NCBI RefSeq assembly: GCF_000613925.1
Contig: NZ_BAJX01000008.1
Location: 1 to 64,000 of the forward strand
From: Prevotella histicola JCM 15637 = DNF00424
GTDB taxonomy: Bacteria > Bacteroidota > Bacteroidia > Bacteroidales > Bacteroidaceae
DNA: 64,000 nt
Direction: 5' to 3'
Part shown: positions 1 to 64,000 of the stretch, piece by piece
Numbering within the stretch: the stretch's first letter is position 1
How the letters are laid out: every line of letters begins with the position of its first letter
Notes under the pieces: generated by a model
Databases searched by the model: none
Seen by the model: only the letters and a program-made list of their open reading frames with translations
Told to the model about the DNA's origin: nothing
Position numbers and translations under genes: made by a program

Positions 1-1889
1 GTCTGCATCTTGGATGGTGTCATCCTGCTTTGGCTGCTCCTGCTGACCAGCGTCTGCGCCTGGCTGAGGACCTGCCTGCTGACCGCCTGCTTGGCTGTAC
101 ATCTGCTGTGATGCTGCCTGCATAACGGTGTTGAGGTTGTTGATAGCTGTGTCGATGGCTGCAACGTCAGCTGACTTGTGAGCATCACGGAGCTGCTGGA
201 GAGCAGACTCGATGCCTGACTTCTGGTCGGCTGGAATCTTGTCACCGTTGTCCTTCAAGAAGTTCTCGGTGGTGAAGATCATTGAGTCAGCCTGGTTCAG
301 CTTGTCAATCTTCTCACGCTCTGCCTTGTCGGCTGCTGCGTTCTGCTCAGCCTCAGCCTTCATACGGTTGATTTCATCCTCGCTCAAACCACTTGAAGCC
401 TCGATGCGGATGCTCTGCTCCTTACCAGTTGCCTTGTCCTTAGCAGATACGTTAAGGATACCGTTAGCATCGATGTCGAATGTTACCTCAATCTGTGGAA
501 CACCACGGCGAGCTGGAGCAATACCTGTCAAGTTGAACTGACCGATAGACTTGTTCTGTGCTGCCATTGGACGCTCACCCTGCAGAACGTGGATAGTAAC
601 CTCTGTCTGGTTATCAGCTGCGGTAGAGAATACCTCGCTCTTCTTACAAGGGATAGTAGAGTTAGCATCGATAAGCTTTGTCATCACACCACCCATAGTC
701 TCAATACCGAGGGTCAATGGAGTAACGTCGAGCAATACGATGTCGCCTACACCACTCTCCTTATTAAGGATAGCACCCTGGATAGCTGCACCAACAGCAA
801 CCACCTCATCAGGGTTAACACCCTTTGAAGGCTCCTTACCGAAGTAGTTCTTAACCAATGTCTGCACTGCAGGAATACGGCTTGAACCACCTACGAGGAT
901 AACCTCATCGATATCTGATGTCTGTAACTTAGCGTCGCGGATAGCATTCTGGCATGGAACGAGACAAGCTGGATAAGGCTATGTGCCAACTGCTCAAACT
1001 GTGAACGTGTCAAAGTCTTTACCAAGTGCTTTGGAACACCACCCTCAGCTGTGATGTATGGCAAGTTAATCTCAGTAGAAGAAGAACTTGAAAGTTCAAT
1101 CTTAGCCTTCTCAGCAGCCTCCTTCAAGCGCTGCATTGCCATTGGATCCTTTGTGAGGTCAACACCCTCTTCAGTCTTAAAGCCATTAACCAACCAATCG
1201 ATGATTACTTGGTCGAAGTCATCACCACCAAGGTGAGTATCACCATTTGTAGAGAGTACCTCGAATACACCGCCACCGAACTCAAGGATTGAGATATCGA
1301 ACGTACCACCACCAAGGTCGAATACGGCAATCTTCATATCCTTATTAGCCTTATCAACACCATAAGCAAGTGCTGCAGCAGTAGGCTCGTTCACAATACG
1401 CTGTACGTTAAGACCTGCAATCTGACCAGCTTCCTTAGTAGCCTGACGCTGTGAGTCAGAGAAGTAGGCAGGTACAGTGATAACAGCATCAGTTACTTCT
1501 TGGCCGAGGTAGTCCTCAGCAGTCTTCTTCATCTTCTGCAGAATCATTGCAGAAATCTCCTGTGGAGTATATTTACGGTCGTCAATCTGTACACGTGGAT
1601 AACCACCCTCATTAACAACCTTGAATGGAACACGCTCAGCCTCTTTCTGACACTGCTCGTAAGTCTCACCCATGAAACGCTTAATAGAGTAAACGGTCTT
1701 CTCTGGGTTTGTGATAGCCTGACGCTTAGCAGGGTCACCCACCTTACGCTCGCCGCCTTCAACGAAGCCCACAACAGAAGGAGTTGTACGCTTACCTTCG
1801 CTGTTAGCAATTACTACTGGCTCGTTACCTTCGAATACAGCAACACAGCTGTTAGTTGTTCCTAAGTCAATTCCAATAATCTTTCCCAT
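1..1889 (-). CDS. dnaK: Molecular chaperone DnaK (Hsp70), C-terminus off the left edge, one frameshift
   Basis: ATP-dependent cytoplasmic chaperone that works with DnaJ and GrpE. The N-terminus [15 protein letters not shown] is the Hsp70 phosphate loop, followed by the nucleotide-binding domain ([17 protein letters not shown] near residues 190-205, [11 protein letters not shown] near 165-175). The frame breaks at about base 969: after SLIQ the continuation ([14 protein letters not shown], then [14 protein letters not shown] and the substrate-binding domain with [12 protein letters not shown]) is in another frame. Restoring one G (CAG-CTT to CAG-GCTT on the coding strand) repairs it. The second half reads openly to base 1, where the Gln/Gly/Ala-rich tail begins, so only the last few residues lie outside. 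Because dnaK is nearly indispensable, the break is probably a base-call error. No dnaJ or grpE is adjacent. Confidence 0.95.
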
Positions 1890-2445
1890 AATTATATCTT
1901 GTTTTTATTATTATTCTAAATTCAGTTCTAAACGCTTTCTTTGTCAAGCTTTACCAAAACAGAGAACTGTTCTAGCTTTATTGCTCGCCCTTTCAGCGTT
2001 ATTCGCCGATAATTAAACAAATGACATGCCAAGGGGTATGTACTGACAGAATGGCAGTATGTTTGTGCTCGCCTGCGTAAAAAACTGATGACAACTGTCT
2101 GTTTGCGGGTAAATATGCAGTCAGTGACAGTTTTCTCAGGTTCTTTCCGTAATCTTTTTCTTTACCTTATTATATTATAATTATATTATATATAAGGCAG
2201 AAGGGGATAGACAGTATAGGGTAATTTGATGAGTTGTAATATCCAAGAGTCCCAGAAGGAGATTAAGATGGTCTGTTATGGTACAAAGAAAATCAGATTT
2301 ACGTCTTCCTTTTATCTTGTTATTTACAAATTGAAAGTACACTTATTGTTATCGTTTTATCTCATTTTATAGTTCAAAAATGGTCATTGAGGAAAAAAAA
2401 CACCCTTAATTTAAAGAAAAACAGTATTTTTTCTACAAAATAATG
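1890..2445. other. Divergent intergenic region dnaK / ompA-like
   Basis: About 640 bases separate the dnaK start from the porin start. The middle (about 2155-2200) is a very AT-rich run of TTATA repeats. No convincing gene, tRNA or riboswitch was found; it must hold the dnaK promoter on the minus strand, but I see no clear -7 box for it. Confidence 0.5.
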
Positions 2446-2474
2446 TTGTCTATTCAAAAAAAACACTACCTTTG
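2446..2474 (+). promoter_or_regulatory. Bacteroidetes-type promoter of the OmpA-like gene
   Basis: A -7 box TACCTTTG lies at 2467-2474 with a TTG 18 bases upstream (2446-2448). This matches the Bacteroidetes pattern (TTTG, 19-21 bases, TAnnTTTG). It leaves a 5' leader of roughly 50 bases before the ATG at 2529. Confidence 0.65.
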
Positions 2475-2528
2475 CACCGTCTAAATTAATGGTTGCTAAA
2501 AAATTAACACATTTAATATTGATCATTT

Positions 2529-3605
2529 ATGAAAAAGTTTTTGATTGCACTTTCAGTGCTCGCAATGGGTATAACAAGCGCTCAAGCTCAGATAGCTTAT
2601 GAGAAGGCTAAGCCATTTGACAATGTTTATCTCGGTATTGAGGGTGGCGTTATGGGCCCAATGAACTTCAAGCATTTCACACCATTGAATGCTGCAGCTG
2701 GTCTTAAGCTCGGTAAGCAGTTTAGTCCAGTTTATGGTGCTAACCTCGAAGGTCTTGCTTTCTTCGGTGACAACCGTTGGCAGACAGGTTCTTTAGGTTT
2801 CTCTAACAGTCACACAGTAGTTCGTGCCATTAACCTTGGCTTGAATGGTACTCTTAACTTCACTAACCTCTTCTGCGAATACAATCCAGATCGTCGCTTC
2901 GAGGTAGGTGCTGAGGCTGGTATCGGTTACTGGATCACTTACGGTGACAAGCACATCATCCAGACTTCTAACACTGGTGATGATACAGAGTTGACAGCTA
3001 AGACTGGTCTTACTTTCGCTTACAACCTTGGTGAGAAGAGAGCATGGCAGCTTTACGTAGAGCCAGCTGTTCTCTGGAACCTTACTCATGGTCCTGGCGA
3101 TGCTATCCAGTTCGGTAAGCAGGCAGCTCAGCTTGGTCTCTTCGTTGGTTTGAACTACAAGTTCAAGACTTCTAACGGTACTCATAACTTCAAGGTTTGG
3201 AACGTTGGTGAGTTGAACGATGAGATTAACTCTCTCCGTGATCAGCTTAACGCTAAACCTAAGGAGGTTGTTAAGGAGGTTGTTAAGGAAGTTGTTAAGG
3301 AGGTTCCTGCACAGCAGACTCTCTGCATCGACAACTTGGTATTCGTAACCTTCGCACAGGGTAAGTACATCCTTACTAACGAGGCTAAGAAGGCTCTTGA
3401 TGACGTTAAGGAAGGTCGTCACGTACAGATCGTAGGTACTGCATCTCCAGAAGGTCCTAAGGATCTCAACCAGCGTCTGTCTCAGAACCGTGCAGATGTT
3501 GTTGCTAAGTACCTCCAGAGCCGTGGTGTCATCGTTGATGAGGCTAAGGGTGCAGGTGTACAGGGCGTAACTTCTAACCGTTTGGCTGTTGTTTACGTAA
3601 AGTAA
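2529..3605 (+). CDS. OmpA-family outer membrane porin
   Basis: A 358-residue outer-membrane protein. Residues 1-20 are a signal peptide ending AQAQ. Residues about 22-215 alternate like an eight-stranded barrel (VYLGIEGGVMGP, LYVEPAVLWNL, LGLFVGLNYKF). A hinge made of VVKE repeats (about 248-260) leads to a C-terminal OmpA-like peptidoglycan-binding domain (VQIVGTASPEGPKDLNQRLS, NRADVVAKYL, NRLAVVYVK). This is the organisation of Bacteroidetes major porins such as OmpA/Omp40-41. Codon use is strongly biased (GTT, CTC, AAC, GGT), unlike neighbours, which fits very high expression. It has its own promoter and a strong terminator, so it is probably monocistronic. The OmpA domain is clear; whether it is truly a pore is inferred. 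Confidence 0.93.
   Translation: MKKFLIALSVLAMGITSAQAQIAYEKAKPFDNVYLGIEGGVMGPMNFKHFTPLNAAAGLKLGKQFSPVYGANLEGLAFFGDNRWQTGSLGFSNSHTVVRAINLGLNGTLNFTNLFCEYNPDRRFEVGAEAGIGYWITYGDKHIIQTSNTGDDTELTAKTGLTFAYNLGEKRAWQLYVEPAVLWNLTHGPGDAIQFGKQAAQLGLFVGLNYKFKTSNGTHNFKVWNVGELNDEINSLRDQLNAKPKEVVKEVVKEVVKEVPAQQTLCIDNLVFVTFAQGKYILTNEAKKALDDVKEGRHVQIVGTASPEGPKDLNQRLSQNRADVVAKYLQSRGVIVDEAKGAGVQGVTSNRLAVVYVK
3261..3308 (+). repeat. In-frame 12-bp tandem repeat (x4) in the porin hinge
   Basis: Four 12-base units, AAGGAGGTTGTT with small changes, encode KEVVKEVV-type hinge repeats between the barrel and the OmpA domain. The length is a multiple of three, so gain or loss of a unit would change hinge length and keep the frame. 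Confidence 0.85.
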
Positions 3606-3655
3606 AGCATCTAACCTTTTGATTAGTCTTCGTGATTAATCGAGAGAAATAATAT

Positions 3656-3696
3656 AAGTGGGGATAAACCGAATGATGGTTTATCCCCACTTTTTT
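3656..3696 (+). terminator. Rho-independent terminator of the OmpA-like gene
   Basis: A perfect 15-bp stem (3656-3670 with 3678-3692; arms read AAGTGGGGATAAACC and its complement) with a 7-base loop is followed by six T. It lies 51 bases after the stop codon. Confidence 0.92.
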
Positions 3697-4018
3697 ATGT
3701 TTATACTCTTCAAAGGTATATCTTTTGAGGTTGTGATCTGGGAGTAGTTGCATGTATATGGGTATTTTTTGAGATCCGTGGGGCAATTACTGTTCTTAGG
3801 TATATAGCCTTATTTCTTCTTTTTTTCTATTGTCTGTTTAAGTCTGTGCCCTGAAAGCGAGGATGAATGATTCCTGTTGATGATTCAAAAGGGTGGGGTA
3901 GACAAATCCTGGAGATTTGTTTTTGCAGTTTAAGAACAGTCGTTCTGTTATCTAATGGGTATATAAATCCGAGATAGAGTATGCCTGTTATTGTAAAACA
4001 AAATTCGAATAGCTTTTC

Positions 4019-4270
4019 AATAGGGCATCTTTTACGTTTTAAAAGGGCGTCTTTTGCATTGTAAAAGATGCCCTTTTGAGTTGTAAAAGGTGCTCTTTTA
4101 CATCGTAAAACATGCCCTTTTACGAGCCTATCTGTAACCGTCTGACAATGTGAAGGTTATAGAACCATGAAAAATTGATTTCCTTCTGTTTTATCCATTA
4201 TTCTCTTTTTCTGTTTGTAAGGTTGTTTTACTATTAATAACCACTGTTTCTTTGCATTCTTTTTTATACT
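4019..4270 (+). repeat. 22-bp palindrome array, family A copy 1, with conserved tail
   Basis: Five 22-base units start at 4019, 4041, 4063, 4085 and 4107. Each is an AAAAG-NNNNN-CTTTT imperfect palindrome plus a 7-base linker (GCATTGT-like); the first unit is degenerate (AATAGGGCATC). The tail begins near 4125 with AGCC-TATCTGTAACCGTCTGA and is shared, with decreasing identity, with copies at 18657 and 60002. The element fills the gap between the porin terminator and the channel operon. It is too regular and too free of unique spacers to be CRISPR. Function unknown. Confidence 0.85.
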
Positions 4271-4323
4271 CTCGGGCGAGATGGTTGTGGATGTGTGTAT
4301 AATAGGAACGGACTTCTTTTACC

Positions 4324-4357
4324 ATAAAAAATACCCTTCCACATTGCAGAAGGGTAT
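4324..4357 (-). terminator. Terminator at the end of the PH-dacB-mscS cluster
   Basis: On the minus strand a 9-bp stem (arms 4349-4357 GAAGGGTAT complement and 4331-4339 ATACCCTTC) is followed by a run of T (4325-4330 read in complement). It sits about 65 bases past the mscS stop. Confidence 0.75.
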
Positions 4358-4420
4358 CTTTTAGTCCTTAAAATATAGGTGTATTTCTACATGCTCTATA
4401 CTATCTTTTCATTTCTTTTT

Positions 4421-5656
4421 TTATTGGTTAGGAGTCTGTTCATACACTTTCAGACCGAACTCCTGCGCATAAGCATATACGTGTTCAAGGATATCCGACA
4501 TGGCATGCTCATGTGGTATGAAGTCTTTTGTGCGTAGGAAGAAGTAGAGTTCAACAGGTACACCATTCTGTGTTGCCTCTAATTGATGTACTAGGAGTGG
4601 CATTTGGTTATTTACATCATCGCGTTTGGAGAGGTAATGTTCCATATAATGACGGAAGATAGCCATGTTAATGATGTCCCCTTTCATGTCATCTTCTTTT
4701 ACATATCCTTTGGTTATCAATCTTTGTTTCAGTTCATCATCTGCCACACGGATGCTACGAACGTCAAAGTAGATCATCTTCTTTACTCTTTGTCCATTCA
4801 TATCCTGCACTCCATTCCAGTTCTGGAACATCCCACTGACGAGTGTTATAGGAGGAACAGTGGTGATGGTGTTATCTGCCTGACGTACCTTTACAGTTGT
4901 AAGGGTGATGTCTATGACCGTTCCATCAACGAAAGCACCAGGTACTGTGATACGATCTCCGATGTGAATCATGTCGTTACTGGTCAGACGAATACCTGCA
5001 ACGAGTCCGTTTATCGTATCTTGGAACACCAACATGAGGATGGCTGATGTTGCGCCCAAGCCTGCCAGTAGTGTCATTGGGCTACGATCAATGAGGATTG
5101 CGATAACAATGATTACGGCAATGAAGATGAACAGAATCCTCAATACCCCACAGAAGGATTTCAGATATTGGCTTCTTGAACTTCCAGGCTTGGAGTCTAA
5201 GTATTGTAGACGGTTGATAATGCTAACAACCAATAGTGTTGTCATGACCGTAAGGTAGACAGCACACAGTCGGGCAAGCATATCCTGCACTATTGGGAAC
5301 TGATAGAACACCAACGGCATGAGCTGCCAGATGACCAAAGCTGGTACGATACGACATGCGGTGCGCATGACTTTATAGTCGAAGAGGATGTCATCCCATT
5401 TGGCTTCAGTCCTTTTTACAACCTTAAGAAGGATGGGGATAATGACGAATCTGCAGAATCGTTCTGCAAGGAATGCCAATAGAATGGTGACAACTGCCAG
5501 CAAAGTATGGCGCAAAACAGGTACGGCAGAACCATGTACACCTGATGAAATGATGATGTTTTCGACAAAGATACGAATCTGTTCCATTACATCATTGAGC
5601 AGATGATGGGGCAATTTAGGGAGTATTGCCTTGTCTAATTTTAAAGCTACTGGCAT
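4421..5656 (-). CDS. MscS-family mechanosensitive channel (YbdG-like)
   Basis: An inner-membrane channel that opens under membrane tension and releases solutes on hypo-osmotic shock. Of 411 residues the first ~190 hold four to five hydrophobic segments (TLLAVVTILLAFLAE, VPALVIWQLMPLVFYQ, ILFIFIAVIIVIAILI). Then comes the pore helix and beta-domain region (LLAGLGATSAILMLVFQDT, then HIGDRITVPGAFVDGTVIDI) typical of MscS. The motif NWNGVQDMNGQRVKK and the following soluble domain resemble the YbdG/MscM subgroup rather than small MscS. I chose the ATG at 5656 because the upstream in-frame codon at 5668 is TTG. It overlaps the dacB end by 10 bases, so translational coupling is likely. Confidence 0.9.
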   Translation of the reverse strand: MPVALKLDKAILPKLPHHLLNDVMEQIRIFVENIIISSGVHGSAVPVLRHTLLAVVTILLAFLAERFCRFVIIPILLKVVKRTEAKWDDILFDYKVMRTACRIVPALVIWQLMPLVFYQFPIVQDMLARLCAVYLTVMTTLLVVSIINRLQYLDSKPGSSRSQYLKSFCGVLRILFIFIAVIIVIAILIDRSPMTLLAGLGATSAILMLVFQDTINGLVAGIRLTSNDMIHIGDRITVPGAFVDGTVIDITLTTVKVRQADNTITTVPPITLVSGMFQNWNGVQDMNGQRVKKMIYFDVRSIRVADDELKQRLITKGYVKEDDMKGDIINMAIFRHYMEHYLSKRDDVNNQMPLLVHQLEATQNGVPVELYFFLRTKDFIPHEHAMSDILEHVYAYAQEFGLKVYEQTPNQ

Positions 5657-6963
5657 AAAGCTACACAAATTTTATTCTGAAAATTACGCATCGGACTGTT
5701 CGTCAGTCCACCATTGTTGATGATTGCAAAACAGATAAGGTGTCCGTTGGATGCTGTAAGATAGCCTGCAAGAGAGCTGACACCCTTTACCGTGCCCGTC
5801 TTAGCACGTACATTGCCTTCTGCAGGTGTTCCTCTCATTCTCTTTTTCAGTGTTCCATCCGTACCAGCAATGGGCAGAGACGGTAGCAAGGCACCGTAGA
5901 TGTCCTGTTTCTGATAGGCATAACGGAGCATCTTCACTTCTAACTCCGCACTGACATAGTTGTAAAGGGACAGTCCAGAACCGTCAGCAACATAGTAATC
6001 ACGGGCATTAAGACCTAATTTCTCAAAGAGTGCGTTCTCGTATTGACGCCCTGTTCGTGCTGACGCCCAGCGTGTTCCTTCGCTTGCAGCAAGCTGATAG
6101 AATACTGCTTCAGCATAAAGATTATCGCTCACCTTCATCATTCGCTGCAGCACCTGGCGTATAGAGTGGCTCTGAGTAGCGATGGGACGTGCCTCAGCAG
6201 GCGTCTGTCGCTCGTCAGTAGTACCGTTAAAGGTTATACCAGAGCTACGTAGAGCACTGCAAAAACGACTGATGAACTCGTCTCTTCGCTCAATCAGGAG
6301 TGGAGATAGCGTCGGATTCTTATCATCCCAGCACCATCCTTCTCCCAAACGGTTGCGTTCTTTGAAGGATAAGTCGGTATATATGTTGCCATCAATCTGC
6401 GTTATTCCTTCGTTACGAATGGTGTTTACAAGTTCTCTCATGTCCGAATTGTCAAACATGGGGTCCATTCCACCTAAGCAATAGAGGTCACCATGCAGCA
6501 CATGTGTGGAGTCTTCAATCTCGCCTGTATAGTAAACACGTGTCTTGAGGGTATAGTCTGACCCCAACTTGTCCAATGCAGCAATGGCAGTGAGGCACTT
6601 CATCGTTGATGCAGGACGCATGTGCATACGCTCATTGTACTGATAGAGCGGCACATCATCTGTCAGATCCCATATCATAACACCTGCTTGTACAGTCTGA
6701 AGTAGTGAGGTGTGGAAGATACCATCAAGTCGAGCCGTGATGTTTTCCTTCCATGACAAGTGATTGTCAGTGGCAAATGCGGGGATAATACTATCTGTTT
6801 CTTCATCCGAATCACTGTCCTCAACAGTAGTCTTGGACTGTATGACAGTTGCTTTCGGATTAAGAACCTTTGCTATTTCAGTACTGTCTAAGTAAATCTG
6901 CGCATGAATTGGCAGGCTCATTACTATACTTAAAGCCAGTACTGATAATGATTTCAGTTTCAT
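5647..6963 (-). CDS. dacB: D-alanyl-D-alanine carboxypeptidase/endopeptidase, PBP4 class (S13)
   Basis: Periplasmic peptidase that trims or cuts peptide cross-links of peptidoglycan. Residues 1-22 form a signal peptide (ending PIHAQ). All three penicillin-interacting motifs are present: STMK with the catalytic serine at residue 119, SDN (SDNLYAEA, about residue 283) and KTGTVKG near 390. Length 438 is usual for the S13 family. A 16-residue acidic stretch (EDSDSDEETDS) follows the mature N-terminus and is not part of the enzyme fold. It overlaps the upstream PH-domain gene by four bases (ATGA) and the downstream channel gene by ten, so the three form one transcription unit joining cell-wall turnover with turgor release. 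Confidence 0.95.
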   Translation of the reverse strand: MKLKSLSVLALSIVMSLPIHAQIYLDSTEIAKVLNPKATVIQSKTTVEDSDSDEETDSIIPAFATDNHLSWKENITARLDGIFHTSLLQTVQAGVMIWDLTDDVPLYQYNERMHMRPASTMKCLTAIAALDKLGSDYTLKTRVYYTGEIEDSTHVLHGDLYCLGGMDPMFDNSDMRELVNTIRNEGITQIDGNIYTDLSFKERNRLGEGWCWDDKNPTLSPLLIERRDEFISRFCSALRSSGITFNGTTDERQTPAEARPIATQSHSIRQVLQRMMKVSDNLYAEAVFYQLAASEGTRWASARTGRQYENALFEKLGLNARDYYVADGSGLSLYNYVSAELEVKMLRYAYQKQDIYGALLPSLPIAGTDGTLKKRMRGTPAEGNVRAKTGTVKGVSSLAGYLTASNGHLICFAIINNGGLTNSPMRNFQNKICVALCQ

Positions 6964-7367
6964 TCTATGTTATCTTTTTTACTAATCTTCTTCCTTATTG
7001 CAGCCAGAAACGAGTCTACATTGTCGGGCTGGATGCTTATTGCTGTGTTATCATTGAGTTCTAATAAGGCGTAATAGCCTAAACGGAAGGCAAAGGGACG
7101 CTTGTCAACCGTCTTTATCTGGGTAATCTGTATGCTCTTAGGGCGTCCTATTCTTCCTGTTTTAATCTGTAGTTCTCCGTCATCTGTCAACGTATAGGAT
7201 GAATGGATAGCACGATCCACAGCTCGAAGGGTAACTGCAATGAGGATAAAGCCAAGGATTACCATCACACTGTTCGTACGATGCCACAGACAAACGAAGG
7301 CTCCAAGGGCAAAAACCAGGATACCGCCTATGTCATTTATCGTCACTTTATGTTGGAAAGTTCTCAT
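6960..7367 (-). CDS. Small membrane PH-domain protein
   Basis: A 135-residue protein with two hydrophobic helices at about residues 12-28 and 33-46 (DIGGILVFALGAFVCLW; SVMVILGFILIAVTL), then a compact beta-rich domain (YTLTDDGELQIKTGRIG, SIQITQIKTVDKR, YYALLELNDNTAISIQP). This topology matches bacterial PH (bPH2-like) membrane proteins of unknown role. The ATG at 7367 lies only 8 bases after a -7 box, so the mRNA probably has almost no leader. It is the first gene of the cluster leading to dacB and mscS. Confidence 0.75.
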   Translation of the reverse strand: MRTFQHKVTINDIGGILVFALGAFVCLWHRTNSVMVILGFILIAVTLRAVDRAIHSSYTLTDDGELQIKTGRIGRPKSIQITQIKTVDKRPFAFRLGYYALLELNDNTAISIQPDNVDSFLAAIRKKISKKDNIE

Positions 7368-7375
7368 ATTGAGTG

Positions 7376-7383
7376 CAAAAATA
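7376..7383 (-). promoter_or_regulatory. -7 box for PH-dacB-mscS operon
   Basis: Minus-strand TATTTTTG (CAAAAATA on plus) ends 8 bases before the ATG at 7367. Transcription would start within a few bases of the start codon, implying a leaderless or nearly leaderless mRNA. Confidence 0.65.
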
Positions 7384-7435
7384 CGAAAAAAAAGCTATGG
7401 ACATACATATATGTCATGAAAAGATAATGGCAACC

Positions 7436-7468
7436 ATCATCTCCAGAGGGCAGATGATGATTGCCATT
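7436..7468 (-). terminator. Terminator of meso-DAP dehydrogenase gene
   Basis: Inverted repeat AATGGCAA-CATCATCT / AGATGATG-TTGCCATT with a 9-base loop. On the minus strand it lies 45 bases after the ddh stop and is followed by TATCTTTTC. The T run is interrupted, so strength is uncertain. Confidence 0.65.
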
Positions 7469-7513
7469 TGGCGGTATCAGCAGAAGTTAAGGGTAACTTC
7501 CTGACCTTTTGTC

Positions 7514-8413
7514 TTATACCAATGTTGAGATGATTTCCTCACGACTGCCTGGCAGCATGTCGATAACTGGAATCTCAGGCATGGTGTAACAACCCGGAGC
7601 AAGACGGAAGCTGGCACGTGCAACATTCACAAGTACCTGTGCCGTAAGGGCTGGATTGTTGATGTTCATATCGAATGAGAAGTGCTGATTGTGGGTCTTT
7701 CCACTGACACCCTTACGTGTCATGTGTACGCCATGACCAACATCATTCAGTGCAGCAACGCTTGGTACAGCGAAGACGTGTAGCTCATCATGAGCAAAGT
7801 AGTCGTCGGCTTTCAGCTCTTTTGTTACTTCTTCGAGCTTTGCACCATCCTCTAATTCAACGTAAACCATACGGCGATGGATGCCTTCACCAAGTGGAAT
7901 GGTCATTGAAAGCGCATCTTTAACACCCTTCTTGCTACGTGCTACTACGGAATGTCCCATAGAACGACCCGGTCCGAAGTTAGTGTATGAGAGGCCTTCT
8001 GGTGCAAGACTCTCCATCAAGACACGTACAATAGAGTCTGATCCTGGGTCCCAACCAGCTGAAATCACGCTGACGGTATCCGTACGAAGGTTGTTTTGCA
8101 TCTGCTTTGTACGATAGTCGAGGATTGAACCGTGGATGTCGAAGGAGTCAACAGTGTTGATACCGAGTGCGGTAATCTTCTCTGCATACTCCGGACAGCT
8201 GCGTGTTGGAGTTGCAAGAATGGCTACATCAACGTCCTTGAGTTTGACAATATCGTCAACAACCTCATAAGGAGTGAGCTCTAAAGGTTTGTCTTTGTCA
8301 CCCTGACGGCGTACAATGCCTGCTATCTCAAAGTCTTTTGCTGCCTCAAGTGCCTGAACACTGTACTGTCCAATGTTGCCATAACCAACAACTGCTGCTC
8401 TGATCTTCTTCAT
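7514..8413 (-). CDS. ddh: meso-Diaminopimelate D-dehydrogenase
   Basis: NADPH-dependent enzyme that makes meso-2,6-diaminopimelate directly from tetrahydrodipicolinate and ammonia, a short route to lysine and the peptidoglycan cross-linker. The 299-residue protein starts with the dinucleotide-binding motif VGYGNIGQYSVQAL, has the substrate-region motifs NTVDSFDIHG, SAGWDPGSDSIVRV, GPGRSMGHSVVARS and the C-terminal HNQHFSFDMNINNPALTA, all typical of Ddh. Full length. Single gene with its own -7 box at 8456-8463 and a hairpin at the 3' end. Confidence 0.96.
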   Translation of the reverse strand: MKKIRAAVVGYGNIGQYSVQALEAAKDFEIAGIVRRQGDKDKPLELTPYEVVDDIVKLKDVDVAILATPTRSCPEYAEKITALGINTVDSFDIHGSILDYRTKQMQNNLRTDTVSVISAGWDPGSDSIVRVLMESLAPEGLSYTNFGPGRSMGHSVVARSKKGVKDALSMTIPLGEGIHRRMVYVELEDGAKLEEVTKELKADDYFAHDELHVFAVPSVAALNDVGHGVHMTRKGVSGKTHNQHFSFDMNINNPALTAQVLVNVARASFRLAPGCYTMPEIPVIDMLPGSREEIISTLV

Positions 8414-8455
8414 ATTTTTCTTTGTTTTATTATGTTTAATACTTTGTTTCGCCTA

Positions 8456-8463
8456 CAAATTTA
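8456..8463 (-). promoter_or_regulatory. -7 box of ddh
   Basis: Minus-strand TAAATTTG (CAAATTTA on plus), about 42 bases upstream of the ATG at 8413. Confidence 0.55.
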
Positions 8464-8883
8464 CTGCTTTCTTCGTGAAATGTGTCGTTTCGGACCTCTT
8501 TTTTAACACATAAAAGGATTACAGTCAACTTATTACTGCCTCATAAGCATCCCTGCTTCTGTGAATGATGCGTGCCTTGTGACGTACTTTTTTACGACAG
8601 AAGCGGATGGGTTATACCGTATGCTTTCTTTGTATTGATGCCCAGTACCATTATGATATGTCACTGCTTGATACCGCAGAGTGGGTAATTGAGTCTTCAA
8701 TCTTTACTAAATAAGCCGAAAAACATCAATTAATCGATTTGGTAAACAAAAAATGTTAAATCGTAATAGGTCGTGGGGAGGGGCTTGCTGTATAGAAACT
8801 TTTATACTAAATTTGTGGTGTGTTTAGAAGTACTAGCTCTCTATTCACACGAAGATAATACCTAAACAGATATAACTTATAGT
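8464..8883. other. Intergenic region with inverted repeat and -7 box
   Basis: The 420 bases between ddh and the barrel gene hold an imperfect inverted repeat (8548-8562 with 8597-8609; arms CATCC-GCTTCTGT and ACAGAAGCGGATG, 34-base loop) of unknown role. They also hold a plausible -7 box TAAATTTG at 8808-8815, about 68 bases before the ATG at 8884. No gene seen. Confidence 0.5.
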
Positions 8884-11663
8884 ATGATTAAACTCAGATT
8901 TCTACACATTCTAACCTGTTTTTCCCTTTTGTTTTTTGCGTTATCCCTGCATGCTCAGAACCGTTTACACTCAGTTCGAGGAACGATAGTTGATGGTTTT
9001 ACGGGTGAAGGATTGGCTGCAAAGATCTTTCTGATGACGAATGACAGTACTGTTATTGACACAACGACGGCTGAAGTGGTAGAGCTCCCTGATGGAACGG
9101 GCGGCACAGAGCTGGTATGAGTTTCGTGGAGTGACGGAGAAAGGCCATTACATAGTTAGGGCTGTGCTGGATGGTTATGAAGACAGCTACAGAAGGTGTG
9201 AATTGAGGAGCACTCGCGAGGAGCACATATCAGTAGATAAGATGTATATGCATCAGCTTCACGAGCTCAATGAGGTGACGGTAACGTCAACGAAGATAAA
9301 GATGGTGATGAGAGGCGACACCATCGTTTATAACGCCAATGCGTTTAACCTGGCAGAAGGAAGTATGTTGGATGCTCTGGTAGCACGTCTTCCGGGTGCG
9401 AAACTGACAAAAGACGGAAAGATATATGTCAATGGGAAGTACGTTGAGAACCTTTTGGTCAATGGTCATGACTTCTTCTCAGGTAGTCCAAAGGTTGCTT
9501 TAGAGAATCTTCCTGCCTATTCTGTGAGTAAGATAAAGGTGTTCGATAAGGCTGGACACGTGTCTGAAATGATGGGACAGGACATGGGTGACAAGCTTAT
9601 ACCATGGATGTCAGACTGAAAAAGGAATATTCTACTGGTTATATGGGTAACCTTGAGGCGGGCATTGGTACTCAACACCGTTATACTTCGCGTGGTTTAT
9701 TGATGAAGTTCTCCGATCGCGAGCGCATTGAACTTACTTTAATATGAACAATCTGAATGATAATCAGCGAGCAAAACTCGATGGACAATGGTCGCCGGAG
9801 GATATGCCCGATGGGTTATTGGCTACGAAGATTGCAGGATTGTCGTATATTCGTTTCTTGAATGGTTATAATGAGTGGTTCGAAAGCAGTGTAGACTGGG
9901 AGCATAACAGTGCAGATATCATGACCAAGACAAATACGCAGACTTATCTTCCTGGTGGAGATGTCTTCCGAAAGGCGGTGTCCCTGCAGCAGAGCAGTCG
10001 TGATAACTGGTCCTCACGCAATAGGTTGATACTGTATAAGAAGGGTGGATTCTCAAGCAATTTCCTCAATGTAAACTATATGAAGAGAACTGGATGGGGC
10101 ACAGAAGCGCAGAAAGACTCTGTCAAAAACTCCATTCTGAGTCAGCTGATGGAGGATAACAGTTTCCAGACAAAGGACTTCAACTTCTCATTCCGTAGTA
10201 ATAATGGTTTGAAAGTCATTGCGGATAATATCGGGTGGAACGTCAATCTGACTTATAACCGTAACAAACAATACACCTTAACCTCGTCGGATGTGCAATA
10301 TCCGACAGCTGGTCTGCCACATGATTTGCGTGTACGCTATCTGAATGCACCCAATCAGAACCTTAGATTGGATGCAGGAGCTGACTATACTGTTGGCTTC
10401 CATACACGGAATGTGATGTTAGGATATTCTTATTCTTATCTGTTTAATAAGTCCGACAATCTGCTTTATCGATTGGATAGGTTGGGCTCTGGTCCTTACA
10501 AGTTGGATGATCTCTTGCCATCTTCTGCCCTTTCAATAGTAAGTGCATTGGATAATGGCAACACATTCTTCTATCGTGAGCATCGGAATGAACATAAAGT
10601 GATGTTGAGGTATGATGCTCGAAAGAGCAAATTGTTCGGTGCAAACCTTACGCTAGAACTCCCGGTACGTCTCTTAAGTTCATCGTTGAGTTATGAAAGG
10701 GCTGGCAATTATGGAGTTTCTCGTCGTAATCTGTTCTTTGAACCAACGTTGAGAATAGAGAATCCCGAGGCATGGAACATACAGATGGGCGTGAAATCGG
10801 AGTTTCCAGAGATGACGTTGTTGGTCAATTACATGGATGACAGCACTCCTTTGTATGTACGTGAGGGTAATGCTGGGTTGAGGAATATCCATAAATACTA
10901 TGTTGAAGGTGGTGCTTTTTTCCATAGTACACATCAGCAAGCGATAAATATTCGGGCAGGATATCACCAGACAGATAACGCCGTTGCTTACAGTCTGGTC
11001 TATGATAAGGCCAACTCCTTGTCACGTATCCGCCCAGTCAGTGTGAATGGGAACTGGAATGTGGATGGCAGTATAGGCTTTACACGGACATTGGACAAGG
11101 CACAGAAGTTCACTGTTGATAATCAGTTGACGGCTGAGTACAGACATTCTGTCGATATGGCAACCTTTGTTGGTAGCTTGGTTAGCGAACGAAGCGTGGT
11201 AAGGAACATGATACTTGGCGACGAGCTTAGGGTGGATTACCAGCCTGTTGAGGGTTATTCCTTCTCATTGCATGGTGCTTGGAAGTATTATTCAATCAGC
11301 AGTAAGCGTGAAGACTTTGCTGATATCCATGCAACAGACTATAACGTAGGGTTTAATACGACGTTGACTCTGCCTTGGGAGTTCCGTCTGACAACGGATG
11401 TGACGATGTTTGCGCGGTGTGGTTATCAACAGTCTGAACTCAATACGACGGATTGGATATGGAATGCGCAGCTTTCTCGAGCTTTCTTCTCGGGGAGATT
11501 ACTGACCAAACTGCAAGCCTTCGATCTCCTTCATCAACTCAACAGCGTACGTTACGCCGTCAATGAGCAGGGTAGAGTAGAGACTTGGCGCAACTCCATA
11601 CCGCGTTATCTCATGCTTTCGCTTGCCTGGAAGTTTAATATTAATCCCAAAAAGAAGCGGTGA
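8884..11663 (+). CDS. Outer-membrane beta-barrel protein with regulatory-like N-domain; three frame breaks
   Basis: The reassembled protein of about 925 residues has a signal peptide (FALSLHAQ), a carboxypeptidase-regulatory-like domain (RGTIVDGFTGEGLAAKIFL), a plug-like region (EVTVTSTKIKMVMRGDTIVY, then SMLDALVARLPGAKLTKDG and YVNGKYVENLLVNGHDFFSG) and a long barrel (VNYMKRTGW, VMLGYSYSYLF, LAWKFNI). It is a paralogue of the gene at 31013 and belongs with TonB-receptor-like outer-membrane barrels without a clear TonB box. Frames change near 9105 (+1, or two bases lost), near 9600 and near 9734 (each one base lost; GAACTTACTTTAATATG needs one more T to read LYFNMNNLND). Substrate unknown. 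With three lesions this is the one locus where a true pseudogene is possible, though base-call error is also likely. Confidence 0.8.
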
Positions 11664-11688
11664 TGTAGTGTGGGCTCTGCGTAATAAG

Positions 11689-11735
11689 TAAAGGTCAGGT
11701 TATAACGTGTGTACGTTTTAACCTGACCTTTTGTC
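11689..11735. terminator. Bidirectional terminator between convergent genes
   Basis: Stem AAAGGTCAGGTTA (from about 11690) pairs with TAACCTGACCTTT (to about 11731) around an ACGTGTGTACGT loop. T-rich sequence (TTTTGTCTTG) follows on plus and TTACTTATTACG on minus. It serves the barrel gene at 8884 and possibly the minus-strand gene at 11757. Confidence 0.85.
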
Positions 11736-11756
11736 TTGTTTCTGTGTGTGATAGTG

Positions 11757-12131
11757 CTATTGCAGTTGCATAACGCCGTTTTTTCCTACGCTCAAAACGC
11801 CTTTGACACCTTTGAAGTAGGCTATGGCTTTATCAATGTCCCAGCCATCCCGAACCTTAATGGCTACTCCGTTGAACTCCTTGTATTTGTAGGTGAGGGT
11901 GCAGTTGTTCTGCTTGATAGCTTTCAGCAGTGGCTTATTGCCCTTTGCCTTATCGTAGAAGATGATCAGCGTGCGTGTTGTTGGGTCGGCAGGCTTTGCC
12001 TGTTCTTGCTTGTTATCATCTTCTCCACTGTTCATTATCTGCTCTTTTATGGGGCATTGAGCCGAAACTATTGTTGTTTGGGTGAACAGAAAGCCCATTA
12101 ACAACAAGCTTGCTTTAAGATATATCTTCAT
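11757..12131 (-). CDS. Small secreted protein, peptidase-inhibitor-I9-like
   Basis: A protein of 124 residues. I placed the start at the ATG 12131, directly before a strong signal peptide (LKASLLLMGFLFTQTTIVSAQ); upstream in-frame codons overlap the -7 box. The mature part has a polar linker with Asp/Glu/Lys, then about 70 residues (TLIIFYDKAKGNKPLLKAIK, CTLTYKYKEFNGVAIKV, KAIAYFKGVKGVLSV) that follow the beta-alpha-beta pattern of subtilisin-propeptide/I9 inhibitor domains. That assignment is by pattern only. No subtilase gene is nearby. Single gene with its own promoter. Confidence 0.65.
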   Translation of the reverse strand: MKIYLKASLLLMGFLFTQTTIVSAQCPIKEQIMNSGEDDNKQEQAKPADPTTRTLIIFYDKAKGNKPLLKAIKQNNCTLTYKYKEFNGVAIKVRDGWDIDKAIAYFKGVKGVLSVGKNGVMQLQ

Positions 12132-12157
12132 ATTCTTTTCTTTGTTAGTATGTGTTG

Positions 12158-12165
12158 CAAAGGTA
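12158..12165 (-). promoter_or_regulatory. -7 box of the I9-like gene
   Basis: Minus-strand TACCTTTG (CAAAGGTA on plus), 26 bases upstream of the ATG at 12131. Its position rules out the longer reading frame start at 12188. Confidence 0.7.
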
Positions 12166-12362
12166 GGGATATTTTCGTATATGACCATGTTGTACTGTGT
12201 TTATTTCTTATTTGAGGATGTTGCGCGGTGGTGTTGGTAAGGTCTGATGAAGCTTTGTATAGGAGAATAGTCCTGTAAAAGCCTTGTTGTAAATCGTTAT
12301 ATACTTTGGTTCGAAAGGAGAAAGCTCATGAGTTGCCGTGGATTCCTTCTTATAAAAGGATA

Positions 12363-12582
12363 TTGGACAGGCGTGTCCAACTAATTAGACAAACGTGTCC
12401 AACTGATTGGACAGACGTGTCCAATTGATTGGACAAACGTGTCCAAAAGGCTGGATGAGCGTGTCCAAAGGGTTGGACAAACGTGTCCAAAGGGATAGAT
12501 AAACGTTGATAAAGGGACAGACTAACGTATACAACGGGTTAGACCAGCGAGTCTAACGGGCTGGATAAACGTTTCGAGAAGA
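12363..12582 (+). repeat. 22-bp palindrome array, family B (ten units)
   Basis: Ten consecutive 22-base units starting every 22 bases from 12363. The core is TTGGAC-NNNNNN-GTCCAA (an 18-base palindrome with a CG-centred middle, often AAACGT) plus a 4-base linker (CTGA, TTGA, AGGG, CGGG). Units 1-6 keep both arms well; units 7-10 (12495-12582) are progressively degraded. It lies between two minus-strand genes, 41 bases after the stop of the PAP2 gene in its direction of transcription. Not CRISPR: there are no unique spacers. Confidence 0.92.
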
Positions 12583-12623
12583 AGAAATAACTTTGTTGAG
12601 ATAAGGCTTTAGCCTATAATGGA

Positions 12624-13943
12624 TTAGAATCTTATGGCAGCTTTGGTTCCAAGTGTGAGTGTATGCACATACGCTCTGCAGTTCTGACTGTGTGCTGGCT
12701 GTATGTTGTAATCGGAAAACAGTCCGAAGCCGAAATGTTTCTTCACACGATAGTTGATACTAAAGCCTGTTCCAATACCCCATCCAGTATCACATTGAAC
12801 GTATTTATTTTCAATCTTCGTCATGTTATATTGGGTTATTGTTGCCAATAGCTTCGTGTCAACCGTCCAGCGAAGCGTAAGAGGAAGCGAGAAATAAGGT
12901 CCGAGACAGAAGGTATAGAAGTTAACAGTATTGTCAGGTGATGCTGTATCATTCACAATAAGCTGTATGTTGGAGAATGTTGTACGCCCTCCAAAGCCGA
13001 GATTCCGATTGAAGAAGTAGGCTCCTTCTACACCAAGTACAGTGCCCATTGCCGCTTGATAAGTCGTTCCTCCATCTGTATGGAACTTGCTTAGAGGAAC
13101 ATTAAAGCCCATATAGAGTCCTAAGAATGACGGATTGTTACGTCCCTGTCGTTCCTCTTCTTGCAATTCTCGGATGTTCAAGCCCTTGTCTTTCATGAAA
13201 GCGTCGGCTATCCAATATCCGAATTCAGTTGACAGAATACCTATTCCTGCTCCCACCATGACATCACTCAGCCAGTGTTTATTGTTTGCCATACGCATCA
13301 GTCCTGTTGCTGTTGCTACGGAATAGGCACCAACACTCACCCATGGAGAGATGTGCCCGTACTCCTTTGAGAGCATCGTTGCCGTCATAAAAGCTGTTGC
13401 AGTATGCCCTGAAGGAAAGCTTTGGTTGTTGGTTCCATCGGGTCGGGTCACATCAGTAGTGTGCTTAAGTCCCTGTACCACTCCTGTCAACAGGGCTATG
13501 GAGATGGCATCGCTCACCAACATCCTTCCCCATGATGACCTGCTTGGTACTCCTGCAGCCTTCAATCCGAGTAAGATAGCCGCTGGTGCCATCTGTGTGT
13601 AATTGTCTAATCTATAGTCAAACTCAGGCATAACACCGTTTCGTAGGCGTCTGAACTTATCATCGAAGTGCTTCTCAAGTAGTCCACTGGCTATCAGTGG
13701 AAGTCCCAGATAGGTGGCTTGGAACAAGCGTTTCTGCCCGATGTTGTCCATCTTTGTCTGAAGTTTAGATGGTATAATAGAGTCTTGTTCGGTCAGCAGA
13801 CTGTCGTTGCATACAGCAGAAAGCGTGTCAGTCGCGCAGGCACGACCACACATCGGGACCAGGATAAGAAGAAACAGCATTAGGGTTGACTTTATCTTGT
13901 TTGCTTTAACCCGATTGACTGTGTTTAAAGTTGACTTATTCAT
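12624..13943 (-). CDS. Secreted PAP2-family phosphatase with C-terminal barrel-like domain
   Basis: A 439-residue protein. After a Lys-rich N-terminus there is one hydrophobic signal segment (STLMLFLLILVPMCGRACA). The PAP2 core spans about residues 70-250: K-6-RP motif (KHTTDVTRPDG), PSGH (SFPSGHTATAF) and HWLSDV (NKHWLSDVMVGAGIG) with the three catalytic histidine/arginine signatures. The last ~150 residues (LGLYMGFNVPL, GVEGAYFFNRNLGFGGRT, FGLFSDYNIQ, TLGTKAAIRF) alternate like outer-membrane strands and end in Phe, as OMPs do. Such enzymes remove phosphate from lipids such as lipid A or undecaprenyl-PP; the substrate here is unknown. Confidence 0.85.
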   Translation of the reverse strand: MNKSTLNTVNRVKANKIKSTLMLFLLILVPMCGRACATDTLSAVCNDSLLTEQDSIIPSKLQTKMDNIGQKRLFQATYLGLPLIASGLLEKHFDDKFRRLRNGVMPEFDYRLDNYTQMAPAAILLGLKAAGVPSRSSWGRMLVSDAISIALLTGVVQGLKHTTDVTRPDGTNNQSFPSGHTATAFMTATMLSKEYGHISPWVSVGAYSVATATGLMRMANNKHWLSDVMVGAGIGILSTEFGYWIADAFMKDKGLNIRELQEEERQGRNNPSFLGLYMGFNVPLSKFHTDGGTTYQAAMGTVLGVEGAYFFNRNLGFGGRTTFSNIQLIVNDTASPDNTVNFYTFCLGPYFSLPLTLRWTVDTKLLATITQYNMTKIENKYVQCDTGWGIGTGFSINYRVKKHFGFGLFSDYNIQPAHSQNCRAYVHTLTLGTKAAIRF

Positions 13944-14001
13944 AATCTTTATGGATAGTTCTCTTCTATACTCTTTATAGGTTTATATATGTTTATAGAT
14001 G

Positions 14002-14457
14002 TTAGTACTTTGCTATTCGCATGACAGCAGGGTATTGTTCTTCATAACGATCAAACTCAATGGCATTGCCATCGTACCCCATTTCCGTGAATGCTGATCG
14101 AATATCTTGTTGCTCTTCTTCAGTTATTGCACGCTTCAGTTGCTTTACTTTGTAGTATACAGAAGCACCGAAGCACGACATAACATTGATCTTTACACCA
14201 CGAAGGTCGCTGGTTCGCACGTTATCATAGATGCGGGAAATACCCCATGCAAAGCGTTCTTTACGGTCAGCTTCATAGATAGGGCAGGGCTGTTTGCCTG
14301 TAGTTACATTCGGATTTACTACTGTATAATAGTCGTGTTTGTTCGTCTGGAGCATAGTATAGACCGTATGATGCAGGCATTGACCTGATTTCTGGCAGTT
14401 AGCACCAGCACAGTGGGCGTAGTCGTAATCTAATTGGTTATATTCCTCTTGGGTCAT
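14002..14457 (-). CDS. Hypothetical cytoplasmic protein, Cys-rich N-terminus
   Basis: A 151-residue soluble protein without signal or membrane segment. Residues 16-31 hold four cysteine/histidine positions (CAGANCQKSGQCLHH) that could bind a metal, and a fifth Cys lies in KQPCPIYE. The rest is mixed (GISRIYDNVRTSDLRGVKI, ITEEEQQDIRSAFTEMGYDG). It resembles a family restricted to Bacteroidales (possibly DUF6078), but I cannot confirm that. It stands alone between the PAP2 gene and the ETF operon. Confidence 0.65.
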   Translation of the reverse strand: MTQEEYNQLDYDYAHCAGANCQKSGQCLHHTVYTMLQTNKHDYYTVVNPNVTTGKQPCPIYEADRKERFAWGISRIYDNVRTSDLRGVKINVMSCFGASVYYKVKQLKRAITEEEQQDIRSAFTEMGYDGNAIEFDRYEEQYPAVMRIAKY

Positions 14458-14475
14458 AGTGTTGTTTAGTTATTC

Positions 14476-14527
14476 AAAGGAAGAAGGGGAGAATGTGCTG
14501 TAACCTATCAACACACATCCTCCCTTG
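14476..14527 (-). terminator. Hairpin at the end of the etfBA-acd operon
   Basis: Imperfect inverted repeat: AAGGGGAG-ATGTG on the left and CACACAT-CTCCCTT on the right of a ~15-base loop, just past the acyl-CoA dehydrogenase stop. No good T run, so termination activity is uncertain. Confidence 0.5.
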
Positions 14528-14549
14528 TCAATATCTTGCGTATTATTCC

Positions 14550-16283
14550 TTACGCTTCAACAGGTTCATCATCTACAGCTTTGAAGTTATTGAGGTCCTC
14601 TAGAGTGAAGTCCTTGATGTAAGCAGCGCTACCTGTTACCTCTTCCTCAGCCATACGAACGAACACATTAGCTGACTTCTTGAAGAGTTCTGGTGCCTTT
14701 GCTGCGTCTTCAATGAGGAGAAGAGAGCCAATGATGTCAGCAGTCATGTTATAAAGACGGCGTGCAAGGAAGTCGTGAACATCCTGATTATCGTAAGCAT
14801 TTACCCTCTCAATAGACTCTTCGTAAAGCTCAACAAGACGTGCAACACGGTCACGCAGCCCCTTCATACAGTCACAAGCAAGTTCACCTTCGAGCATCTC
14901 CTTCATGATTGAAAGGTAAGTCCCGTTGGTAATGTAGCGTATTGCAGCAACAACTTGCAGCTGTGTAGTACCCTCATAGATAGAGAATATACGTGCATCG
15001 CGGAACAAACGCTGGCTCTTATACTCCATGATAAAGCCTGAACCGCCGTGAATAGAGATAGCATCGTAAGCAGTCTGGTTGGCATATTCAGAGTTGATAC
15101 CCTTGGCAAGTGGTGTGAAAGCATCAGCCAATCGGGTGTACTTCTTCATCTCCTGGCGTTCCTCTGGCGTCAGCTTCTGGTCACGAGAGATATCTTCCAA
15201 TGCCTTGTAGAGGTCTACATAGCGTGCTGTCTGATACAGAAGTGACCTACCGGCATCAAGTTTTGCCTTCATACGAGAGAGCATATCATAGACAGCAGGG
15301 AAGGTAATGATCTTCTTTCCGAACTGTGCACGCTCCTTAGCGTAAGCCAATCCCTCGTTGTATGCTTCTTGTTCAACACCTACTGACTGGGCAGCGATAC
15401 CCAAACGAGCACCGTTCATCAATGCCATGACGTACTTGATAAGACCCATACGGGTGTTACCACACAGTTCAGCCTTTGCGTTCTTATAGACAAGTTCGCA
15501 GGTTGGAGAGCCATGTATACCGAGTTTATTCTCTATATGACGTACGTCAACACCCCCGTTTCGCTTGTCATAGATAAACATTGATAATCCACGACCATCA
15601 CGTGTACCCTCTTCTGAACGTGCAAGGACGAGGTGGATGTCTGAATCTCCATTGGTAATGAAACGCTTCACACCGTTCAGTCGCCAGCAGTTCTCCTTTT
15701 CATCGAAGGTAGCTTTCAGCATAACGCGCTGGAGATCGGAACCTGCATCAGGCTCAGTAAGGTCCATTGACATCGTCTCACCAGCACAGATACGTGGGAT
15801 ATACTTCTGTCTTTGTTCCTCATTACCGAACTCATAGAGTGTGTCAATACATGATTGTAGTGACCATATGTTCTGGAAGCCAGCATCAGCAGCGGCAATA
15901 AGTTCAGATAACATAGAGAAAACAACGTTCGGAAGGTTCAGTCCACCATAACGGCGAGGCATTGAAATACCCCATAATCCAGCCTGACGTGTAGCCTCAA
16001 TGTTCTCCAATGTCTTGCTTGCATAGTGCATACGGTTATCAATGAGGTGTGGTCCTTCCTGGTCAACAGCCTCAGAGTTTGGTGCAATGATGTTTGCTGT
16101 TATGTCACCTGCTATGTCAAGGATACGCTTGTAGTTCTCAATAGCATCCTCATAGTTTACTGGTGCATCGTCATATTGCTTTGCATCAGCGTAGTTTCTT
16201 TCCTTTAATTCTACGATGCGTTTCATCAATGGATGCTCCAAGTGGAACGCAATTTCTGGGTGGTCAGTATAATAATTTGCCAT
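14550..16283 (-). CDS. Acyl-CoA dehydrogenase family flavoprotein
   Basis: An FAD enzyme of 577 residues that oxidises or, with electron bifurcation, reduces acyl-CoA. The N-terminal helical, middle beta (MSMDLTEPDAGSDLQ; LNGVKRFITNGDSD) and C-terminal helical (AQFGKKIITFPAVYDMLSRM; SIHGGSGFIMEYKSQRLFRD) domains are in order, followed by about 120 extra residues of the long acyl-CoA dehydrogenase type. The segment IFSIYEGTTQLQ is the usual catalytic-base region. The ATG is 5 bases after etfA, so the two are co-transcribed. The partner flavoprotein is encoded just upstream; the acyl substrate cannot be told from sequence. Confidence 0.93.
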   Translation of the reverse strand: MANYYTDHPEIAFHLEHPLMKRIVELKERNYADAKQYDDAPVNYEDAIENYKRILDIAGDITANIIAPNSEAVDQEGPHLIDNRMHYASKTLENIEATRQAGLWGISMPRRYGGLNLPNVVFSMLSELIAAADAGFQNIWSLQSCIDTLYEFGNEEQRQKYIPRICAGETMSMDLTEPDAGSDLQRVMLKATFDEKENCWRLNGVKRFITNGDSDIHLVLARSEEGTRDGRGLSMFIYDKRNGGVDVRHIENKLGIHGSPTCELVYKNAKAELCGNTRMGLIKYVMALMNGARLGIAAQSVGVEQEAYNEGLAYAKERAQFGKKIITFPAVYDMLSRMKAKLDAGRSLLYQTARYVDLYKALEDISRDQKLTPEERQEMKKYTRLADAFTPLAKGINSEYANQTAYDAISIHGGSGFIMEYKSQRLFRDARIFSIYEGTTQLQVVAAIRYITNGTYLSIMKEMLEGELACDCMKGLRDRVARLVELYEESIERVNAYDNQDVHDFLARRLYNMTADIIGSLLLIEDAAKAPELFKKSANVFVRMAEEEVTGSAAYIKDFTLEDLNNFKAVDDEPVEA

Positions 16284-16288
16284 TTTCT

Positions 16289-17311
16289 TTACTTACTGTT
16301 TTGCTTATAATACTTTATCAGCTTTGGAACTACTTCCTCTACAGTGCCATTGATGACGTAATCAGCAATGGCATTGATAGGTGCATCAGGGTCATTGTTG
16401 ATAGAAATGATGATACCACTGTCCTGCATACCAGCTATATGTTGTATCTGGCCAGAGATACCACAAGCTATGTATACCTTAGGATGTACTGTAACACCTG
16501 TCTGACCAATCTGACGATCATGGTCAACCCAGCCTGCATCAACAGCAGCGCGGCTGGCTCCTACTTCTCCGTGAAGCTCCTTTGCGAGCTTGAAGAGCAA
16601 GTCGAACCCTTCTTTTGAACCAACACCGTAACCTCCGGCAACAACGATTGGTGCACCTTTCAGGTTGTTCTGTGCTGCTTCAACGTGACGATCGATGACC
16701 TTTACCACGTAATCAATCTCTGGAACATACTTCGTTACATCAGGATAAACAACCTCTTCTTTGGCTTTACCATCATAGATTGCTTTCTGCATCACGCCCG
16801 AACGAACTGTAGCCATCTGTGGACGATGATCTGGATTGACGATCGTTGCAACAATGTTACCACCGAAAGCAGGACGAATCTGATAGAGAAGATTCTCATA
16901 ATGTTTGCCAGCTTTCTTGTCATCATAGTCTCCAATCTCAAGTTGAGTACAATCAGCAGTCAGACCACTGGTTAGAGATGATGATACACGAGGGCCGAGA
17001 TCACGCCCGATAACCGTAGCACCCATGAGACAAATCTGTGGCTTTTCCTCTTTGAAGAGGTTCACTAAGATGTCTGTATGAGGTGCTGAGGTGTAAGGGA
17101 AGAGTCCCTCACCATCAAAAACGAAGAGCTTGTCAACGCCGTAAGGTAGGATCTGATCCTCCACCTTACCCTTAATACCAGTACCGGCAGCGATGGCATG
17201 GAGTTCCACACCCAGCTCATTAGCGAGCTTACGACCCTTGGTCAGCAGCTCTTGTGAAACCTCCTGTACGGTGATTCCTTCTATTTCGCAATATACAAAT
17301 ACGTTATTCAT
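16289..17311 (-). CDS. etfA: Electron transfer flavoprotein, alpha subunit
   Basis: FAD-binding alpha subunit (340 residues) of the ETF heterodimer that exchanges electrons with the adjacent acyl-CoA dehydrogenase. The C-terminal FAD signature is complete (VAGGYGVGSKEGFDLL, GASRAAVDAGWVDH, IGQTGVTVHPKVYIACGISG, QHIAGMQDSGIIISIN, DPDAPI). I start it at the ATG 17311 (MNNVFVYCEIEG). The frame stays open to 17362, but those 17 residues (including HRSPFGEGMGVK) are merely translated from a REP-like hairpin that lies between etfB and etfA. Confidence 0.95.
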   Translation of the reverse strand: MNNVFVYCEIEGITVQEVSQELLTKGRKLANELGVELHAIAAGTGIKGKVEDQILPYGVDKLFVFDGEGLFPYTSAPHTDILVNLFKEEKPQICLMGATVIGRDLGPRVSSSLTSGLTADCTQLEIGDYDDKKAGKHYENLLYQIRPAFGGNIVATIVNPDHRPQMATVRSGVMQKAIYDGKAKEEVVYPDVTKYVPEIDYVVKVIDRHVEAAQNNLKGAPIVVAGGYGVGSKEGFDLLFKLAKELHGEVGASRAAVDAGWVDHDRQIGQTGVTVHPKVYIACGISGQIQHIAGMQDSGIIISINNDPDAPINAIADYVINGTVEEVVPKLIKYYKQNSK

Positions 17312-17318
17312 AGGTTTC

Positions 17319-17472
17319 ACCCCCATCCCTTCTCCGAATGGAGAGCGGTGTGATATGCTCACTTGTTGGGGGATTTATTTTTTAATATGATGCCTTCCCA
17401 TGATGTTTGTTAATCGTTAACAGAACATTTTATCCTTCCTCTCTATGCAGAGAAGAGTTGGGGGAGCGGCTT
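17319..17472. repeat. Pair of REP-like GC-rich hairpins between etfB and etfA
   Basis: A first hairpin at about 17319-17351 (CACCCCCATCCCTTCTCC, GAAT turn, GGAGAGCGG) and a second at about 17433-17472 (CCTCTCTATGCAGAGAAGAG then TTGGGGGAG) stand in opposite orientation about 80 bases apart. They share the CTCCGAATGGAG core and the flanking C-rich/TTGGGGG blocks with the hairpin at 51921 and the DUF559-flanking repeats at 61545 and 62235. The pair separates two genes that are normally close. Confidence 0.7.
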
Positions 17473-18342
17473 TTAACCAATAATCTTCTCTCCTAACAGT
17501 TCCTTAATAAGTCCTTCTACATCCTCATCTGAGCCTGTGAGTGTCTTGCTCTCTTTGGCTTGGAAGACTATGTTCTGAACTGATTTAACCTTGGTTGGTG
17601 AACCAGATAGACCACATTGAACCTCGTCACCATCCACATCGGCAACTGACCATTGGTTCAATGTAAGGTAAGGACGTTCCTCGTAGAGGTTCGACCATGG
17701 TTCATCGCCTTTACGTTCCATAGGACAAGTAGCGTACTTGTACTTCATTACGAGCTTAGCATTGCAAGGACGCGCTGGAGCAGCAGTACCATTTACGGTG
17801 ATAAGTACTGGAAGTGGAGCGACAACGGTCTCAACACCACCATCAATATGCCGACGGATAGTAGCCTTACTGTCCTCAATCTTCAGAATCTCTTCAGCGT
17901 ATGTTACCTGATTTAACCCTAATTTCTGTGCAACCTGTGGTCCTACCTGTGCCGTATCACCATCAATAGCCTGTCGACCACCAATGATAATATCCACATT
18001 GCCGATCTTCTTCACGGCAGTAGCCAATGCATAAGAAGTAGCGAGCGTATCAGCACCTGCAAACTTACGGTCAGTCAGCAACCAACCAGTGTCTGCACCG
18101 CGATAAAGTCCTTGTCGAATGATCTCTCCAGCACGTGGAGGTCCCATGGTAAGTATTCCTACGGTGGAGCCAGGATTCTGCTCTTTCAGTCTCAGAGCCT
18201 GCTCCAAAGCGTTTAGGTCTTCGGGATTAAAGATAGCAGGCAGCGCAGCACGGTTCACCGTTCCCTCGGCTGTCATGGCATCTTTTCCCACGTTTCTTGT
18301 GTCAGGTACCTGCTTGGCAAGTACAACAATGTTCAAACTCAT
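17473..18342 (-). CDS. etfB: Electron transfer flavoprotein, beta subunit
   Basis: Beta subunit (289 residues) of ETF, binding AMP or, in bifurcating types, a second FAD. It opens MSLNIVVLAKQVPDTRNVG and carries ALEQALRLKE, LTMGPPRAGEIIRQGLYRGAD, DIIIGGRQAIDGDTAQVGPQ (nucleotide-binding region) and PARPCNAKLVMKYKYA. First gene of the leftward etfB-etfA-acd operon. I see no caveat except the 161-base gap to etfA, which is filled with repeat sequence. Confidence 0.95.
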   Translation of the reverse strand: MSLNIVVLAKQVPDTRNVGKDAMTAEGTVNRAALPAIFNPEDLNALEQALRLKEQNPGSTVGILTMGPPRAGEIIRQGLYRGADTGWLLTDRKFAGADTLATSYALATAVKKIGNVDIIIGGRQAIDGDTAQVGPQVAQKLGLNQVTYAEEILKIEDSKATIRRHIDGGVETVVAPLPVLITVNGTAAPARPCNAKLVMKYKYATCPMERKGDEPWSNLYEERPYLTLNQWSVADVDGDEVQCGLSGSPTKVKSVQNIVFQAKESKTLTGSDEDVEGLIKELLGEKIIG

Positions 18343-18389
18343 AAATATAATAATGTGTTATTTAGAAATTTCTGTCACGTGATTGGTGG

Positions 18390-18397
18390 CAAAAGTA
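18390..18397 (-). promoter_or_regulatory. -7 box of etfB-etfA-acd
   Basis: Minus-strand TACTTTTG (CAAAAGTA on plus), 47 bases before the etfB ATG. Confidence 0.55.
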
Positions 18398-18656
18398 CTG
18401 TTTTTTTGCAACATGAACAAATAAAACAAACAAAAACGTCCCACCCAATAGCTCCTCGCTTCATTGTTCTGGAATGTTTTATGAATGAGGTATTGATGCT
18501 TATATGCTAAGGAACTCTACAGCTGATAATGGGAGAAAATACCACGTTGTACATGTGAATACAGGATAAGTCATATAAGGAAAAGAAGCTGTTGTTTAAC
18601 GATGTGATAAAGGTTTAGGTGCTCTTTTTTGTAAAATGAATTCCTTGTTGAATTTT

Positions 18657-18897
18657 AAAAGGGCGTCTTTTGCATTCTAAAAGATGCCCTTTTGCGTGGT
18701 AAAAGATGCCCTTTTGATGTGTAAAAGGTGCCCTTTTGCAACGTAAAAGACGCCCTTTTGCAAGCCCATCTGTAACTGTCTGATAACGTATAAGTTACAA
18801 ATGGAGAAAAAGATGGATTTTTCTTGTTTGAGAGTTTTCTGTGTTCTTTAAACTGTAAGATTATTTCATTATTCCTAATTCATCTCACCTTATATGA
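18657..18897 (+). repeat. 22-bp palindrome array, family A copy 2, with conserved tail
   Basis: Five units begin at 18657, 18679, 18701, 18723 and 18745, each AAAAG-NNNNN-CTTTT plus a 7-base linker. From 18763 the tail (AGCCCATCTGTAACTGTCTG, later GTAAGATTATTTCATTATT and CTCACCTTAT) matches copy 3 at 60111-60240 closely and copy 1 more weakly. It lies in the 700-base divergent gap between etfB and dnaG and faces dnaG, ending about 130 bases before its promoter. Confidence 0.88.
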
Positions 18898-19027
18898 TAA
18901 CGTAAGCCTATTTAAATCCTTTGCTACATAATGATGAATCCTTATTTGACAACTTTCTCCTTGTTGTTCGTATCCTTTCGCCCTTATCTTTTTCCTGTTC
19001 TTGTTTTGTCATATCCGTTGTTTATGC

Positions 19028-19035
19028 TATCTTTG
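19028..19035 (+). promoter_or_regulatory. -7 box of dnaG
   Basis: TATCTTTG ends 7 bases before the ATG at 19043, so the dnaG transcript would begin at or just before the start codon. This placement excludes the in-frame upstream start at 19001. Confidence 0.7.
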
Positions 19036-19042
19036 TAGCACA

Positions 19043-20971
19043 ATGATTGACAGACCAACAGTAGATAGGATTTTAGATGCGGCGAATATCGTTGATGTTG
19101 TCAGCGATTTCGTCTCTTTGCGTAAGGCTGGAACAAGCTATAAAGGCTTGTGTCCTTTTCACGATGACCGTACACCTTCATTCTCTGTTAGTCCAGTGAA
19201 AGGTGTTTACAAGTGCTTTTCATGTGGAGCAGCAGGGAATGTTGTGAAGTTCATAATGGAACATGAGCAGATGACTTATCCCGAAGCTTTGAAGTGGCTT
19301 GCGAACAAATACCATATAGAAGTGCATGAACGGGAACTGTCAACGGAGGAGAAGCAGCAGGAAAGTGAGCGAGAATCAATGTTCTTGGTCAACGAATGGG
19401 CTGCAAAGTACTTTGAGAATATCCTCCACAACGATGTTGATGGTATGGCGATAGGAATGCAATACTTTCGCAGTCGTGGTTTCCGGGATGATATTATTCG
19501 TAAGTTCCAGTTGGGTTTCTGCCTTTCGGGACGTCATAGCTTTGCTGATGCAGCCTTAAAAAGCGGCTATCAGCGAGACTTTTTGGTGAAGACTGGACTC
19601 TGCTTTGAACGTGAGAATGGCGAATTGATTGACCGATTCAACGGTAGAGTGATGTTCCCATGGATCGGTGTGAGTGGAAAGGTGACTGCTTTCGGTGGTC
19701 GTTTACTGGATTCTCGTACGAAAGGTGTCAGTCAGAAGTACGTCAATTCTCCCGATAGTGTTATCTATCACAAGGAAAGAGAGCTGTATGGAATCTTCCA
19801 AGCCAAGAAAGCTATAGCCAAACATGACCTTGTCTATATGGTGGAAGGTTATACGGATGTTATCTCTATGCACCAGTGTGGTATAGAGAATGTCGTTGCC
19901 AACAGTGGAACAGCACTCTCTGTTTATCAGATTCGCATGCTCCATCGCTTTACATCAAACATCGTTTTGCTCTATGATGGTGATGAAGCAGGTAAACATG
20001 CTGCCTTACGTGGAACGGATATGCTACTGTCTGAGGGGATGAACGTAAAGGTTCTGTTGCTCCCAGACGGTAAAGATCCGGATGAATTCGCACGCAGTCA
20101 TAGTGCAGAAAGCTTCAGGCAGTACATTGAAGAGAACCAGACGGACTTCATAGTCTTTAAGATTAATGTCTTGTTGCAAGGTGTTACAGATCCTGTTAAG
20201 CGGTCGGAAGCCGTGGGTTCTATTGTACAAAGCATCTCAGTCATTAAAGATCCCATACTCCGTGATACGTATATTCGTGAGTGTTCCAACAGAACTGGTG
20301 TTCCAGAACGTACACTGATGGAGCAGATGAACCGTAATATTCATAGCAATCGAGAGCAACAAACGCGTGAATGGCAGCAACAACGTGCGGAAGAACAGAC
20401 GAAGAAGCCTTCTTCTCTGTCTACTCCTGTCCACATGGTGTCACATGTTGAGCAGATGTTGATGCAGGCTGTGGTGCGTGATGGAGATAAAATTATCATT
20501 CGAAATGCTAAGGATGAATCCACAGGACAGGTGTATAATCTGACTGTAGCACAGTATATAGCTTATGACCTTGGACTTGATAATCTGTGTTTTTCAAACC
20601 CAATCTTTACTCAAATGCTGAATGAAGCAGTTGAACATAGCGGTGAAGAAGGGTTTAAGGCAGAGGAATACTTTACCCAGCATGCTGATATGAACATTGC
20701 ATCGGTGGCTGTAAAGTTAAGTGTTGACAGGTTCCAGCTCTCTGAGAGTCTGCAGGTGAAAGAGACAGAGGCAACCTTGCGTGATCGGGTGATGCATCTT
20801 ATTGGGGATTTCCGACTTGATTATATAGACCATCATTTGAAGGAACTGATGACACAGATGGCCACAACGAAGGACATGGCAGAACTGATGAAGATCATGG
20901 AGGAAATAAAGAAGCTACAGGACGTGCGCAACGTGCTGGCTAAGAAGTTAGGAAGTGATATTCTTATATAA
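19043..20971 (+). CDS. dnaG: DNA primase
   Basis: Makes RNA primers for replication and works with the replicative helicase. The 642-residue product has the CHC2 zinc ribbon (CPFHDDRTPSFSVSP then YKCFSCGAAGNVVKF, about residues 40-75), the DnaG catalytic core (QYFRSRGFRDDIIRKFQLGF; GRVMFPWIGVSGKVTAFGGR) and the TOPRIM domain with acidic residues in VYMVEGYTDVISMHQ, LLYDGDEAGKHAALRG and LLPDGKDPDEF. A Gln-rich linker (REQQTREWQQQRAEEQ) precedes the helicase-interacting C-terminal domain. The start is MIDRPTVDRIL at 19043. Confidence 0.96.
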   Translation: MIDRPTVDRILDAANIVDVVSDFVSLRKAGTSYKGLCPFHDDRTPSFSVSPVKGVYKCFSCGAAGNVVKFIMEHEQMTYPEALKWLANKYHIEVHERELSTEEKQQESERESMFLVNEWAAKYFENILHNDVDGMAIGMQYFRSRGFRDDIIRKFQLGFCLSGRHSFADAALKSGYQRDFLVKTGLCFERENGELIDRFNGRVMFPWIGVSGKVTAFGGRLLDSRTKGVSQKYVNSPDSVIYHKERELYGIFQAKKAIAKHDLVYMVEGYTDVISMHQCGIENVVANSGTALSVYQIRMLHRFTSNIVLLYDGDEAGKHAALRGTDMLLSEGMNVKVLLLPDGKDPDEFARSHSAESFRQYIEENQTDFIVFKINVLLQGVTDPVKRSEAVGSIVQSISVIKDPILRDTYIRECSNRTGVPERTLMEQMNRNIHSNREQQTREWQQQRAEEQTKKPSSLSTPVHMVSHVEQMLMQAVVRDGDKIIIRNAKDESTGQVYNLTVAQYIAYDLGLDNLCFSNPIFTQMLNEAVEHSGEEGFKAEEYFTQHADMNIASVAVKLSVDRFQLSESLQVKETEATLRDRVMHLIGDFRLDYIDHHLKELMTQMATTKDMAELMKIMEEIKKLQDVRNVLAKKLGSDILI

Positions 20972-20991
20972 GTGAGAAGGAACGGAAAGAA

Positions 20992-22412
20992 ATGATTTAC
21001 ATCCATTGGATATCCCTCGTCTTCTACACGACTATCATCATTGTAGCGATGATACGTGTGCTGATGGACAACCGGCAGCCTGCCAAAACGATGGCATGGA
21101 TGCTGGTGCTGACGTTTATACCAATGCTTGGAATCGTGCTTTACTTCTTCTTTGGACAGAACACACGTAAGGAACGCAAGATCTGGCAGCACAGTATGGA
21201 CCAGTTAACAAAGCGTTCTATGCTGGAGTTTGCAGAGCAGAAACGCTTGCAATTGCCTGGTAAGTATCGGTCACTTATCAGTCTTTTCATGAACCAGAAC
21301 TGGGCATTACCTTTCAAAAACAATAAGGTGGAAATCTATACCTCGGGTTATGAGTTCTTCCCAGCCTTGTTGATGGAGATTGGAAAGGCAGAACATCACA
21401 TCCATCTTATTACGTTTATATTTGAGAATGATCCCTTGGGTCGCATCATCGCTGACGCCCTTATAGACAAGGCAGACAGGGAGTTGAAGTGCGTATTATC
21501 TATGATGACGTGGGCTCATGGCGTATGAAGGAGCGTTTTATAGACAAGATGCGTGCTGAAGGTATTGAGGCTCACCCTTTCATGGCTGTACGTTTTCCGG
21601 TGCTGACAAGTAGGGTGAACTATCGAAACCACCGTAAGATCTGCGTCATTGATGGTGAAGTGGGCTTTATTGGTGGTATGAATATTGCGAAACGCTACGT
21701 GAAAGGAACAGGAAAGCAGGCTTGGCGTGATACACATGTGAAGATAAAGGGGGCGGCAGTGTATGGTTTGCAAAGGGCTTTCTTGGTGGATTGGTTCTTC
21801 GTATGTAGGGCTTTGATAACTGACCGCAGCTATTATCCAGAGATAATAACCGAGGAGAACGACTGTTTGGCTCAGATTGTCACGAGCAGTCCGACGAGTC
21901 TTTGGCCTGAAATAGAGCAAGGTTATGTAAGCGTACTGTGTAGTGCAAAGCATTATGTATATATGGAAACCCCCTATTTCTTGCCTACTGATCCTATTCT
22001 CTTTGCTATGCGAACGGCTGCTTTGTCGGGAGTTGATGTGCGTTTGATGATACCTTATAAGACAGATACAAAGATTGTTGAGTGGGCTTCACGTTCGTAT
22101 GTCATGGAAACAGTCAAGGCTGGTGTGAAGGTTTTCCTGTATAAAGCAGGGTTTAATCATTCAAAGTTGTTGGTATCAGATGATGCTGTTGCCACAATAG
22201 GATCAACGAATGTGGACTTCCGTAGCTTTGAAAACGCCTTTGAATCGAATGCTTTCTTCTATGATGAAAGTATTGCTAAGGAGGTAAAAGAAATCTTCCT
22301 TCGTGATCAGAGTGAGAGTATTGCATTGGAAGATGTGAGGAGTCTTACTGACAGACCATTCCTACAGCGACTTTGGGAGTCGATAGTAAGACTGTTGAGC
22401 CCGTTACTTTAA
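20992..22412 (+). CDS. cls: Cardiolipin synthase, one frameshift
   Basis: Inner-membrane phospholipase-D-family enzyme that condenses phosphatidylglycerol into cardiolipin. Two N-terminal membrane helices (HWISLVFYTTIIIVAMIRVL, MAWMLVLTFIPMLGIVLYFF) precede two HKD catalytic motifs: NYRNHRKICVIDGEVGFIGG and FNHSKLLVSDDAVATIGSTN. Total length near 474 is normal. The frame breaks at 21489, where AAGTGCGT should read AAGGTGCGT to give ELKVRIIYDDVGSW; one G is missing. It starts 20 bases after dnaG and is probably co-transcribed with it. The 3' end faces rsmD across a family C repeat array. Confidence 0.92.
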
Positions 22413-22482
22413 GGCTCTTTTTTATACCCTTTTCTTGTTGGAATATTGATGAGAGAAGAAAGGGTAGTAAGTTCTCTCACAT

Positions 22483-22570
22483 AAAAAGGTCGACCTTTTT
22501 CGTCAAAAGGGTCGACCTTTTCAAGAAAAACCGTCGACCCTTTTTGAGAAAAGAGGCCGACGGTTGTCTT
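22483..22570. repeat. 22-bp palindrome array, family C (four units) between convergent genes
   Basis: Four palindromes centred at 22491/22492, 22513/22514, 22535/22536 and about 22557/22558, exactly 22 bases apart. The core is AAAAGGGTCGACCTTTT (SalI-type GTCGAC centre); the last unit is degenerate (AGAGGCCGACGG). It fills the gap between the cls stop (22412) and the rsmD stop (22569), so both transcripts would read into it; each unit can form a hairpin followed by T residues. Confidence 0.88.
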
Positions 22571-23099
22571 ATTTGAACAATGAGAAGTTCACACTACCGT
22601 AGCTTCTATGTTCAATAAAATGTGGGTTAGAAGAGAAATCATTGTGCTTGCCATGCTCGAAAACAAGCAGTCCATCTTCCTTCAATAAGTCGTGTTGGAA
22701 GATGAGATCAGGGATTGTTGAAAGCTCTGGAAGGGCATAAGGAGGATCGGCAAAGATGAGATCGAACTTCTGATGGCAGCTTTTGAGGAATCGGAATACG
22801 TCACCTTTTATTAATATATGCTCTTCTGCACCTATTTTCTCCATACATTGGCTGATGAAACGAGCGTGATCTCGGTCCTTTTCAACGCTTACCACTTGCT
22901 TACAACCACGTGAAAGAAGCTCTAATGATATGCTCCCCGTACCTGAAAATAGGTCTAATGCCGTTGTATCCTCCCAATCAATGTACCCGTTAATCACGTT
23001 AAAGATGTTCTCTTTGGCGAAGTCTGTCGTTGGTCGAGCTTTGAAAGTACGTGGAATATCAAAGTGTCTGCCTTTATATTTTCCTGTGATGATTCTCAT
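22569..23099 (-). CDS. rsmD: 16S rRNA (guanine-966-N2) methyltransferase
   Basis: SAM-dependent methyltransferase acting on 16S rRNA G966. The 176-residue protein begins MRIITGKYKGRHFDIP and has the SAM-binding motif ALDLFSGTGSISLELLSRG and the catalytic NPPY-class motif FADPPYALPEL. Length and order match RsmD. It lies 15 bases after the DUF3822 gene, the pairing usual in Bacteroidetes. Its stop codon abuts the family C repeat array. Confidence 0.94.
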   Translation of the reverse strand: MRIITGKYKGRHFDIPRTFKARPTTDFAKENIFNVINGYIDWEDTTALDLFSGTGSISLELLSRGCKQVVSVEKDRDHARFISQCMEKIGAEEHILIKGDVFRFLKSCHQKFDLIFADPPYALPELSTIPDLIFQHDLLKEDGLLVFEHGKHNDFSSNPHFIEHRSYGSVNFSLFK

Positions 23100-23114
23100 T
23101 TCTTCTTGTCTTTA

Positions 23115-23927
23115 TCAATCCAAATAGATTGCTTTCATGTCGTAAGGAATATTCTTTTGCTTTGCAATAGAATTATTATTGAAGTCAGCTTCAGGGCTGA
23201 TTACCCTGCAATACTGCAGATGTTGCTTTATCTGTGTGGTCAACCAGTCTTCATGAGGCATACTTCCAAGGAGATAAAGCTCGTCCTTCTCAGCCTCCAT
23301 TCCCGTTAGTTTCCAGATGTAAAGCAGATAATAGAGTATGTCATGAGCATGTGTCGTAACAAAAGAGTTGCTGAATCGGAAACGGTTCTGTTGGAAACAA
23401 AAGACCTCCAGTTGCTTTTCATGGAAGTAAGCATACAGCTTTCGCCGTGTTCCAGAGAAAGAACGCCGGTAGCAATGGGTCCATACTGATTGCATGAGAG
23501 GCTGGATGCGTATGTCCTGAAAGTGATCATCAATAACTAGTTTCAAGTCTTTATTGATGGAGAAGACCGCAACGGCATTCAGATCGGGTAGTACACTGGA
23601 AAGAATTTCCTCGCTCCCATTCTGGTGATAAGTATGATGATAAAGAGCCTCGACGTCCTGCCCTGCATACTCATCTGTCGGCACAAGCATCACTGGAGCA
23701 TCCAGTTCAATCAGCACACGTTTGTATCCACTCTGCAATAACTCCGATACATGAAAGGCTTCTCGTAGGTTAGCCGCTATTGAAATACCAGCATTCATGT
23801 GGTAAGGCTCATAGACGAGCTGTCCACTCTCTTGTGGATCACCCACTGAAAACGCCATGTTGTCCTTACAAATCCTTATTGTAAGGCGGAGTTTCTTATC
23901 AGAGATATTGTTTGTTGTGTCTGCCAT
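23115..23927 (-). CDS. DUF3822 family protein (ASKHA-like fold suspected)
   Basis: A 270-residue cytoplasmic protein. I start it at ATG 23927 (MADTTNNISDKKLRL); the upstream in-frame start lies inside a -7 box. It resembles the Bacteroidetes DUF3822 family: KLRLTIRICKDNMAFSVGD near the N-terminus, VMLVPTDEY in the middle, and SNSFVTTHAHDILYYLLYIW plus LYLLGSMPHEDWLTTQIKQ at the C-terminus, recalling two half-domains like those of PilM/FtsA-type proteins. That fold idea is my inference. It is always seen near rsmD and here precedes it in one operon; function unknown. Confidence 0.8.
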   Translation of the reverse strand: MADTTNNISDKKLRLTIRICKDNMAFSVGDPQESGQLVYEPYHMNAGISIAANLREAFHVSELLQSGYKRVLIELDAPVMLVPTDEYAGQDVEALYHHTYHQNGSEEILSSVLPDLNAVAVFSINKDLKLVIDDHFQDIRIQPLMQSVWTHCYRRSFSGTRRKLYAYFHEKQLEVFCFQQNRFRFSNSFVTTHAHDILYYLLYIWKLTGMEAEKDELYLLGSMPHEDWLTTQIKQHLQYCRVISPEADFNNNSIAKQKNIPYDMKAIYLD

Positions 23928-23957
23928 TATGTGTGTAACATACTGTTTATGTGTCTG

Positions 23958-23965
23958 CAAACTTA
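23958..23965 (-). promoter_or_regulatory. -7 box of DUF3822-rsmD
   Basis: Minus-strand TAAGTTTG (CAAACTTA on plus), 30 bases before the ATG at 23927. Confidence 0.65.
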
Positions 23966-24075
23966 CTCATTTTTTTTCAGTTATCCTTGCTAAATTCTTG
24001 ATAAATGTCTTCTTATGGATTCCCCTAAAGTGTAAAAAAGGGTTTTAATGGTGTGAGTTTATCATAAAAAAGCAA

Positions 24076-24083
24076 TAACTTTG
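24076..24083 (+). promoter_or_regulatory. -7 box of lrgAB
   Basis: TAACTTTG about 70 bases before the lrgA ATG. It is divergent from the DUF3822 promoter. Confidence 0.65.
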
Positions 24084-24152
24084 CAGATGATTTTGCAGTC
24101 GAAACTATTCTTTTAACCACTGAAAGGTCGTTGAGAATAAGAACTATTTTAC

Positions 24153-24659
24153 ATGGCAATACAATTTTTCGTCATCTTCGGGTGCTTGGCATTGGGAGAA
24201 TTTGTTGTATGGGCGACAGGAATAAAGCTGCCGTCCAGTATTATTGGTATGCTGTTTCTAACCTTTTTCCTTAAGGTGGGATGGGTGAAACTGTCGTGGA
24301 TAGAGAAGCTTTCACAGCTCCTCATAGCCAATCTGGGCTTCTTCTTTGTACCACCTGGGGTGGCTTTGATTCTTTATTTGGATGTTATCCAGCGTGAATG
24401 GTTCCCCATTCTTATGGCAACAGTGGTCAGTACGGTACTCGTTTTGGTTGTTACGGGACAGATGCACCAGATGATTATCAAGCTTGAACGCCAGCTGACA
24501 GCACTTGACTTGCTGCATCATCGTGCGCATGCAGCGAAGGTAAAGGAGATGAAGGAGACTTTAGATGAGTTTGATACCTTGGTAGAAGAGGAAGAATTAC
24601 GGAAGGTGAAGGCCTTGCGAGGTGAGGATTTGACAGATGAAGAGGAGGCAAAATCATGA
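24153..24659 (+). CDS. lrgA: CidA/LrgA-family holin-like membrane protein
   Basis: Small membrane protein (168 residues) with four predicted helices (FFVIFGCLALGEFVVWATG; SSIIGMLFLTFFLKVGWV; LLIANLGFFFVPPGVALILY; FPILMATVVSTVLVLVVTG). The motif LPSSIIGMLFL followed by FFVPPGVAL is characteristic of LrgA/CidA. About 60 extra C-terminal residues form a charged, likely coiled-coil tail (LERQLTALDLLHHRAHAAKV, ETLDEFDTLVEEEELRKV) absent from the ~130-residue typical members. It overlaps lrgB by four bases. The pair is linked in other bacteria to control of autolysis and to pyruvate or glycolate-type transport. Confidence 0.85.
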   Translation: MAIQFFVIFGCLALGEFVVWATGIKLPSSIIGMLFLTFFLKVGWVKLSWIEKLSQLLIANLGFFFVPPGVALILYLDVIQREWFPILMATVVSTVLVLVVTGQMHQMIIKLERQLTALDLLHHRAHAAKVKEMKETLDEFDTLVEEEELRKVKALRGEDLTDEEEAKS

Positions 24660-25381
24660 TGGATATAGACTTATTTGAGCAGGGAAGAGACATCTTCTCC
24701 AACCAATACGTAATCTTAGCATTGACATTTGCAGTGTTTTTCTTTATAAAACGTCTGCAACGCCGTACAGGATGGATGCTTCTCAACCCCATCTTGATAG
24801 CCATTGTGCTCATCATTATTTATCTGAAGATAACTGGAGTATCGTTTGAAATCTATAAAACAGATGCACAACTCATCGATTTTTGGCTCAAACCAGCTGT
24901 CGTAGCATTGGGTGTTCCTCTCTATTTGCAGCTTGATGCCATCAAACGTCTGTGGCTTCCAATCGTCTTGTCACAGCTTGTCGGTTGTTTAGTAGGTATC
25001 GTCAGTGTTGTAACAGTGGCGAAACTCTGTGGTGCATCAGATGTTATTATTCTTTCAATGGCTAGTAAGTCTGTCACAACACCTATCGCAATGGAGGTCA
25101 CACAGAGCCTCGGAGGTATCCCTTCTCTTACGGCTGCTGTCGTTGTCATTACTGGTATTATTGGTGCACTGGTTGGTTTCAAGGCTTTATCCTTGGGACA
25201 TGTCAACAGTCCGATAGCCCAAGGACTGTCTATGGGAGCTGCTTCTCATGCCGTAGGAGCTTCTACAGCCATGGCATATAGCAGTAAGTACGGAGCTTTT
25301 GCCAGCCTTGGTATCACGTTGAATGGTATCTTTACGGCTCTGCTTACACCTACAGTGCTTCGCCTGATGGGTATCATTTGA
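24656..25381 (+). CDS. lrgB: LrgB/CidB-family membrane protein
   Basis: Partner of LrgA: 241 residues, about seven to eight membrane helices. The family core is present (LWLPIVLSQLVGCLVGIVSV, SMASKSVTTPIAMEVTQSLG, SMGAASHAVGASTAMAYSS). Translation is coupled to lrgA through an ATGA overlap. A terminator follows about 70 bases downstream, so the operon is just lrgAB. Confidence 0.93.
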   Translation: MMDIDLFEQGRDIFSNQYVILALTFAVFFFIKRLQRRTGWMLLNPILIAIVLIIIYLKITGVSFEIYKTDAQLIDFWLKPAVVALGVPLYLQLDAIKRLWLPIVLSQLVGCLVGIVSVVTVAKLCGASDVIILSMASKSVTTPIAMEVTQSLGGIPSLTAAVVVITGIIGALVGFKALSLGHVNSPIAQGLSMGAASHAVGASTAMAYSSKYGAFASLGITLNGIFTALLTPTVLRLMGII

Positions 25382-25451
25382 TTCTTATTTCTAAGTTTTT
25401 GACCTGTAAAGCAGTTATTTGCAGATTTATAAGAGCTTTATTTGAAGATAG

Positions 25452-25500
25452 AAAAGACATTCTTTTGCATTGCAGAAGGATGTCTTTTTTATTTTTTTTT
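25452..25500 (+). terminator. Terminator of lrgAB
   Basis: Stem AAAGACAT (25453-25460) with ATGTCTTT (25480-25487), extended by TCTTTTGC/GCAGAAGGA-type pairs, followed by a long T-rich run (TTTATTTTTTTTT). Confidence 0.85.
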
Positions 25501-25633
25501 GGACTTGGTCAATTGCCTGTAGGTCATTAGATATATCATAGACTGTCTGAATTAAGTTCTCTGTTATCCCCTAAGCGGTAAGTGATAGATTTATCTTTTT
25601 TGTGAAAACGTTATTGATACTCGAGAAAAACGT

Positions 25634-25641
25634 TAACTTTG
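25634..25641 (+). promoter_or_regulatory. -7 box of the small secreted Cys protein gene
   Basis: TAACTTTG, 39 bases before the ATG at 25681. It lies inside the longer open frame from 25602 and thus argues for the later start. Confidence 0.65.
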
Positions 25642-25680
25642 TAAACGTTTTCCCTATTATTAACGAATATAAACAAAGCA

Positions 25681-26027
25681 TGAAGAATTATTTTTCTTTT
25701 CTCTTTCTGGTAGCAATGCTGTTAGGAACAAGTAGTTTTACTTATGAAACAGTGGCTACAAACAGTACAGAATATGTCAGCATAAAGAAACATAAGAAGC
25801 ATAAAAGTAGGAGAACCCGTCAACGTGCAAAGACACATAAACTTGAGAATCGTAGACGTGGATACACTCGTTCTGCCAACGTCGGACAGGCAGTATATAT
25901 CACTCCGACAGGTTCATGCTATCATTCAAGAACTTCTTGTCCTGCTTTATGGCGTGGAAATTACTCTCGAATATCTTTAAGTTCTGCACAGAATGAAGGT
26001 TATCGGGCGTGTTCAAGATGTTACTAA
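25681..26027 (+). CDS. Small basic secreted protein with C-terminal YH-C-GY-CSRC motif
   Basis: A 115-residue protein with a clear signal peptide from the chosen ATG (FSFLFLVAMLLGTSSFTYE). A very basic middle (KKHKKHKSRRTRQRAKTHK) could bind nucleic acid or cell-surface polymer. The C-terminus (VYITPTGSCYHSRTSCPAL, then ISLSSAQNEGYRACSRCY) matches a small domain with conserved Tyr-His, Cys and Gly-Tyr-x-x-Cys-x-x-Cys, found at the ends of secreted nucleases and alone; it is likely a metal-binding knuckle. It lies 45 bases before a lipoprotein endonuclease gene, so a joint role in DNA use is possible but unproven. Confidence 0.8.
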
Positions 26028-26072
26028 TGTTTATGAATCCTTTTTAATGATAAGCGATATAATAACTGACTA

Positions 26073-26942
26073 ATGCGAAAGAATATATGGAAAGTGTTCT
26101 TTCTCTTGTTCTCCTTACTGTCAATAGCATGCCAAGGGGATAGGGGAAAGACACAGGTTAAGACCTTAGATATCCCGTTTTCTAGTAGTACAGAAACGCA
26201 GTTGTCTGAAGAAGCTGAGTCTATGGACAGTTCTTCGGCTGATGAGAAAGCTGCGGATCAGCTTGAAATCCCGGTGGGGAAAGCTGGTGTGCCGTCTCTT
26301 CTGCTACATCGTGAGGGCTATACCGCCTCTTATAATATGGATACAAAGACACCCAACTGGGTGGCATGGCATTTGACAGATAGCCATACTGGAGGGAAGG
26401 TAAAGCGTAGTGGTATTACTTTTCATGCCGATGAGGATGTTCCAGAACCACGAGTTGATACGTATGACTATATGCGTTCGGGTTTCGACCGTGGTCATAT
26501 GTGTCCTGCAGGGGACAACCGCCGGAGTCAGTTGGCTATGGAACAGAGCTTTCTGATGACGAATGTGTGTCCACAGAATCCTGCATTGAACAGTGGACTA
26601 TGGAATACTATAGAGGTTCAGTGCCGTGAATGGGCAAAGCGTTACGGTGATGTGTATATCGTTTGTGGGCCAATCTATTTCAATCAGAAGCATAAAACGA
26701 TTGGAATGAATAAGGTTCAGGTTCCTGAAGCATTCTTTAAAGTGGTACTTTGTATGGATGGAGAACCAAAGGCGATAGGTTTTATCTGTCGTAATGTGTC
26801 GGCAAAGGGGCATAAGAAGATCGACTATGTCAACTCTGTTGATGAGGTGGAGCGCATTACAGGTATCAACTTTTTCCCAAAACTACCTGATGATATAGAG
26901 CAGCGTGTGGAACGTTATGCTGATTATTCCGAATGGAAATGA
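26073..26942 (+). CDS. DNA/RNA non-specific endonuclease, lipoprotein
   Basis: A 289-residue NUC1-family (beta-beta-alpha metal) nuclease. The N-terminus is a lipoprotein signal (FFLLFSLLSIACQGDRG, lipobox SIAC), so it is likely anchored to a membrane facing the periplasm or outside. The catalytic signature is FDRGHMCPAGDNRRSQ, followed by the metal-site asparagine region FLMTNVCPQNPALNSGLWN and the C-terminal IDYVNSVDEVERITGINFF, as in Serratia nuclease relatives. It follows the small Cys protein gene and is transcribed the same way. Probable role: degrading external or periplasmic nucleic acid. Confidence 0.93.
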   Translation: MRKNIWKVFFLLFSLLSIACQGDRGKTQVKTLDIPFSSSTETQLSEEAESMDSSSADEKAADQLEIPVGKAGVPSLLLHREGYTASYNMDTKTPNWVAWHLTDSHTGGKVKRSGITFHADEDVPEPRVDTYDYMRSGFDRGHMCPAGDNRRSQLAMEQSFLMTNVCPQNPALNSGLWNTIEVQCREWAKRYGDVYIVCGPIYFNQKHKTIGMNKVQVPEAFFKVVLCMDGEPKAIGFICRNVSAKGHKKIDYVNSVDEVERITGINFFPKLPDDIEQRVERYADYSEWK

Positions 26943-27060
26943 ACTTTGTGGTTTGAACTTTGAAAGTTGATTTCCTATTCTTTCACCCTTTCATTTTCCC
27001 AATAATCCTCCACTCATTTAAGTCCTTTTATCCCTTTAACTCCCTAACTTCTTAGAAAGA

Positions 27061-28560
27061 ATGCTCACCGAAGAACTGATGTATGACGTATTGAGGCACT
27101 TTGTTTTCAATCCTACGGATGACCAAATGTTTGCTGCCGATATCTTTTCACGTTTCATGACGGATCGTGATGAGCGTTGTGTGATGATTCTTCGTGGTAG
27201 TGCCGGCACTGGTAAGACATCCTTAGCTGGTGCCATTGTCCGTACAATGATGGATTTAAAGCAGAAGGTCACACTCCTTGCACCTACAGGAAGGGCAGCA
27301 AAAGTGTTCTCACAGAATTCCGGACAACCTGCAGCAACAGTCCATCGTTGTATCTATCGTGAGAAGGCTTTCACGGGATTGGATGGTAAATTCAATCTGA
27401 ATGTTAATCTTTTCCGCGACCGTTTGTTTATGGTTGATGAGGCTTCCATGATTAGTTTGTCGTCAAATAACAGTACTTTCGGCAGTGGTTGCCTGTTGGA
27501 TGACCTTGTTCAGTATGTCTATAACGACCGTAACTGTCGTATGTTACTCATAGGTGATAAGGCACAGTTGCCACCTGTGGGCGAAGAAGAGAGTCCTGCT
27601 CTGCGTGCAGATGTGATGAGAGCATACGGACTGACGGTTTATGAATGCGATTTGAATGAGGTGTTGCGACAAAGTCAGGACTCAGGAATCCTGTATAATG
27701 CCACTGTTATTCGTCAGATGATAACCCATAATGAGGCAACACAACTACCCAAGATACGCTTCAATGGCTTTGCTGATATCTCTGTTGTCCCTGGTGACGA
27801 ACTGATAGAGAGTCTTGCTTCCAGCTATTCGGAGGTAGGAATGGACGAGACAATGGTCATAACACGTTCCAATAAACGGGCTAATATCTTTAATCAGGGG
27901 ATTCGTAACATGGTACTCGGGCGTGAAGAGGAGTTGACAACGGGTGACATGTTGATGGTAGTGAAGAATAAGTATAAAGCCCCACATAACCCTTCCGAGC
28001 AAGGAAAAACCCAAGCTGCTGTAGGGGAGATGACTGGTAAGGATCCATCCCATAGAAATATCTCTTCTTTCGGAGGAATAGCCGGAGGCTTCATAGCCAA
28101 TGGTGACCGTGCAACAGTGCGTCGCGTGCGAAACGTTCGAGAGTTATATGGATTCCGATTTGCCGATGTTACCTTGTCATTTCCCGATTACGACAATACT
28201 GAAGAAGATATGGTTGTGATTCTTGATACGCTTAAAACGGAGGCACCGGCACTAACACATGAGCAGAATGAGCAACTCTTTCAGCGTGTGATGGAGGACT
28301 ATTCAGACATCCCTTTGAAGGCTGATCGTATGAAGAAGCTACGTGAAGACGATTATTACAATGCTCTACAGGTAAAGTTCGGATATGCCATTACGTGCCA
28401 TAAAGCACAAGGTGGGCAGTGGGCACATGTCTATCTTGACCAAGGATATATGACAGATGAGATGCTCACACCTGATTATATCCACTGGCTTTACACGGCT
28501 TTCACACGTGCTACGGAGCATCTTTACCTTGTAAACTGGCCGAAAACACAGATTGAATAA
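27061..28560 (+). CDS. RecD-like ATP-dependent DNA helicase (SF1)
   Basis: A 499-residue helicase. Walker A is RGSAGTGKTSLAGAIV (about residues 46-60), motif II is FMVDEASMISLSS, motif III is LLIGDKAQLPPVGEEES, and the C-terminal UvrD-type motif is FGYAITCHKAQGGQWAHVYL followed by WLYTAFTRATEHLYLVN. This is the single-protein RecD/viral-recombinase-like form common in Bacteroidetes, lacking the long RecD2 N-terminal domain. No recB or recC is near. Likely a 5'-3' helicase in repair; that is by homology. Confidence 0.9.
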   Translation: MLTEELMYDVLRHFVFNPTDDQMFAADIFSRFMTDRDERCVMILRGSAGTGKTSLAGAIVRTMMDLKQKVTLLAPTGRAAKVFSQNSGQPAATVHRCIYREKAFTGLDGKFNLNVNLFRDRLFMVDEASMISLSSNNSTFGSGCLLDDLVQYVYNDRNCRMLLIGDKAQLPPVGEEESPALRADVMRAYGLTVYECDLNEVLRQSQDSGILYNATVIRQMITHNEATQLPKIRFNGFADISVVPGDELIESLASSYSEVGMDETMVITRSNKRANIFNQGIRNMVLGREEELTTGDMLMVVKNKYKAPHNPSEQGKTQAAVGEMTGKDPSHRNISSFGGIAGGFIANGDRATVRRVRNVRELYGFRFADVTLSFPDYDNTEEDMVVILDTLKTEAPALTHEQNEQLFQRVMEDYSDIPLKADRMKKLREDDYYNALQVKFGYAITCHKAQGGQWAHVYLDQGYMTDEMLTPDYIHWLYTAFTRATEHLYLVNWPKTQIE

Positions 28561-28642
28561 GCTCAATCAAAATGCTGACAGAGAAGCAATGCGATGGTAA
28601 TATAATATATATTAAAGGTGGAAAGTTAACAAGACTTTTGTT

Positions 28643-28650
28643 TAACTTTG
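28643..28650 (+). promoter_or_regulatory. -7 box of the DXS-like gene
   Basis: TAACTTTG, 44 bases before the ATG at 28695. Confidence 0.65.
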
Positions 28651-28694
28651 CATTCATAGATAGAGGATAACAACCCTTTAAAAACAAAATAACA

Positions 28695-30451
28695 ATGTAT
28701 ATAGAGAAAATTCAGTCGCCAGCCGACTTAAAACAATTAGATATTAAGGCGTTAAAAGTCGTTGCTGACGAGACACGTAAGGCTGTTTTGAATCGTGTTA
28801 GCAAGCATGGTGGGCACGTAGGACCGAACCTTGGCTTTGTAGAGGCTACCGTAGCACTGCATTATGTGTTTAATACTCCAACGGACAAACTGGTGTTTGA
28901 TGTCAGCCACCAGAGCTATCCACATAAGGTCTTGACGGGTCGTGTCTCTGGTTTCTTGGGTGATATGGAGGCAATGGATGCTGTCAGCGGTTATTCTTCA
29001 CCAACGGAGTGCCCAGAATATGACAACTTTGAAGTAGGGCATACATCCACTTCGGTGAGTCTTGCTACGGGTCTTCAGAAGGCACGAGACATAAGAGGTA
29101 CGAAAGAAAACATCGTTGTTGTCATTGGTGATGGCTCCCTTTCTGGTGGAGAAGCATTCGAAGGGTTGGATGAAGCATCAGAACTTGGTACGGGAATCAT
29201 CATCATTGTGAACGACAATGAGATGTCTATTGCCGAGAATCACGGTGGTATCTATAAGAATCTTCGTGCTTTGCGTGAGAGCAAAGGAACGTGTGAGCAC
29301 AACTGGTTTAAGGCTTGGGGCTTTGAATATAAGTATCTTGAGGAAGGCAATGATGTTGAAAAACTTATCGAAGTGTTCCGTAGTGTGAAGGATACTGACA
29401 AGCCAACGGTTGTTCATATACACACAGAGAAGGGACATGGGTTTGCTCCTGCCGTAGAAAATAAAGAGGCATGGCATTACAGTATGCCATTCAATGTAGA
29501 GAATGGTAGCAGCCTTGAAGGTCCTGAACATGAGTCTTACGATCAGCTTCTCTGTGACTGGATGCTGCAGGAGATGAAGAAAGACAAGACACTTATTGCT
29601 GTAACTTCCGGTACACCGACGGCTGCCGGCTTCACAGCTGAGAAGCGTAAGCAAGCTGGTAAGCAGCATGTTGATGTGGGAATTGCTGAGGAACAGGCTG
29701 CAGCAATGGTGTCTGGTATGGCAAAAGGTGGTCTTCGACCCGTGTGGACGGTTGTCAGTACGTTCTTGCAGCGTGCTTATGACCAGATAGCACAAGACCT
29801 TTGTATCAACTCTAACCCTGCAGTGATCAACGTGACGGGCGGTGGTGTGCTATGGATGAATGACATTACGCATATCTGTCTCTTTGATATTCCGATGCTA
29901 TGTAGTATCCCTAATCTTATCTATCTTGCTCCAACTACCTGTGAGGAGTACTTTGCTATGCTTCGTTGGGCTATTCTTCAGGATAAGAAACCTATCGCTA
30001 TTCGTATCCCAACCAATGGTGTAAACCATACGATGGAGGTTGTTGATGCAGCGTATGGATATGAACCGAAATATAAGATGGTGCATCGTGGTTCAAAGGT
30101 TGCCATCATTGCTGCCGGCTCTTTCTATCAGAAGGGTGAGAATGTAGTACGCCTATTGGCTGATAAGGTATTGACGCCACACTCATCAACCCACGCTACT
30201 TGAACGCAGTGGATGCTGATACGCTTGACTCGTTGATGACTGACCATCAGTTAGTGGTAACATTAGAGGATGGATGTAAGGATGGTGGCTTCGGAGAGCG
30301 TATCGCTTCTTACTATGGACCTACTGAAATGAAGGTGCTTGTGGGCGGTGTGAAGAAGGATCTTTATGATCGTTTCGATCTTCAGCAACTGTTGTCCGAT
30401 AACCGTTTGCTTGATGAACAGATTGTTGAGGATGTGATGAGCCTCTTGTAA
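28695..30451 (+). CDS. 1-deoxy-D-xylulose-5-phosphate synthase-like enzyme, one frameshift
   Basis: A thiamine-diphosphate enzyme of about 585 residues in transketolase order: TPP/PP domain (VSKHGGHVGPNLGFVEATVA, FDVSHQSYPHKVLTGR, VVIGDGSLSGGEAFEGLDEA, VNDNEMSI), pyrimidine domain (VDVGIAEEQAAAMVSGMA with the catalytic glutamate) and C-terminal transketolase domain (DATLINPRYLNAVDADTL). DXS makes the first isoprenoid-pathway intermediate from pyruvate and glyceraldehyde-3-phosphate. It is shorter than typical DXS (620-640), and the segment after LSGFLG differs, so it may be a paralogue with another acceptor. The frame breaks near 30169, where GATAAGGTATTGAC needs one more base to read ADKGIDATLINP. 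Confidence 0.82.
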
Positions 30452-30470
30452 TAGCAAGTTTTTAAAGAAT

Positions 30471-30535
30471 AAAAGGGTATCTTATCAAGGAGAAAGGCTC
30501 ATACTTTCACCTTAATAAGGTACCTTTTGTTTTTA
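30471..30535 (+). terminator. Terminator of the DXS-like gene
   Basis: Long imperfect stem: AAAAGGGTA-CTTAT-AAGG on the left and CCTT-ATAAG-GTACCTTTT on the right (to 30528), followed by GTTTTTATG, 20 bases past the stop. Confidence 0.85.
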
Positions 30536-30645
30536 TGTAATTATCGCTACTTGAGCGTAATCAGAAGAATAATGAATCCTTTTTTTAGTCTTATTCTCTT
30601 CCTGTAACCCTCTTGTAAAGGCTAAAGTACACCTTAATCATTTTC

Positions 30646-30755
30646 AATCTTTCGTATTACAGAAAATTACAAGCCCTTTGTAATACTTCTACAAGGCGCT
30701 TGTAATCTTTCTACAAGGCGTCTGTAATCTTTCTACAAGGCCTTTGTAATTTTTG
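30646..30755 (+). repeat. 22-bp palindrome array, family D (four units plus a degenerate one)
   Basis: Units start at 30668, 30690, 30712 and 30734. The core is TACAAG-GCG-CTTGTA with a TCTTTC-type linker, period exactly 22 bases; a degraded fifth unit (GTATTACAGAAAATTAC) precedes. The sequence is unrelated to families A-C, but the geometry is the same. It lies between the DXS-like terminator and the promoter of the second barrel gene. Confidence 0.9.
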
Positions 30756-30923
30756 GAATGGTACTCTTCCTTTGTCTCGAAGGCGGTTTTGAAGGTATCA
30801 ACTTTGGGCAATTTAATAAGTTGCAAACGTATACATGGATATTCTTTGATAGGGAAATATAAGTAGATAGTCTGCTAAATAAAGTTAAATAATGCTCAAA
30901 TATTCTTTGATATCAAAAAAAAA

Positions 30924-30931
30924 TAGCTTTG
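30924..30931 (+). promoter_or_regulatory. -7 box of the second barrel gene
   Basis: TAGCTTTG, 81 bases before the chosen ATG at 31013. Confidence 0.55.
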
Positions 30932-31012
30932 CAAAAAGAAACAGAAAGCTACTTATACCTGTAGTTAATGTTATATCATGAGCAAAAACAGTTGAAAATT
31001 AATCTATCTAAT

Positions 31013-33963
31013 ATGAATAAAAAGCATTGGGCAGTCATTCCTGTCAGCCAATCTGTTCTTAAAAAAGTCTATATTGCTTTTGTGTTATTGTGTATGGTCA
31101 TATCAGGTCATGCCCAGTCTCAATATAATAATGTCCTTACATTACAAGGAAGAATAAAGGATTTTGTCACACATGTGGATGTGCCTGGCAGCAAGGTTGA
31201 AGTACTTAATGCTTCAGACAGTGCGGTTATTGCTTCGACGGAGGCGCTCAACGAGTATCAGAATGGCGAAGATAAATGGGTGACTGCTGAATATTGGATG
31301 GGTATTCCACGTAAAGAGGGTAACTATATCCTACGTGTCAGCTATGATGGTTATGCGACAGCCTATGTTGACTTACCACTACTTCATCTTTATAAACGTG
31401 AGACAAGAAGAGATTTAGGTACAATCTTCTTAAAACGCCCTAAGACATTGAACTTGGAGGAGGTGGTTGTGAAGACCACAAAGGTGAAGTTCTACCATAA
31501 AGGAGATACCATTGTTTACAATGCTGATGCCTTTCAGTTAGGTGAAGGGTCTATGCTTGATGCCCTCGTTCGGCAACTACCTGGAGCTGAATTAGGCAAG
31601 GATGGCAGGATATATGTCAATGGAAAGTTTGTTGAGAGTCTGCTTCTTAATGGTAAAGACTTCTTCAGAGGAGACAACAAAGTCATGCTTGACAATCTGC
31701 CAACGTACATGGTGCATCAAGTAAAGGTATATGACCGATTGGGTGAAAACAGCCGTTTCCTCGGGCAGGAAGTGGCTGGTGACAAGCGTTTTGTTATGGA
31801 TGTCCAGCTGAAGAAACAATACAATATAGGATGGGTTGGCAACGTAGAAGCTGGAGGTGGTACCAAGGACCGTTATCTGGCACGTCTTTTTGCCATGCGA
31901 TTTACCGACCACTCCCAGTTGGCTATCTATGGAAATATGAATAACCTGAACGATGGTAGGAAACCAGGAGAGGGTGATAACTGGACGCCATCCGACCTCA
32001 TTGGTGGACTGACAAACCAACAGTTAGCTGGTATTGACTATAATATTGATGCACGTAGTGGTAAATATCAACTTAGTGGAAATGCGCAGATTAAACATGC
32101 AGACAACACGATAATAGATAACACTAATCGTACAAACTTCCTCCCGAATGGTAATACATTCGACCGGATAGTAGCTAATAATCGTAATCACAACGTTACT
32201 TTCTCTACTGAACATCGCCTTTATTTCGAATTCAAGAATGCCAACTTAGATATTAAACCCTACTTTAACTATCAGTACTTCAACAATAAGAGTGGGTTCT
32301 CTTTGCTGACTCTCAGCAGTAGTTTGGATGCTTTCTCAAAGTCACAAGTAGACAGTCTTTATACACCGATGATAGGTAGAGAACTGCTTAGGTCGCTATT
32401 AGCCGTAATCTTCGCAATGGATTGCTGAATGGACATTCACTAAAAGGAGGACTGTCGGTGGAGTCTGTTATAAAATTCAAGCACTCTCCTGACCATCTTA
32501 CCCTTTATGCTGATGCGTCCTTCAGGCATGAAACAGAGAACAACTATGACCATAATCGCATTGATTATTATGCCCATGGTCAGCTCAACAATACTGATTT
32601 TCGCAACAGATATTTCAATAATCGTCCTGACCATGGCTATAGCATGACGGGAAAAATAGCTTATACTTATGTTATAAGAAGAGAATTGAGTATTGACTTC
32701 AGTTACAAATACAATCATACAACGACTGACCGATATTCTTCACTCTATCGTCTTGACCAGTTAACTGACTGGGGATCCAATACAACACATGAACTGGGGA
32801 CATTGCCATCAGTGGCAGCATACAGTCATCTTATTGATGCCGCCAATAGTTATAACAGCTGGCAAGCTGATAATACACACACTTTTGGTGCTTTCCTTGT
32901 ATGGAATAAGAAGGGGAAGAAGTCGGAATGGTGGGCACAGGTTGTACCCAATCTGTCCTTGCTTTCACGCACGATGCACTACCGTAATGGTCATGTTGAC
33001 ACGACATTTACTAAACGGACAGTCCTTTATAACATGCCCAGTACGCTTATAAGATGGAAAAGTACTGACCGCAAATATGAGTATATGTTCCAATATCATG
33101 TTGACGGTCTGGCACCAGATATGAACAAATTTGTGAACGTTCGCAATACTACAGACCCGCTAAACATCACAATGGGGAATACTCATCTGCAGCCATCATA
33201 TAAGCATGAACTTATCTCACACTTTATACGCACGTATCCTAAGAAGGGCTTAATGTGGATTGTTGAAGCTCAATACATCCCAACAGTGAATGCCATAGCC
33301 ATGGGTTATACCTATGACAAAGCGACGGGACAACGCACTTTCAGGCCAGAGAATGTTGATGGAAACTGGCGTGGACGGCTTTTCTTAGGAGGTGCTGGAG
33401 TACTGAACAAGAGGCGTACGTTGGATTTTAAGGCGATGTTTGGTATCAACTATGAAAGGAGTGTTGACCTCATAGGCCTTTCTGGAGTGGCTTCAGCTGA
33501 CAGAAGTGTGGTTAATTCGTTCACTTGGATGAGTCAATTGCAACTCAATTACAAGATAGGACAGTCCTCTATTGGTCTGAAGGGCAATGGTAATTGGGGT
33601 CATGTCAGTGGCAATCGTGACGACTTCAATGCGTTTAATGTTGCCGATTTCAATTATGGTCTGATAGCTCAAGTGCGTTTGCCATGGGATTTAAGACTGG
33701 GTACTGACCTTACGATGTACAGTCGGAGAGGTTATAAAGACAAAACAATGAACAGTGATGATGTTGTATGGAATGCCCGTCTTTCTCGTCCCTTCTGTAA
33801 AGGAAAACTCATTGTGATGGTTGATGGATTTGATATTCTCGGGCAATTAAGCAATGTAACACGGACAATGAATGCGCAGGGAATAACAGAAACGTATAGT
33901 AACGTCATTCCACGCTACTTGGTTCTGCATGCTACCTACCGTTTTAATATCATGCCTCATTAG
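31013..33963 (+). CDS. Outer-membrane beta-barrel protein with regulatory-like N-domain, one frameshift
   Basis: Paralogue of the protein at 8884, about 983 residues. Start at 31013 (MNKKHWAVIPVSQ) places the signal segment VYIAFVLLCMVISGHAQ correctly. Then come a carboxypeptidase-regulatory-like domain (LQGRIKDFVTHVDVPGSKVE), a plug-like region (VVVKTTKVKFYHKGDTIVYN; SMLDALVRQLPGAELGKDG; LLLNGKDFFRGDNK) and many barrel strands, ending VLHATYRFNIMPH. The frame breaks near 32390, after MIGREL, with one base lost; downstream reads ISRNLRNGLLNGHSLKGG. Both paralogues share the central block GNMNNLNDG/FNMNNLND. No lipoprotein partner (SusD) is adjacent, so it is not a standard SusCD pair. Ligand unknown. 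Confidence 0.85.
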
Positions 33964-34076
33964 TATCTTTAGGGTTCAATGGGTACAATTCAATTGGACA
34001 ACTCCAGACGGTTATAAGCTCTATAATAGGTGATGCAGATTCGGATAGTAAGTAAAGAAAGAAGGGCTTGTTTATA

Positions 34077-34163
34077 GTTTGCTGTCACTTCTGTCACTCC
34101 TTATATGGCTATAACTACTTGTTCATAAGGGTTTTGTGGTAAATGTTAAAAGTGACAGCAACT
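34077..34163. repeat. 86-bp TGCTGTCAC element, copy 1
   Basis: Ends are TTTGCTGTCACTTCTGTCAC on the left (a doubled GTCAC box) and TTAAAAGTGACAGCAACT on the right, inverted to each other with a ~45-base interior (TTATATGGCTATAAC...). Related copies occur at 44464 (reverse orientation), 44887 and 53411. Confidence 0.8.
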
Positions 34164-34260
34164 TAAAATTAAAAATAGACTGGGTGTATTGTATCGTTTA
34201 TATAGTCGAAGTGTTATAATAACCTTGGGCTTAACATAGCTTGTCTACTTGTCTATCTAT

Positions 34261-34392
34261 CTACTTGTCAACCCGTTTATCTGCCAAGTTATGTAACATT
34301 ATGTTTGCAGCATTATTGGATAAGACTGCGTTCTCCAAACAATTACGAACGAGTTGGTAGTTGTTAAGTATGTATTTTGAGGGGATGGGACT
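34261..34392 (-). pseudogene. Decayed 3' end of an lpxB-like gene
   Basis: In one minus-strand frame this reads PSKYILNNYQLVRNC, then LENAVLSNNAANIMLHNLA, DKRVDK and stop. This aligns with the C-terminus of the intact LpxB at 36199 (RERMLTDYQLVRERLGNDVA, PDNAARLMVEKLTGRRFD). There are about 43 codons with no start and no upstream part; the segment begins directly after the stop codon of the 34399 gene. Base identity to intact lpxB is roughly 60 percent by eye, so it is not a recent exact duplication. It looks like the end of a divergent lpxB left behind by recombination or insertion. Confidence 0.75.
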
Positions 34393-34398
34393 CCAATC

Positions 34399-36054
34399 TC
34401 ACCTGTTACCTATGTTGTTAAGTAGATATTCTTTGTTCTTTTTAAGGTCGAGCCAGCCGCTAACACCGTCTTTTACGATGTGGTAAAAGTATCGGGTGCT
34501 CTGTTCCAACTCATCGTAAACAGGTGTGTCGTTGTACGAATAGATGCCCACTTTGCCATCTTTGTAGAAATAAATATATCCATTGTTGTGCATCATAATA
34601 GAGTCGTAGACCATCGGAAGAATAGTTTTGCCCTTTAGAGTCCGTATAGGATAAGTCTCCAAAGGTCTTTCCCAATCACCATATTTTACTGTACCTTCCT
34701 TAGGTTCCACATCGTTTGGCTGTTTATAATCGTAGGCAAGAATGCCAAATTTGCCATTTCTTCCTACTCTTATCCATTCTGGACGTACATAGAGATCTCC
34801 CAGAAACCAACTGTTCCCATTGCATCTGTACTCTTTTTTACCATCAAGAAAGGAAATGGAATCGGTAGGTTGGCAGTCTGAAAGCACGTAACGCTTGTCT
34901 TCTTCGCATGTTACACCAGGTCCGGCAGTGTAGTATTTCAGCTGGTATTGCCCACGTTTCTTTAGCAAACTATATGTCCAATGAGGTACAGTGCCACAAA
35001 CTCCCAACCGTATTTTCCAAGGATTTTTCATCTTTTCCCCTGTCTCATCGCAGTAAAAAGCACCATTTCTGTTCAGCACATTTATGCAACCAATCATACA
35101 ATTAGGTATTTCATATGCAACCATGGCGTTTCCCAAGTTGAGCTTTTGAAGGTAAAGATTGTACACATCAACCCCTTTCTTTGTATGCGCAATAATAAAA
35201 CGGTTTCCACAAATGATGCTGTCGTAATCTTGTTTCAGCATATTTTCGCCGAAAGCGTTCACCAATTGGCACCTACCTTCGTCCGTTTTCTTAACGTTCA
35301 AGAAGTCTTTAAGAACAATATTCATGAAGTCGTAGGGTGCAGCAGCATCGTATTTATTTCCTACTTCTGTTAGTTCTGCAGGTTGACAGTCACGAGATAA
35401 TTTCACGAACTGGTCGCCTTTAATCGTTGGAAGCAACAAATAATCGAATGATCTATAAGCGAATAGCAAAACCGTCTTTCCACCTTTTAGTTCTAAAACA
35501 AGCGGACTCAATGGTTGAGACATCCCACGCCAGGTTGTAACCGAGTCTGGAACACACGAAGAAGTAGTTATTACGCGGTATGTATACCTATCAGCTTTGG
35601 TATAACGCAGCTGTTGAATAAACGCAAGGTCGGGTCGTAAGAACTTTAAAACATAATTCGATTTCTCTTCATTGCGCTTCCAGTTGCCGTCTTCTTTGAT
35701 ATCGAACGTCTTGCCAACATAGCTTTCGAGAGCTATGTAACGCAGATTATTTGCGTCAACGCAATACTCTCTCGCTTTTTCAATATCGCTTCTACTTAGT
35801 GTATCGTTGCAAGAATATAAATGCCAGACCATCTGATAAGCTGCAGAAGCTTTGCTTATGCTTATTTCTTTTCGATCTATTTGCAGGCGTCTATGAGCAT
35901 AACGGTCGGTGCCAAGTTTTGTATAAAGGTCTATCCAACTGCCATCTGCGCCGTAACCTATGGCATCAACATCTGGTAAAGGCAGTCGTTGCTGCGCATA
36001 AAGACTGGTCATTATGCAGCAAGAAAACAATAAAAAGAATACGAATTTTCTCAT
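34399..36054 (-). CDS. Secreted protein with WG-repeat-like C-terminus
   Basis: A 551-residue protein with a signal peptide (FVFFLLFSCCIMTSLYAQQ). I do not recognise the N-terminal 200 residues. The C-terminal part has repeating short strands of the WG/beta-propeller-like type (IRVGRNGKFGILAYDYKQ; GKTILPMVYDSIMMHNNGYI; FYKDGKVGIYSYNDTPVYDE; VKDGVSGWLDLKKNKEYLL). It is transcribed toward the lpxB relic and lies 144 bases downstream of lpxB on the same strand. The relic beyond it suggests it was inserted behind lpxB. Cys-poor, no membrane helix besides the signal. Function unknown. Confidence 0.75.
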   Translation of the reverse strand: MRKFVFFLLFSCCIMTSLYAQQRLPLPDVDAIGYGADGSWIDLYTKLGTDRYAHRRLQIDRKEISISKASAAYQMVWHLYSCNDTLSRSDIEKAREYCVDANNLRYIALESYVGKTFDIKEDGNWKRNEEKSNYVLKFLRPDLAFIQQLRYTKADRYTYRVITTSSCVPDSVTTWRGMSQPLSPLVLELKGGKTVLLFAYRSFDYLLLPTIKGDQFVKLSRDCQPAELTEVGNKYDAAAPYDFMNIVLKDFLNVKKTDEGRCQLVNAFGENMLKQDYDSIICGNRFIIAHTKKGVDVYNLYLQKLNLGNAMVAYEIPNCMIGCINVLNRNGAFYCDETGEKMKNPWKIRLGVCGTVPHWTYSLLKKRGQYQLKYYTAGPGVTCEEDKRYVLSDCQPTDSISFLDGKKEYRCNGNSWFLGDLYVRPEWIRVGRNGKFGILAYDYKQPNDVEPKEGTVKYGDWERPLETYPIRTLKGKTILPMVYDSIMMHNNGYIYFYKDGKVGIYSYNDTPVYDELEQSTRYFYHIVKDGVSGWLDLKKNKEYLLNNIGNR

Positions 36055-36198
36055 AGATTTATTTATATGAATGGGAGATAATCATCCTAAATTGGGCAAA
36101 AGACCTGCAATACAGATGAAAAGTAGCAATGGATGTCCTAACTATAAGTTCTCAACTTTGAACTTTATAATGTATCCTTATTCTATTTGAACTATTTA

Positions 36199-37347
36199 TT
36201 AGTCGAACCTTCTACCTGTTAATTTCTCCACCATTAACCTTGCAGCATTGTCTGGTGCGACATCATTTCCTAATCGCTCACGTACGAGTTGATAGTCAGT
36301 AAGCATACGTTCACGACCAGGTTGACCAGGAAGAATACGATAGAGTTCGTTAGCAATATTATAAATAGAGAACCTATCTGCAAAGAGTTCCTGTACAATC
36401 TCTTTGTCAGCGATAAGATTAACAAGAGAGATAAAGCGCACTTTGATGATGTGTTTGAAAGCAATTCGAATGAGTTTGGGGACAGGAGTCTCGTAACATA
36501 CTACTTGTGGAACGTTCAACAGTGCTGTCTCAAGTGTGGCAGTACCACTGGTTACAAGTGCAACAGTAGAGTGGGAGAGAAGTTCGTAAGTTTGCATTTT
36601 AACCATCTTAGCTTCACTATCACCTAAGAACTTCTTATAGTAAGCCTCACCGACTGATGGCGCAGCAGCAATAACCATCTGATAATCCTCAAAATGACGA
36701 GCAGCTTCAAGCATAGAAGGGAGATTATCTTTTATCTCTTGCTTGCGACTACCGGCAAGTATTGCGATGATTGGTTTGGCTGATAATCCGTTCTTTTGGC
36801 AGAATTCGTCCTTTGATTCGGTGTAGATGTGGCGGAAGTTATCAACTTCTTCTGCCGTAGGATTTCCTACATAGTGTATCTTGTAGTTGTGTTTCTTCTC
36901 ATAGAAAGGTATCTCAAACGGCAGAATAGAAAACATCTCCTGCACGTCACGTTTGATAGCTTTGATACGCCACTCCTTCCATGCCCATATCTTTGGTGAT
37001 ATATAATAGTAAACAGGGATTCTTGTATGCTTCTTTATGAACTTTGCTATGCTAAGATTGAAGCCTGGATAGTCAATGAGAATGACGACATCAGGTTGCC
37101 ATCGTACAATGTTTTCCTTGCACATCTTCATGTTTTTGAAGATGGTTGGCAAGTGAAGGAGTACTGGGATAAAGCCCATGTAAGCTAATTCACGGTAATG
37201 TTTTACACGTGTTCCCCCTACTTTTGTCATTAAGTCACCTCCAAAGAAGCGGAATTCAGCTTCTGGATCATATTGTTTGAGTGACTGCATGAGACGTGAA
37301 GCATGTAAGTCGCCAGATGCTTCTCCAACTATCAGATAATACTTCAT
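36199..37347 (-). CDS. lpxB: Lipid-A-disaccharide synthase
   Basis: Peripheral inner-membrane glycosyltransferase (GT19) that joins lipid X to UDP-diacylglucosamine in lipid A synthesis. The 382-residue protein begins YYLIVGEASGDLHASRLMQS and holds FRFFGGDLM, VVILIDYPGFNLSIAKFIKK, VYYYISPKIWAWKEWRIKAI, HYVGNPTAEEV, IAILAGSRKQEIKDNLPSML and the C-terminal donor-site region ALVTSGTATLETALLNVPQV, VCYE. Full length. It follows surE by 13 bases in the surE-lpxB unit usual for Bacteroidetes. Confidence 0.96.
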   Translation of the reverse strand: MKYYLIVGEASGDLHASRLMQSLKQYDPEAEFRFFGGDLMTKVGGTRVKHYRELAYMGFIPVLLHLPTIFKNMKMCKENIVRWQPDVVILIDYPGFNLSIAKFIKKHTRIPVYYYISPKIWAWKEWRIKAIKRDVQEMFSILPFEIPFYEKKHNYKIHYVGNPTAEEVDNFRHIYTESKDEFCQKNGLSAKPIIAILAGSRKQEIKDNLPSMLEAARHFEDYQMVIAAAPSVGEAYYKKFLGDSEAKMVKMQTYELLSHSTVALVTSGTATLETALLNVPQVVCYETPVPKLIRIAFKHIIKVRFISLVNLIADKEIVQELFADRFSIYNIANELYRILPGQPGRERMLTDYQLVRERLGNDVAPDNAARLMVEKLTGRRFD

Positions 37348-37360
37348 TGAACAAAAGTTT

Positions 37361-38134
37361 TTAAAGTGATTCCCAATCTTTCATCTTATTGAGCATATCG
37401 TAGTCTGTAACGTCAATCTTTGATGGTGTTATAGTTACATAACCATGCTCCAACGCCCACTGATCGTTATCCGTAGCAGATGGTTCATCGTTCCGATAGT
37501 GCCCTGTCATCCAGTAATAATTAAAACCCCGAGGATGCTTGCAACACTCTACTTCACGCGTCCAACTGCCGAATCCCATCCGACAAACCTTTATTCCAGC
37601 AAAGTGTTCGGCCTTAGGGAAGTTCACATTCAGGCATACTCCCTTGGGCAATCCTTCTGCAAGTACCTTCTTAACAATTATTCTTACATAATCACGTAAG
37701 TGGGAAAGGTCGGCTTCTGGATTATAATCACAACTTGAGAAAGCTATGGAAGGGATGTATTTCATACAGCCTTCGTAGGCTATTCCCATTGTCCCACTGT
37801 AATGATTGTTCACAGATGAGTTATCTCCATGGTTGATACCACCAAGGATAAGGTCGGGCTTACGGTCCTTCAGAATCTGGTCTAATGCTATTTTTACACA
37901 ATCAACAGGTGTACCAGTGCATGACCATACCTCACAGTCTGGAATGTTATGTTGTCTTTTAATTAGAAGATAGTCAACGACAGAGAACGCACATGAGAAC
38001 CCTGAACGGCCTGATTCTGGTGCGCAGACAACAACATCAGCAAAGTCTGTCAGGAAAGAGACGAGTGTTCGGATGCCGTTGGAGCGATATCCATCATCGT
38101 TAGAGATAAGTATGAGTGGTTTCTTAAAATTCAT
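37361..38134 (-). CDS. surE: 5'/3'-nucleotidase SurE
   Basis: Metal-dependent survival phosphatase acting on nucleoside monophosphates. The start at 38134 (MNFKKPLILISNDDGYRSNG) puts the DD metal-binding pair in ISNDDG near residues 12-13, followed by VVCAPESGRSGFSCAF and LILGGINHGDNSSVNNHYSG. Total 257 residues, normal for SurE. The longer frame to 38158 would start inside the -7 box and is rejected. Operon with lpxB. Confidence 0.94.
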   Translation of the reverse strand: MNFKKPLILISNDDGYRSNGIRTLVSFLTDFADVVVCAPESGRSGFSCAFSVVDYLLIKRQHNIPDCEVWSCTGTPVDCVKIALDQILKDRKPDLILGGINHGDNSSVNNHYSGTMGIAYEGCMKYIPSIAFSSCDYNPEADLSHLRDYVRIIVKKVLAEGLPKGVCLNVNFPKAEHFAGIKVCRMGFGSWTREVECCKHPRGFNYYWMTGHYRNDEPSATDNDQWALEHGYVTITPSKIDVTDYDMLNKMKDWESL

Positions 38135-38155
38135 AATTTCGCTTTGATTTAGTTG

Positions 38156-38163
38156 CAAAAGTA
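38156..38163 (-). promoter_or_regulatory. -7 box of surE-lpxB
   Basis: Minus-strand TACTTTTG (CAAAAGTA on plus), 21 bases before the surE ATG. It is divergent from the parA box. Confidence 0.7.
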
Positions 38164-38206
38164 CGAAAAAAGGTTCACAAAGCCCTGCAATCTCACATAA
38201 AATATG

Positions 38207-38214
38207 TATCTTTG
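38207..38214 (+). promoter_or_regulatory. -7 box of parA-parB
   Basis: TATCTTTG, 34 bases before the parA ATG at 38249. Confidence 0.7.
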
Positions 38215-38248
38215 TGGGCTATAAACACATACGAATTAGATATAGAAA

Positions 38249-39016
38249 ATGGGAAAGATTATCGCACTCGCCAATCAAAAAGGCGGCGTTGGGAAGACAA
38301 CTACCACTATAAATTTAGCAGCTTCACTGGCAACATTAGAGAAGTCTGTTTTGGTTGTTGATGCTGATCCACAGGCTAATGCTTCAAGCGGTCTGGGTGT
38401 TGACATCAAAGAGGTGGATTGTTCTCTTTACGAATGTATCATTGACCATGCCGACATTAAAGACGCAATCTACACAACCGATATAGAAGGGCTTGATATT
38501 GTCCCAAGTCACATTGATCTTGTTGGCGCAGAGATAGAGATGTTGAAGCTTAACGGACGTGAGAAAGTTATGAGCAATCTGCTGGCTCCTATTCGTGATG
38601 ACTATGATTATATCCTGATTGACTGTAGTCCTTCACTTGGTTTAATAACTGTAAATGCACTGACAGCAGCTGATTCTGTTATTATCCCTGTCCAATGTGA
38701 ATATTTCGCACTGGAAGGTATCAGTAAGTTGCTTAATACGATTAAGATTATTAAGAGCAAACTGAATCCGAAGTTAGAGATAGAAGGCTTCTTGTTGACA
38801 ATGTATGATAGTCGTCTTCGTCTTGCACGTCAGATATATGATGAGGTGAAACGTCACTTCCAAGAGCTGGTATTTAAATCTGTTATCCAGCGTAATGTTA
38901 AGCTTTCAGAGAGTCCGAGTCATGGTTTGCCAGTCATTTTATATGATGCTGAATCCACTGGTGCAAAGAATCATCTCTGTCTTGCGAAAGAAATTATTGA
39001 AAAGAATAAGAAATAA
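38249..39016 (+). CDS. parA: Chromosome partitioning ATPase ParA/Soj
   Basis: Cytoplasmic Walker-type ATPase that positions ParB-parS complexes during chromosome segregation. The 255 residues begin IIALANQKGGVGKTTTTINL (deviant Walker A with signature lysine), then VLVVDADPQANASSGLG (Walker A'), YILIDCSPSLGLITVNAL (Walker B) and VIIPVQCEYFALEGISKL. Followed 88 bases later by parB. No canonical parS palindrome (GTTTCAC-GTGAAAC type) was seen in the window. Confidence 0.96.
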   Translation: MGKIIALANQKGGVGKTTTTINLAASLATLEKSVLVVDADPQANASSGLGVDIKEVDCSLYECIIDHADIKDAIYTTDIEGLDIVPSHIDLVGAEIEMLKLNGREKVMSNLLAPIRDDYDYILIDCSPSLGLITVNALTAADSVIIPVQCEYFALEGISKLLNTIKIIKSKLNPKLEIEGFLLTMYDSRLRLARQIYDEVKRHFQELVFKSVIQRNVKLSESPSHGLPVILYDAESTGAKNHLCLAKEIIEKNKK

Positions 39017-39104
39017 AGAATAAAGAAGCGAAAGCGGAGAGTAGTACTTTGTATGTTGTAGACATTGTATCTATCACCCTTTTACTCCTTTTTAACTCCT
39101 TAAA

Positions 39105-40010
39105 ATGGCTGTACATAAGAAATATAATCGTAATGCGAAGACCAATGCTCTTGGTCGAGGTTTAGATGCGCTGATATCCACAGAGGCAGTAAGTACGCAG
39201 GGTAGTTCTACTATTAATGAGATAGCAATAGATCAAATTGAGGCTAACCCTAATCAACCACGCCGTGAGTTTGATCCTGTCGCATTGGAAGAACTGTCAA
39301 ATAGTATTCGTGAACTAGGACTTGTTCAGCCTATCACATTACGACAAATAGATGATAATCGTTTTCAGATTATTGCTGGAGAACGTCGTTGGCGCGCCTG
39401 TCAGTTGGCTGGTCTGACGGCTATTCCTGCTTATATCCGCACCATCAAGGATGAAAATGTGATGGAATTGGCGCTGGTAGAGAATATTCAGCGTGAGGAT
39501 CTGAATGCTATAGAGATAGCTTTGGCTTATGAGCATCTTCAGGAAAAAAGCGGAATGACACAAGAACGTGTTGCTGAACGTGTTGGAAAGAGTCGGGCTG
39601 CAGTAGCCAATTACCTACGATTATTGAAACTTCCTGCTCAGGTTCAGATGGCTTTGCAGAAGAAAGAGATAGATATGGGACATGCCCGTGCTTTGCTTTC
39701 TCTGAATAGTCCATCCCTTCAGCTGAAGCTTTTCCGCGAAATTCAGAAGAACGGTTACAGCGTTCGTAAGGTGGAAGAGCTCTGCCAACAGTTGAATAGT
39801 GGGGAGGATATCCAGACTGCAAAGAAGAAAATAGCCGCTCGTACACGCCTTCCAGAAGAATTTAACATCCTTAAGCAGCGACTCTCTTCGTTCTTTAATA
39901 CTAAGGTTCAGATGAGTTGCAATGCTAATGGTAAGGGGAAAATCAGTATCTCTTTTGCTTCTGAGGAAGAATTGGAGCATATTATGGAGGTAATGGATAA
40001 AATGAAATAA
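39105..40010 (+). CDS. parB: Chromosome partitioning protein ParB/Spo0J
   Basis: CTP-dependent DNA clamp that loads at parS. The 301-residue protein has the N-terminal ParA-contact segment (ALGRGLDALIS), the CTPase domain (QPRREFDPVALEELSNSIRE, LVQPITLR, IAGERRWRACQLAGL, ENIQREDLNAIEIALAYEHL), the helix-turn-helix (MTQERVAERVGKSRAAVANY) and a C-terminal dimerisation domain. The GERRWRA arginine-rich box is intact. Confidence 0.96.
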   Translation: MAVHKKYNRNAKTNALGRGLDALISTEAVSTQGSSTINEIAIDQIEANPNQPRREFDPVALEELSNSIRELGLVQPITLRQIDDNRFQIIAGERRWRACQLAGLTAIPAYIRTIKDENVMELALVENIQREDLNAIEIALAYEHLQEKSGMTQERVAERVGKSRAAVANYLRLLKLPAQVQMALQKKEIDMGHARALLSLNSPSLQLKLFREIQKNGYSVRKVEELCQQLNSGEDIQTAKKKIAARTRLPEEFNILKQRLSSFFNTKVQMSCNANGKGKISISFASEEELEHIMEVMDKMK

Positions 40011-40061
40011 GCCAGTTGAAGGCTTTTGCATTAGGTATTAGATAGATAAGAAGGGATAGTG

Positions 40062-40838
40062 ATGAAGTTTAATAGTATAATAAGCAGAGGGCTGTTAGTA
40101 GCTGGTATGTTCATTTATGGGATGAACATGCATGCACAGTATGTACCTACGGACTCCATAAAAGTAATCTATCCTGGTGATTCTGCTGTTGTTGAGGTTC
40201 CTAATTCACAGGATAAGTATGTTGAACAAAAGGCTTTGTTGACTCCAGATGATGAGGGAAAACTCTCTTCAGTCGTTAGGAAAGACAGTCTGAAAATGAT
40301 GAAGAAAGGGCGTGACTGGAGCAAATGGCGTCCTAATCCTAAACGAGCATTATGGTTAGCGATAGTCTTGCCGGGTGCTGGACAGGTCTATAACCGTAAG
40401 TATTGGAAACTCCCAATCTTTTACGGTGGCTTCGTTGGGTGTATCTATGCTATGACATGGAACAATCAGATGTATCACGACTATGCACAGGCATATATCG
40501 ACATAATGGATAATGATCCCACAACGCAGAGCTATAATAACTTCCTTCATTTAGGAACGACGATTACTCCTGCTAATGAGGAACGTTATAAGAATATCTT
40601 TAAACAACGCAAAGACCGTTATCGGCGATGGCGTGACTTAAGTATCTTTACGACGATTGCTGTTTATGCACTCTCTGTTATTGATGCTTATGTCGATGCT
40701 TCACTGTCTGATTTCGATATATCAGATGATTTGTCGTTGCATATTGCACCGACGATTATATCTGACAAGAGTCTTGCTACTCCTAATAATCCTTTCCGCT
40801 CATCGGCAATTGGACTTGGATGTAGCTTGACTTTCTAA
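40062..40838 (+). CDS. DUF5683 membrane-associated protein
   Basis: A 258-residue exported protein with a signal peptide (LLVAGMFIYGMNMHAQ). The domain at about 95-240 has RALWLAIVLPGAGQVYNRKY, then KLPIFYGGFVGCIYAM and the hydrophobic LSIFTTIAVYALSVIDAYVD, the DUF5683 pattern of Bacteroidetes proteins found beside parAB. ATG at 40062 is preferred to the GTG three bases earlier. It follows parB by 51 bases and precedes a lytic transglycosylase, hinting at a link to the cell envelope; function unknown. Confidence 0.85.
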   Translation: MKFNSIISRGLLVAGMFIYGMNMHAQYVPTDSIKVIYPGDSAVVEVPNSQDKYVEQKALLTPDDEGKLSSVVRKDSLKMMKKGRDWSKWRPNPKRALWLAIVLPGAGQVYNRKYWKLPIFYGGFVGCIYAMTWNNQMYHDYAQAYIDIMDNDPTTQSYNNFLHLGTTITPANEERYKNIFKQRKDRYRRWRDLSIFTTIAVYALSVIDAYVDASLSDFDISDDLSLHIAPTIISDKSLATPNNPFRSSAIGLGCSLTF

Positions 40839-40877
40839 CAGCAGTGCACTGAATTTGCACTAACCAAAGGGTAAATA

Positions 40878-42017
40878 ATGAGTAGAAAGAGACGTATCTT
40901 CTCCTTTATTATAGGTCTTGGATGTGTTTGTACCATGCAGGCACAGCAACAGACCGTTATAGATGATCATGGCAAGACTGTTGAAGTCATGATTCCAGAT
41001 GCTGATGGAGCTCTGTCTGGTTATGTCAGTGTTGATTATTCCGATGATAAGTTTTATGCAAATGGTTCGTCACAGAGGAATAATATGAATGCTGACGCAG
41101 AGAATGGAATGGAGGAGATTGACCGTAAGATTCGTAACCTCTCCAATGTCATGTCACTGACTTATAATGATGAGGTGAAGAAATATATTGACCGTTATAC
41201 AAAAGCAGGACGTCAATCAACTTGTTATCTGTTGGGACGTGCGCGTTATTACAATCGTTTCTTTGAGGATGCATTACGGACATACGGATTACCAATGGAA
41301 CTGAAGTACCTCCCAGTGATTGAATCGGGACTGAATCCGAATGCAACGTCACGTGTTGGTGCGGCAGGATTGTGGCAATTTATGACGACAACTGGCAAAC
41401 AATACAATCTTCGGATTGATGATTATATTGATGAACGTCGTGATCCGGAGAAGTCTTCTTATGCTGCAGCACGTATGTTGAGCGATCTTTATCAGCGTTT
41501 TGGTGACTGGATATTGGCATTAGCAGCTTATAACTGCGGTCCGACACGTGTCAGTAACGCTATTTCAAAGGCTGGTGGTGCTTCCGACTTTTGGGCTGTT
41601 TATCAGTATCTCCCGAAGGAAACGCGTGGATATGTACCTGCATTCATAGCTGTAAACTACGTAATGAACTATTATGCCGATTACAATATACAGCCTCTAT
41701 CAACAGGCTTACCCGTCCGTTGTGATACAGTTGTAGTGGAGAAGGATGTTCGTTTAGGTAAGATTGCTGATGTGCTGGGTATGGAAATAGCCGACTTGAA
41801 GATTCTCAATCCACAATACCGACAGGATCTCATAAAGGCTTTTAGTACAGATGGTACAGTGAAGTTACGACTTCCAGCAGAGATGATAGAGCGGTTTAAC
41901 TATAATAAGGAATTGATTTATCAAGATAAGCCTTCTTTTGAAGCGCCTGTAATGACTGTTACTGCCACAACAACAATTGGTTCACAAGGTCATACCGGAT
42001 CCCATCAGGCTTATTGA
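40878..42017 (+). CDS. LysM-containing lytic transglycosylase (MltD-like)
   Basis: Periplasmic enzyme that cleaves peptidoglycan glycan strands to 1,6-anhydro products. Of 379 residues, the first ~22 are a signal peptide (FIIGLGCVCTMQAQ). The SLT domain at about 140-290 has the catalytic glutamate in KYLPVIESGLNPNATS, then GAAGLWQFMTTTGKQYNL, DPEKSSYAAARMLSDLYQRF and LALAAYNCGPTRVSNAI. One LysM-like peptidoglycan-binding motif follows (LGKIADVLGMEIADLKILNP). Probably one operon from parA to relA/spoT. Confidence 0.93.
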   Translation: MSRKRRIFSFIIGLGCVCTMQAQQQTVIDDHGKTVEVMIPDADGALSGYVSVDYSDDKFYANGSSQRNNMNADAENGMEEIDRKIRNLSNVMSLTYNDEVKKYIDRYTKAGRQSTCYLLGRARYYNRFFEDALRTYGLPMELKYLPVIESGLNPNATSRVGAAGLWQFMTTTGKQYNLRIDDYIDERRDPEKSSYAAARMLSDLYQRFGDWILALAAYNCGPTRVSNAISKAGGASDFWAVYQYLPKETRGYVPAFIAVNYVMNYYADYNIQPLSTGLPVRCDTVVVEKDVRLGKIADVLGMEIADLKILNPQYRQDLIKAFSTDGTVKLRLPAEMIERFNYNKELIYQDKPSFEAPVMTVTATTTIGSQGHTGSHQAY

Positions 42018-42064
42018 TGCGCTAAAACAGATCCCTCACATTATTATATACAGGAGGATGCGAT

Positions 42065-44362
42065 ATGGATAATAATAAGGAGAAAACGGAGAATCGAGAA
42101 GCCGAGTATGAGAAGATGGTGGACAATGCTTTCCAACATCTGTTAGATACATACCTTGCCTCACGCCATCGTAAGAAAGTTGATATTATTACTAAGGCGT
42201 TCAATTTTGCTCGACAGGCTCATAAAGGCGTACGCCGACTGTCGGGAGAGCCCTATATCATGCACCCTATAGCTGTGGCACAGATAGCCTGTGAGGAAAT
42301 GGGACTTGGTGCAACGAGTATCTGTTCAGCTTTGTTGCATGATGTGGTTGAGGATACAGACTATACTGTTGAGGATATAGAGAATATCTTTGGACCAAAG
42401 ATAGCACAGATTGTTGATGGACTGACAAAGATTTCTGGTGGGATCTTTGGTGAACAGGCTTCAGCACAGGCAGAGAACTTCAAGAAGTTACTGTTGACGA
42501 TGAGTGATGATATCCGTGTCATCCTTATAAAGATTTGTGACCGATTGCATAATATGCGCACATTGGCATCACAACCTGCCAACAAGCAGTATAAGATAGC
42601 AGGAGAAACACTTTATATCTATGCACCACTTGCCAATCGTCTTGGTCTGAATAAGATAAAAACAGAACTTGAAGACCTTAGTTTCCGCTATGAACATCCT
42701 GATGCCTATGCCTCTATTGAGAAGAAACTTGCTTCTACACAGGCTCAGCGCGATACTCTTTTTGAGGAGTTTACCGCTCCAATCCGTAAGGCTCTTGATG
42801 ATATGGGCTTTGAATATGAACTTAAAGCACGTGTGAAGAGCCCTTATTCCATTTGGAATAAGATGCAGAATAAGCATGTGACATTCGAAGAGATATATGA
42901 TATTCTTGCAGTCCGTATAATCTATAAACCTAAGCGTCCAGACGAGGAAATCAATGATTGTTTCCAAATATATGTAGCTATTAATAAGATTTACAAGAGC
43001 CATCCTGACCGTTTGCGTGACTGGGTGAATCATCCGAAAGCCAATGGTTATCAGGCATTACACGTGACACTGATGTCGGCAAAGGGACGTTGGATAGAGG
43101 TTCAGATCCGTTCAGAGCATATGAACGAGGTTGCTGAACAGGGTTTTGCTGCACATTGGAAGTATAAGGATGGTAATGAGATAACCGAGGATGAGGGCGA
43201 ACTGAACGAATGGCTCAGTACGATTAAGGAGATTCTTGACGATCCTCAGCCTGATGCGATGGATTTCCTTGATGCTATCAAGCTGAATCTCTTTGCGTCT
43301 GAGATATTTGTCTTCACACCAAAGGGTGAAATAAAGACAATGCCAGCAGGATGTACGGCACTCGACTTTGCTTTCCAGATCCATACTTTCCTTGGAAGCC
43401 ACTGCATAGGTGCTAAGGTCAACCATAAGCTGGTACCACTTAGTCATAGACTGCAGAGTGGTGACCAGGTTGAAATACTCACGTCTGCATCACAACACGT
43501 AGACCCTTCATGGATCAACTTCGTCTCTACTGCTAAGGCTAAGGCAAAGATACAGGCTATATTGCGGCGTGAAGGGAAGGAGATACAGAAGGCTGGTGAA
43601 ACGCTGCTGTCAAAGTGGCTGGCTGCAAACGACCTGGAGATGACCACCTCGGTACTTGACAAGCTTTGTAGTCTGCATGGATTCTCTGTACATGAGAGCC
43701 TTTTCAAAGCCATTGGTGAGAAGACTGTCATATTGGGTGACCGTGATTTAGATGAAATACGGGGGAAAAAGAAGTTCGAGAGTACGATCGTCTCTGGTGG
43801 TTGGCGGCGTTATGTTCCTTTCCTGAAGTCGAATGATAAGAAGACAACGGACCCGATGCGCTCAGACGATACTTCAACAGAAGGACTGATTGTCGTAACG
43901 AAGAATCTGAATAAGAAGAAACCTATCTTCATCAGTGAGGAGAACATTCATCGTTATCTCTTCCCACAGTGCTGCCATCCTATTCCTGGTGATGACATTC
44001 TGGGTTATATTGATAACAAAAACCATATAGAGATACACAAGCGTTCGTGTCCTGTTGCTGCAAAACTCAAGGCAAGCTATGGTACCCGTATCCTGGATGC
44101 CAAGTGGGATATGCACCGGCGGATATTCTTTGATGCGTCAATTGAGATACGAGGGATAGACCGCAGAGGAATGTTGCATGATATCTCTGATGTCTTGTCC
44201 GACCAGTTGGGTGTGAGTATCCACAAGGTGACCATCTCCAGTGATGATGGTATCTTTGATGGGTCAATAGAACTCAGGGTTCACGACCGCAAGGATGTAC
44301 AGGTCATTGTCGATAGTCTGAAGCGCATCAATGGTATGCAGGAAGTACAGGAAATCATCTGA
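42065..44362 (+). CDS. Bifunctional (p)ppGpp synthetase/hydrolase RelA/SpoT
   Basis: Cytoplasmic stringent-response enzyme of 765 residues. Order of domains: HD hydrolase (YIMHPIAVAQIACEEMGLG; SALLHDVVEDTDYTVEDI; KICDRLHNMRTL), synthetase (RVKSPYSIWNKMQNKHVTFE; DILAVRIIYK; HPKANGYQALHVTLMS; VQIRSEHMNEVAEQGFAAHW), TGS (VFTPKGEIKTMPAGCTALDF), a zinc-finger-like stretch (YLFPQCCHPIPGDDILGYI) and a C-terminal ACT domain (IEIRGIDRRGMLHDISDVLS). HD residues are intact, so both activities are expected (Rsh type). The chain is followed by a terminator. Confidence 0.96.
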   Translation: MDNNKEKTENREAEYEKMVDNAFQHLLDTYLASRHRKKVDIITKAFNFARQAHKGVRRLSGEPYIMHPIAVAQIACEEMGLGATSICSALLHDVVEDTDYTVEDIENIFGPKIAQIVDGLTKISGGIFGEQASAQAENFKKLLLTMSDDIRVILIKICDRLHNMRTLASQPANKQYKIAGETLYIYAPLANRLGLNKIKTELEDLSFRYEHPDAYASIEKKLASTQAQRDTLFEEFTAPIRKALDDMGFEYELKARVKSPYSIWNKMQNKHVTFEEIYDILAVRIIYKPKRPDEEINDCFQIYVAINKIYKSHPDRLRDWVNHPKANGYQALHVTLMSAKGRWIEVQIRSEHMNEVAEQGFAAHWKYKDGNEITEDEGELNEWLSTIKEILDDPQPDAMDFLDAIKLNLFASEIFVFTPKGEIKTMPAGCTALDFAFQIHTFLGSHCIGAKVNHKLVPLSHRLQSGDQVEILTSASQHVDPSWINFVSTAKAKAKIQAILRREGKEIQKAGETLLSKWLAANDLEMTTSVLDKLCSLHGFSVHESLFKAIGEKTVILGDRDLDEIRGKKKFESTIVSGGWRRYVPFLKSNDKKTTDPMRSDDTSTEGLIVVTKNLNKKKPIFISEENIHRYLFPQCCHPIPGDDILGYIDNKNHIEIHKRSCPVAAKLKASYGTRILDAKWDMHRRIFFDASIEIRGIDRRGMLHDISDVLSDQLGVSIHKVTISSDDGIFDGSIELRVHDRKDVQVIVDSLKRINGMQEVQEII

Positions 44363-44415
44363 TGGATTTAGAGACAACTCCTCCTTATTGATTGTTCATG
44401 AAGTAGAAAACATAA

Positions 44416-44456
44416 AAACAGGGATAAACGGGTAACGCTTATCCCTGTTTTATTTT
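44416..44456 (+). terminator. Terminator of the relA/spoT gene
   Basis: A 12-bp stem AAACAGGGATAA (44416-44427) with TTATCCCTGTTT (44439-44450), then TATTTTAG. Confidence 0.9.
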
Positions 44457-44463
44457 AGTTTTT

Positions 44464-44550
44464 AGTTGCTGTCACTTTTAACACTTCCCGTAAAGCGCAC
44501 ATCCTAAGCCACTTATGCTCCTTAAAGCAGTGACGGCAGTGACAGCAACT
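44464..44550. repeat. 86-bp TGCTGTCAC element, copy 2 (reverse orientation)
   Basis: Left end AGTTGCTGTCACTTTTAACA, right end GCAGTGACGGCAGTGACAGC then AACT; the doubled box is on the right, so it is inverted relative to copy 1. It begins 8 bases after the relA/spoT terminator. Confidence 0.8.
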
Positions 44551-44886
44551 TTTTAAAAACAATTCCCCCGCATACGCTGAACGGCTTACTGCTCATCTCC
44601 CAGTTGTAAGCCGTACGCTTATTTCCCTTGTCCCATCACCCTTGTGCCTTACGCTCCAAAGAACCCAAAGCCTGCATGCTTTCCACGCGTTATTTTCCTT
44701 GTGCCATGCATCATCACATGTCGTGCTGACCATCCGCACATCCAGTGTTAGCCATCTGCACACTATGTATTCATGCTAAACGTCCTCCTTAAGGATGTCC
44801 CTTTACGCTGCATACTACAGTAACTGGTGCATAAAAGTATCAAAAAAGGAACTTACCGAGAAAGTATTTCAGAATCCATTTTAAAT
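44551..44886. other. Intergenic stretch, no gene seen
   Basis: About 340 bases richer in C than their surroundings (CCCTTGTCCCATCACCC, TCCACGCG). No frame with a good start or known motif on either strand; several GTAAGCCGTACGC / GAACGGCTTAC inverted pieces (about 44580-44615) could fold. No function is assigned. Confidence 0.4.
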
Positions 44887-44969
44887 TTGCTGTCACTCCT
44901 GTCACCCCCTTCAGCCTTATAACCAGCTGTCTTACAACGCCTTTGCAAAAACCTAAAAAGTGACAGCAA
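44887..44969. repeat. 86-bp TGCTGTCAC element, copy 3
   Basis: Left TTGCTGTCACTCCTGTCACC, right AAAAAGTGACAGCAA, same orientation as copy 1; the interior also has TTATAACCAGC like copy 1. Confidence 0.8.
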
Positions 44970-45030
44970 GCACAATAAAAACTTTTTCTTAGTAATAGTG
45001 CATCATACAGAGAACGATACCAACGGCAAC

Positions 45031-45072
45031 AAAAAACTTGCCCCTAACACCAAGAAGGGTGAAAGGGGCAAG
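45031..45072 (-). terminator. Leftward terminator-like hairpin without an obvious gene
   Basis: Stem CTTGCCCCT (45037-45045 on plus) with AGGGGCAAG (45064-45072), preceded on plus by six A, so on the minus strand the hairpin is followed by TTTTTT. There is no minus-strand gene between it and the receptor start at 45441. Confidence 0.65.
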
Positions 45073-45288
45073 GAAACGAAAATTAAAACCAGAGAGACAC
45101 TTCCTTCTTTATCGTAGCTGTATTACACTGCTAAATATAGATTTATATATAATAAACAAAAAACAATAAATAAAGTCTAAAAAGTGTCTATAAATCCAAT
45201 TGTATCATAGAGAATAATGAGTAGATTCAACCAAGAGAAAGATTACAAATCATTCATTTTAGGTATTGTGAGTTTTCCCTTAAGTACG

Positions 45289-45296
45289 TATCTTTG
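45289..45296 (+). promoter_or_regulatory. -7 box of the TonB receptor locus
   Basis: TATCTTTG with a 144-base leader to the ATG at 45441. The leader is unusually long for this window and may carry regulation; I recognise no riboswitch in it. Confidence 0.65.
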
Positions 45297-45440
45297 CACC
45301 CGTCATTTTATAGCGTTTCTAGTAGCGCTGGTGGCTTAATCTACAAGCGTGAGTAAATATTTTCTTTCTGCATCTTCCGTCTGACTGTAAGGGGATGGAG
45401 TACCATGTGATGAAGTAAACTTTTTATAATCTGCATATAT

Positions 45441-47849
45441 ATGATAAAATATCTATTAAAGTTAAGGAGGTGTATACAGACACGTACACCAATGATAATC
45501 TTATGTCTGTTGCTCTTTAGCACTTTACCTTCCGTTGGTTCTGTCAGTCTGTTCCCCCCCGGGCAAGAAACGTCTGATGATGACCAGGTGACGATATGTG
45601 TTGTAGCTGAACAATCACAAGAGCCACTTACTGGAGCAGTGGTACGTTGTGAAGGAGTGAATCCTGCCATAACAGACACCGAAGGACGTTGTGTTATCAA
45701 GCTCAAGAACGGAGTTAACAAGTTGAAAGTGACGGTTTCCTATATCGGATATAAAACCTTCACACGTTTAGTAACCATTCCAGAAGACAGAAAGATAACC
45801 CTACAGTTGAAGGATGACTCCAAACAATTGGATAACGTAACGGTCACAGCCTTACAACGCCACACAAGCGTACTGCAACAATCATCGGCTATCAGTCAGG
45901 AAGCATTAGAGAAGGGTGGGGCTACATCATTAGCCAAACTGCTCGAAACCATTCCCGGTGTCAGCTCCATCAGTACGGGTAACACCATTGCAAAGCCCGT
46001 TATACAAGGAATGCACAGTAGTAGAATCCTTCTGATGAACAATGGAGTAAGGTTGGAGAGCCAGAGTTGGGGTGCCGATCATGCCCCAGAGTTAGACTAT
46101 ACAGGATCAAGTATGGTTGAAGTAGTGAAAGGAGCAGAGTGTATTCGCTATGGTTTCGGTGCTATGGGTGGTGTCGTTCTGCTGAATGATGCTCCCCTCC
46201 CATATGGTAACAAAGCGTTAAAGGTGAATGGTAATGTCAACCTTGGATATGACACCAATGCTCGTGGGCTCAGTAGTTCGGCTAGTGTTGAGACAGGTTA
46301 CAAGAAATTTGGACTACGTCTCCATGGTATGTACACCAAGGGAGGTGACTATCACACGGCAGATTACGTGCTGAACAACACTGGATACAACACGATAAGC
46401 CTCTCAGCCTTGGCTGGTTATCAAGGAAAGAAAATCACAGCAACCGTCTTTTCCAGTATCTACTACCAGCGCAGTGGTATATATTATGCCAGTAAGGTGT
46501 CGGACATAGCCCAACTCATAAAGCGCTTTGAATATGGCCGTCCAGACCCAGAGACCATTAAACCTTTCTCATATGAGATAAAACCACCGTTCCAACAGTC
46601 GCAACATGTGACGTTGAAGGGTGAATTGAAGTGGGATATCAATAAGAATCATCAGCTTGATGTGACGCTATCTTTCCAAGAGAACCTGCGCCAAGAGTTC
46701 GAAAACAGAAAGAAAACACAGTGGAGTTGGATTCCAATGCAGGACTTGATACTGAAGACTTATAAGTTTGATGTACTGTGGCATGCAAAGTGGAAGCTAT
46801 GGAAGATGACCACTGATGCAGGACTCTCTAATACTTATCAGACCAATTACAACTATCCCGGTACGAAACAGCCCGCTTTTGTACCTAATTTTGCAGCCCT
46901 TTCAATGGGTGGTTACTTCTTACATAAAGCAGAGTTTGGTAAGTTACAGTGTGCACTCGGTATGCGATATGACTTCCGTGTGTTGTCAGTCAATGGTTAT
47001 AGCAGCCTTAGTAATTACACCTACTACGACGATTTTAAGCTCTACAGTAACTTTACGATGAGTTTTGCAACACACTATCAATTCAACGACAAGTGGGATG
47101 CACGTGCCAATATCGGTTGGTCATGGCGTCCACCCGATATCAATGAGCTTTATGCTATAGGTTTACAGGATGGTTCTTATTGGGTAGTGGGTAATAAGAA
47201 TCTTGCTAGTGAACGTGGATATAAGCTGGTGCTGGGTACAAGATACCGTAATACATGGCTGTCAGTAGAGCCAAGCTTCTTCTTCCAGCGCATCAATAGT
47301 TACATATACGACCATATCGGAGAAGGAAAAGACCGATTCCATAACCATCCAAGTGGAAAATATCCGAAGTTCATCTATGACCAAGATGACGTGAAACTCT
47401 ATGGTGGTGACATAGAAGCCACAGTCAAACCTATAGACAGACTGACCTTTGTTGCCAAAGGTGAATGGATGTTTGCACGTAATATCACGCATAATGACTG
47501 GTTACCTTTCATGCCTTCTGACCGTTACGGACTCTCTGCAACTTATGACCTTCCGCTGACAAAAGATTACAAATACCGTTCAACACTGTCGTTGTCAGGG
47601 ATATATGTCACTAAGCAGACACGCTTTGACCCAGATAAAGACCTCGTTCCAGACTCTCCACCAGCTTACTTCTTGCTGAATGGTACGGCAGAGTTCCGCA
47701 TCGCTTTACCTATGAAACGAGAATTGAAGTTCATGATTGTCGGTGAGAATATTCTTAATGCACTCTATAAAGAATACACAGACCGCTTCAGATATTATGC
47801 ACATGAGCGTGGAGCAAACTTCTCTTTACGTACATTGTTTAAGTTTTAA
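45441..47849 (+). CDS. TonB-dependent outer-membrane receptor (metal-type suspected)
   Basis: An 802-residue receptor. The signal segment is MIILCLLLFSTLPSVGSVS. A carboxypeptidase-regulatory-like domain (TICVVAEQSQEPLTGAVVRC; LKVTVSYIGYKTFTRLV) precedes the plug (GATSLAKLLETIPGVSSIST; GNTIAKPVIQGMHSSRILLM; GAECIRYGFGAMGGVVLLND) and a 22-stranded-type barrel ending FSLRTLFKF. The plug motif NNGVRLESQSWGADHAPELD resembles the HAPEID-type loop of ZnuD/OprC-like zinc and copper receptors, which is why I suspect a metal ligand; that is inference. A C7 tract at 45554-45560 lies near codon 39. First gene of a four-gene locus with three lipoproteins, spaced 15-70 bases. Confidence 0.9.
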   Translation: MIKYLLKLRRCIQTRTPMIILCLLLFSTLPSVGSVSLFPPGQETSDDDQVTICVVAEQSQEPLTGAVVRCEGVNPAITDTEGRCVIKLKNGVNKLKVTVSYIGYKTFTRLVTIPEDRKITLQLKDDSKQLDNVTVTALQRHTSVLQQSSAISQEALEKGGATSLAKLLETIPGVSSISTGNTIAKPVIQGMHSSRILLMNNGVRLESQSWGADHAPELDYTGSSMVEVVKGAECIRYGFGAMGGVVLLNDAPLPYGNKALKVNGNVNLGYDTNARGLSSSASVETGYKKFGLRLHGMYTKGGDYHTADYVLNNTGYNTISLSALAGYQGKKITATVFSSIYYQRSGIYYASKVSDIAQLIKRFEYGRPDPETIKPFSYEIKPPFQQSQHVTLKGELKWDINKNHQLDVTLSFQENLRQEFENRKKTQWSWIPMQDLILKTYKFDVLWHAKWKLWKMTTDAGLSNTYQTNYNYPGTKQPAFVPNFAALSMGGYFLHKAEFGKLQCALGMRYDFRVLSVNGYSSLSNYTYYDDFKLYSNFTMSFATHYQFNDKWDARANIGWSWRPPDINELYAIGLQDGSYWVVGNKNLASERGYKLVLGTRYRNTWLSVEPSFFFQRINSYIYDHIGEGKDRFHNHPSGKYPKFIYDQDDVKLYGGDIEATVKPIDRLTFVAKGEWMFARNITHNDWLPFMPSDRYGLSATYDLPLTKDYKYRSTLSLSGIYVTKQTRFDPDKDLVPDSPPAYFLLNGTAEFRIALPMKRELKFMIVGENILNALYKEYTDRFRYYAHERGANFSLRTLFKF

Positions 47850-47864
47850 ATAGCTGATAAGAAT

Positions 47865-49322
47865 ATGAAACAGAATAAAGATATACGGCTTTTATTTGCT
47901 ATAATAGCATCAGTACTTCTCTTTGGTAGCTGTTCCAACGATCAAGTAGACGACTTTTTCAAGAAGGTAGTACAGGCTCCAGCCTCATCAATAGAACGTG
48001 ATGTGAAAGGACACGAGCAGATTTATGCCGTCCATGCCATCCTAAGGATGGGATATAAAGGAGGAATGATTGGTGTCGGACCTGATGGTAATGACTCTGT
48101 TCGGGCGTATAATACATATCATGTTGTCAATGGTGAACTACCAGTTCCTGTCATGCAGGAGATAGATATAGCCAAGGATGATGATGGACAGATGACGATT
48201 ACTACAGAGCGTGACTGCTTTGATGTGATTGCTTCTGACGATATCTATTACGGATTGGAGCTGAAGTATTACGATCAGAATGGTATGTTGATTAATCATC
48301 AGTTCTCTGGTTATCCCTTTACGAAGGATAATGAGGGCTATAGTATCCCTGATGAGGATAACGCTACGCTGCTTGTTCATCAGCACTTCTTCGGTATTGG
48401 CAATGCTTCGCTGAATAAGGAGGTGACAGACAGCACTGCTTCAAACGACAAACAGCAGGCAACAGGATTGCAGATGGCTTATCCACGTTCGCTTTCATCG
48501 CAACCTACATATTATGATCGATATACTTTCCGTATGAAAGATGGCAATCCTGAGCCTGCTACAAAGTTCTCTACTTCGAACATCTATGCGCCAGAAGGAT
48601 TTACATTAGGGCAGAATCAAGTTCCATTCAATAACAATCTCGCATGGAAAGCCATTGAAGTGTCGGGAAAACCAGAGGCATTACAGCCTTACGCCTTTGA
48701 CGGAAAGACGTACCATCTCTATAAGACTATCGACCCGATGGAGCTGAACAAGATTACACCAGAGCTGTTTACATACGAGTATCGCGATACAGACCCTGTT
48801 GAAGAAGACCTTGGTAAACTCTTCACCGAGGCATATAACGATGACTTCACCGACCCTGATACTGATGCTCCACGTCAGCGTTATGGACATACCGTAGGCT
48901 TTCTCCGTCAGAAACGTAGCTTAGATGTGGGGGCAGACATGGATAGATTAGGCTTCAAAGGTATCATGCAGTTCCATATGTCAGATGTTGCTTTCCAACT
49001 ACAGGTGCGTATCTGCCATATTCTGAACAAGGGACAGCAACACGTTGGTGAGTCGGAGAAACCTGCAAAGTACTGCAATACAAATAACAGTGAGCATAGT
49101 TTCTTATGGGATTTCAACCAGATACAGCCAGGATGGGATAGCTTCGACATTGATTATCCACTCTCGGTACGCGTGATTGCGAATGCGAAAGATGGGGAGG
49201 AGAAATGCTTTAATGACGTGAAGCGGTTCTATCCACAAGTTGATAAGACACGTCTTTGGCGCATGTTAACACAACCACAGGACTTCTTCTCACAGTATAG
49301 ACAGAACGTAGTATTGATGTAA
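47865..49322 (+). CDS. Lipoprotein paired with the TonB receptor
   Basis: A 485-residue lipoprotein with lipobox (ASVLLFGSCSNDQVDDFF). The body is beta-rich with histidines in IYAVHAILRMGYKGG and LLVHQHFFGIGNA. The C-terminal half (KITPELFTYEYRDTD; DRLGFKGIMQFHMSD; FQLQVRICHILN) is homologous to the next protein (LTPKIFEYTYRDTW; DRVGLKGHFNFDIE). It begins 15 bases after the receptor, so it is likely a surface-exposed partner in ligand capture. I do not recognise a named family. Confidence 0.8.
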   Translation: MKQNKDIRLLFAIIASVLLFGSCSNDQVDDFFKKVVQAPASSIERDVKGHEQIYAVHAILRMGYKGGMIGVGPDGNDSVRAYNTYHVVNGELPVPVMQEIDIAKDDDGQMTITTERDCFDVIASDDIYYGLELKYYDQNGMLINHQFSGYPFTKDNEGYSIPDEDNATLLVHQHFFGIGNASLNKEVTDSTASNDKQQATGLQMAYPRSLSSQPTYYDRYTFRMKDGNPEPATKFSTSNIYAPEGFTLGQNQVPFNNNLAWKAIEVSGKPEALQPYAFDGKTYHLYKTIDPMELNKITPELFTYEYRDTDPVEEDLGKLFTEAYNDDFTDPDTDAPRQRYGHTVGFLRQKRSLDVGADMDRLGFKGIMQFHMSDVAFQLQVRICHILNKGQQHVGESEKPAKYCNTNNSEHSFLWDFNQIQPGWDSFDIDYPLSVRVIANAKDGEEKCFNDVKRFYPQVDKTRLWRMLTQPQDFFSQYRQNVVLM

Positions 49323-49338
49323 AAAGAGCAAAGGAAAG

Positions 49339-50744
49339 ATGAATAAAATATTTAAGAGCATACTATTAATAGTAACTGTTGGTCTGTCCTTCACCTCATG
49401 TGACGACTTTGTATTTGGTAATGTGCATGTTGATTACAATGAGAATCCGTTAAATAGTAAGGGTGTAGCACATAGTGGGGCTGATAAATATGTGGATAGC
49501 TTGTCGAAAGTGAAGGTGTCTGGCGATATGGCAAATCCTGATGCTGATGGTGCTTTCAACGGTTGGGCAACTTGTCTGGCTATGTTTAAGGAGGGACACT
49601 CTCATGGTGACGGTATGATGCACGGTAACTTCGTTTATCAGAATGCACCCTGGAAGCAGGAAGAGTTCGTACTTATCCATAACAATACAAGCCAATGGCC
49701 AACGGTAGAGGTGCAACGGCAGAGTACAGTGACCTATCTCGAGCAGAGCGAAGGAAAGATGGGGCCTGATTATATCCGCATCATAGGTGGTAAACTAAAG
49801 CGGTGGGGCTTGTGTCTCTACTTCTTCAACAAGGAAGGAAAGCTAATGAATGATGATATTCTTGAGCATTCTGACGAATATCAGATATTCTTTACGGTGA
49901 GTGAAGTAGACGATAAAGGCAACCCATACGAAGTGATGGACTGTCGAGGAACATGGAAACCCAATAAAGATAAGTTCGGTGATTGGAAGAAAGGTGGAAC
50001 AGTTGACACTACACCTGTACCTTCTCCGCTCTTTGCCAATACGTCAACATGGAAGCAAAGGGCTGAATTGACACCAAAGATATTTGAATATACTTATCGT
50101 GACACGTGGATTCATAATGCAATGGCTGACGGTGCACGTGAGTTATTCAACCAACGACTGCTGCCACCACTTACTCGTGAGGATGCCGATTGGGCTGTTG
50201 CACCTTATGATCAGGACCGTGTGGGACTGAAAGGTCACTTCAACTTTGATATAGAAGCCGATGAGAATGATGCGCTTCATCAGGAATGGCCACTCGAGAT
50301 TACACGTCGAGTAGATCCAGCAACAGGTGAGCCAGGCCGCTATAGTCGTCCGTCTTATCTGCTCCCTAAGTTTTATCTCTCTGTGCGCATCATGAAATGT
50401 CCGAAAGGAAAGAAGGCTTTGATACCGAAAGATGAGTATCTCAACCGGCATTCCACCTATGTCTTCCGTAGTCCATTCATCTGTGCAGAGGCTTATAACC
50501 CCGATGAACCGAAGGAGTATGGGCTGATTCGGAATGGAAAGAACTCTTCCGATTCAATATTCCAATAAAAGTTTTCTGTAGTAGTTTCGATACTGACCCG
50601 ACAACGATTGACCCTAATGACCCTCTCTACTTCTATATGGGACACGAAATAGGCTTGTCATCGCTCGATGCATTAGAGGCTGCACAGAATGTTCAAACAC
50701 ATGGCATTGGTGGAGGATCAGGCTTTGGAAACTGGTTCTTATAG
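49339..50744 (+). CDS. His-rich lipoprotein, paralogue of the preceding gene, frameshift near the end
   Basis: About 468 residues with lipobox (VGLSFTSCDDFVFG). A histidine/methionine cluster FKEGHSHGDGMMHGNFVY near residue 85 is a likely metal ligand set. The C-terminal half matches its upstream neighbour. The frame closes early at 50568 after NGKNSSDSIFQ, but the continuation in the next frame (EWKELFRFNIPIKVFCSSFD; PNDPLYFYMGHEIGLSSLDA; GGGSGFGNWFL, stop at 50742-50744) is plainly the real C-terminus; one base is missing near 50530. Starts 16 bases after the previous gene. Confidence 0.8.
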
Positions 50745-50812
50745 GTTATTGAGCAGTTTCAGGTGTTGGGACTAATCTATGATTATAGGACAAAAATATA
50801 AACGCATAAAAG

Positions 50813-51883
50813 ATGATGAAACAAATGATAGAGAAAAAGATAACAGCATTCCTGCTTTCGGGTTTGATAACGTTGAGCTTAGGTAGCTGTACACGTAATG
50901 AAATGCCTGTCAAACAGTCTACTTCGAAGACAAAATTAGACCATCTGATTATTAAGGAGGTGTTCTATGTCGGACATTATTGGTACCGTGACGTCAGGGC
51001 CTGGGGTATGAAGAACCTGAACCAGATGTATAATGATGATCAGTATATCGCAATCTTTAACCCAACAGATGAGGTGAAGTATCTTGATGGACTGGCACTT
51101 TGTGATAATGCTATTGACCCAAGCAAGGCGATTCAGTTTGCACCGAAGGACGACTTTGTTAATCGTTATTATGGTGCATCAGGTATCTCTTACTTTCCTG
51201 GTACGGGTACTGATTATCCTGTTAAGCCTGGGCAGACCATTATTGTGGCTAAGTATGCCATTGACCATAAGGCGCAATTCGAGTCTGAACTGGAGGGAGA
51301 GGACCTTAGTATGTATGGTGGGTTGGATGCTTTTCTTGATTTGAGGAAAGCTGATTTCGAGTGGACGAATATTAATTATGATTCTGGAAAGAAGAACAAT
51401 CCAGACGTTCCCGATCTTAATGCTATACTAACAGTGACGGATGCAAGCGGGAATGTTGGTCCGGAACATGAGTTCTCAAACGTTTCAGAGAGCAATGGTA
51501 TCGCACTGATAAAACTTCCTTGGACACCAGAAGAGTTCAAAAAGAACCTGACTGACACCAAGGATGGAAAGGGTTATCTGCATTATATTACTGTTACGAG
51601 TAGTGCTTTTGGTGATTTCTATGCTATTGAGATACCGTTCGAGAACGTCATTGACTGTATCACCATCTGTCCACGTCGTATGTTCCAGATGCGCCCCAGC
51701 AAGCTTGATCGAGGTTATAATGCTGTTACTGACGTTTCCTTTGCTGGTTTGAAGCAGAGCGATTACCCCATTTACTCTGGTCTTTCTTTACAACGTAAAT
51801 GGGATGGTAAGAAGTTTGTTGACGATAACAACACTACTGCCGATTTCGAAGTAAAGCGTGCTTCATTGTCGAGGAAGAAGTAA
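50813..51883 (+). CDS. DUF4876-like lipoprotein
   Basis: A 356-residue lipoprotein (signal LLSGLITLSLGSCTRNEMP). The body LDHLIIKEVFYVGHYWYRDV, DDQYIAIFNPTDEVKYLDGL, ALCDNA and YPVKPGQTIIVAKYAIDHK resembles the lamin-tail-like fold of DUF4876 proteins, which in Bacteroidetes are encoded next to TonB receptors. The family name is from memory and should be checked. Last gene of the receptor locus; a GC-rich hairpin follows 38 bases after the stop. Confidence 0.75.
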   Translation: MMKQMIEKKITAFLLSGLITLSLGSCTRNEMPVKQSTSKTKLDHLIIKEVFYVGHYWYRDVRAWGMKNLNQMYNDDQYIAIFNPTDEVKYLDGLALCDNAIDPSKAIQFAPKDDFVNRYYGASGISYFPGTGTDYPVKPGQTIIVAKYAIDHKAQFESELEGEDLSMYGGLDAFLDLRKADFEWTNINYDSGKKNNPDVPDLNAILTVTDASGNVGPEHEFSNVSESNGIALIKLPWTPEEFKKNLTDTKDGKGYLHYITVTSSAFGDFYAIEIPFENVIDCITICPRRMFQMRPSKLDRGYNAVTDVSFAGLKQSDYPIYSGLSLQRKWDGKKFVDDNNTTADFEVKRASLSRKK

Positions 51884-51920
51884 TGAAAGCAACAATAGCA
51901 ACAGGGAATATCTATTTCTC

Positions 51921-51955
51921 CCAACTCCCCCTCTCTGAATGGAGAGGGGGGTTGG
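51921..51955. repeat. REP-like hairpin after the receptor locus
   Basis: CCAACTCCCCCTCTC (51921-51935) pairs with GAGAGGGGGGTTGG (51942-51955) around a short TGAATG loop. Same CTCTC-GAATGGAGAG core as the repeats at 17319. It may also end transcription of the locus, but only weak T content follows (TTGTTTATAC). Confidence 0.75.
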
Positions 51956-52118
51956 TTGTTTATACACTCCTGCTCTTTCACTGGTGATCCAATAATTTCT
52001 TATGTACATTAGCACAGTCTTTCTACTTTCTCCACCTTCCATTGAATGTTGTTAGAGGATAATCTCGCAATTAAGGTTATTTAAGATGAAGTGAAGATGA
52101 GAAACAGAAAATCGTGCA

Positions 52119-52126
52119 TATCTTTG
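52119..52126 (+). promoter_or_regulatory. -7 box of the 52197 lipoprotein gene
   Basis: TATCTTTG, 70 bases before the ATG. Confidence 0.6.
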
Positions 52127-52196
52127 TTAACAATTAGTTTCTCTTGAAGAAACACATTAGCTATTGACCAACTATTATTAACAGAAAAATATTATT

Positions 52197-53072
52197 ATGA
52201 GACTTAAAAGCATTTTGTTTGCAACTATGTTGCTTTTATGTGGACTATCGTTCACTGCATGTGATAATTCTGACCCTGATGAGCAGAAGCCATCTCCCAT
52301 TGAAACGCCATCTTATACAATGGATGCTGCAAAGTATGAAATAACAGATGCCAGTTCCGCTTACAAAGCAGTAGAGCTAACAGAAGCTGGCCGTTATATC
52401 ATTGTCATGAAAGGGGCTTCACCAAGTAATACAGATTCTGACGACTTGTATATAACAGGGCATTTCTCAAAGAATAATAATGTATATGTTTTACAAGAAT
52501 TAGGCGAATTAACCATTACTAAAGCTGGTAATTCCTATTCTTTACTCCTAAATGTAAATGGACGACAGGTACAACTTTCTGCTACGAAGGTTACACCAAT
52601 ACCCTCTGGTCAAGCTACAGATTATCTCTGTCGTACGTGGAGATTTATAAAGATGCACATTGTAGTAAAGTATGATGGTCAAACAGTGTTTGATGGAACT
52701 TCATCATCAAGCGCAGAACTCAGCAATGCACTTAGAAAGGCGATAGATAGGTTTGAGAAGTCAGATAAACTTAAAAATACCAAAGAGGTACAACTAGGCT
52801 TGGCTGAGGAGGAATTCCCAAAGACCATTACTTTCACCCATGCTGGGACATATTTCATAGCCTATAAAGATCCAAAAGAGAACATATTAAATTATTGGAA
52901 TTGGCTTAATGTTGAAGAAAAATTAATAGGATTCTCTGAAGAAAAGGTAGATCTCTCTTCTAAAAGTGCAATCACAGCTGACTTTACCAACAATCAGTTG
53001 ATATTAAGCGAAACTGAAAAAGAAAGAAACGAGACCATAATAACAACCGTTACACTCAATCAAGACAAATGA
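52197..53072 (+). CDS. Lipoprotein of unknown function
   Basis: A 291-residue lipoprotein with signal and lipobox (LLLCGLSFTACDNSDPD). The rest looks like two small beta barrels or lipocalin-like halves (RYIIVMKGASPSNTDSDDLY; YLCRTWRFIKMHIVVKYDGQ; ITFTHAGTYFIAYKDP). The phrase CRTWRF is common in Bacteroidales lipocalin-like proteins. It has its own promoter and is separated from the receptor locus by about 310 bases. Confidence 0.7.
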   Translation: MRLKSILFATMLLLCGLSFTACDNSDPDEQKPSPIETPSYTMDAAKYEITDASSAYKAVELTEAGRYIIVMKGASPSNTDSDDLYITGHFSKNNNVYVLQELGELTITKAGNSYSLLLNVNGRQVQLSATKVTPIPSGQATDYLCRTWRFIKMHIVVKYDGQTVFDGTSSSSAELSNALRKAIDRFEKSDKLKNTKEVQLGLAEEEFPKTITFTHAGTYFIAYKDPKENILNYWNWLNVEEKLIGFSEEKVDLSSKSAITADFTNNQLILSETEKERNETIITTVTLNQDK

Positions 53073-53124
53073 TATAGGAATAATCATTTAGAATGATAGG
53101 TATAAACATTGTTGTGTAATTATT

Positions 53125-53229
53125 CTGAAATCTCTGCAAAATTATATTCTAGAATAGAAGGTGCAATACAACTTACTGATGTATGAGTATTGTCTTACTG
53201 TATAGATTATAGTTCTGCAGAGATTTCTG
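53125..53229. repeat. Long imperfect inverted repeat in intergenic DNA
   Basis: Perfect 12-base arms GAAATCTCTGCA (53127-53138) and its complement (53216-53227), with inner partial pairing (TTATATTCTA against TATAGATTATAG). About 105 bases in all; nothing coding inside. It lies in the 509-base gap between the 52197 gene and the MerR gene. Confidence 0.6.
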
Positions 53230-53410
53230 TTTGAACTTTTCATGGGTATATAATGAAAAATCCCTCCCTGGTGCGCTGTCCTATGGGAAGTGTGGCGGCT
53301 TCAAATACTCTAAAGTTAATCTTTTATTTCTATTTCCTATAGTTTCTATGATAAAAGTATTTTATGAGCTTTATAATATAGAATTATAGAGAATCTTAAT
53401 ACCTAATATT

Positions 53411-53498
53411 ATTTTAAAATTCACTTGCGCCACTAGTTTTGCTATCATAAGTAGCCTAATATGTGCTTTTTACACTATGTGCAAAAAGTGATAGCAAC
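53411..53498. repeat. 86-bp TGCTGTCAC element, degenerate copy 4
   Basis: Right end AAAAAGTGATAGCAACC is nearly the canonical end; left end TTCACTTGCGCCACTAG keeps the spacing of the doubled CACTT-CAC box. Interior GCTATCATAAGTAG resembles copy 1. Confidence 0.55.
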
Positions 53499-53552
53499 CA
53501 AAAATAAAAAAGGGTAGGAGATAAACAGGCTGTGAGGACCTGTACTAAGCAT

Positions 53553-53583
53553 GAAAAAAGCTCAGTATGATAAGAGCCTTTTT
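53553..53583 (-). terminator. Terminator of the MerR gene
   Basis: On the minus strand AAAGGCTC, a 10-base loop, GAGCTTTTTT; it overlaps the stop codon region of the merR-type gene. Confidence 0.75.
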
Positions 53584-53920
53584 ATACCAAACTGTCAAGT
53601 TGTTTCTTGAGTTCTTGTAGTTGATCACGTACTGAAATGAGTGATTCCATTACCTTCTGGCTCTTGTCAGCACCCTTACGGTTTTCCTGGATCATCTTGC
53701 GTGCAGCAGCAATCTTGAAGCCACGTACTTTGACAAGATTATAGATGACTTTTATCTGTTCAATATCCTTCTCCGTATACTGTCGTACACGGTTGCCCGT
53801 AGTCTTAGGGCGGAGGTGTGGAAATTCCGTTTCCCAATACCTTAGCAGACTCTCCGTAACGTTTATTTGTTGCGCTACTTCTTTTATTGAATAATACAAT
53901 TTATGTGGATTCTCTGCCAT
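53582..53920 (-). CDS. MerR-family transcriptional regulator
   Basis: A 112-residue DNA-binding protein. The winged helix-turn-helix is YYSIKEVAQQINVTESLLRY, then WETEFPHLRPKTTGNRVRQY and TEKDIEQIKVIYNLV; a C-terminal coiled coil (SLISVRDQLQELKKQLDSLV) should make the dimer. There is no effector-binding domain and no cysteine pair, so it is not a metal sensor of the classic kind. This short type is universal in Bacteroidetes; target unknown. Confidence 0.9.
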   Translation of the reverse strand: MAENPHKLYYSIKEVAQQINVTESLLRYWETEFPHLRPKTTGNRVRQYTEKDIEQIKVIYNLVKVRGFKIAAARKMIQENRKGADKSQKVMESLISVRDQLQELKKQLDSLV

Positions 53921-54023
53921 GTCTTAGTTTCTTTTAAATCAATTATTTACACAAATCAGCTGCTATATGCTATTTAGTAGTTTACTTCAAAGCGAAGTTT
54001 TTCCATATTCATCAGCTTAATTG

Positions 54024-54055
54024 TTTGCAAAAATACTCAAAAGTCAGTATCTTTG
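54024..54055 (+). promoter_or_regulatory. Bacteroidetes-type promoter of alaS
   Basis: TTTG at 54024-54027, a 20-base spacer and TATCTTTG at 54048-54055: the complete consensus. The leader is about 37 bases. Confidence 0.8.
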
Positions 54056-54098
54056 CAACACTTTTAGGTAGAAAAATTGAATTAAATATAAAATAAAG

Positions 54099-56765
54099 AT
54101 GATGACAGCAAACGAAATCCGCGACTCTTATTTGAAGTTCTTTGAGTCGAAAGGACATGTTATCGTACCGTCTGCCCCAATGGTTATCAAGGACGACCCT
54201 ACGCTGATGTTTACTAATGCTGGTATGAACCAGTGGAAAGATATTATTCTTGGAACAAAGGAACCAGAGCCACGCCGTCGTACGGACTCACAGAAATGCT
54301 TGCGTGTAAGTGGTAAACATAACGACTTGGAAGAGGTGGGGCGTGATGCAGCACTTAGCCATCACACAATGTTTGAAATGTTGGGTAACTGGAGTTTTGG
54401 CGACTATTTCAAGGAAGGAGCTATTGATTATGCTTATGAGTACCTTGTTGATGTGTTGCATCTTGACCCTAAGGACCTTTACGTAACAGTCTTTGAAGGC
54501 GACAAGGCAGAAGGTATCTCACGTGATGATGAGGCTGCCAGCTACTGGGAGAAGCACTTCCCCAAGAATCATATTGTTAATGGTAACAAGCATGATAACT
54601 TCTGGGAGATGGGCGATACAGGTCCTTGTGGTCCATGTTCAGAGATTCATATTGACTTCCGTTCTGATGAAGAGAAGGCAAAGGTATCTGGAGAGGAGCT
54701 TGTAAACAAGGATCATCCACAGGTAATTGAGATATGGAACATCGTATTCATGCAGTTCAACCGTAAGGCTGATGGCAGTCTTGAACCTCTGAAGATGCAT
54801 GTAATTGATACGGGTATGGGTTTTGAACGTCTGGTTCGTTTGATGCAAGGCAAGAATTCAAACTATGATACCGATATCTTCACACCTGTAATTGAGGAGA
54901 TTGAGCGCTTATCAGGAAAGAAATACAACCACACTTTCCCAGAAGGTCCTAACGGTGAAGGCATCAATGAAGAGCAGAAGGTAGATATCGCTATGCGTGT
55001 TGTTGCCGATCATCTGCGTGCTGTTGCATTCTCCATTGCTGACGGTCAGTTGCCAAGCAATGTCAAAGCAGGTTATGTTATCCGTCGTATCCTTCGTCGT
55101 GCCGTGCGTTATGCTTATACGTTCCTCGGTCAGAAAGAAGCCTTTATGTACAAGCTGATCAATGTTTTGGTGCATGAGATGGGTGTCGCTTACCCCGAAT
55201 TGACTGCACAACGTGAGCTGATTGCACGTGTGATGAAGGAAGAGGAAGACTCTTTCCTCCGTACTTTGGATAAGGGTATTAGCCTGTTGAGTGGTGCTAT
55301 GGACGAGTTGAAGGCACACGGTAAGACCGAGTTGGATGGTAAAGAGGCTTTCCGTCTGTTTGACACCTATGGTTTCCCACTCGATTTGACAGAACTTATC
55401 TGTGGAGAGAATGGCTATACCGTTGATGAAAAGCAGTTCAATGAGGAGATGGCACAACAGAAAGCGCGTGCCCGTAATGCTGCTGTCGTTGAGAATGGTG
55501 ACTGGGAAGTGCTGCGTGAAGGCGAACAGGAGTTCGTTGGTTACGACTATACCGAGTATGAATGTCACATCCTCCGTTATCGTAAAGTGACACAGAAGAA
55601 GAATAGTTTCTACGAGCTTGTTCTTGACTACACACCATTCTATGGAGAGATGGGTGGCCAGGTTGGCGACCAAGGTGTACTTGTTAGCGAGGATGAGACC
55701 ATCAATGTCATCGATACTAAGCGTGAAAACAATCAAAGTATCCATATAGTAAAGGAATTACCAAAGAATGTTGAAGCCGACTTTATGGCTTGTGTGGATG
55801 TAGAGAAGCGTGATGCATCTGCTGCTAATCACACTGCGACTCACCTGTTGGACTATGCTTTGAAACAGGTTCTTGGTGATCATGCAGAGCAAAAAGGTTC
55901 TTACGTTAGTCCAGACACGCTCCGTTTTGACGTTTCTCACTTCCAGAAGATCACCGATGAGGAACTTCGCCAAGTGGAGAGACTTGTTAACGGAATGATT
56001 CGTGCTGATTTTCCTATGGACGAACACCGTGACACACCTATGGAAGAAGCAAAGAAGATGGGTGCTGTAGCCCTCTTCGGTGAGAAGTATGGCGATAAGG
56101 TTCGTGTTGTTCGCTTCGGTCCAAGTTGTGAGTTTTGTGGTGGTATCCACGCGAAATCAACAGGTCGTATCGGTTTCTTCAAGATTGTTGGAGAGAGCAG
56201 TGTGGCTGCTGGAGTACGCCGAATAGAAGCTATGACAGGTGAAACATGCGAGAATGCAATCTATGCACTCGAAGATACGCTGCGTGATTTGAAGGCAATG
56301 TTCAACAATGCTAAGGATCTTAAGGCTGTTCTCACCAAGTTTGTTGAGGAGAACGATGCCATGAAGAAGGAGGTAGAGCGCTTCCGTGCACAGGCTCTTG
56401 ACCGTGCTGCTAAGTCCTTGGTAGAGCGTGCTGAGACGATGAATGGTGTACATGTCGTTAAGGCAGTATTGCCAGTTGATCCTGCTTCAGCTAAGGATAT
56501 TGTTTTCAAGGTGCGTGAAGCATTACCAGAGAACTTGGTTTGTGTACTGGGATCAGTATATGAAAATCGTCCTTTACTGTCTATCATGCTCAGTGATGAT
56601 ATGGTAAAGAATCACGATCTCAATGCTGGTAAAATCATCCGTGAGGCTGCTAAGCTTATCAAAGGTGGTGGTGGTGGTCAGCCACACTACGCACAAGCTG
56701 GTGGTAAAGATGCTGATGGTATCAATGCGGCAGTTGAAAAAGTAGTGGAATTGCTCGGCTTATAA
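54099..56765 (+). CDS. alaS: Alanyl-tRNA synthetase
   Basis: Class II synthetase (888 residues) that charges tRNA-Ala. N-terminal catalytic motifs: [76 protein letters not shown]. The editing domain carries the zinc-binding HTATHLL motif ([12 protein letters not shown]) and [19 protein letters not shown]. The C-terminal glycine-rich motif [17 protein letters not shown] is complete. A second ATG three bases later is equally possible as start. Confidence 0.97.
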
Positions 56766-56787
56766 TCACATTATTATATATCGGACA

Positions 56788-56827
56788 AATAGAGGATATT
56801 CCTGTTTTGGAGTATCCTCTATTTTTT
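56788..56827 (+). terminator. Terminator of alaS
   Basis: An 11-bp stem AATAGAGGATA (56788-56798) with TATCCTCTATT (56813-56823), followed by TTTTTATT, 23 bases after the stop. Confidence 0.92.
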
Positions 56828-57018
56828 ATTCTTCGTATTTATGGGCTCAATGGAGAATGAGTCGTCTGTCTATTCCCTTATATTCATAGTGTAAAACAGC
56901 TTTTTTATCTTGTCTTTAGTGGTTACTAATAATTCGTATTAATCTGAGTTTTAGCCTAAAAAGTTTCTTTGTTAGTAATCTTTAACGTTGTGAACTTGAC
57001 TTTGTTACGAATTAATCG

Positions 57019-57026
57019 TAAGTTTG
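57019..57026 (+). promoter_or_regulatory. -7 box of the BlaI-M56 operon
   Basis: TAAGTTTG with a CTTGAC about 20 bases upstream; 27-base leader to ATG 57053. Confidence 0.6.
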
Positions 57027-57052
57027 CAGCAGAATAATAGAAACGTATTTTG

Positions 57053-57418
57053 ATGATGGAAAAACTGACTAAGCAAGAAGAAGAAGTAATGTTGCATGTA
57101 TGGAAGTTGGGTAGTTGTACCACAAAAGAGATCCTTCAGCAGTTGGATGAGCCCCGTCCGCCTTATACAACGATAGCTTCTGTGATGAATAATCTAAAGC
57201 GAAAGGGTTATTTGAATGCAGAACAGCACGGTCTTACGTATCATTTTTCGCCACGGATAGCCCAGTCTGAATATAAATCTGATTTCATGCGTAGTTTTGT
57301 TGGTAATTACTTTAAGAATTCTTTCCGTGAGATGGTTTCATTTTTTGCGAAAGAAGAGGATCTCTCTCCTGAAGATTTGAAAGAAATTATCAATGAGATA
57401 GAAAGCGGCAACGACTAA
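57053..57418 (+). CDS. BlaI/MecI-family repressor
   Basis: A 121-residue winged-helix repressor: LTKQEEEVMLHVWKLGSCTT, KEILQQL, PPYTTIASVMNNLKRKGYLN (recognition helix and wing) and a C-terminal dimerisation helix with the usual acidic end. In beta-lactamase systems such repressors are cut by a partner M56 peptidase. The next gene, 72 bases on, encodes an M56 protein, so the pair is a BlaI/BlaR1-like module. No beta-lactamase is near. Confidence 0.92.
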   Translation: MMEKLTKQEEEVMLHVWKLGSCTTKEILQQLDEPRPPYTTIASVMNNLKRKGYLNAEQHGLTYHFSPRIAQSEYKSDFMRSFVGNYFKNSFREMVSFFAKEEDLSPEDLKEIINEIESGND

Positions 57419-57490
57419 GCTTATCAGGTGAAGGGAGAACTCCTACAGAACAAACCGATATTATTTACCTAAAATATAACATACAGAGCC

Positions 57491-58924
57491 ATGTATTTTT
57501 TGAAGTTAAATATAGCATTTATCATCCTATTTGCTTTTTATAAGCTAGTATTTTCGAATGATACTTTTTTCTCTTGGAGAAGGATTTCACTGTTGGGACT
57601 GTATGTTGTTGCCCTCTTAGTGCCAGGCTTAAACTGTTCTTATTGGTTGAATAAGAGCGTGGAAATGTCCTCTGTGGCTAATGAATATGCCAACGTTGTA
57701 CTTCCTGTAGTGACTATAACACCCAATAATGGCACATTACAGAATTGGGAAGCTATCGTTACAATAGCTTATTGTGTGGTAGCTTCACTATTGTTTTTAC
57801 GCTTTTTGTGGCAGTTGTTTTCCATATTTATGCTAAGACGCAGATGTAAAACAGAAGAAGTGTGTGGCGAAAAGGTTTATTTATTAGATCAAGGAGAAGG
57901 TCCATTCTCATTCTTCAGTTGGATTTTTATGGACCCAAAGAGGCATAACCCAAAGGAATTAGACGAAATTATCACACATGAATTGCTTCATTGTCGACAA
58001 TATCATTCCCTTGATATTCTTATTACGGAGCTGTTTTCCATTGCTTTTTGGATAAATCCATTTGTCTGGTTACTGAAACGAGAAGTGAGATTAAACCTTG
58101 AATTCCTTGCGGATAACAGTGTCTTGACGAGTGGTCTTGATAGTAAGGAATACCAATACCACCTGTTAGGGTTGGCTTATAGAAAGAATGTAGCTACAAT
58201 TTCAAATAATTTTAATGTTTTACCTCTTAAGAAACGTATTAAGATGATGAATAAAAAACGAACCAAAGGAGTTGCGAAAGCAAAGTATGTACTCTGTATT
58301 CCAATGGCAGTCATGCTGCTTGTTGTGAGTAATGTTGAGATTATTGCGCGTGAGATTGCAGCTGCTGCGAATGACAGAGAAGTACCAATAGTCAGAGTTG
58401 AAAGGCAAGTCACTAAACCATTGACGACTCTGGAAGAAAAATCTATAAAGGTTGTGAGCAATGATATGCCTTCTTCTATAGAGAAAGAGACGGTAGAGAA
58501 GGAGACTGTTGTACCACAGGTGAAGGAGAATGAACCGTCAGCTGTGACGGATGACGAGTCCTTTGTGGAGTCGCCAGAAGATGAACTGACTGATCAAACG
58601 CAAAAGAAAGGGAAGCAGGTAGTCTATACTGTTTCTGAAGAAATGCCTACTTTCAAAGGGAATTTGCTATCATGGCTGGCAGAAAACATAAAGTATCCTG
58701 TTGAAGCAGCAAGCAATGGTGAACAAGGAACAGTAATAGTGAAATACATCATCACCGCCAATGGTGAGGTAAAGGATCCTGTTATCGTACGCTCAATATC
58801 TCCTTCACTTGATAAGGAAGCGCTGCGTGTTGTCTCTGTAATGCCAAGATGGAACCCTGGAAAGAACAAGGGAAAGGCTGTTTCGGTGTACTATACTATA
58901 CCTGTTCGCTTTAAATTGCAATAA
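57491..58924 (+). CDS. BlaR1-like M56 membrane metallopeptidase with C-terminal TonB domain
   Basis: A 477-residue protein. Three membrane helices (LNIAFIILFAFYKLVF; ISLLGLYVVALLVPG; AYCVVASLLFLRFLWQLF) precede the M56 peptidase domain with zinc motif HELLH at residues 163-167 (ITHELLHCRQYHSLD) and downstream glutamate region LNLEFLADNSVL. A fourth helix (VLCIPMAVMLLVVSNVEIIA) leads to an acidic periplasmic linker and a TonB C-terminal domain (MPTFKGNLLSWLAENIKYPV; GTVIVKYIITANGEVKDP; VYYTIPVRFKLQ). BlaR1 has a penicillin-sensor domain at that place; here it is replaced by TonB-like sequence. Likely target of proteolysis is the adjacent BlaI-type repressor. Confidence 0.9.
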   Translation: MYFLKLNIAFIILFAFYKLVFSNDTFFSWRRISLLGLYVVALLVPGLNCSYWLNKSVEMSSVANEYANVVLPVVTITPNNGTLQNWEAIVTIAYCVVASLLFLRFLWQLFSIFMLRRRCKTEEVCGEKVYLLDQGEGPFSFFSWIFMDPKRHNPKELDEIITHELLHCRQYHSLDILITELFSIAFWINPFVWLLKREVRLNLEFLADNSVLTSGLDSKEYQYHLLGLAYRKNVATISNNFNVLPLKKRIKMMNKKRTKGVAKAKYVLCIPMAVMLLVVSNVEIIAREIAAAANDREVPIVRVERQVTKPLTTLEEKSIKVVSNDMPSSIEKETVEKETVVPQVKENEPSAVTDDESFVESPEDELTDQTQKKGKQVVYTVSEEMPTFKGNLLSWLAENIKYPVEAASNGEQGTVIVKYIITANGEVKDPVIVRSISPSLDKEALRVVSVMPRWNPGKNKGKAVSVYYTIPVRFKLQ

Positions 58925-59030
58925 GATTTATAACTTGGTTTCCATGAGACTGGGCTGTAAAGCTGATCGCCTCATGGAAATCCTGTCTTAAATGTATGGT
59001 GATTTGTTAACTTTAAATGTATTTTGTACT

Positions 59031-59984
59031 ATGCGAAAGCTCTTTCTGTTCCTTCTGATCTTATTCATAGTTCCCTTGCATGTGGCAGCACAGAGTTATC
59101 AAAGGTCGCTTGACCGGGGCGACAGTTGTATGAAAGTGTATGATTATTATAATGCTTTGTCATTCTATAAGCAGGCACAGAAGCAACGTAATGACAATAT
59201 AATCAAGATGAAAATCGCCAGTTGTTATTACTTTCGTGCATCATATAAGCAATGTATTGGTCTTCTTAAGACTGTATCAACGGACAGTTTAACCCATGAT
59301 TCGTTCCGTGAACTGTATTATTCTTTGGGTGCTATAGGCGATGTTGCCCATCAGGTGTTCTACGGGATGACATTAGTGAGAACCTTTCCAAGGGATAGTC
59401 ATATAGTAGCCGACCTCATGAATGTTCTTGTAAGTCCTGATTATGATCATTCAGATATGGCAATCTATTATGGAGAAGACTATTGCAAAACAGATTCTTT
59501 CAATACAGAAGTGAATCGTGCCTTGGGAGAAGTGTATTTCATGGAGCGTAAATTCGAGCAGTGTATCAACACTTATAGAAGAGTTTTTGCCGTTGGTGAC
59601 ACGACTTATAATTCACTTTATTACACAGCAGGAGCTTTTGCATATATGGAGAGACTTGATTCTGCCGTGTATTACTTTGCCAAAGCTGTGAAGATGAAGC
59701 CTAAGATGGCTGTGGGATTATATAGATTAGGAGTGGCGGAGACCCAACTTGGGCGTTATGAGGATGCTGTCTTACATTTGAAAAAGGCAGCAGAACTCTA
59801 TGAACCCGATAAGTCACTTATGTTCACAATATATAAGAATATGGGGGAGTCAAGGCTCTGTCAGAAGAACTTTAAGGAGGCTTATCTCTATTGGGGATAT
59901 GCTTTAGCTTACGTGGATGATAATGACTTGGCTGAAAAACGAAAGGTTTTGGGGAAACGAATTGGTGCTTCTTTTGTGAAATAA
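59031..59984 (+). CDS. Secreted TPR-repeat protein
   Basis: A 317-residue protein; start at 59031 places the signal peptide (LFLFLLILFIVPLHVAAQS) at the N-terminus. At least five helical TPR-like repeats follow (YYNALSFYKQAQKQRNDN; ALGEVYFMERKFEQCINTYR; AGAFAYMERLDSAVYYFAKA; LYRLGVAETQLGRYEDAVLH; MGESRLCQKNFKEAYLYWGY). Probably a periplasmic scaffold for protein complexes; partners unknown. It follows the M56 gene by 106 bases containing only a 10-bp inverted repeat (58939-58980) without a T run. Confidence 0.85.
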   Translation: MRKLFLFLLILFIVPLHVAAQSYQRSLDRGDSCMKVYDYYNALSFYKQAQKQRNDNIIKMKIASCYYFRASYKQCIGLLKTVSTDSLTHDSFRELYYSLGAIGDVAHQVFYGMTLVRTFPRDSHIVADLMNVLVSPDYDHSDMAIYYGEDYCKTDSFNTEVNRALGEVYFMERKFEQCINTYRRVFAVGDTTYNSLYYTAGAFAYMERLDSAVYYFAKAVKMKPKMAVGLYRLGVAETQLGRYEDAVLHLKKAAELYEPDKSLMFTIYKNMGESRLCQKNFKEAYLYWGYALAYVDDNDLAEKRKVLGKRIGASFVK

Positions 59985-60001
59985 ATTCATAGTTGGTTTT
60001 T

Positions 60002-60240
60002 AATAGGGCATCTATTGCATTCTAAAAGGGCGTCTTTTGCATTGTAAAAGATGCCCTTTTGATGTGTAAAAGGTGCCCTTTTGCATTGTAAAAGATGCCC
60101 TTTTACAAGCCCCTTTGTAACTGTTTGATAATCTGGATACTACAAAGTGCGAAAAAGATGACCATCCTCTGTTTTGGTCTTCCTGGTGTATTTGGTAATG
60201 TAAGATCATTTTATCATTGCTAATACCTGCTCACCTATGT
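60002..60240 (+). repeat. 22-bp palindrome array, family A copy 3, with conserved tail
   Basis: Five units start at 60002 (degenerate, AATAGGGCATCTATT), 60024, 60046, 60068 and 60090; arms AAAAG/CTTTT as in copies 1 and 2. The tail from 60108 (AAGCCCCTTTGTAACTGTTT, later TGTAAGATCATTTTATCATT and CTCACCTATG) matches copy 2. It starts 18 bases after the TPR gene stop. Confidence 0.88.
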
Positions 60241-60305
60241 TTCTTCACATCCTTTCGCATGTTACTTTTTTTTATCTAAAACTTGTCCTTTTTGTTTATT
60301 ATTTA

Positions 60306-60313
60306 TATCTTTG
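60306..60313 (+). promoter_or_regulatory. -7 box of the DUF1648 gene
   Basis: TATCTTTG with a TTG 20 bases upstream (60283-60285); 65-base leader. Confidence 0.65.
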
Positions 60314-60378
60314 TAGCGTAGAGATCATTAAGAAATCGTTATTTCTGGTGGTATTCAATCTACTTTATAAAAACCTAA

Positions 60379-60849
60379 ATGTTTATAAACAGTCGTAACA
60401 TGATAAGCAGAATCATCTCGACAGCAATCGTTGTTGTCACCTCAATTATAGCCTTGATGTGTGCATTAAGTGGTCCCGATCAGATTATTCTCCATTGGAA
60501 TCTGTCTGGTGATGTGGACAGTTATGGTCCTAAATACTTGATCCTTACGCTTCCTATCATCTCGTTTGTTATTTTCCTAATGATGATAGCCAAAGAGAAG
60601 ACTCCCAGTGACAGAGGTTCTTTGAGGGCATTGATGCGTACGGAACAGTATAACAGTAAACATGCAAAGGTTATTCGGATAATAACCCCATTGTTACTCT
60701 TGGCGATTTTGTATGTAACAGCGTGCTCAGCAGGCTTGTTTAGGATGTGTACTATGATCCCTTTTGCGATTGTTATCTTAGTGGCAATCATTTGTATTTA
60801 TATGTCTCATAAGTCTGGACATACTGAAGACGGCAGTATGGTTCGCTGA
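60379..60849 (+). CDS. DUF1648-domain membrane protein
   Basis: A 156-residue inner-membrane protein with four hydrophobic helices (IISTAIVVVTSIIALMCAL; LILTLPIISFVIFLMMIA; IITPLLLLAILYVTACSAG; IPFAIVILVAIICIYM). Between helix 1 and 2 stands PDQIILHWNLSGDVDSYGPK, the DUF1648 signature (P-x-HWN-x-G-D). This domain also occurs in SdpI-type immunity proteins, but only the first half is present here. A second in-frame ATG at 60400 is possible. Confidence 0.8.
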   Translation: MFINSRNMISRIISTAIVVVTSIIALMCALSGPDQIILHWNLSGDVDSYGPKYLILTLPIISFVIFLMMIAKEKTPSDRGSLRALMRTEQYNSKHAKVIRIITPLLLLAILYVTACSAGLFRMCTMIPFAIVILVAIICIYMSHKSGHTEDGSMVR

Positions 60850-60909
60850 TGAGGGGATGAGAACGTCACTTATTGAGTGGGTAAAAACACCAAAAATCAA
60901 TCTGTTTAT

Positions 60910-60940
60910 TTTGCCTTTTGCCTGATTTAATGTATCTTTG
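60910..60940 (+). promoter_or_regulatory. Promoter of the 60946 gene, nearly leaderless
   Basis: TTTG at 60910-60913, a 19-base spacer and TATCTTTG at 60933-60940: full consensus. The ATG at 60946 is only 5 bases past the box, so the mRNA should start at the initiation codon. Confidence 0.75.
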
Positions 60941-60945
60941 TGGCT

Positions 60946-61593
60946 ATGAACGCACAAGAAGCACAGAACATTAAATGGAGTGAAAACATCATCATTGCAG
61001 ATGGTGATTATATTGATCATGTAGCTTTCGACATTATCGTGAACTTTGAGCGCATGTTAGATCGGCGTATCCCTGCAGCTGATTTCAGTCAGTGGGCAGT
61101 GGATGTAGCGCTTGACGGTCGGCTGAAACCAGGGGATCACGAAACGCAAGTGGTTCTTCTGCACGATAAAAAGAATCTGAAGTTGGAGAATTTTGCTCCT
61201 TCTGATTATGAAAAAGAACTCAATGGACAGGCGTTTAGAGATGGTCACTTCGGAGAGTTTATCATCAATAGTATAGCAACTGGTGATGAACATACCGCGA
61301 AGGAAGCAGTATTGCTCGACCTTCTTAAGACACTTTGCAATCATGAAGAGGTTAAACGTATCATGATTGTGCCGAATGCAGAGGATGCTTCGCTGCTGAA
61401 TAGTATTCGTTCAACCCTCAGGGACGTGGATGATGAGCTAAAGCACATCACATTGTTTGCCATGCAACCGATAGAAGGTGGCAACTTCAAGCAAGCAATT
61501 TTGGGGTATTCGATAATGCATGCAATGGGGATTAACGGAATAGAAGCCTCCCCAAGCCCCTCCGAAGGAGGGGATGTTTACCTAGCGGAATAG
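60946..61593 (+). CDS. Hypothetical protein with a C-terminus rewritten by a repeat
   Basis: A 215-residue soluble protein without signal or helix. It starts MNAQEAQNIKWSENIIIADG and has alternating strands and helices (DETQVVLLHDKK-like stretch HETQVVLLHDKKNL; EVKRIMIVPNAEDASLL; LKHITLFAMQPIEGGNFK). I do not recognise the family. The last ~15 residues (EASPSPSEGGDVYLAE) are translated from the REP-like repeat at 61545, so the native end was probably near MHAMGING and has been replaced by repeat insertion. Confidence 0.75.
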   Translation: MNAQEAQNIKWSENIIIADGDYIDHVAFDIIVNFERMLDRRIPAADFSQWAVDVALDGRLKPGDHETQVVLLHDKKNLKLENFAPSDYEKELNGQAFRDGHFGEFIINSIATGDEHTAKEAVLLDLLKTLCNHEEVKRIMIVPNAEDASLLNSIRSTLRDVDDELKHITLFAMQPIEGGNFKQAILGYSIMHAMGINGIEASPSPSEGGDVYLAE

Positions 61594-61690
61594 GAAACAT
61601 TCCCCCAAATCATCTAAGAAGGGGATATACTTAGCAGTATAAAAGCCTCCTTAGAATCCCTCCAAAGGAAAGTATATGCTTAGTAAATAG
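61545..61690 (+). repeat. Left flank of the DUF559 element: GC hairpin plus degenerate ~47-bp tandem units
   Basis: 61545-61573 is a 29-base sequence (AGCCTCCCCAAG then CCCCTCCGAAGGAGGGG) that recurs perfectly inverted at 62235-62263. It is followed by two degenerate ~47-base units that share TATACTTAGCAGTATAAAAG / TATATGCTTAGTAAATAGAG and C-rich starts (TTCCCCCAAATC; AATCCCTCC). A further hairpin-like piece (CACCCTCTTCC...GGAGTGTGGGG) lies at about 61788-61818. Confidence 0.8.
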
Positions 61691-61753
61691 AGCCTTATAT
61701 TGTTCCTTTGGAAAATGAAGAGGTAAAGGTAATGGAAGAAGACATAGGTCATT

Positions 61754-63498
61754 ATGAATACGAAAGCATCCCATGATAGCAATCAAACACCCTCTTCCTT
61801 AGAGGAGTGTGGGGAGACTTCCCCTCCTGGTTACCATCATGCTGATCCTTTCCTTTATCGAATATTGGAAGAGGAAGCAAAGAGAATGAGGAGATTTCCC
61901 ACTGAGGCAGAGTCAATTTTGTGGGAGACTGTTAGAAAGAAACAGTTGGGATTTCGGTTCAGAAGACAGTTTGTTATCTATGATTATATAGTAGATTTCG
62001 TCTGTTTGCCGCTAAAATTGATTATAGAAGCTGATGGAAAGTATCATTTTACAGAGGAACAGAAAGCTGCAGACAGTGTTAGAAATGATTTCCTGATAGG
62101 TAAAGGATTCAGTTTACTCCGGTTTACGAATCAGGAAATATTAGCAAATATAGAACAAGTAAAATATAAAATAATAGAAAAGATGGAAGAACTGAGAAGT
62201 AAGACGACTGCAGTAGGCGGTGGTAATCAGACAACCCCTCCTTCGGAGGGGCTTGGGGAGGCTGGACGAGTGTTAATGATTGGCGCAGGAGGCGTTGCTA
62301 CTGTAGCTGCTTTTAAGATTGTCCAGAACCAGGACGTGTTTACAGATTTTATGATAGCCAGCCGTCGTAAGGAGAAATGTGATGAGTTAGTTAAGGCTAT
62401 TCATGATAAGGGTTATAAGGCTGATATCAAGACTGCACAGGTTGATGCAGACGATGTTGAGCAGTTGAAGGCACTCTTCAATGATTTCAAACCAGAGTTA
62501 GTTATCAATCTTGCTTTGCCTTATCAAGACCTGACAATCATGGATGCTTGTCTGGCTTGCGGTTGTAACTATTTAGATACAGCTAACTATGAACCAAAAG
62601 ATGAGGCTCATTTCGAGTACAGTTGGCAATGGGCTTATAAGGATAAGTTCGAGAAAGCTGGACTGACAGCTATCCTCGGCTGTGGCTTTGACCCAGGAGT
62701 ATCACAGGCTTATACGGCATATGCAGCCAAACATCACTTTGATGAGATTCACTATCTTGACATTGTTGACTGTAATGCAGGTAACCATCATAAGGCTTTT
62801 GCAACGAATTTCAATCCTGAAATTAACATCCGTGAGATTACCCAGAAGGGTCTTTACTATGAGAATGGTAAGTGGACTGAGACAGAACCATTGGCAGTAC
62901 ATCAGGATTTGACCTATCCAAATATTGGTCCACGTGACTCTTATCTGATGCATCATGAGGAGTTGGAATCATTGGTTAAGAACTATCCAACTATTAAGCG
63001 TGCACGTTTTTGGATGACATTCGGTAAGCAGTATCTTACTTATCTCGACTGTATTCAGAACCTTGGCATGAGTCGTATTGACGAAATAGAGTATGAAGCA
63101 CCGTTAGCTGATGGTTCTGGTAAGACTACTAAGGTGAAGATTGTTCCTTTACAGTTCCTCAAAGCAGTACTGCCTAACCCACAGGATCTAGGTGAAAACT
63201 ATGATGGCGAGACTTCTATTGGCTGCCGTATCCGTGGTATCAAGGACGGTAAGGAGCAGACTTATTACATTTATAATAACTGTAAGCACCAGGATGCCTA
63301 TAATGAAACTGGTATGCAGGGTGTCAGCTATACTACTGGTGTACCTGCAATGGCTGGTGCAATGATGTTCTTCAAGGGACTTTGGCGTAAGCAGGTGTAT
63401 GGAATGTAGAAGACTTCGACCCAGATCCATTCTTGGAGGTGCTCAACAAGCAGGGACTTCCTTGGCATGAGGAGTTTGGAGGAGACTTAGAATTATAA
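61754..63498 (+). CDS. DUF559 endonuclease-like domain in frame with carboxynorspermidine dehydrogenase; one frameshift
   Basis: The open frame holds two parts. Residues about 40-150 are a DUF559 (Vsr-like restriction-fold) domain: RRFPTEAESILWETVRKKQL, GFRFRRQFVIYDYIVDFVC, LIIEADGKYHF, RNDFLIGKGFSLLRFTNQEI, with acidic residues at PTEAE, VDF and EADG. After a linker made from the inverted repeat (QTTPPSEGLGEAG) comes a complete saccharopine-dehydrogenase-like enzyme from RVLMIGAGGVATVAAFKI (62267 on), with LDTANYEPKDEAH, LGCGFDPGVSQAYTAYAAKH. This matches carboxynorspermidine dehydrogenase (polyamine synthesis), about 409 residues. No ATG stands just before it; GTG 62270 could start a separate protein. 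The end needs one G at 63391 to read RKAGVWNVEDFDPDPFLE; stop at 63496-63498. Confidence 0.82.
62235..62263. repeat. Right inverted copy of the DUF559-flanking repeat
   Basis: CCCCTCCTTCGGAGGGG followed by CTTGGGGAGGCT is the exact 29-base reverse complement of 61545-61573. The two enclose 719 bases in total. The hairpin-forming core and the TTGGGG block match the REP-like repeats at 17319 and 51921. Confidence 0.92.
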
Positions 63499-63502
63499 GA
63501 AG

Positions 63503-63823
63503 ATGGCTTGCTCTTTGGATTTTATAGAATTTGTTAGTAGTCAGATAGCTACTGCAGGGACTGTAAGATACAGGAAGATGTTTGGCGAATACATGATTTA
63601 TGTTGACGAGAAGCCTGTCGTCTTAGTTTGTGACAATATACCTTACGTCAAGGAACACGAGGCAATTAAGTCAATGATGCAATCTGCTGAACGTGGCTTC
63701 CCATATAAAGGAGCTAAGGAACACTATGTTTTAGATGTTTCAAGGTCTGATTTTGCAGTTAGAGTTGTTAAGACCTTAGTTGAGGTCTTACCTTATCCAA
63801 AGAGTAGAAAGAAGAATAAATAA
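63503..63823 (+). CDS. TfoX/Sxy N-terminal domain protein
   Basis: A 106-residue protein: [57 protein letters not shown]. The MFGEY motif and size match the TfoX_N family. In gammaproteobacteria the full-length protein regulates competence; the stand-alone domain in Bacteroidetes has no proven role. It starts 4 bases after the dehydrogenase stop and precedes recA by 34 bases, so it may share their transcript. Confidence 0.88.
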
Positions 63824-63857
63824 TAGTATATCAATCAGAAAACAAGATAATAGTTAT

Positions 63858-64000
63858 ATGACAAAAGAAGAGACAACATCAGCAGCTGAAGGCAAATTGA
63901 AAGCCTTGCAGGCAGCAATGTCTAAGATAGAAAAAGACTTTGGTAAAGGGTCCATCATGCGTATGGGCGATGAACAGATAGAGAATGTAGAGGTAATTCC
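63858..64000 (+). CDS. recA: RecA recombinase, N-terminal part only
   Basis: The first 47 codons: [38 protein letters not shown] and EQIENVEVI, the usual RecA N-terminal helix and polymerisation motif. The ATPase core lies beyond the right edge. Confidence 0.93.

Follow-up and report, generated by a model that had tools for sequence, protein, structure and literature searches.

A DUF559 nuclease gene of Prevotella histicola and the two inverted, REP-type hairpins that bracket it appear to be one mobile unit, a reading that we hold at a probability of about 0.65; the nuclease would putatively cut its cognate hairpin and the host would perform the joining. The unit lies in a window of 64,000 nucleotides, the whole stretch of DNA that was analysed. 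The arrangement is best read as a REP/REPIN-like mobile system in which a nuclease of the Vsr/EDxHD fold replaces the HUH transposase, with hairpin cutting and mobilisation as its presumed activities. It works like RAYT-REP without being a member of that system. A first-pass annotation of the window had proposed such a REP-like arrangement, served by a dedicated restriction-fold nuclease. The proposal is supported by hairpins on both flanks, empty sites, dispersed copies and the absence of a Y1/RAYT-type match in the window's genome, and it withstood both of the refuting tests that the annotation had named. Recurrence of the hairpin-nuclease unit in unrelated bacteria points to what may be an unrecognised kind of mobile DNA.

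The repeats around the gene are exact reverse complements of 29 nt, as the first-pass annotation had it, and the PF04480 (DUF559) domain lies between them (Table 1). Extended, the pair spans 33 nt at 97% complementarity and is the top pair among the matches listed (seed 14, minimum 22 nt). Each arm consists of a 12-nt tail and a 17-nt hairpin with a 7-bp GC stem. The arms read AGCCTCCCCAAG-hairpin-ATGT and -TTGT, and by eye the GTAG tag is absent from the repeat foot in the window copy. The folding energy of the single arms is unexceptional (z = -1.5 and -0.7 against shuffles), so the case stands on exact inversion and recurrence. Beyond the two arms, the 27-nt arm core has no match in the window even when 8 mismatches are allowed; the regions at 17319-17472 and 51921-51955, annotated earlier as the same hairpin, are GC-rich but differ in sequence. 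The upstream gene had been credited with a 15-residue tail derived from the repeat, and this is real: DUF6621 ends otherwise in the two nearest relatives (L122/L123). The loss of the downstream enzyme's own start is equally real, as the dehydrogenase begins with ATG in these relatives and the final codon of the right arm, GCT, occupies that position in the window. DUF559 and the dehydrogenase share a single frame of 551 codons (61754-63409).

Table 1. Features of the DUF559 locus and of a related empty site, in window coordinates.
Feature	Position	Strand	Description
DUF6621 gene, upstream neighbour	60940..61593	+	PF20326, E 4.5e-34; last 15 codons run into the left repeat and beyond
Left arm	61545..61573	-	Outer tail AGCCTCCCCAAG and hairpin CCCCTCC-GAA-GGAGGGG, tail outward; exact reverse complement of right arm
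Candidate degenerate second tail-plus-hairpin copy	61641..61668	-	By eye
DUF559 nuclease gene region	61754..62263	+	PF04480, E 1.4e-31, domain 61868-62185; frame continues across the right arm to the downstream gene
Candidate degenerate hairpin-plus-tail motif within the DUF559 reading frame	61790..61819	+	By eye
Right arm	62235..62263	+	Hairpin CCCCTCC-TTC-GGAGGGG and outward tail CTTGGGGAGGCT
Saccharopine-dehydrogenase-like gene, in-frame fusion behind DUF559	62264..63409	+	PF03435 and PF16653
Empty target site for the L051 unit	16286..16289		L051 flanks match 15182-16286 and 16289-17273 at 83-84%, 2 nt between

Other DUF559 genes are flanked by repeats of similar form. We compared 92 loci of the genus (30 supplied with the list of DUF559 matches, 60 fetched and the two of the window's genome, the set excluding the remaining listed DUF559 matches, weak and partial ones among them) and 80 cross-phylum loci, of which one (L225) was left out. 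Hairpins with C-rich stems stand on both flanks of 65/92 genus loci, compared with 0/30 Y1-transposase loci and 0/29 TfoX_N loci (one of the 30 TfoX loci had a short flank and was left out). They do so at 42/79 cross-phylum loci, compared with 0/513 shifted positions (one-sided, 12 and 7 of 513). An exact inverted match of at least 15 nt is found at 45/92 genus loci (31/1380 cross-locus, 1/404 shifted) and at 30/79 cross-phylum loci (41/1185 cross-locus, 0/513 shifted); the left arm of the window locus falls slightly outside the 300-nt flank limit of the genus hairpin and inverted-match tests. By the strict test, ten of the 92 genus loci have hairpins on neither side; a few of these ten, such as L050, L058 and L082, have GCCCCC-stem hairpins slightly below the strict limit. 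Failure on at least one side was seen at 37/79 cross-phylum loci. At DUF559 loci the hairpin on one side matches that on the other, and the arms carry a recurring tail. Among eight loci from a plasmid collection, one has a long inverted match and the other seven have 8-10 nt, which is background, with hairpins visible by eye. Escherichia coli YcjD, also of the DUF559 family and the PD-(D/E)XK superfamily (excerpt of PMC1189080), is encoded in a sapF-ycjD-fabI locus. GC-rich repeat units, present elsewhere in the chromosome too, come after this locus; unlike in the window, such hairpins are found only downstream. Judged from these sequences, the pairing of nuclease and hairpin extends beyond the window's genus (120 genomes) to many Pseudomonadota and at least one Deinococcus locus.

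The hairpins are also dispersed without the gene. In its own genome the window arm has 28 matches at no more than 2 mismatches, the window arms included, and the reversed control pattern has 0. At the same limit, 18 other copies lie away from DUF559 loci in the 442 kb of this genome that were sampled, window included. Copy counts come from three genome samples, one biased to repeat-rich contigs, one partly so and the third mostly evenly spaced yet including five DUF559 loci: the arm of the second DUF559 locus in the window's genome has 0 further copies, arms of G016 have 0-5 copies, against as many as 16 for certain arms from other genomes, and arms of G117 have 0-3. Dispersal of a locus's own arm is clear at the window and weak for the other arms examined. 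Nearby copies form 5 direct pairs and no inverted doublet within 200 nt in the sample of the window's genome (G000), and 16 direct, 7 outward and 1 inward in G016; G117 has some REPIN-type inverted doublets. Gene-less inverted pairs, 25-73 nt apart, were found in 11/20 stretches of G041 and G100 chosen for their matches, and G100 (55% complete) has such pairs with no DUF559 match. Gene-less hairpins are scattered through genomes of this kind singly, in tandem and, in some of them, in inverted pairs, and at sites where relatives lack both, hairpins and gene occur together.

The number of hairpins per genome follows the presence of DUF559. Among genomes at least 90% complete, the median is 65 in the 32 with DUF559, none of which has 3 or fewer, and 1 in the 27 without, of which 20 have 3 or fewer (p = 1.6e-10). 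Across all 120 genomes the figures are 54 (n = 63) and 2 (n = 57). In these comparisons and in those by Y1 presence below, eight genomes that have weak or partial matches alone are classed as without DUF559. On a 30-genome tree the link between presence and abundance is not significant, with 3.7-4.7 independent pairs for it and 0-1 against (median p 0.125-0.22). Hairpins occur despite the lack of a DUF559 match in G101 (94; 73% complete) and G098 (23; 99% complete).

These counts bear on the possibility that DUF559 is a passenger in hairpin-bounded DNA mobilised in trans by a different enzyme, either a RAYT or an IS transposase. This is the least improbable of the alternatives, and we consider it unlikely. 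RAYT systems have the same architecture (excerpts of PMC3116915 and PMC3733652), Y1_Tnp (PF01797), the transposase covered by our survey of the genus, is present in 72/120 genomes, and among DUF559-bearing genomes hairpins are somewhat more numerous with Y1 than without (63.5 vs 39, p = 0.07). However, the window's genome, G003 and G026 all bear repeats and have no PF01797 match at E 0.001. Genomes with Y1 and without DUF559 have a median of 2 hairpins, and no such hairpins flank the 30 Y1 loci described above. Where Y1 is absent, hairpins number 39 with DUF559 (n = 21) and 1 without (n = 27; p = 6e-6). RAYT as the cause is rejected for the window's genome and has little weight in the genus. 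The type of repeat also speaks against a passenger. Repeat similarity climbs with nuclease identity, also when sites and genomes differ (Mantel r = 0.39, p = 0.001). Over all pairs, the two are scarcely correlated once the tail-in class is removed (Spearman 0.045). Two nucleases in one genome share repeats no more than unrelated nucleases do. By these comparisons, repeat type tracks the nuclease and not the host genome.

The window protein matches PF04480 with 109 bits (gathering cut-off 20.6) and contains all of the near-invariant residues E53, W57, Q72, D81, E92, D94 and H98. Over 170 alignment rows, E92 and D94 are conserved in 170/170, D81 in 169/170 and H98 in 168/170; the fold alignment used 39/80 cross-phylum loci, and L157, L228 and L236 were left out of the alignments for stops or frame. 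An AlphaFold model of the protein has a mean pLDDT of 88.4. The nearest fold is that of 3hrl, a sequence relative (E 2.7e-18); next, by Foldseek, comes the homing endonuclease I-Bth0305I (3r3p; E 2.5e-4, target TM 0.76), and the Vsr structure 1vsr matches at E 0.07. On the predicted fold, I-Bth0305I is the closest characterised structural relative of the nuclease. Both are small, selfish-looking nuclease genes, but no intron or intein is seen at the window locus, and the DUF559 unit has inverted hairpin ends, hairpin-only derivatives and varying insertion sites. The PHROGs match (E 5e-8) covers part of an 'HNH endonuclease' family, and DUF559 relatives are almost absent from phage records (2/50,697). 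The Rfam search returned just one snoRNA match, far under its gathering score.

Empty sites, which the earlier annotation had suggested seeking, are present in two near relatives for the window locus and, in clean form, for L051. At L051, in G026, hairpins and DUF559 gene form a 608-nt unit that is missing from G003, whose flanks are 98% identical, and from the window. We reject entry of the gene between repeats already in place at this site, where the empty allele holds just 2 nt between the flanks. At these empty sites we infer the direction of change. Inverted terminal repeats are present, as in an insertion sequence or MITE; junctions read by eye show no target-site duplication at the clean empty site or the window site. 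Insertion sites of DUF559 units vary, and copies mostly remain at their site, with long retention at shared sites. A search based on L082 in G041 and G100 gave dispersed inverted arm pairs instead of a clean empty site. For E. coli ycjD, no empty site was found in three strains without a full match; these strains have an efflux operon beside sapF and show no simple empty allele.

Alternatively, DUF559 could be a Vsr-type repair enzyme, with the hairpins as its physiological substrate or regulator and not as mobile ends, an idea for which we see about as little probability as for a passenger. Caulobacter VsrA is of the same superfamily and contains DUF559; according to PMC12907096 it acts on the consequences of cytosine methyltransferase loss and is responsible for an SOS response in cells without one DNA methyltransferase. 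The Vsr fold class is common to both proteins, as the 1vsr match indicates, and long retention at shared sites is consistent with a repair role. However, the hairpins are within the inserted DNA at the clean empty/filled site, genomes of the genus contain up to 8 DUF559 matches, and neither the matching arms in inverted orientation nor the inverted pairs without the gene have an evident role in repair. The window gene adjoins DUF6621 and a dehydrogenase, and its hairpin flanks and mobility have no mismatch-repair counterpart. It is very improbable that DUF559 serves as a nuclease in phage defence or restriction and merely inserts near repeats. With PADLOC, part of the domain weakly matched a methyl-directed restriction enzyme at E 9.6e-5 and, at E 6.4e-4, DpdF, and a VapC toxin and a DUF1156 protein adjoin DUF559 on one Synechocystis plasmid, but at ten genus sites, in E. 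coli and in Deinococcus the neighbours recognised by reading are metabolic, with no methylase or defence gene among them, and the clean empty site has no pre-existing repeats. Finally, the hairpins could be common terminators or mere GC-rich padding, their inverted match being a product of chance or local gene conversion. This would fit a single arm that folds no better than many shuffles, but we reject chance and terminators on the control loci and shifted positions (0/30, 0/29 and 0/513), and the recurring arm tail and the copying of the window arm elsewhere in its genome leave this idea hardly any probability.

For the mobile unit, we propose that the DUF559 nuclease recognises the hairpin cognate to it, which is probably in extruded form or on the lagging strand, and cuts at or near it. 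Host repair would then copy or join the hairpin-bounded DNA into a new site, mostly between operon genes in the cases read. The full unit would move rarely, and short hairpin-only derivatives more often. Strand joining is not known for an EDxHD hydrolase. Joining by the host would explain why there is no target-site duplication and why the junctions carry a small deletion and filler.

As in RAYT/REP/REPIN systems, the gene of the unit is enclosed by inverted, asymmetrically tailed GC-rich palindromes, the repeats are lineage-specific, single and tandem copies are dispersed, joined in some genomes by inverted pairs, and the gene has few copies per genome. In contrast to them, the unit encodes a Vsr/EDxHD-fold hydrolase (PF04480) and not a Y1/HUH transposase between the repeats, the window repeat lacks the GTAG tag, and the full unit has a demonstrable empty site. 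CGTC-tagged REPs, reported without a dedicated transposase (excerpt of PMC3733652), are likewise palindromic repeats found across several phyla without RAYT. A CGTC-type motif is present near DUF559 at 5/80 and 6/92 loci, about chance by our own estimate, made with no control, so CGTC-tagged REPs are not assigned to DUF559.

In the open-access literature we found no link between DUF559 and repetitive extragenic palindromes, though a report elsewhere is possible; none, by title among the matches listed, connecting REPIN, Vsr, homing, DUF559 and YcjD; and none between ycjD and box C. One paper places a Legionella DUF559 inside a repeated segment that bears a transposase. We give slightly better than even odds to a second, RAYT-independent REP/REPIN system, in which DUF559 proteins, YcjD- and VsrA-type included, would be the dedicated enzymes of widespread CCCTCTCCC-loop-GGGAGAGGG-tail palindromes. 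Together they would form minimal mobile elements of ~0.6 kb, each a single nuclease gene of the Vsr/EDxHD fold with a hairpin at either end, entering operons and able to fuse in frame to essential enzymes. DUF559, a nuclease family of unknown function, is now tied to a class of repeats, and the matched repeat types supply cognate and non-cognate substrates for direct assay. If the reading is true, DUF559 would gain a function, a common class of bacterial repeats would be explained, and a hydrolase in place of a transposase would constitute a new design of mobile element.

The window locus consists of a DUF559 gene (PF04480) bracketed by two inverted hairpin arms, whose exact reverse complementarity, claimed in the first-pass annotation, was confirmed. 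When extended, the pair matches over 33 nt at 97% identity. In each arm a 12-nt tail, AGCCTCCCCAAG, precedes a 17-nt hairpin whose stem has 7 bp, and the tails point outward. The enclosed DUF559 domain was likewise recovered by profile search (109 bits), but the other window hairpins assigned to the same type proved not to be arm copies in an arm search of the window. A separate palindromic repeat family, of AAAAGGGCGTCTTTTGCATTGTAAAAGATGCCCTTTT type, is represented in the window by several copies, which lie in both orientations. The DUF559 frame passes through the right arm into the downstream saccharopine-dehydrogenase-like gene, forming a single 551-codon frame. Among the relatives searched, the two nearest have the upstream neighbour DUF6621 directly beside the dehydrogenase gene, without the insert, and their dehydrogenase is ~99% identical at the protein level. 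The gap between the flanks, measured by BLAST, is 53 nt in the comparison stretch L122 versus 735 nt at the window locus. Read by eye, the junction shows ~26 nt replaced, among them the A of the dehydrogenase ATG, and no target duplication.

Coordinates of the hairpin units and repeats
Feature	Sequence	Position
Left arm	window	61545-61573
DUF559 domain	window	61868-62185
Right arm	window	62235-62263
AAAAGGGCGTCTTTTGCATTGTAAAAGATGCCCTTTT-type repeats	window	4017-4077, 18657-18759, 60002-60062
Empty site of the L051 unit	window	16286/16289
608-nt unit	L051 (genome G026)	1405-2012
Tandem hairpin array	L169 (genome G016)	C1:371600-372000
Separate ~100-nt repeat	L082 end region	query 3088-3190

Insertion, proposed earlier for the window locus, is also the likely event at another site, for which a clean empty allele exists. 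A 608-nt unit in L051, made up of a hairpin, the DUF559 gene and a second, inverted hairpin, is absent from G003, where flanks 98% identical to those of L051 lie 2 nt apart; the window also lacks it. In a tree of 30 genomes G003 is sister to G026 and the window's genome comes next, so the most economical interpretation is that G026 gained the unit. Both ends of the unit are CGGCCCCTCCCCC, in inverted orientation; the left junction has ~10 nt of additional sequence, and no duplication was observed. At this site the hairpins thus come together with the gene. The L072/L057 unit is present in G026 and G003 and not at that place in the window's genome (G000) or G075; the L002 unit is not in G075, and G003 and G026 have other sequence there.

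Gene-less inverted hairpin pairs, spaced 25–73 nt apart, occur in 11 of the 20 stretches that were selected from G041 and G100 because they contained matches; a further double hit, in L350, appears spurious. Most of the pairs have an inner CTATAG, as in the full unit L082. G100, 55% complete, has no DUF559 match. Dozens of matches to a separate repeat at the L082 end region were also observed in G100. The array in G016 holds at least seven hairpin repeats of 44 nt each. Where two tailed hairpins lie within 200 nt of each other, their arrangement is direct, outward and inward in 16, 7 and 1 cases in the G016 sample, 2, 6 and 3 in G117 and 5, 0 and 0 in G000.

DUF559 matches occur in 71 of the 120 genus genomes, in 8 of them weak or partial only, and 92 loci formed the analysis set. 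GC-rich hairpins lie within 300 nt on both sides of 70 of these, compared with 2 of 404 shifted positions. Exact inverted matches of at least 15 nt are present at 45/92 loci, 1/404 shifted positions and 31/1380 cross-locus pairs, and at many loci the paired arms are alike down to stem length and loop. The expectation that other DUF559 genes are flanked in the same way holds under a stricter C-rich-stem test: 65 of the 92 have hairpins on both sides and 10 on neither, versus none of 30 Y1-transposase (PF01797) and none of 29 TfoX control loci from this genus on both sides. Among the 86 loci with an arm, tails point outward in 63, inward in 11 and unclearly in 12, with at least two changes on the nuclease tree.

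The association extends beyond the genus. A cross-phylum contig scan gave at least 80 DUF559 loci, 79 usable; those listed are mostly from Pseudomonadota, with some from Desulfobacterota, Chloroflexi and others (taxa from the records). Among these 79, C-rich-stem hairpins flank both sides of 42 (0/513 shifted positions), and inverted matches of at least 15 nt occur at 30 (0/513 shifted; 41/1185 cross pairs). The repeats commonly read CCCTCTCCC-loop-GGGAGAGGG with a G-rich tail behind, for example TTGGGGTGAGGG, and most tails point inward (inward 49, outward 12, unclear 9). All eight loci fetched from 38 plasmid-collection records have, by eye, a hairpin on at least one side. One, which lies between paaD and paaZ in Deinococcus, shows a perfect 45-nt inverted match; in the remaining seven the match is 8–10 nt, not above their own background. 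A sapF-ycjD-fabI query is matched over at least 80% of its length in 3362 of 5426 E. coli genomes; an efflux operon adjoins sapF instead in three strains examined (L158–L163). In Photobacterium sp. GJ3 (L157), a GC-hairpin repeat unit recurs behind the DUF559 match.

Repeat type tracks the nuclease. As DUF559 identity increases from bin to bin, repeats of different genomes become more alike, with mean similarity going from 0.28 up to 0.86 (Mantel r 0.46, p 0.001). The correlation persists when the loci compared occupy different sites (r 0.39, p 0.001); among these, pairs at 0.65–0.75 DUF559 identity have a mean similarity of 0.71 (30 pairs). Two DUF559 loci that share a genome resemble each other in repeat (mean 0.36, 56 pairs) no more than unrelated loci do (0.28–0.42). 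Speaking against the link, removal of the tail-in class leaves a rank correlation of just 0.045 over all different-site pairs.

Hairpin number, counted with one pattern, goes with DUF559 and not with RAYT. Among genomes at least 90% complete, the median is 65 with DUF559 (32 genomes) versus 1 without (27; p 1.6e-10); over all 120 it is 54 (63) versus 2 (57). Exceptions include G101 and G098, with 94 and 23 hairpins and no DUF559, and G039, with DUF559 and none of the counted pattern. The contrast persists in genomes without Y1 (39 versus 1, p 6e-6), and in genomes without DUF559, Y1 has no effect (2 versus 1, p 0.56). The window's genome, G003 and G026 all lack a Y1_Tnp match. On the 30-genome tree, independent pairs run in the same direction, too few for significance.

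The window repeat is dispersed in its own genome: the arm core has 28 matches (at most two mismatches, both window arms counted) versus 0 for the reversed pattern. The window arms have 18 further copies in a 442 kb sample that includes the window and favours repeat-rich contigs. When 157 arms taken from other genomes are searched in this sample, 150 lack a copy and seven have 1 to 17, a mean of 0.43 over the whole set; those with high copy number are of the window's repeat type. Dispersed copies of the window repeat cluster on few contigs (C31, C39 and C40) and may be a piece of a larger repeated locus; several are direct pairs 77–101 nt apart with conserved extensions GATGTGAGAGGATACGGTGGGATATG. 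A second DUF559 locus in this genome has hairpins on both sides by eye, upstream only by the automatic test, a 14-nt inverted match (93%) and no further arm copies in the 442 kb sample. Dispersal of own arms is uneven elsewhere: 0–5 copies in G016, while other genomes' arms there reach 16, and 0–3 in G117.

Units thus tend to remain at their site after insertion: 17 shared neighbour-gene clusters take in 67 of the 92 analysed loci, and the nuclease tree needs at least 21 changes of cluster. From neighbours read at ten representative loci, we take the clusters to include yicC-gmk (11 loci), argG-argC (10), 2-oxoacid ferredoxin oxidoreductase subunits (6), etfA-acyl-CoA dehydrogenase (6), argS-RNase H (4) and trpA-trpB (3). 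The DUF559 frame extends more than 100 codons beyond the domain in 28/92 loci; in some of the cases read it continues into the adjoining downstream gene, like the frame in the window. Apparently repeat-derived peptides (such as TPLPIGEGHGGE) were also seen on the N-terminal side of frames in L115, L070, L031 and L067, presumably TrpB, ArgC, a 2-oxoacid oxidoreductase subunit and acyl-CoA dehydrogenase, respectively.

The near-invariant nuclease-site residues are all intact in the window protein. An AlphaFold model (mean pLDDT 88.4) matches 3hrl first, then the catalytic domain of the homing endonuclease I-Bth0305I (E 2.5e-4), and Vsr more weakly (E 0.07). YcjD has been assigned to the PD-(D/E)XK superfamily (PMC1189080). 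The Caulobacter DUF559 protein VsrA is described as responsible for the SOS response of a mutant in a methyltransferase (PMC12907096), which indicates that proteins of this family are capable of damaging DNA in vivo. No published link between DUF559 and such repeats was found among the papers listed in searches of the open-access literature. The architecture is that of REPtrons and REPINs, as outlined in PMC3116915 and PMC3733652. Unlike RAYT, however, the DUF559-hairpin unit has no Y1 transposase; because this enzyme is defining, the unit is not a RAYT system. The comparisons establish the association, the matching of repeat types, the dispersal of the window's repeat and the presence or absence of the unit as a whole; that DUF559 acts by cutting the hairpin, and that this mobilizes it, we infer.
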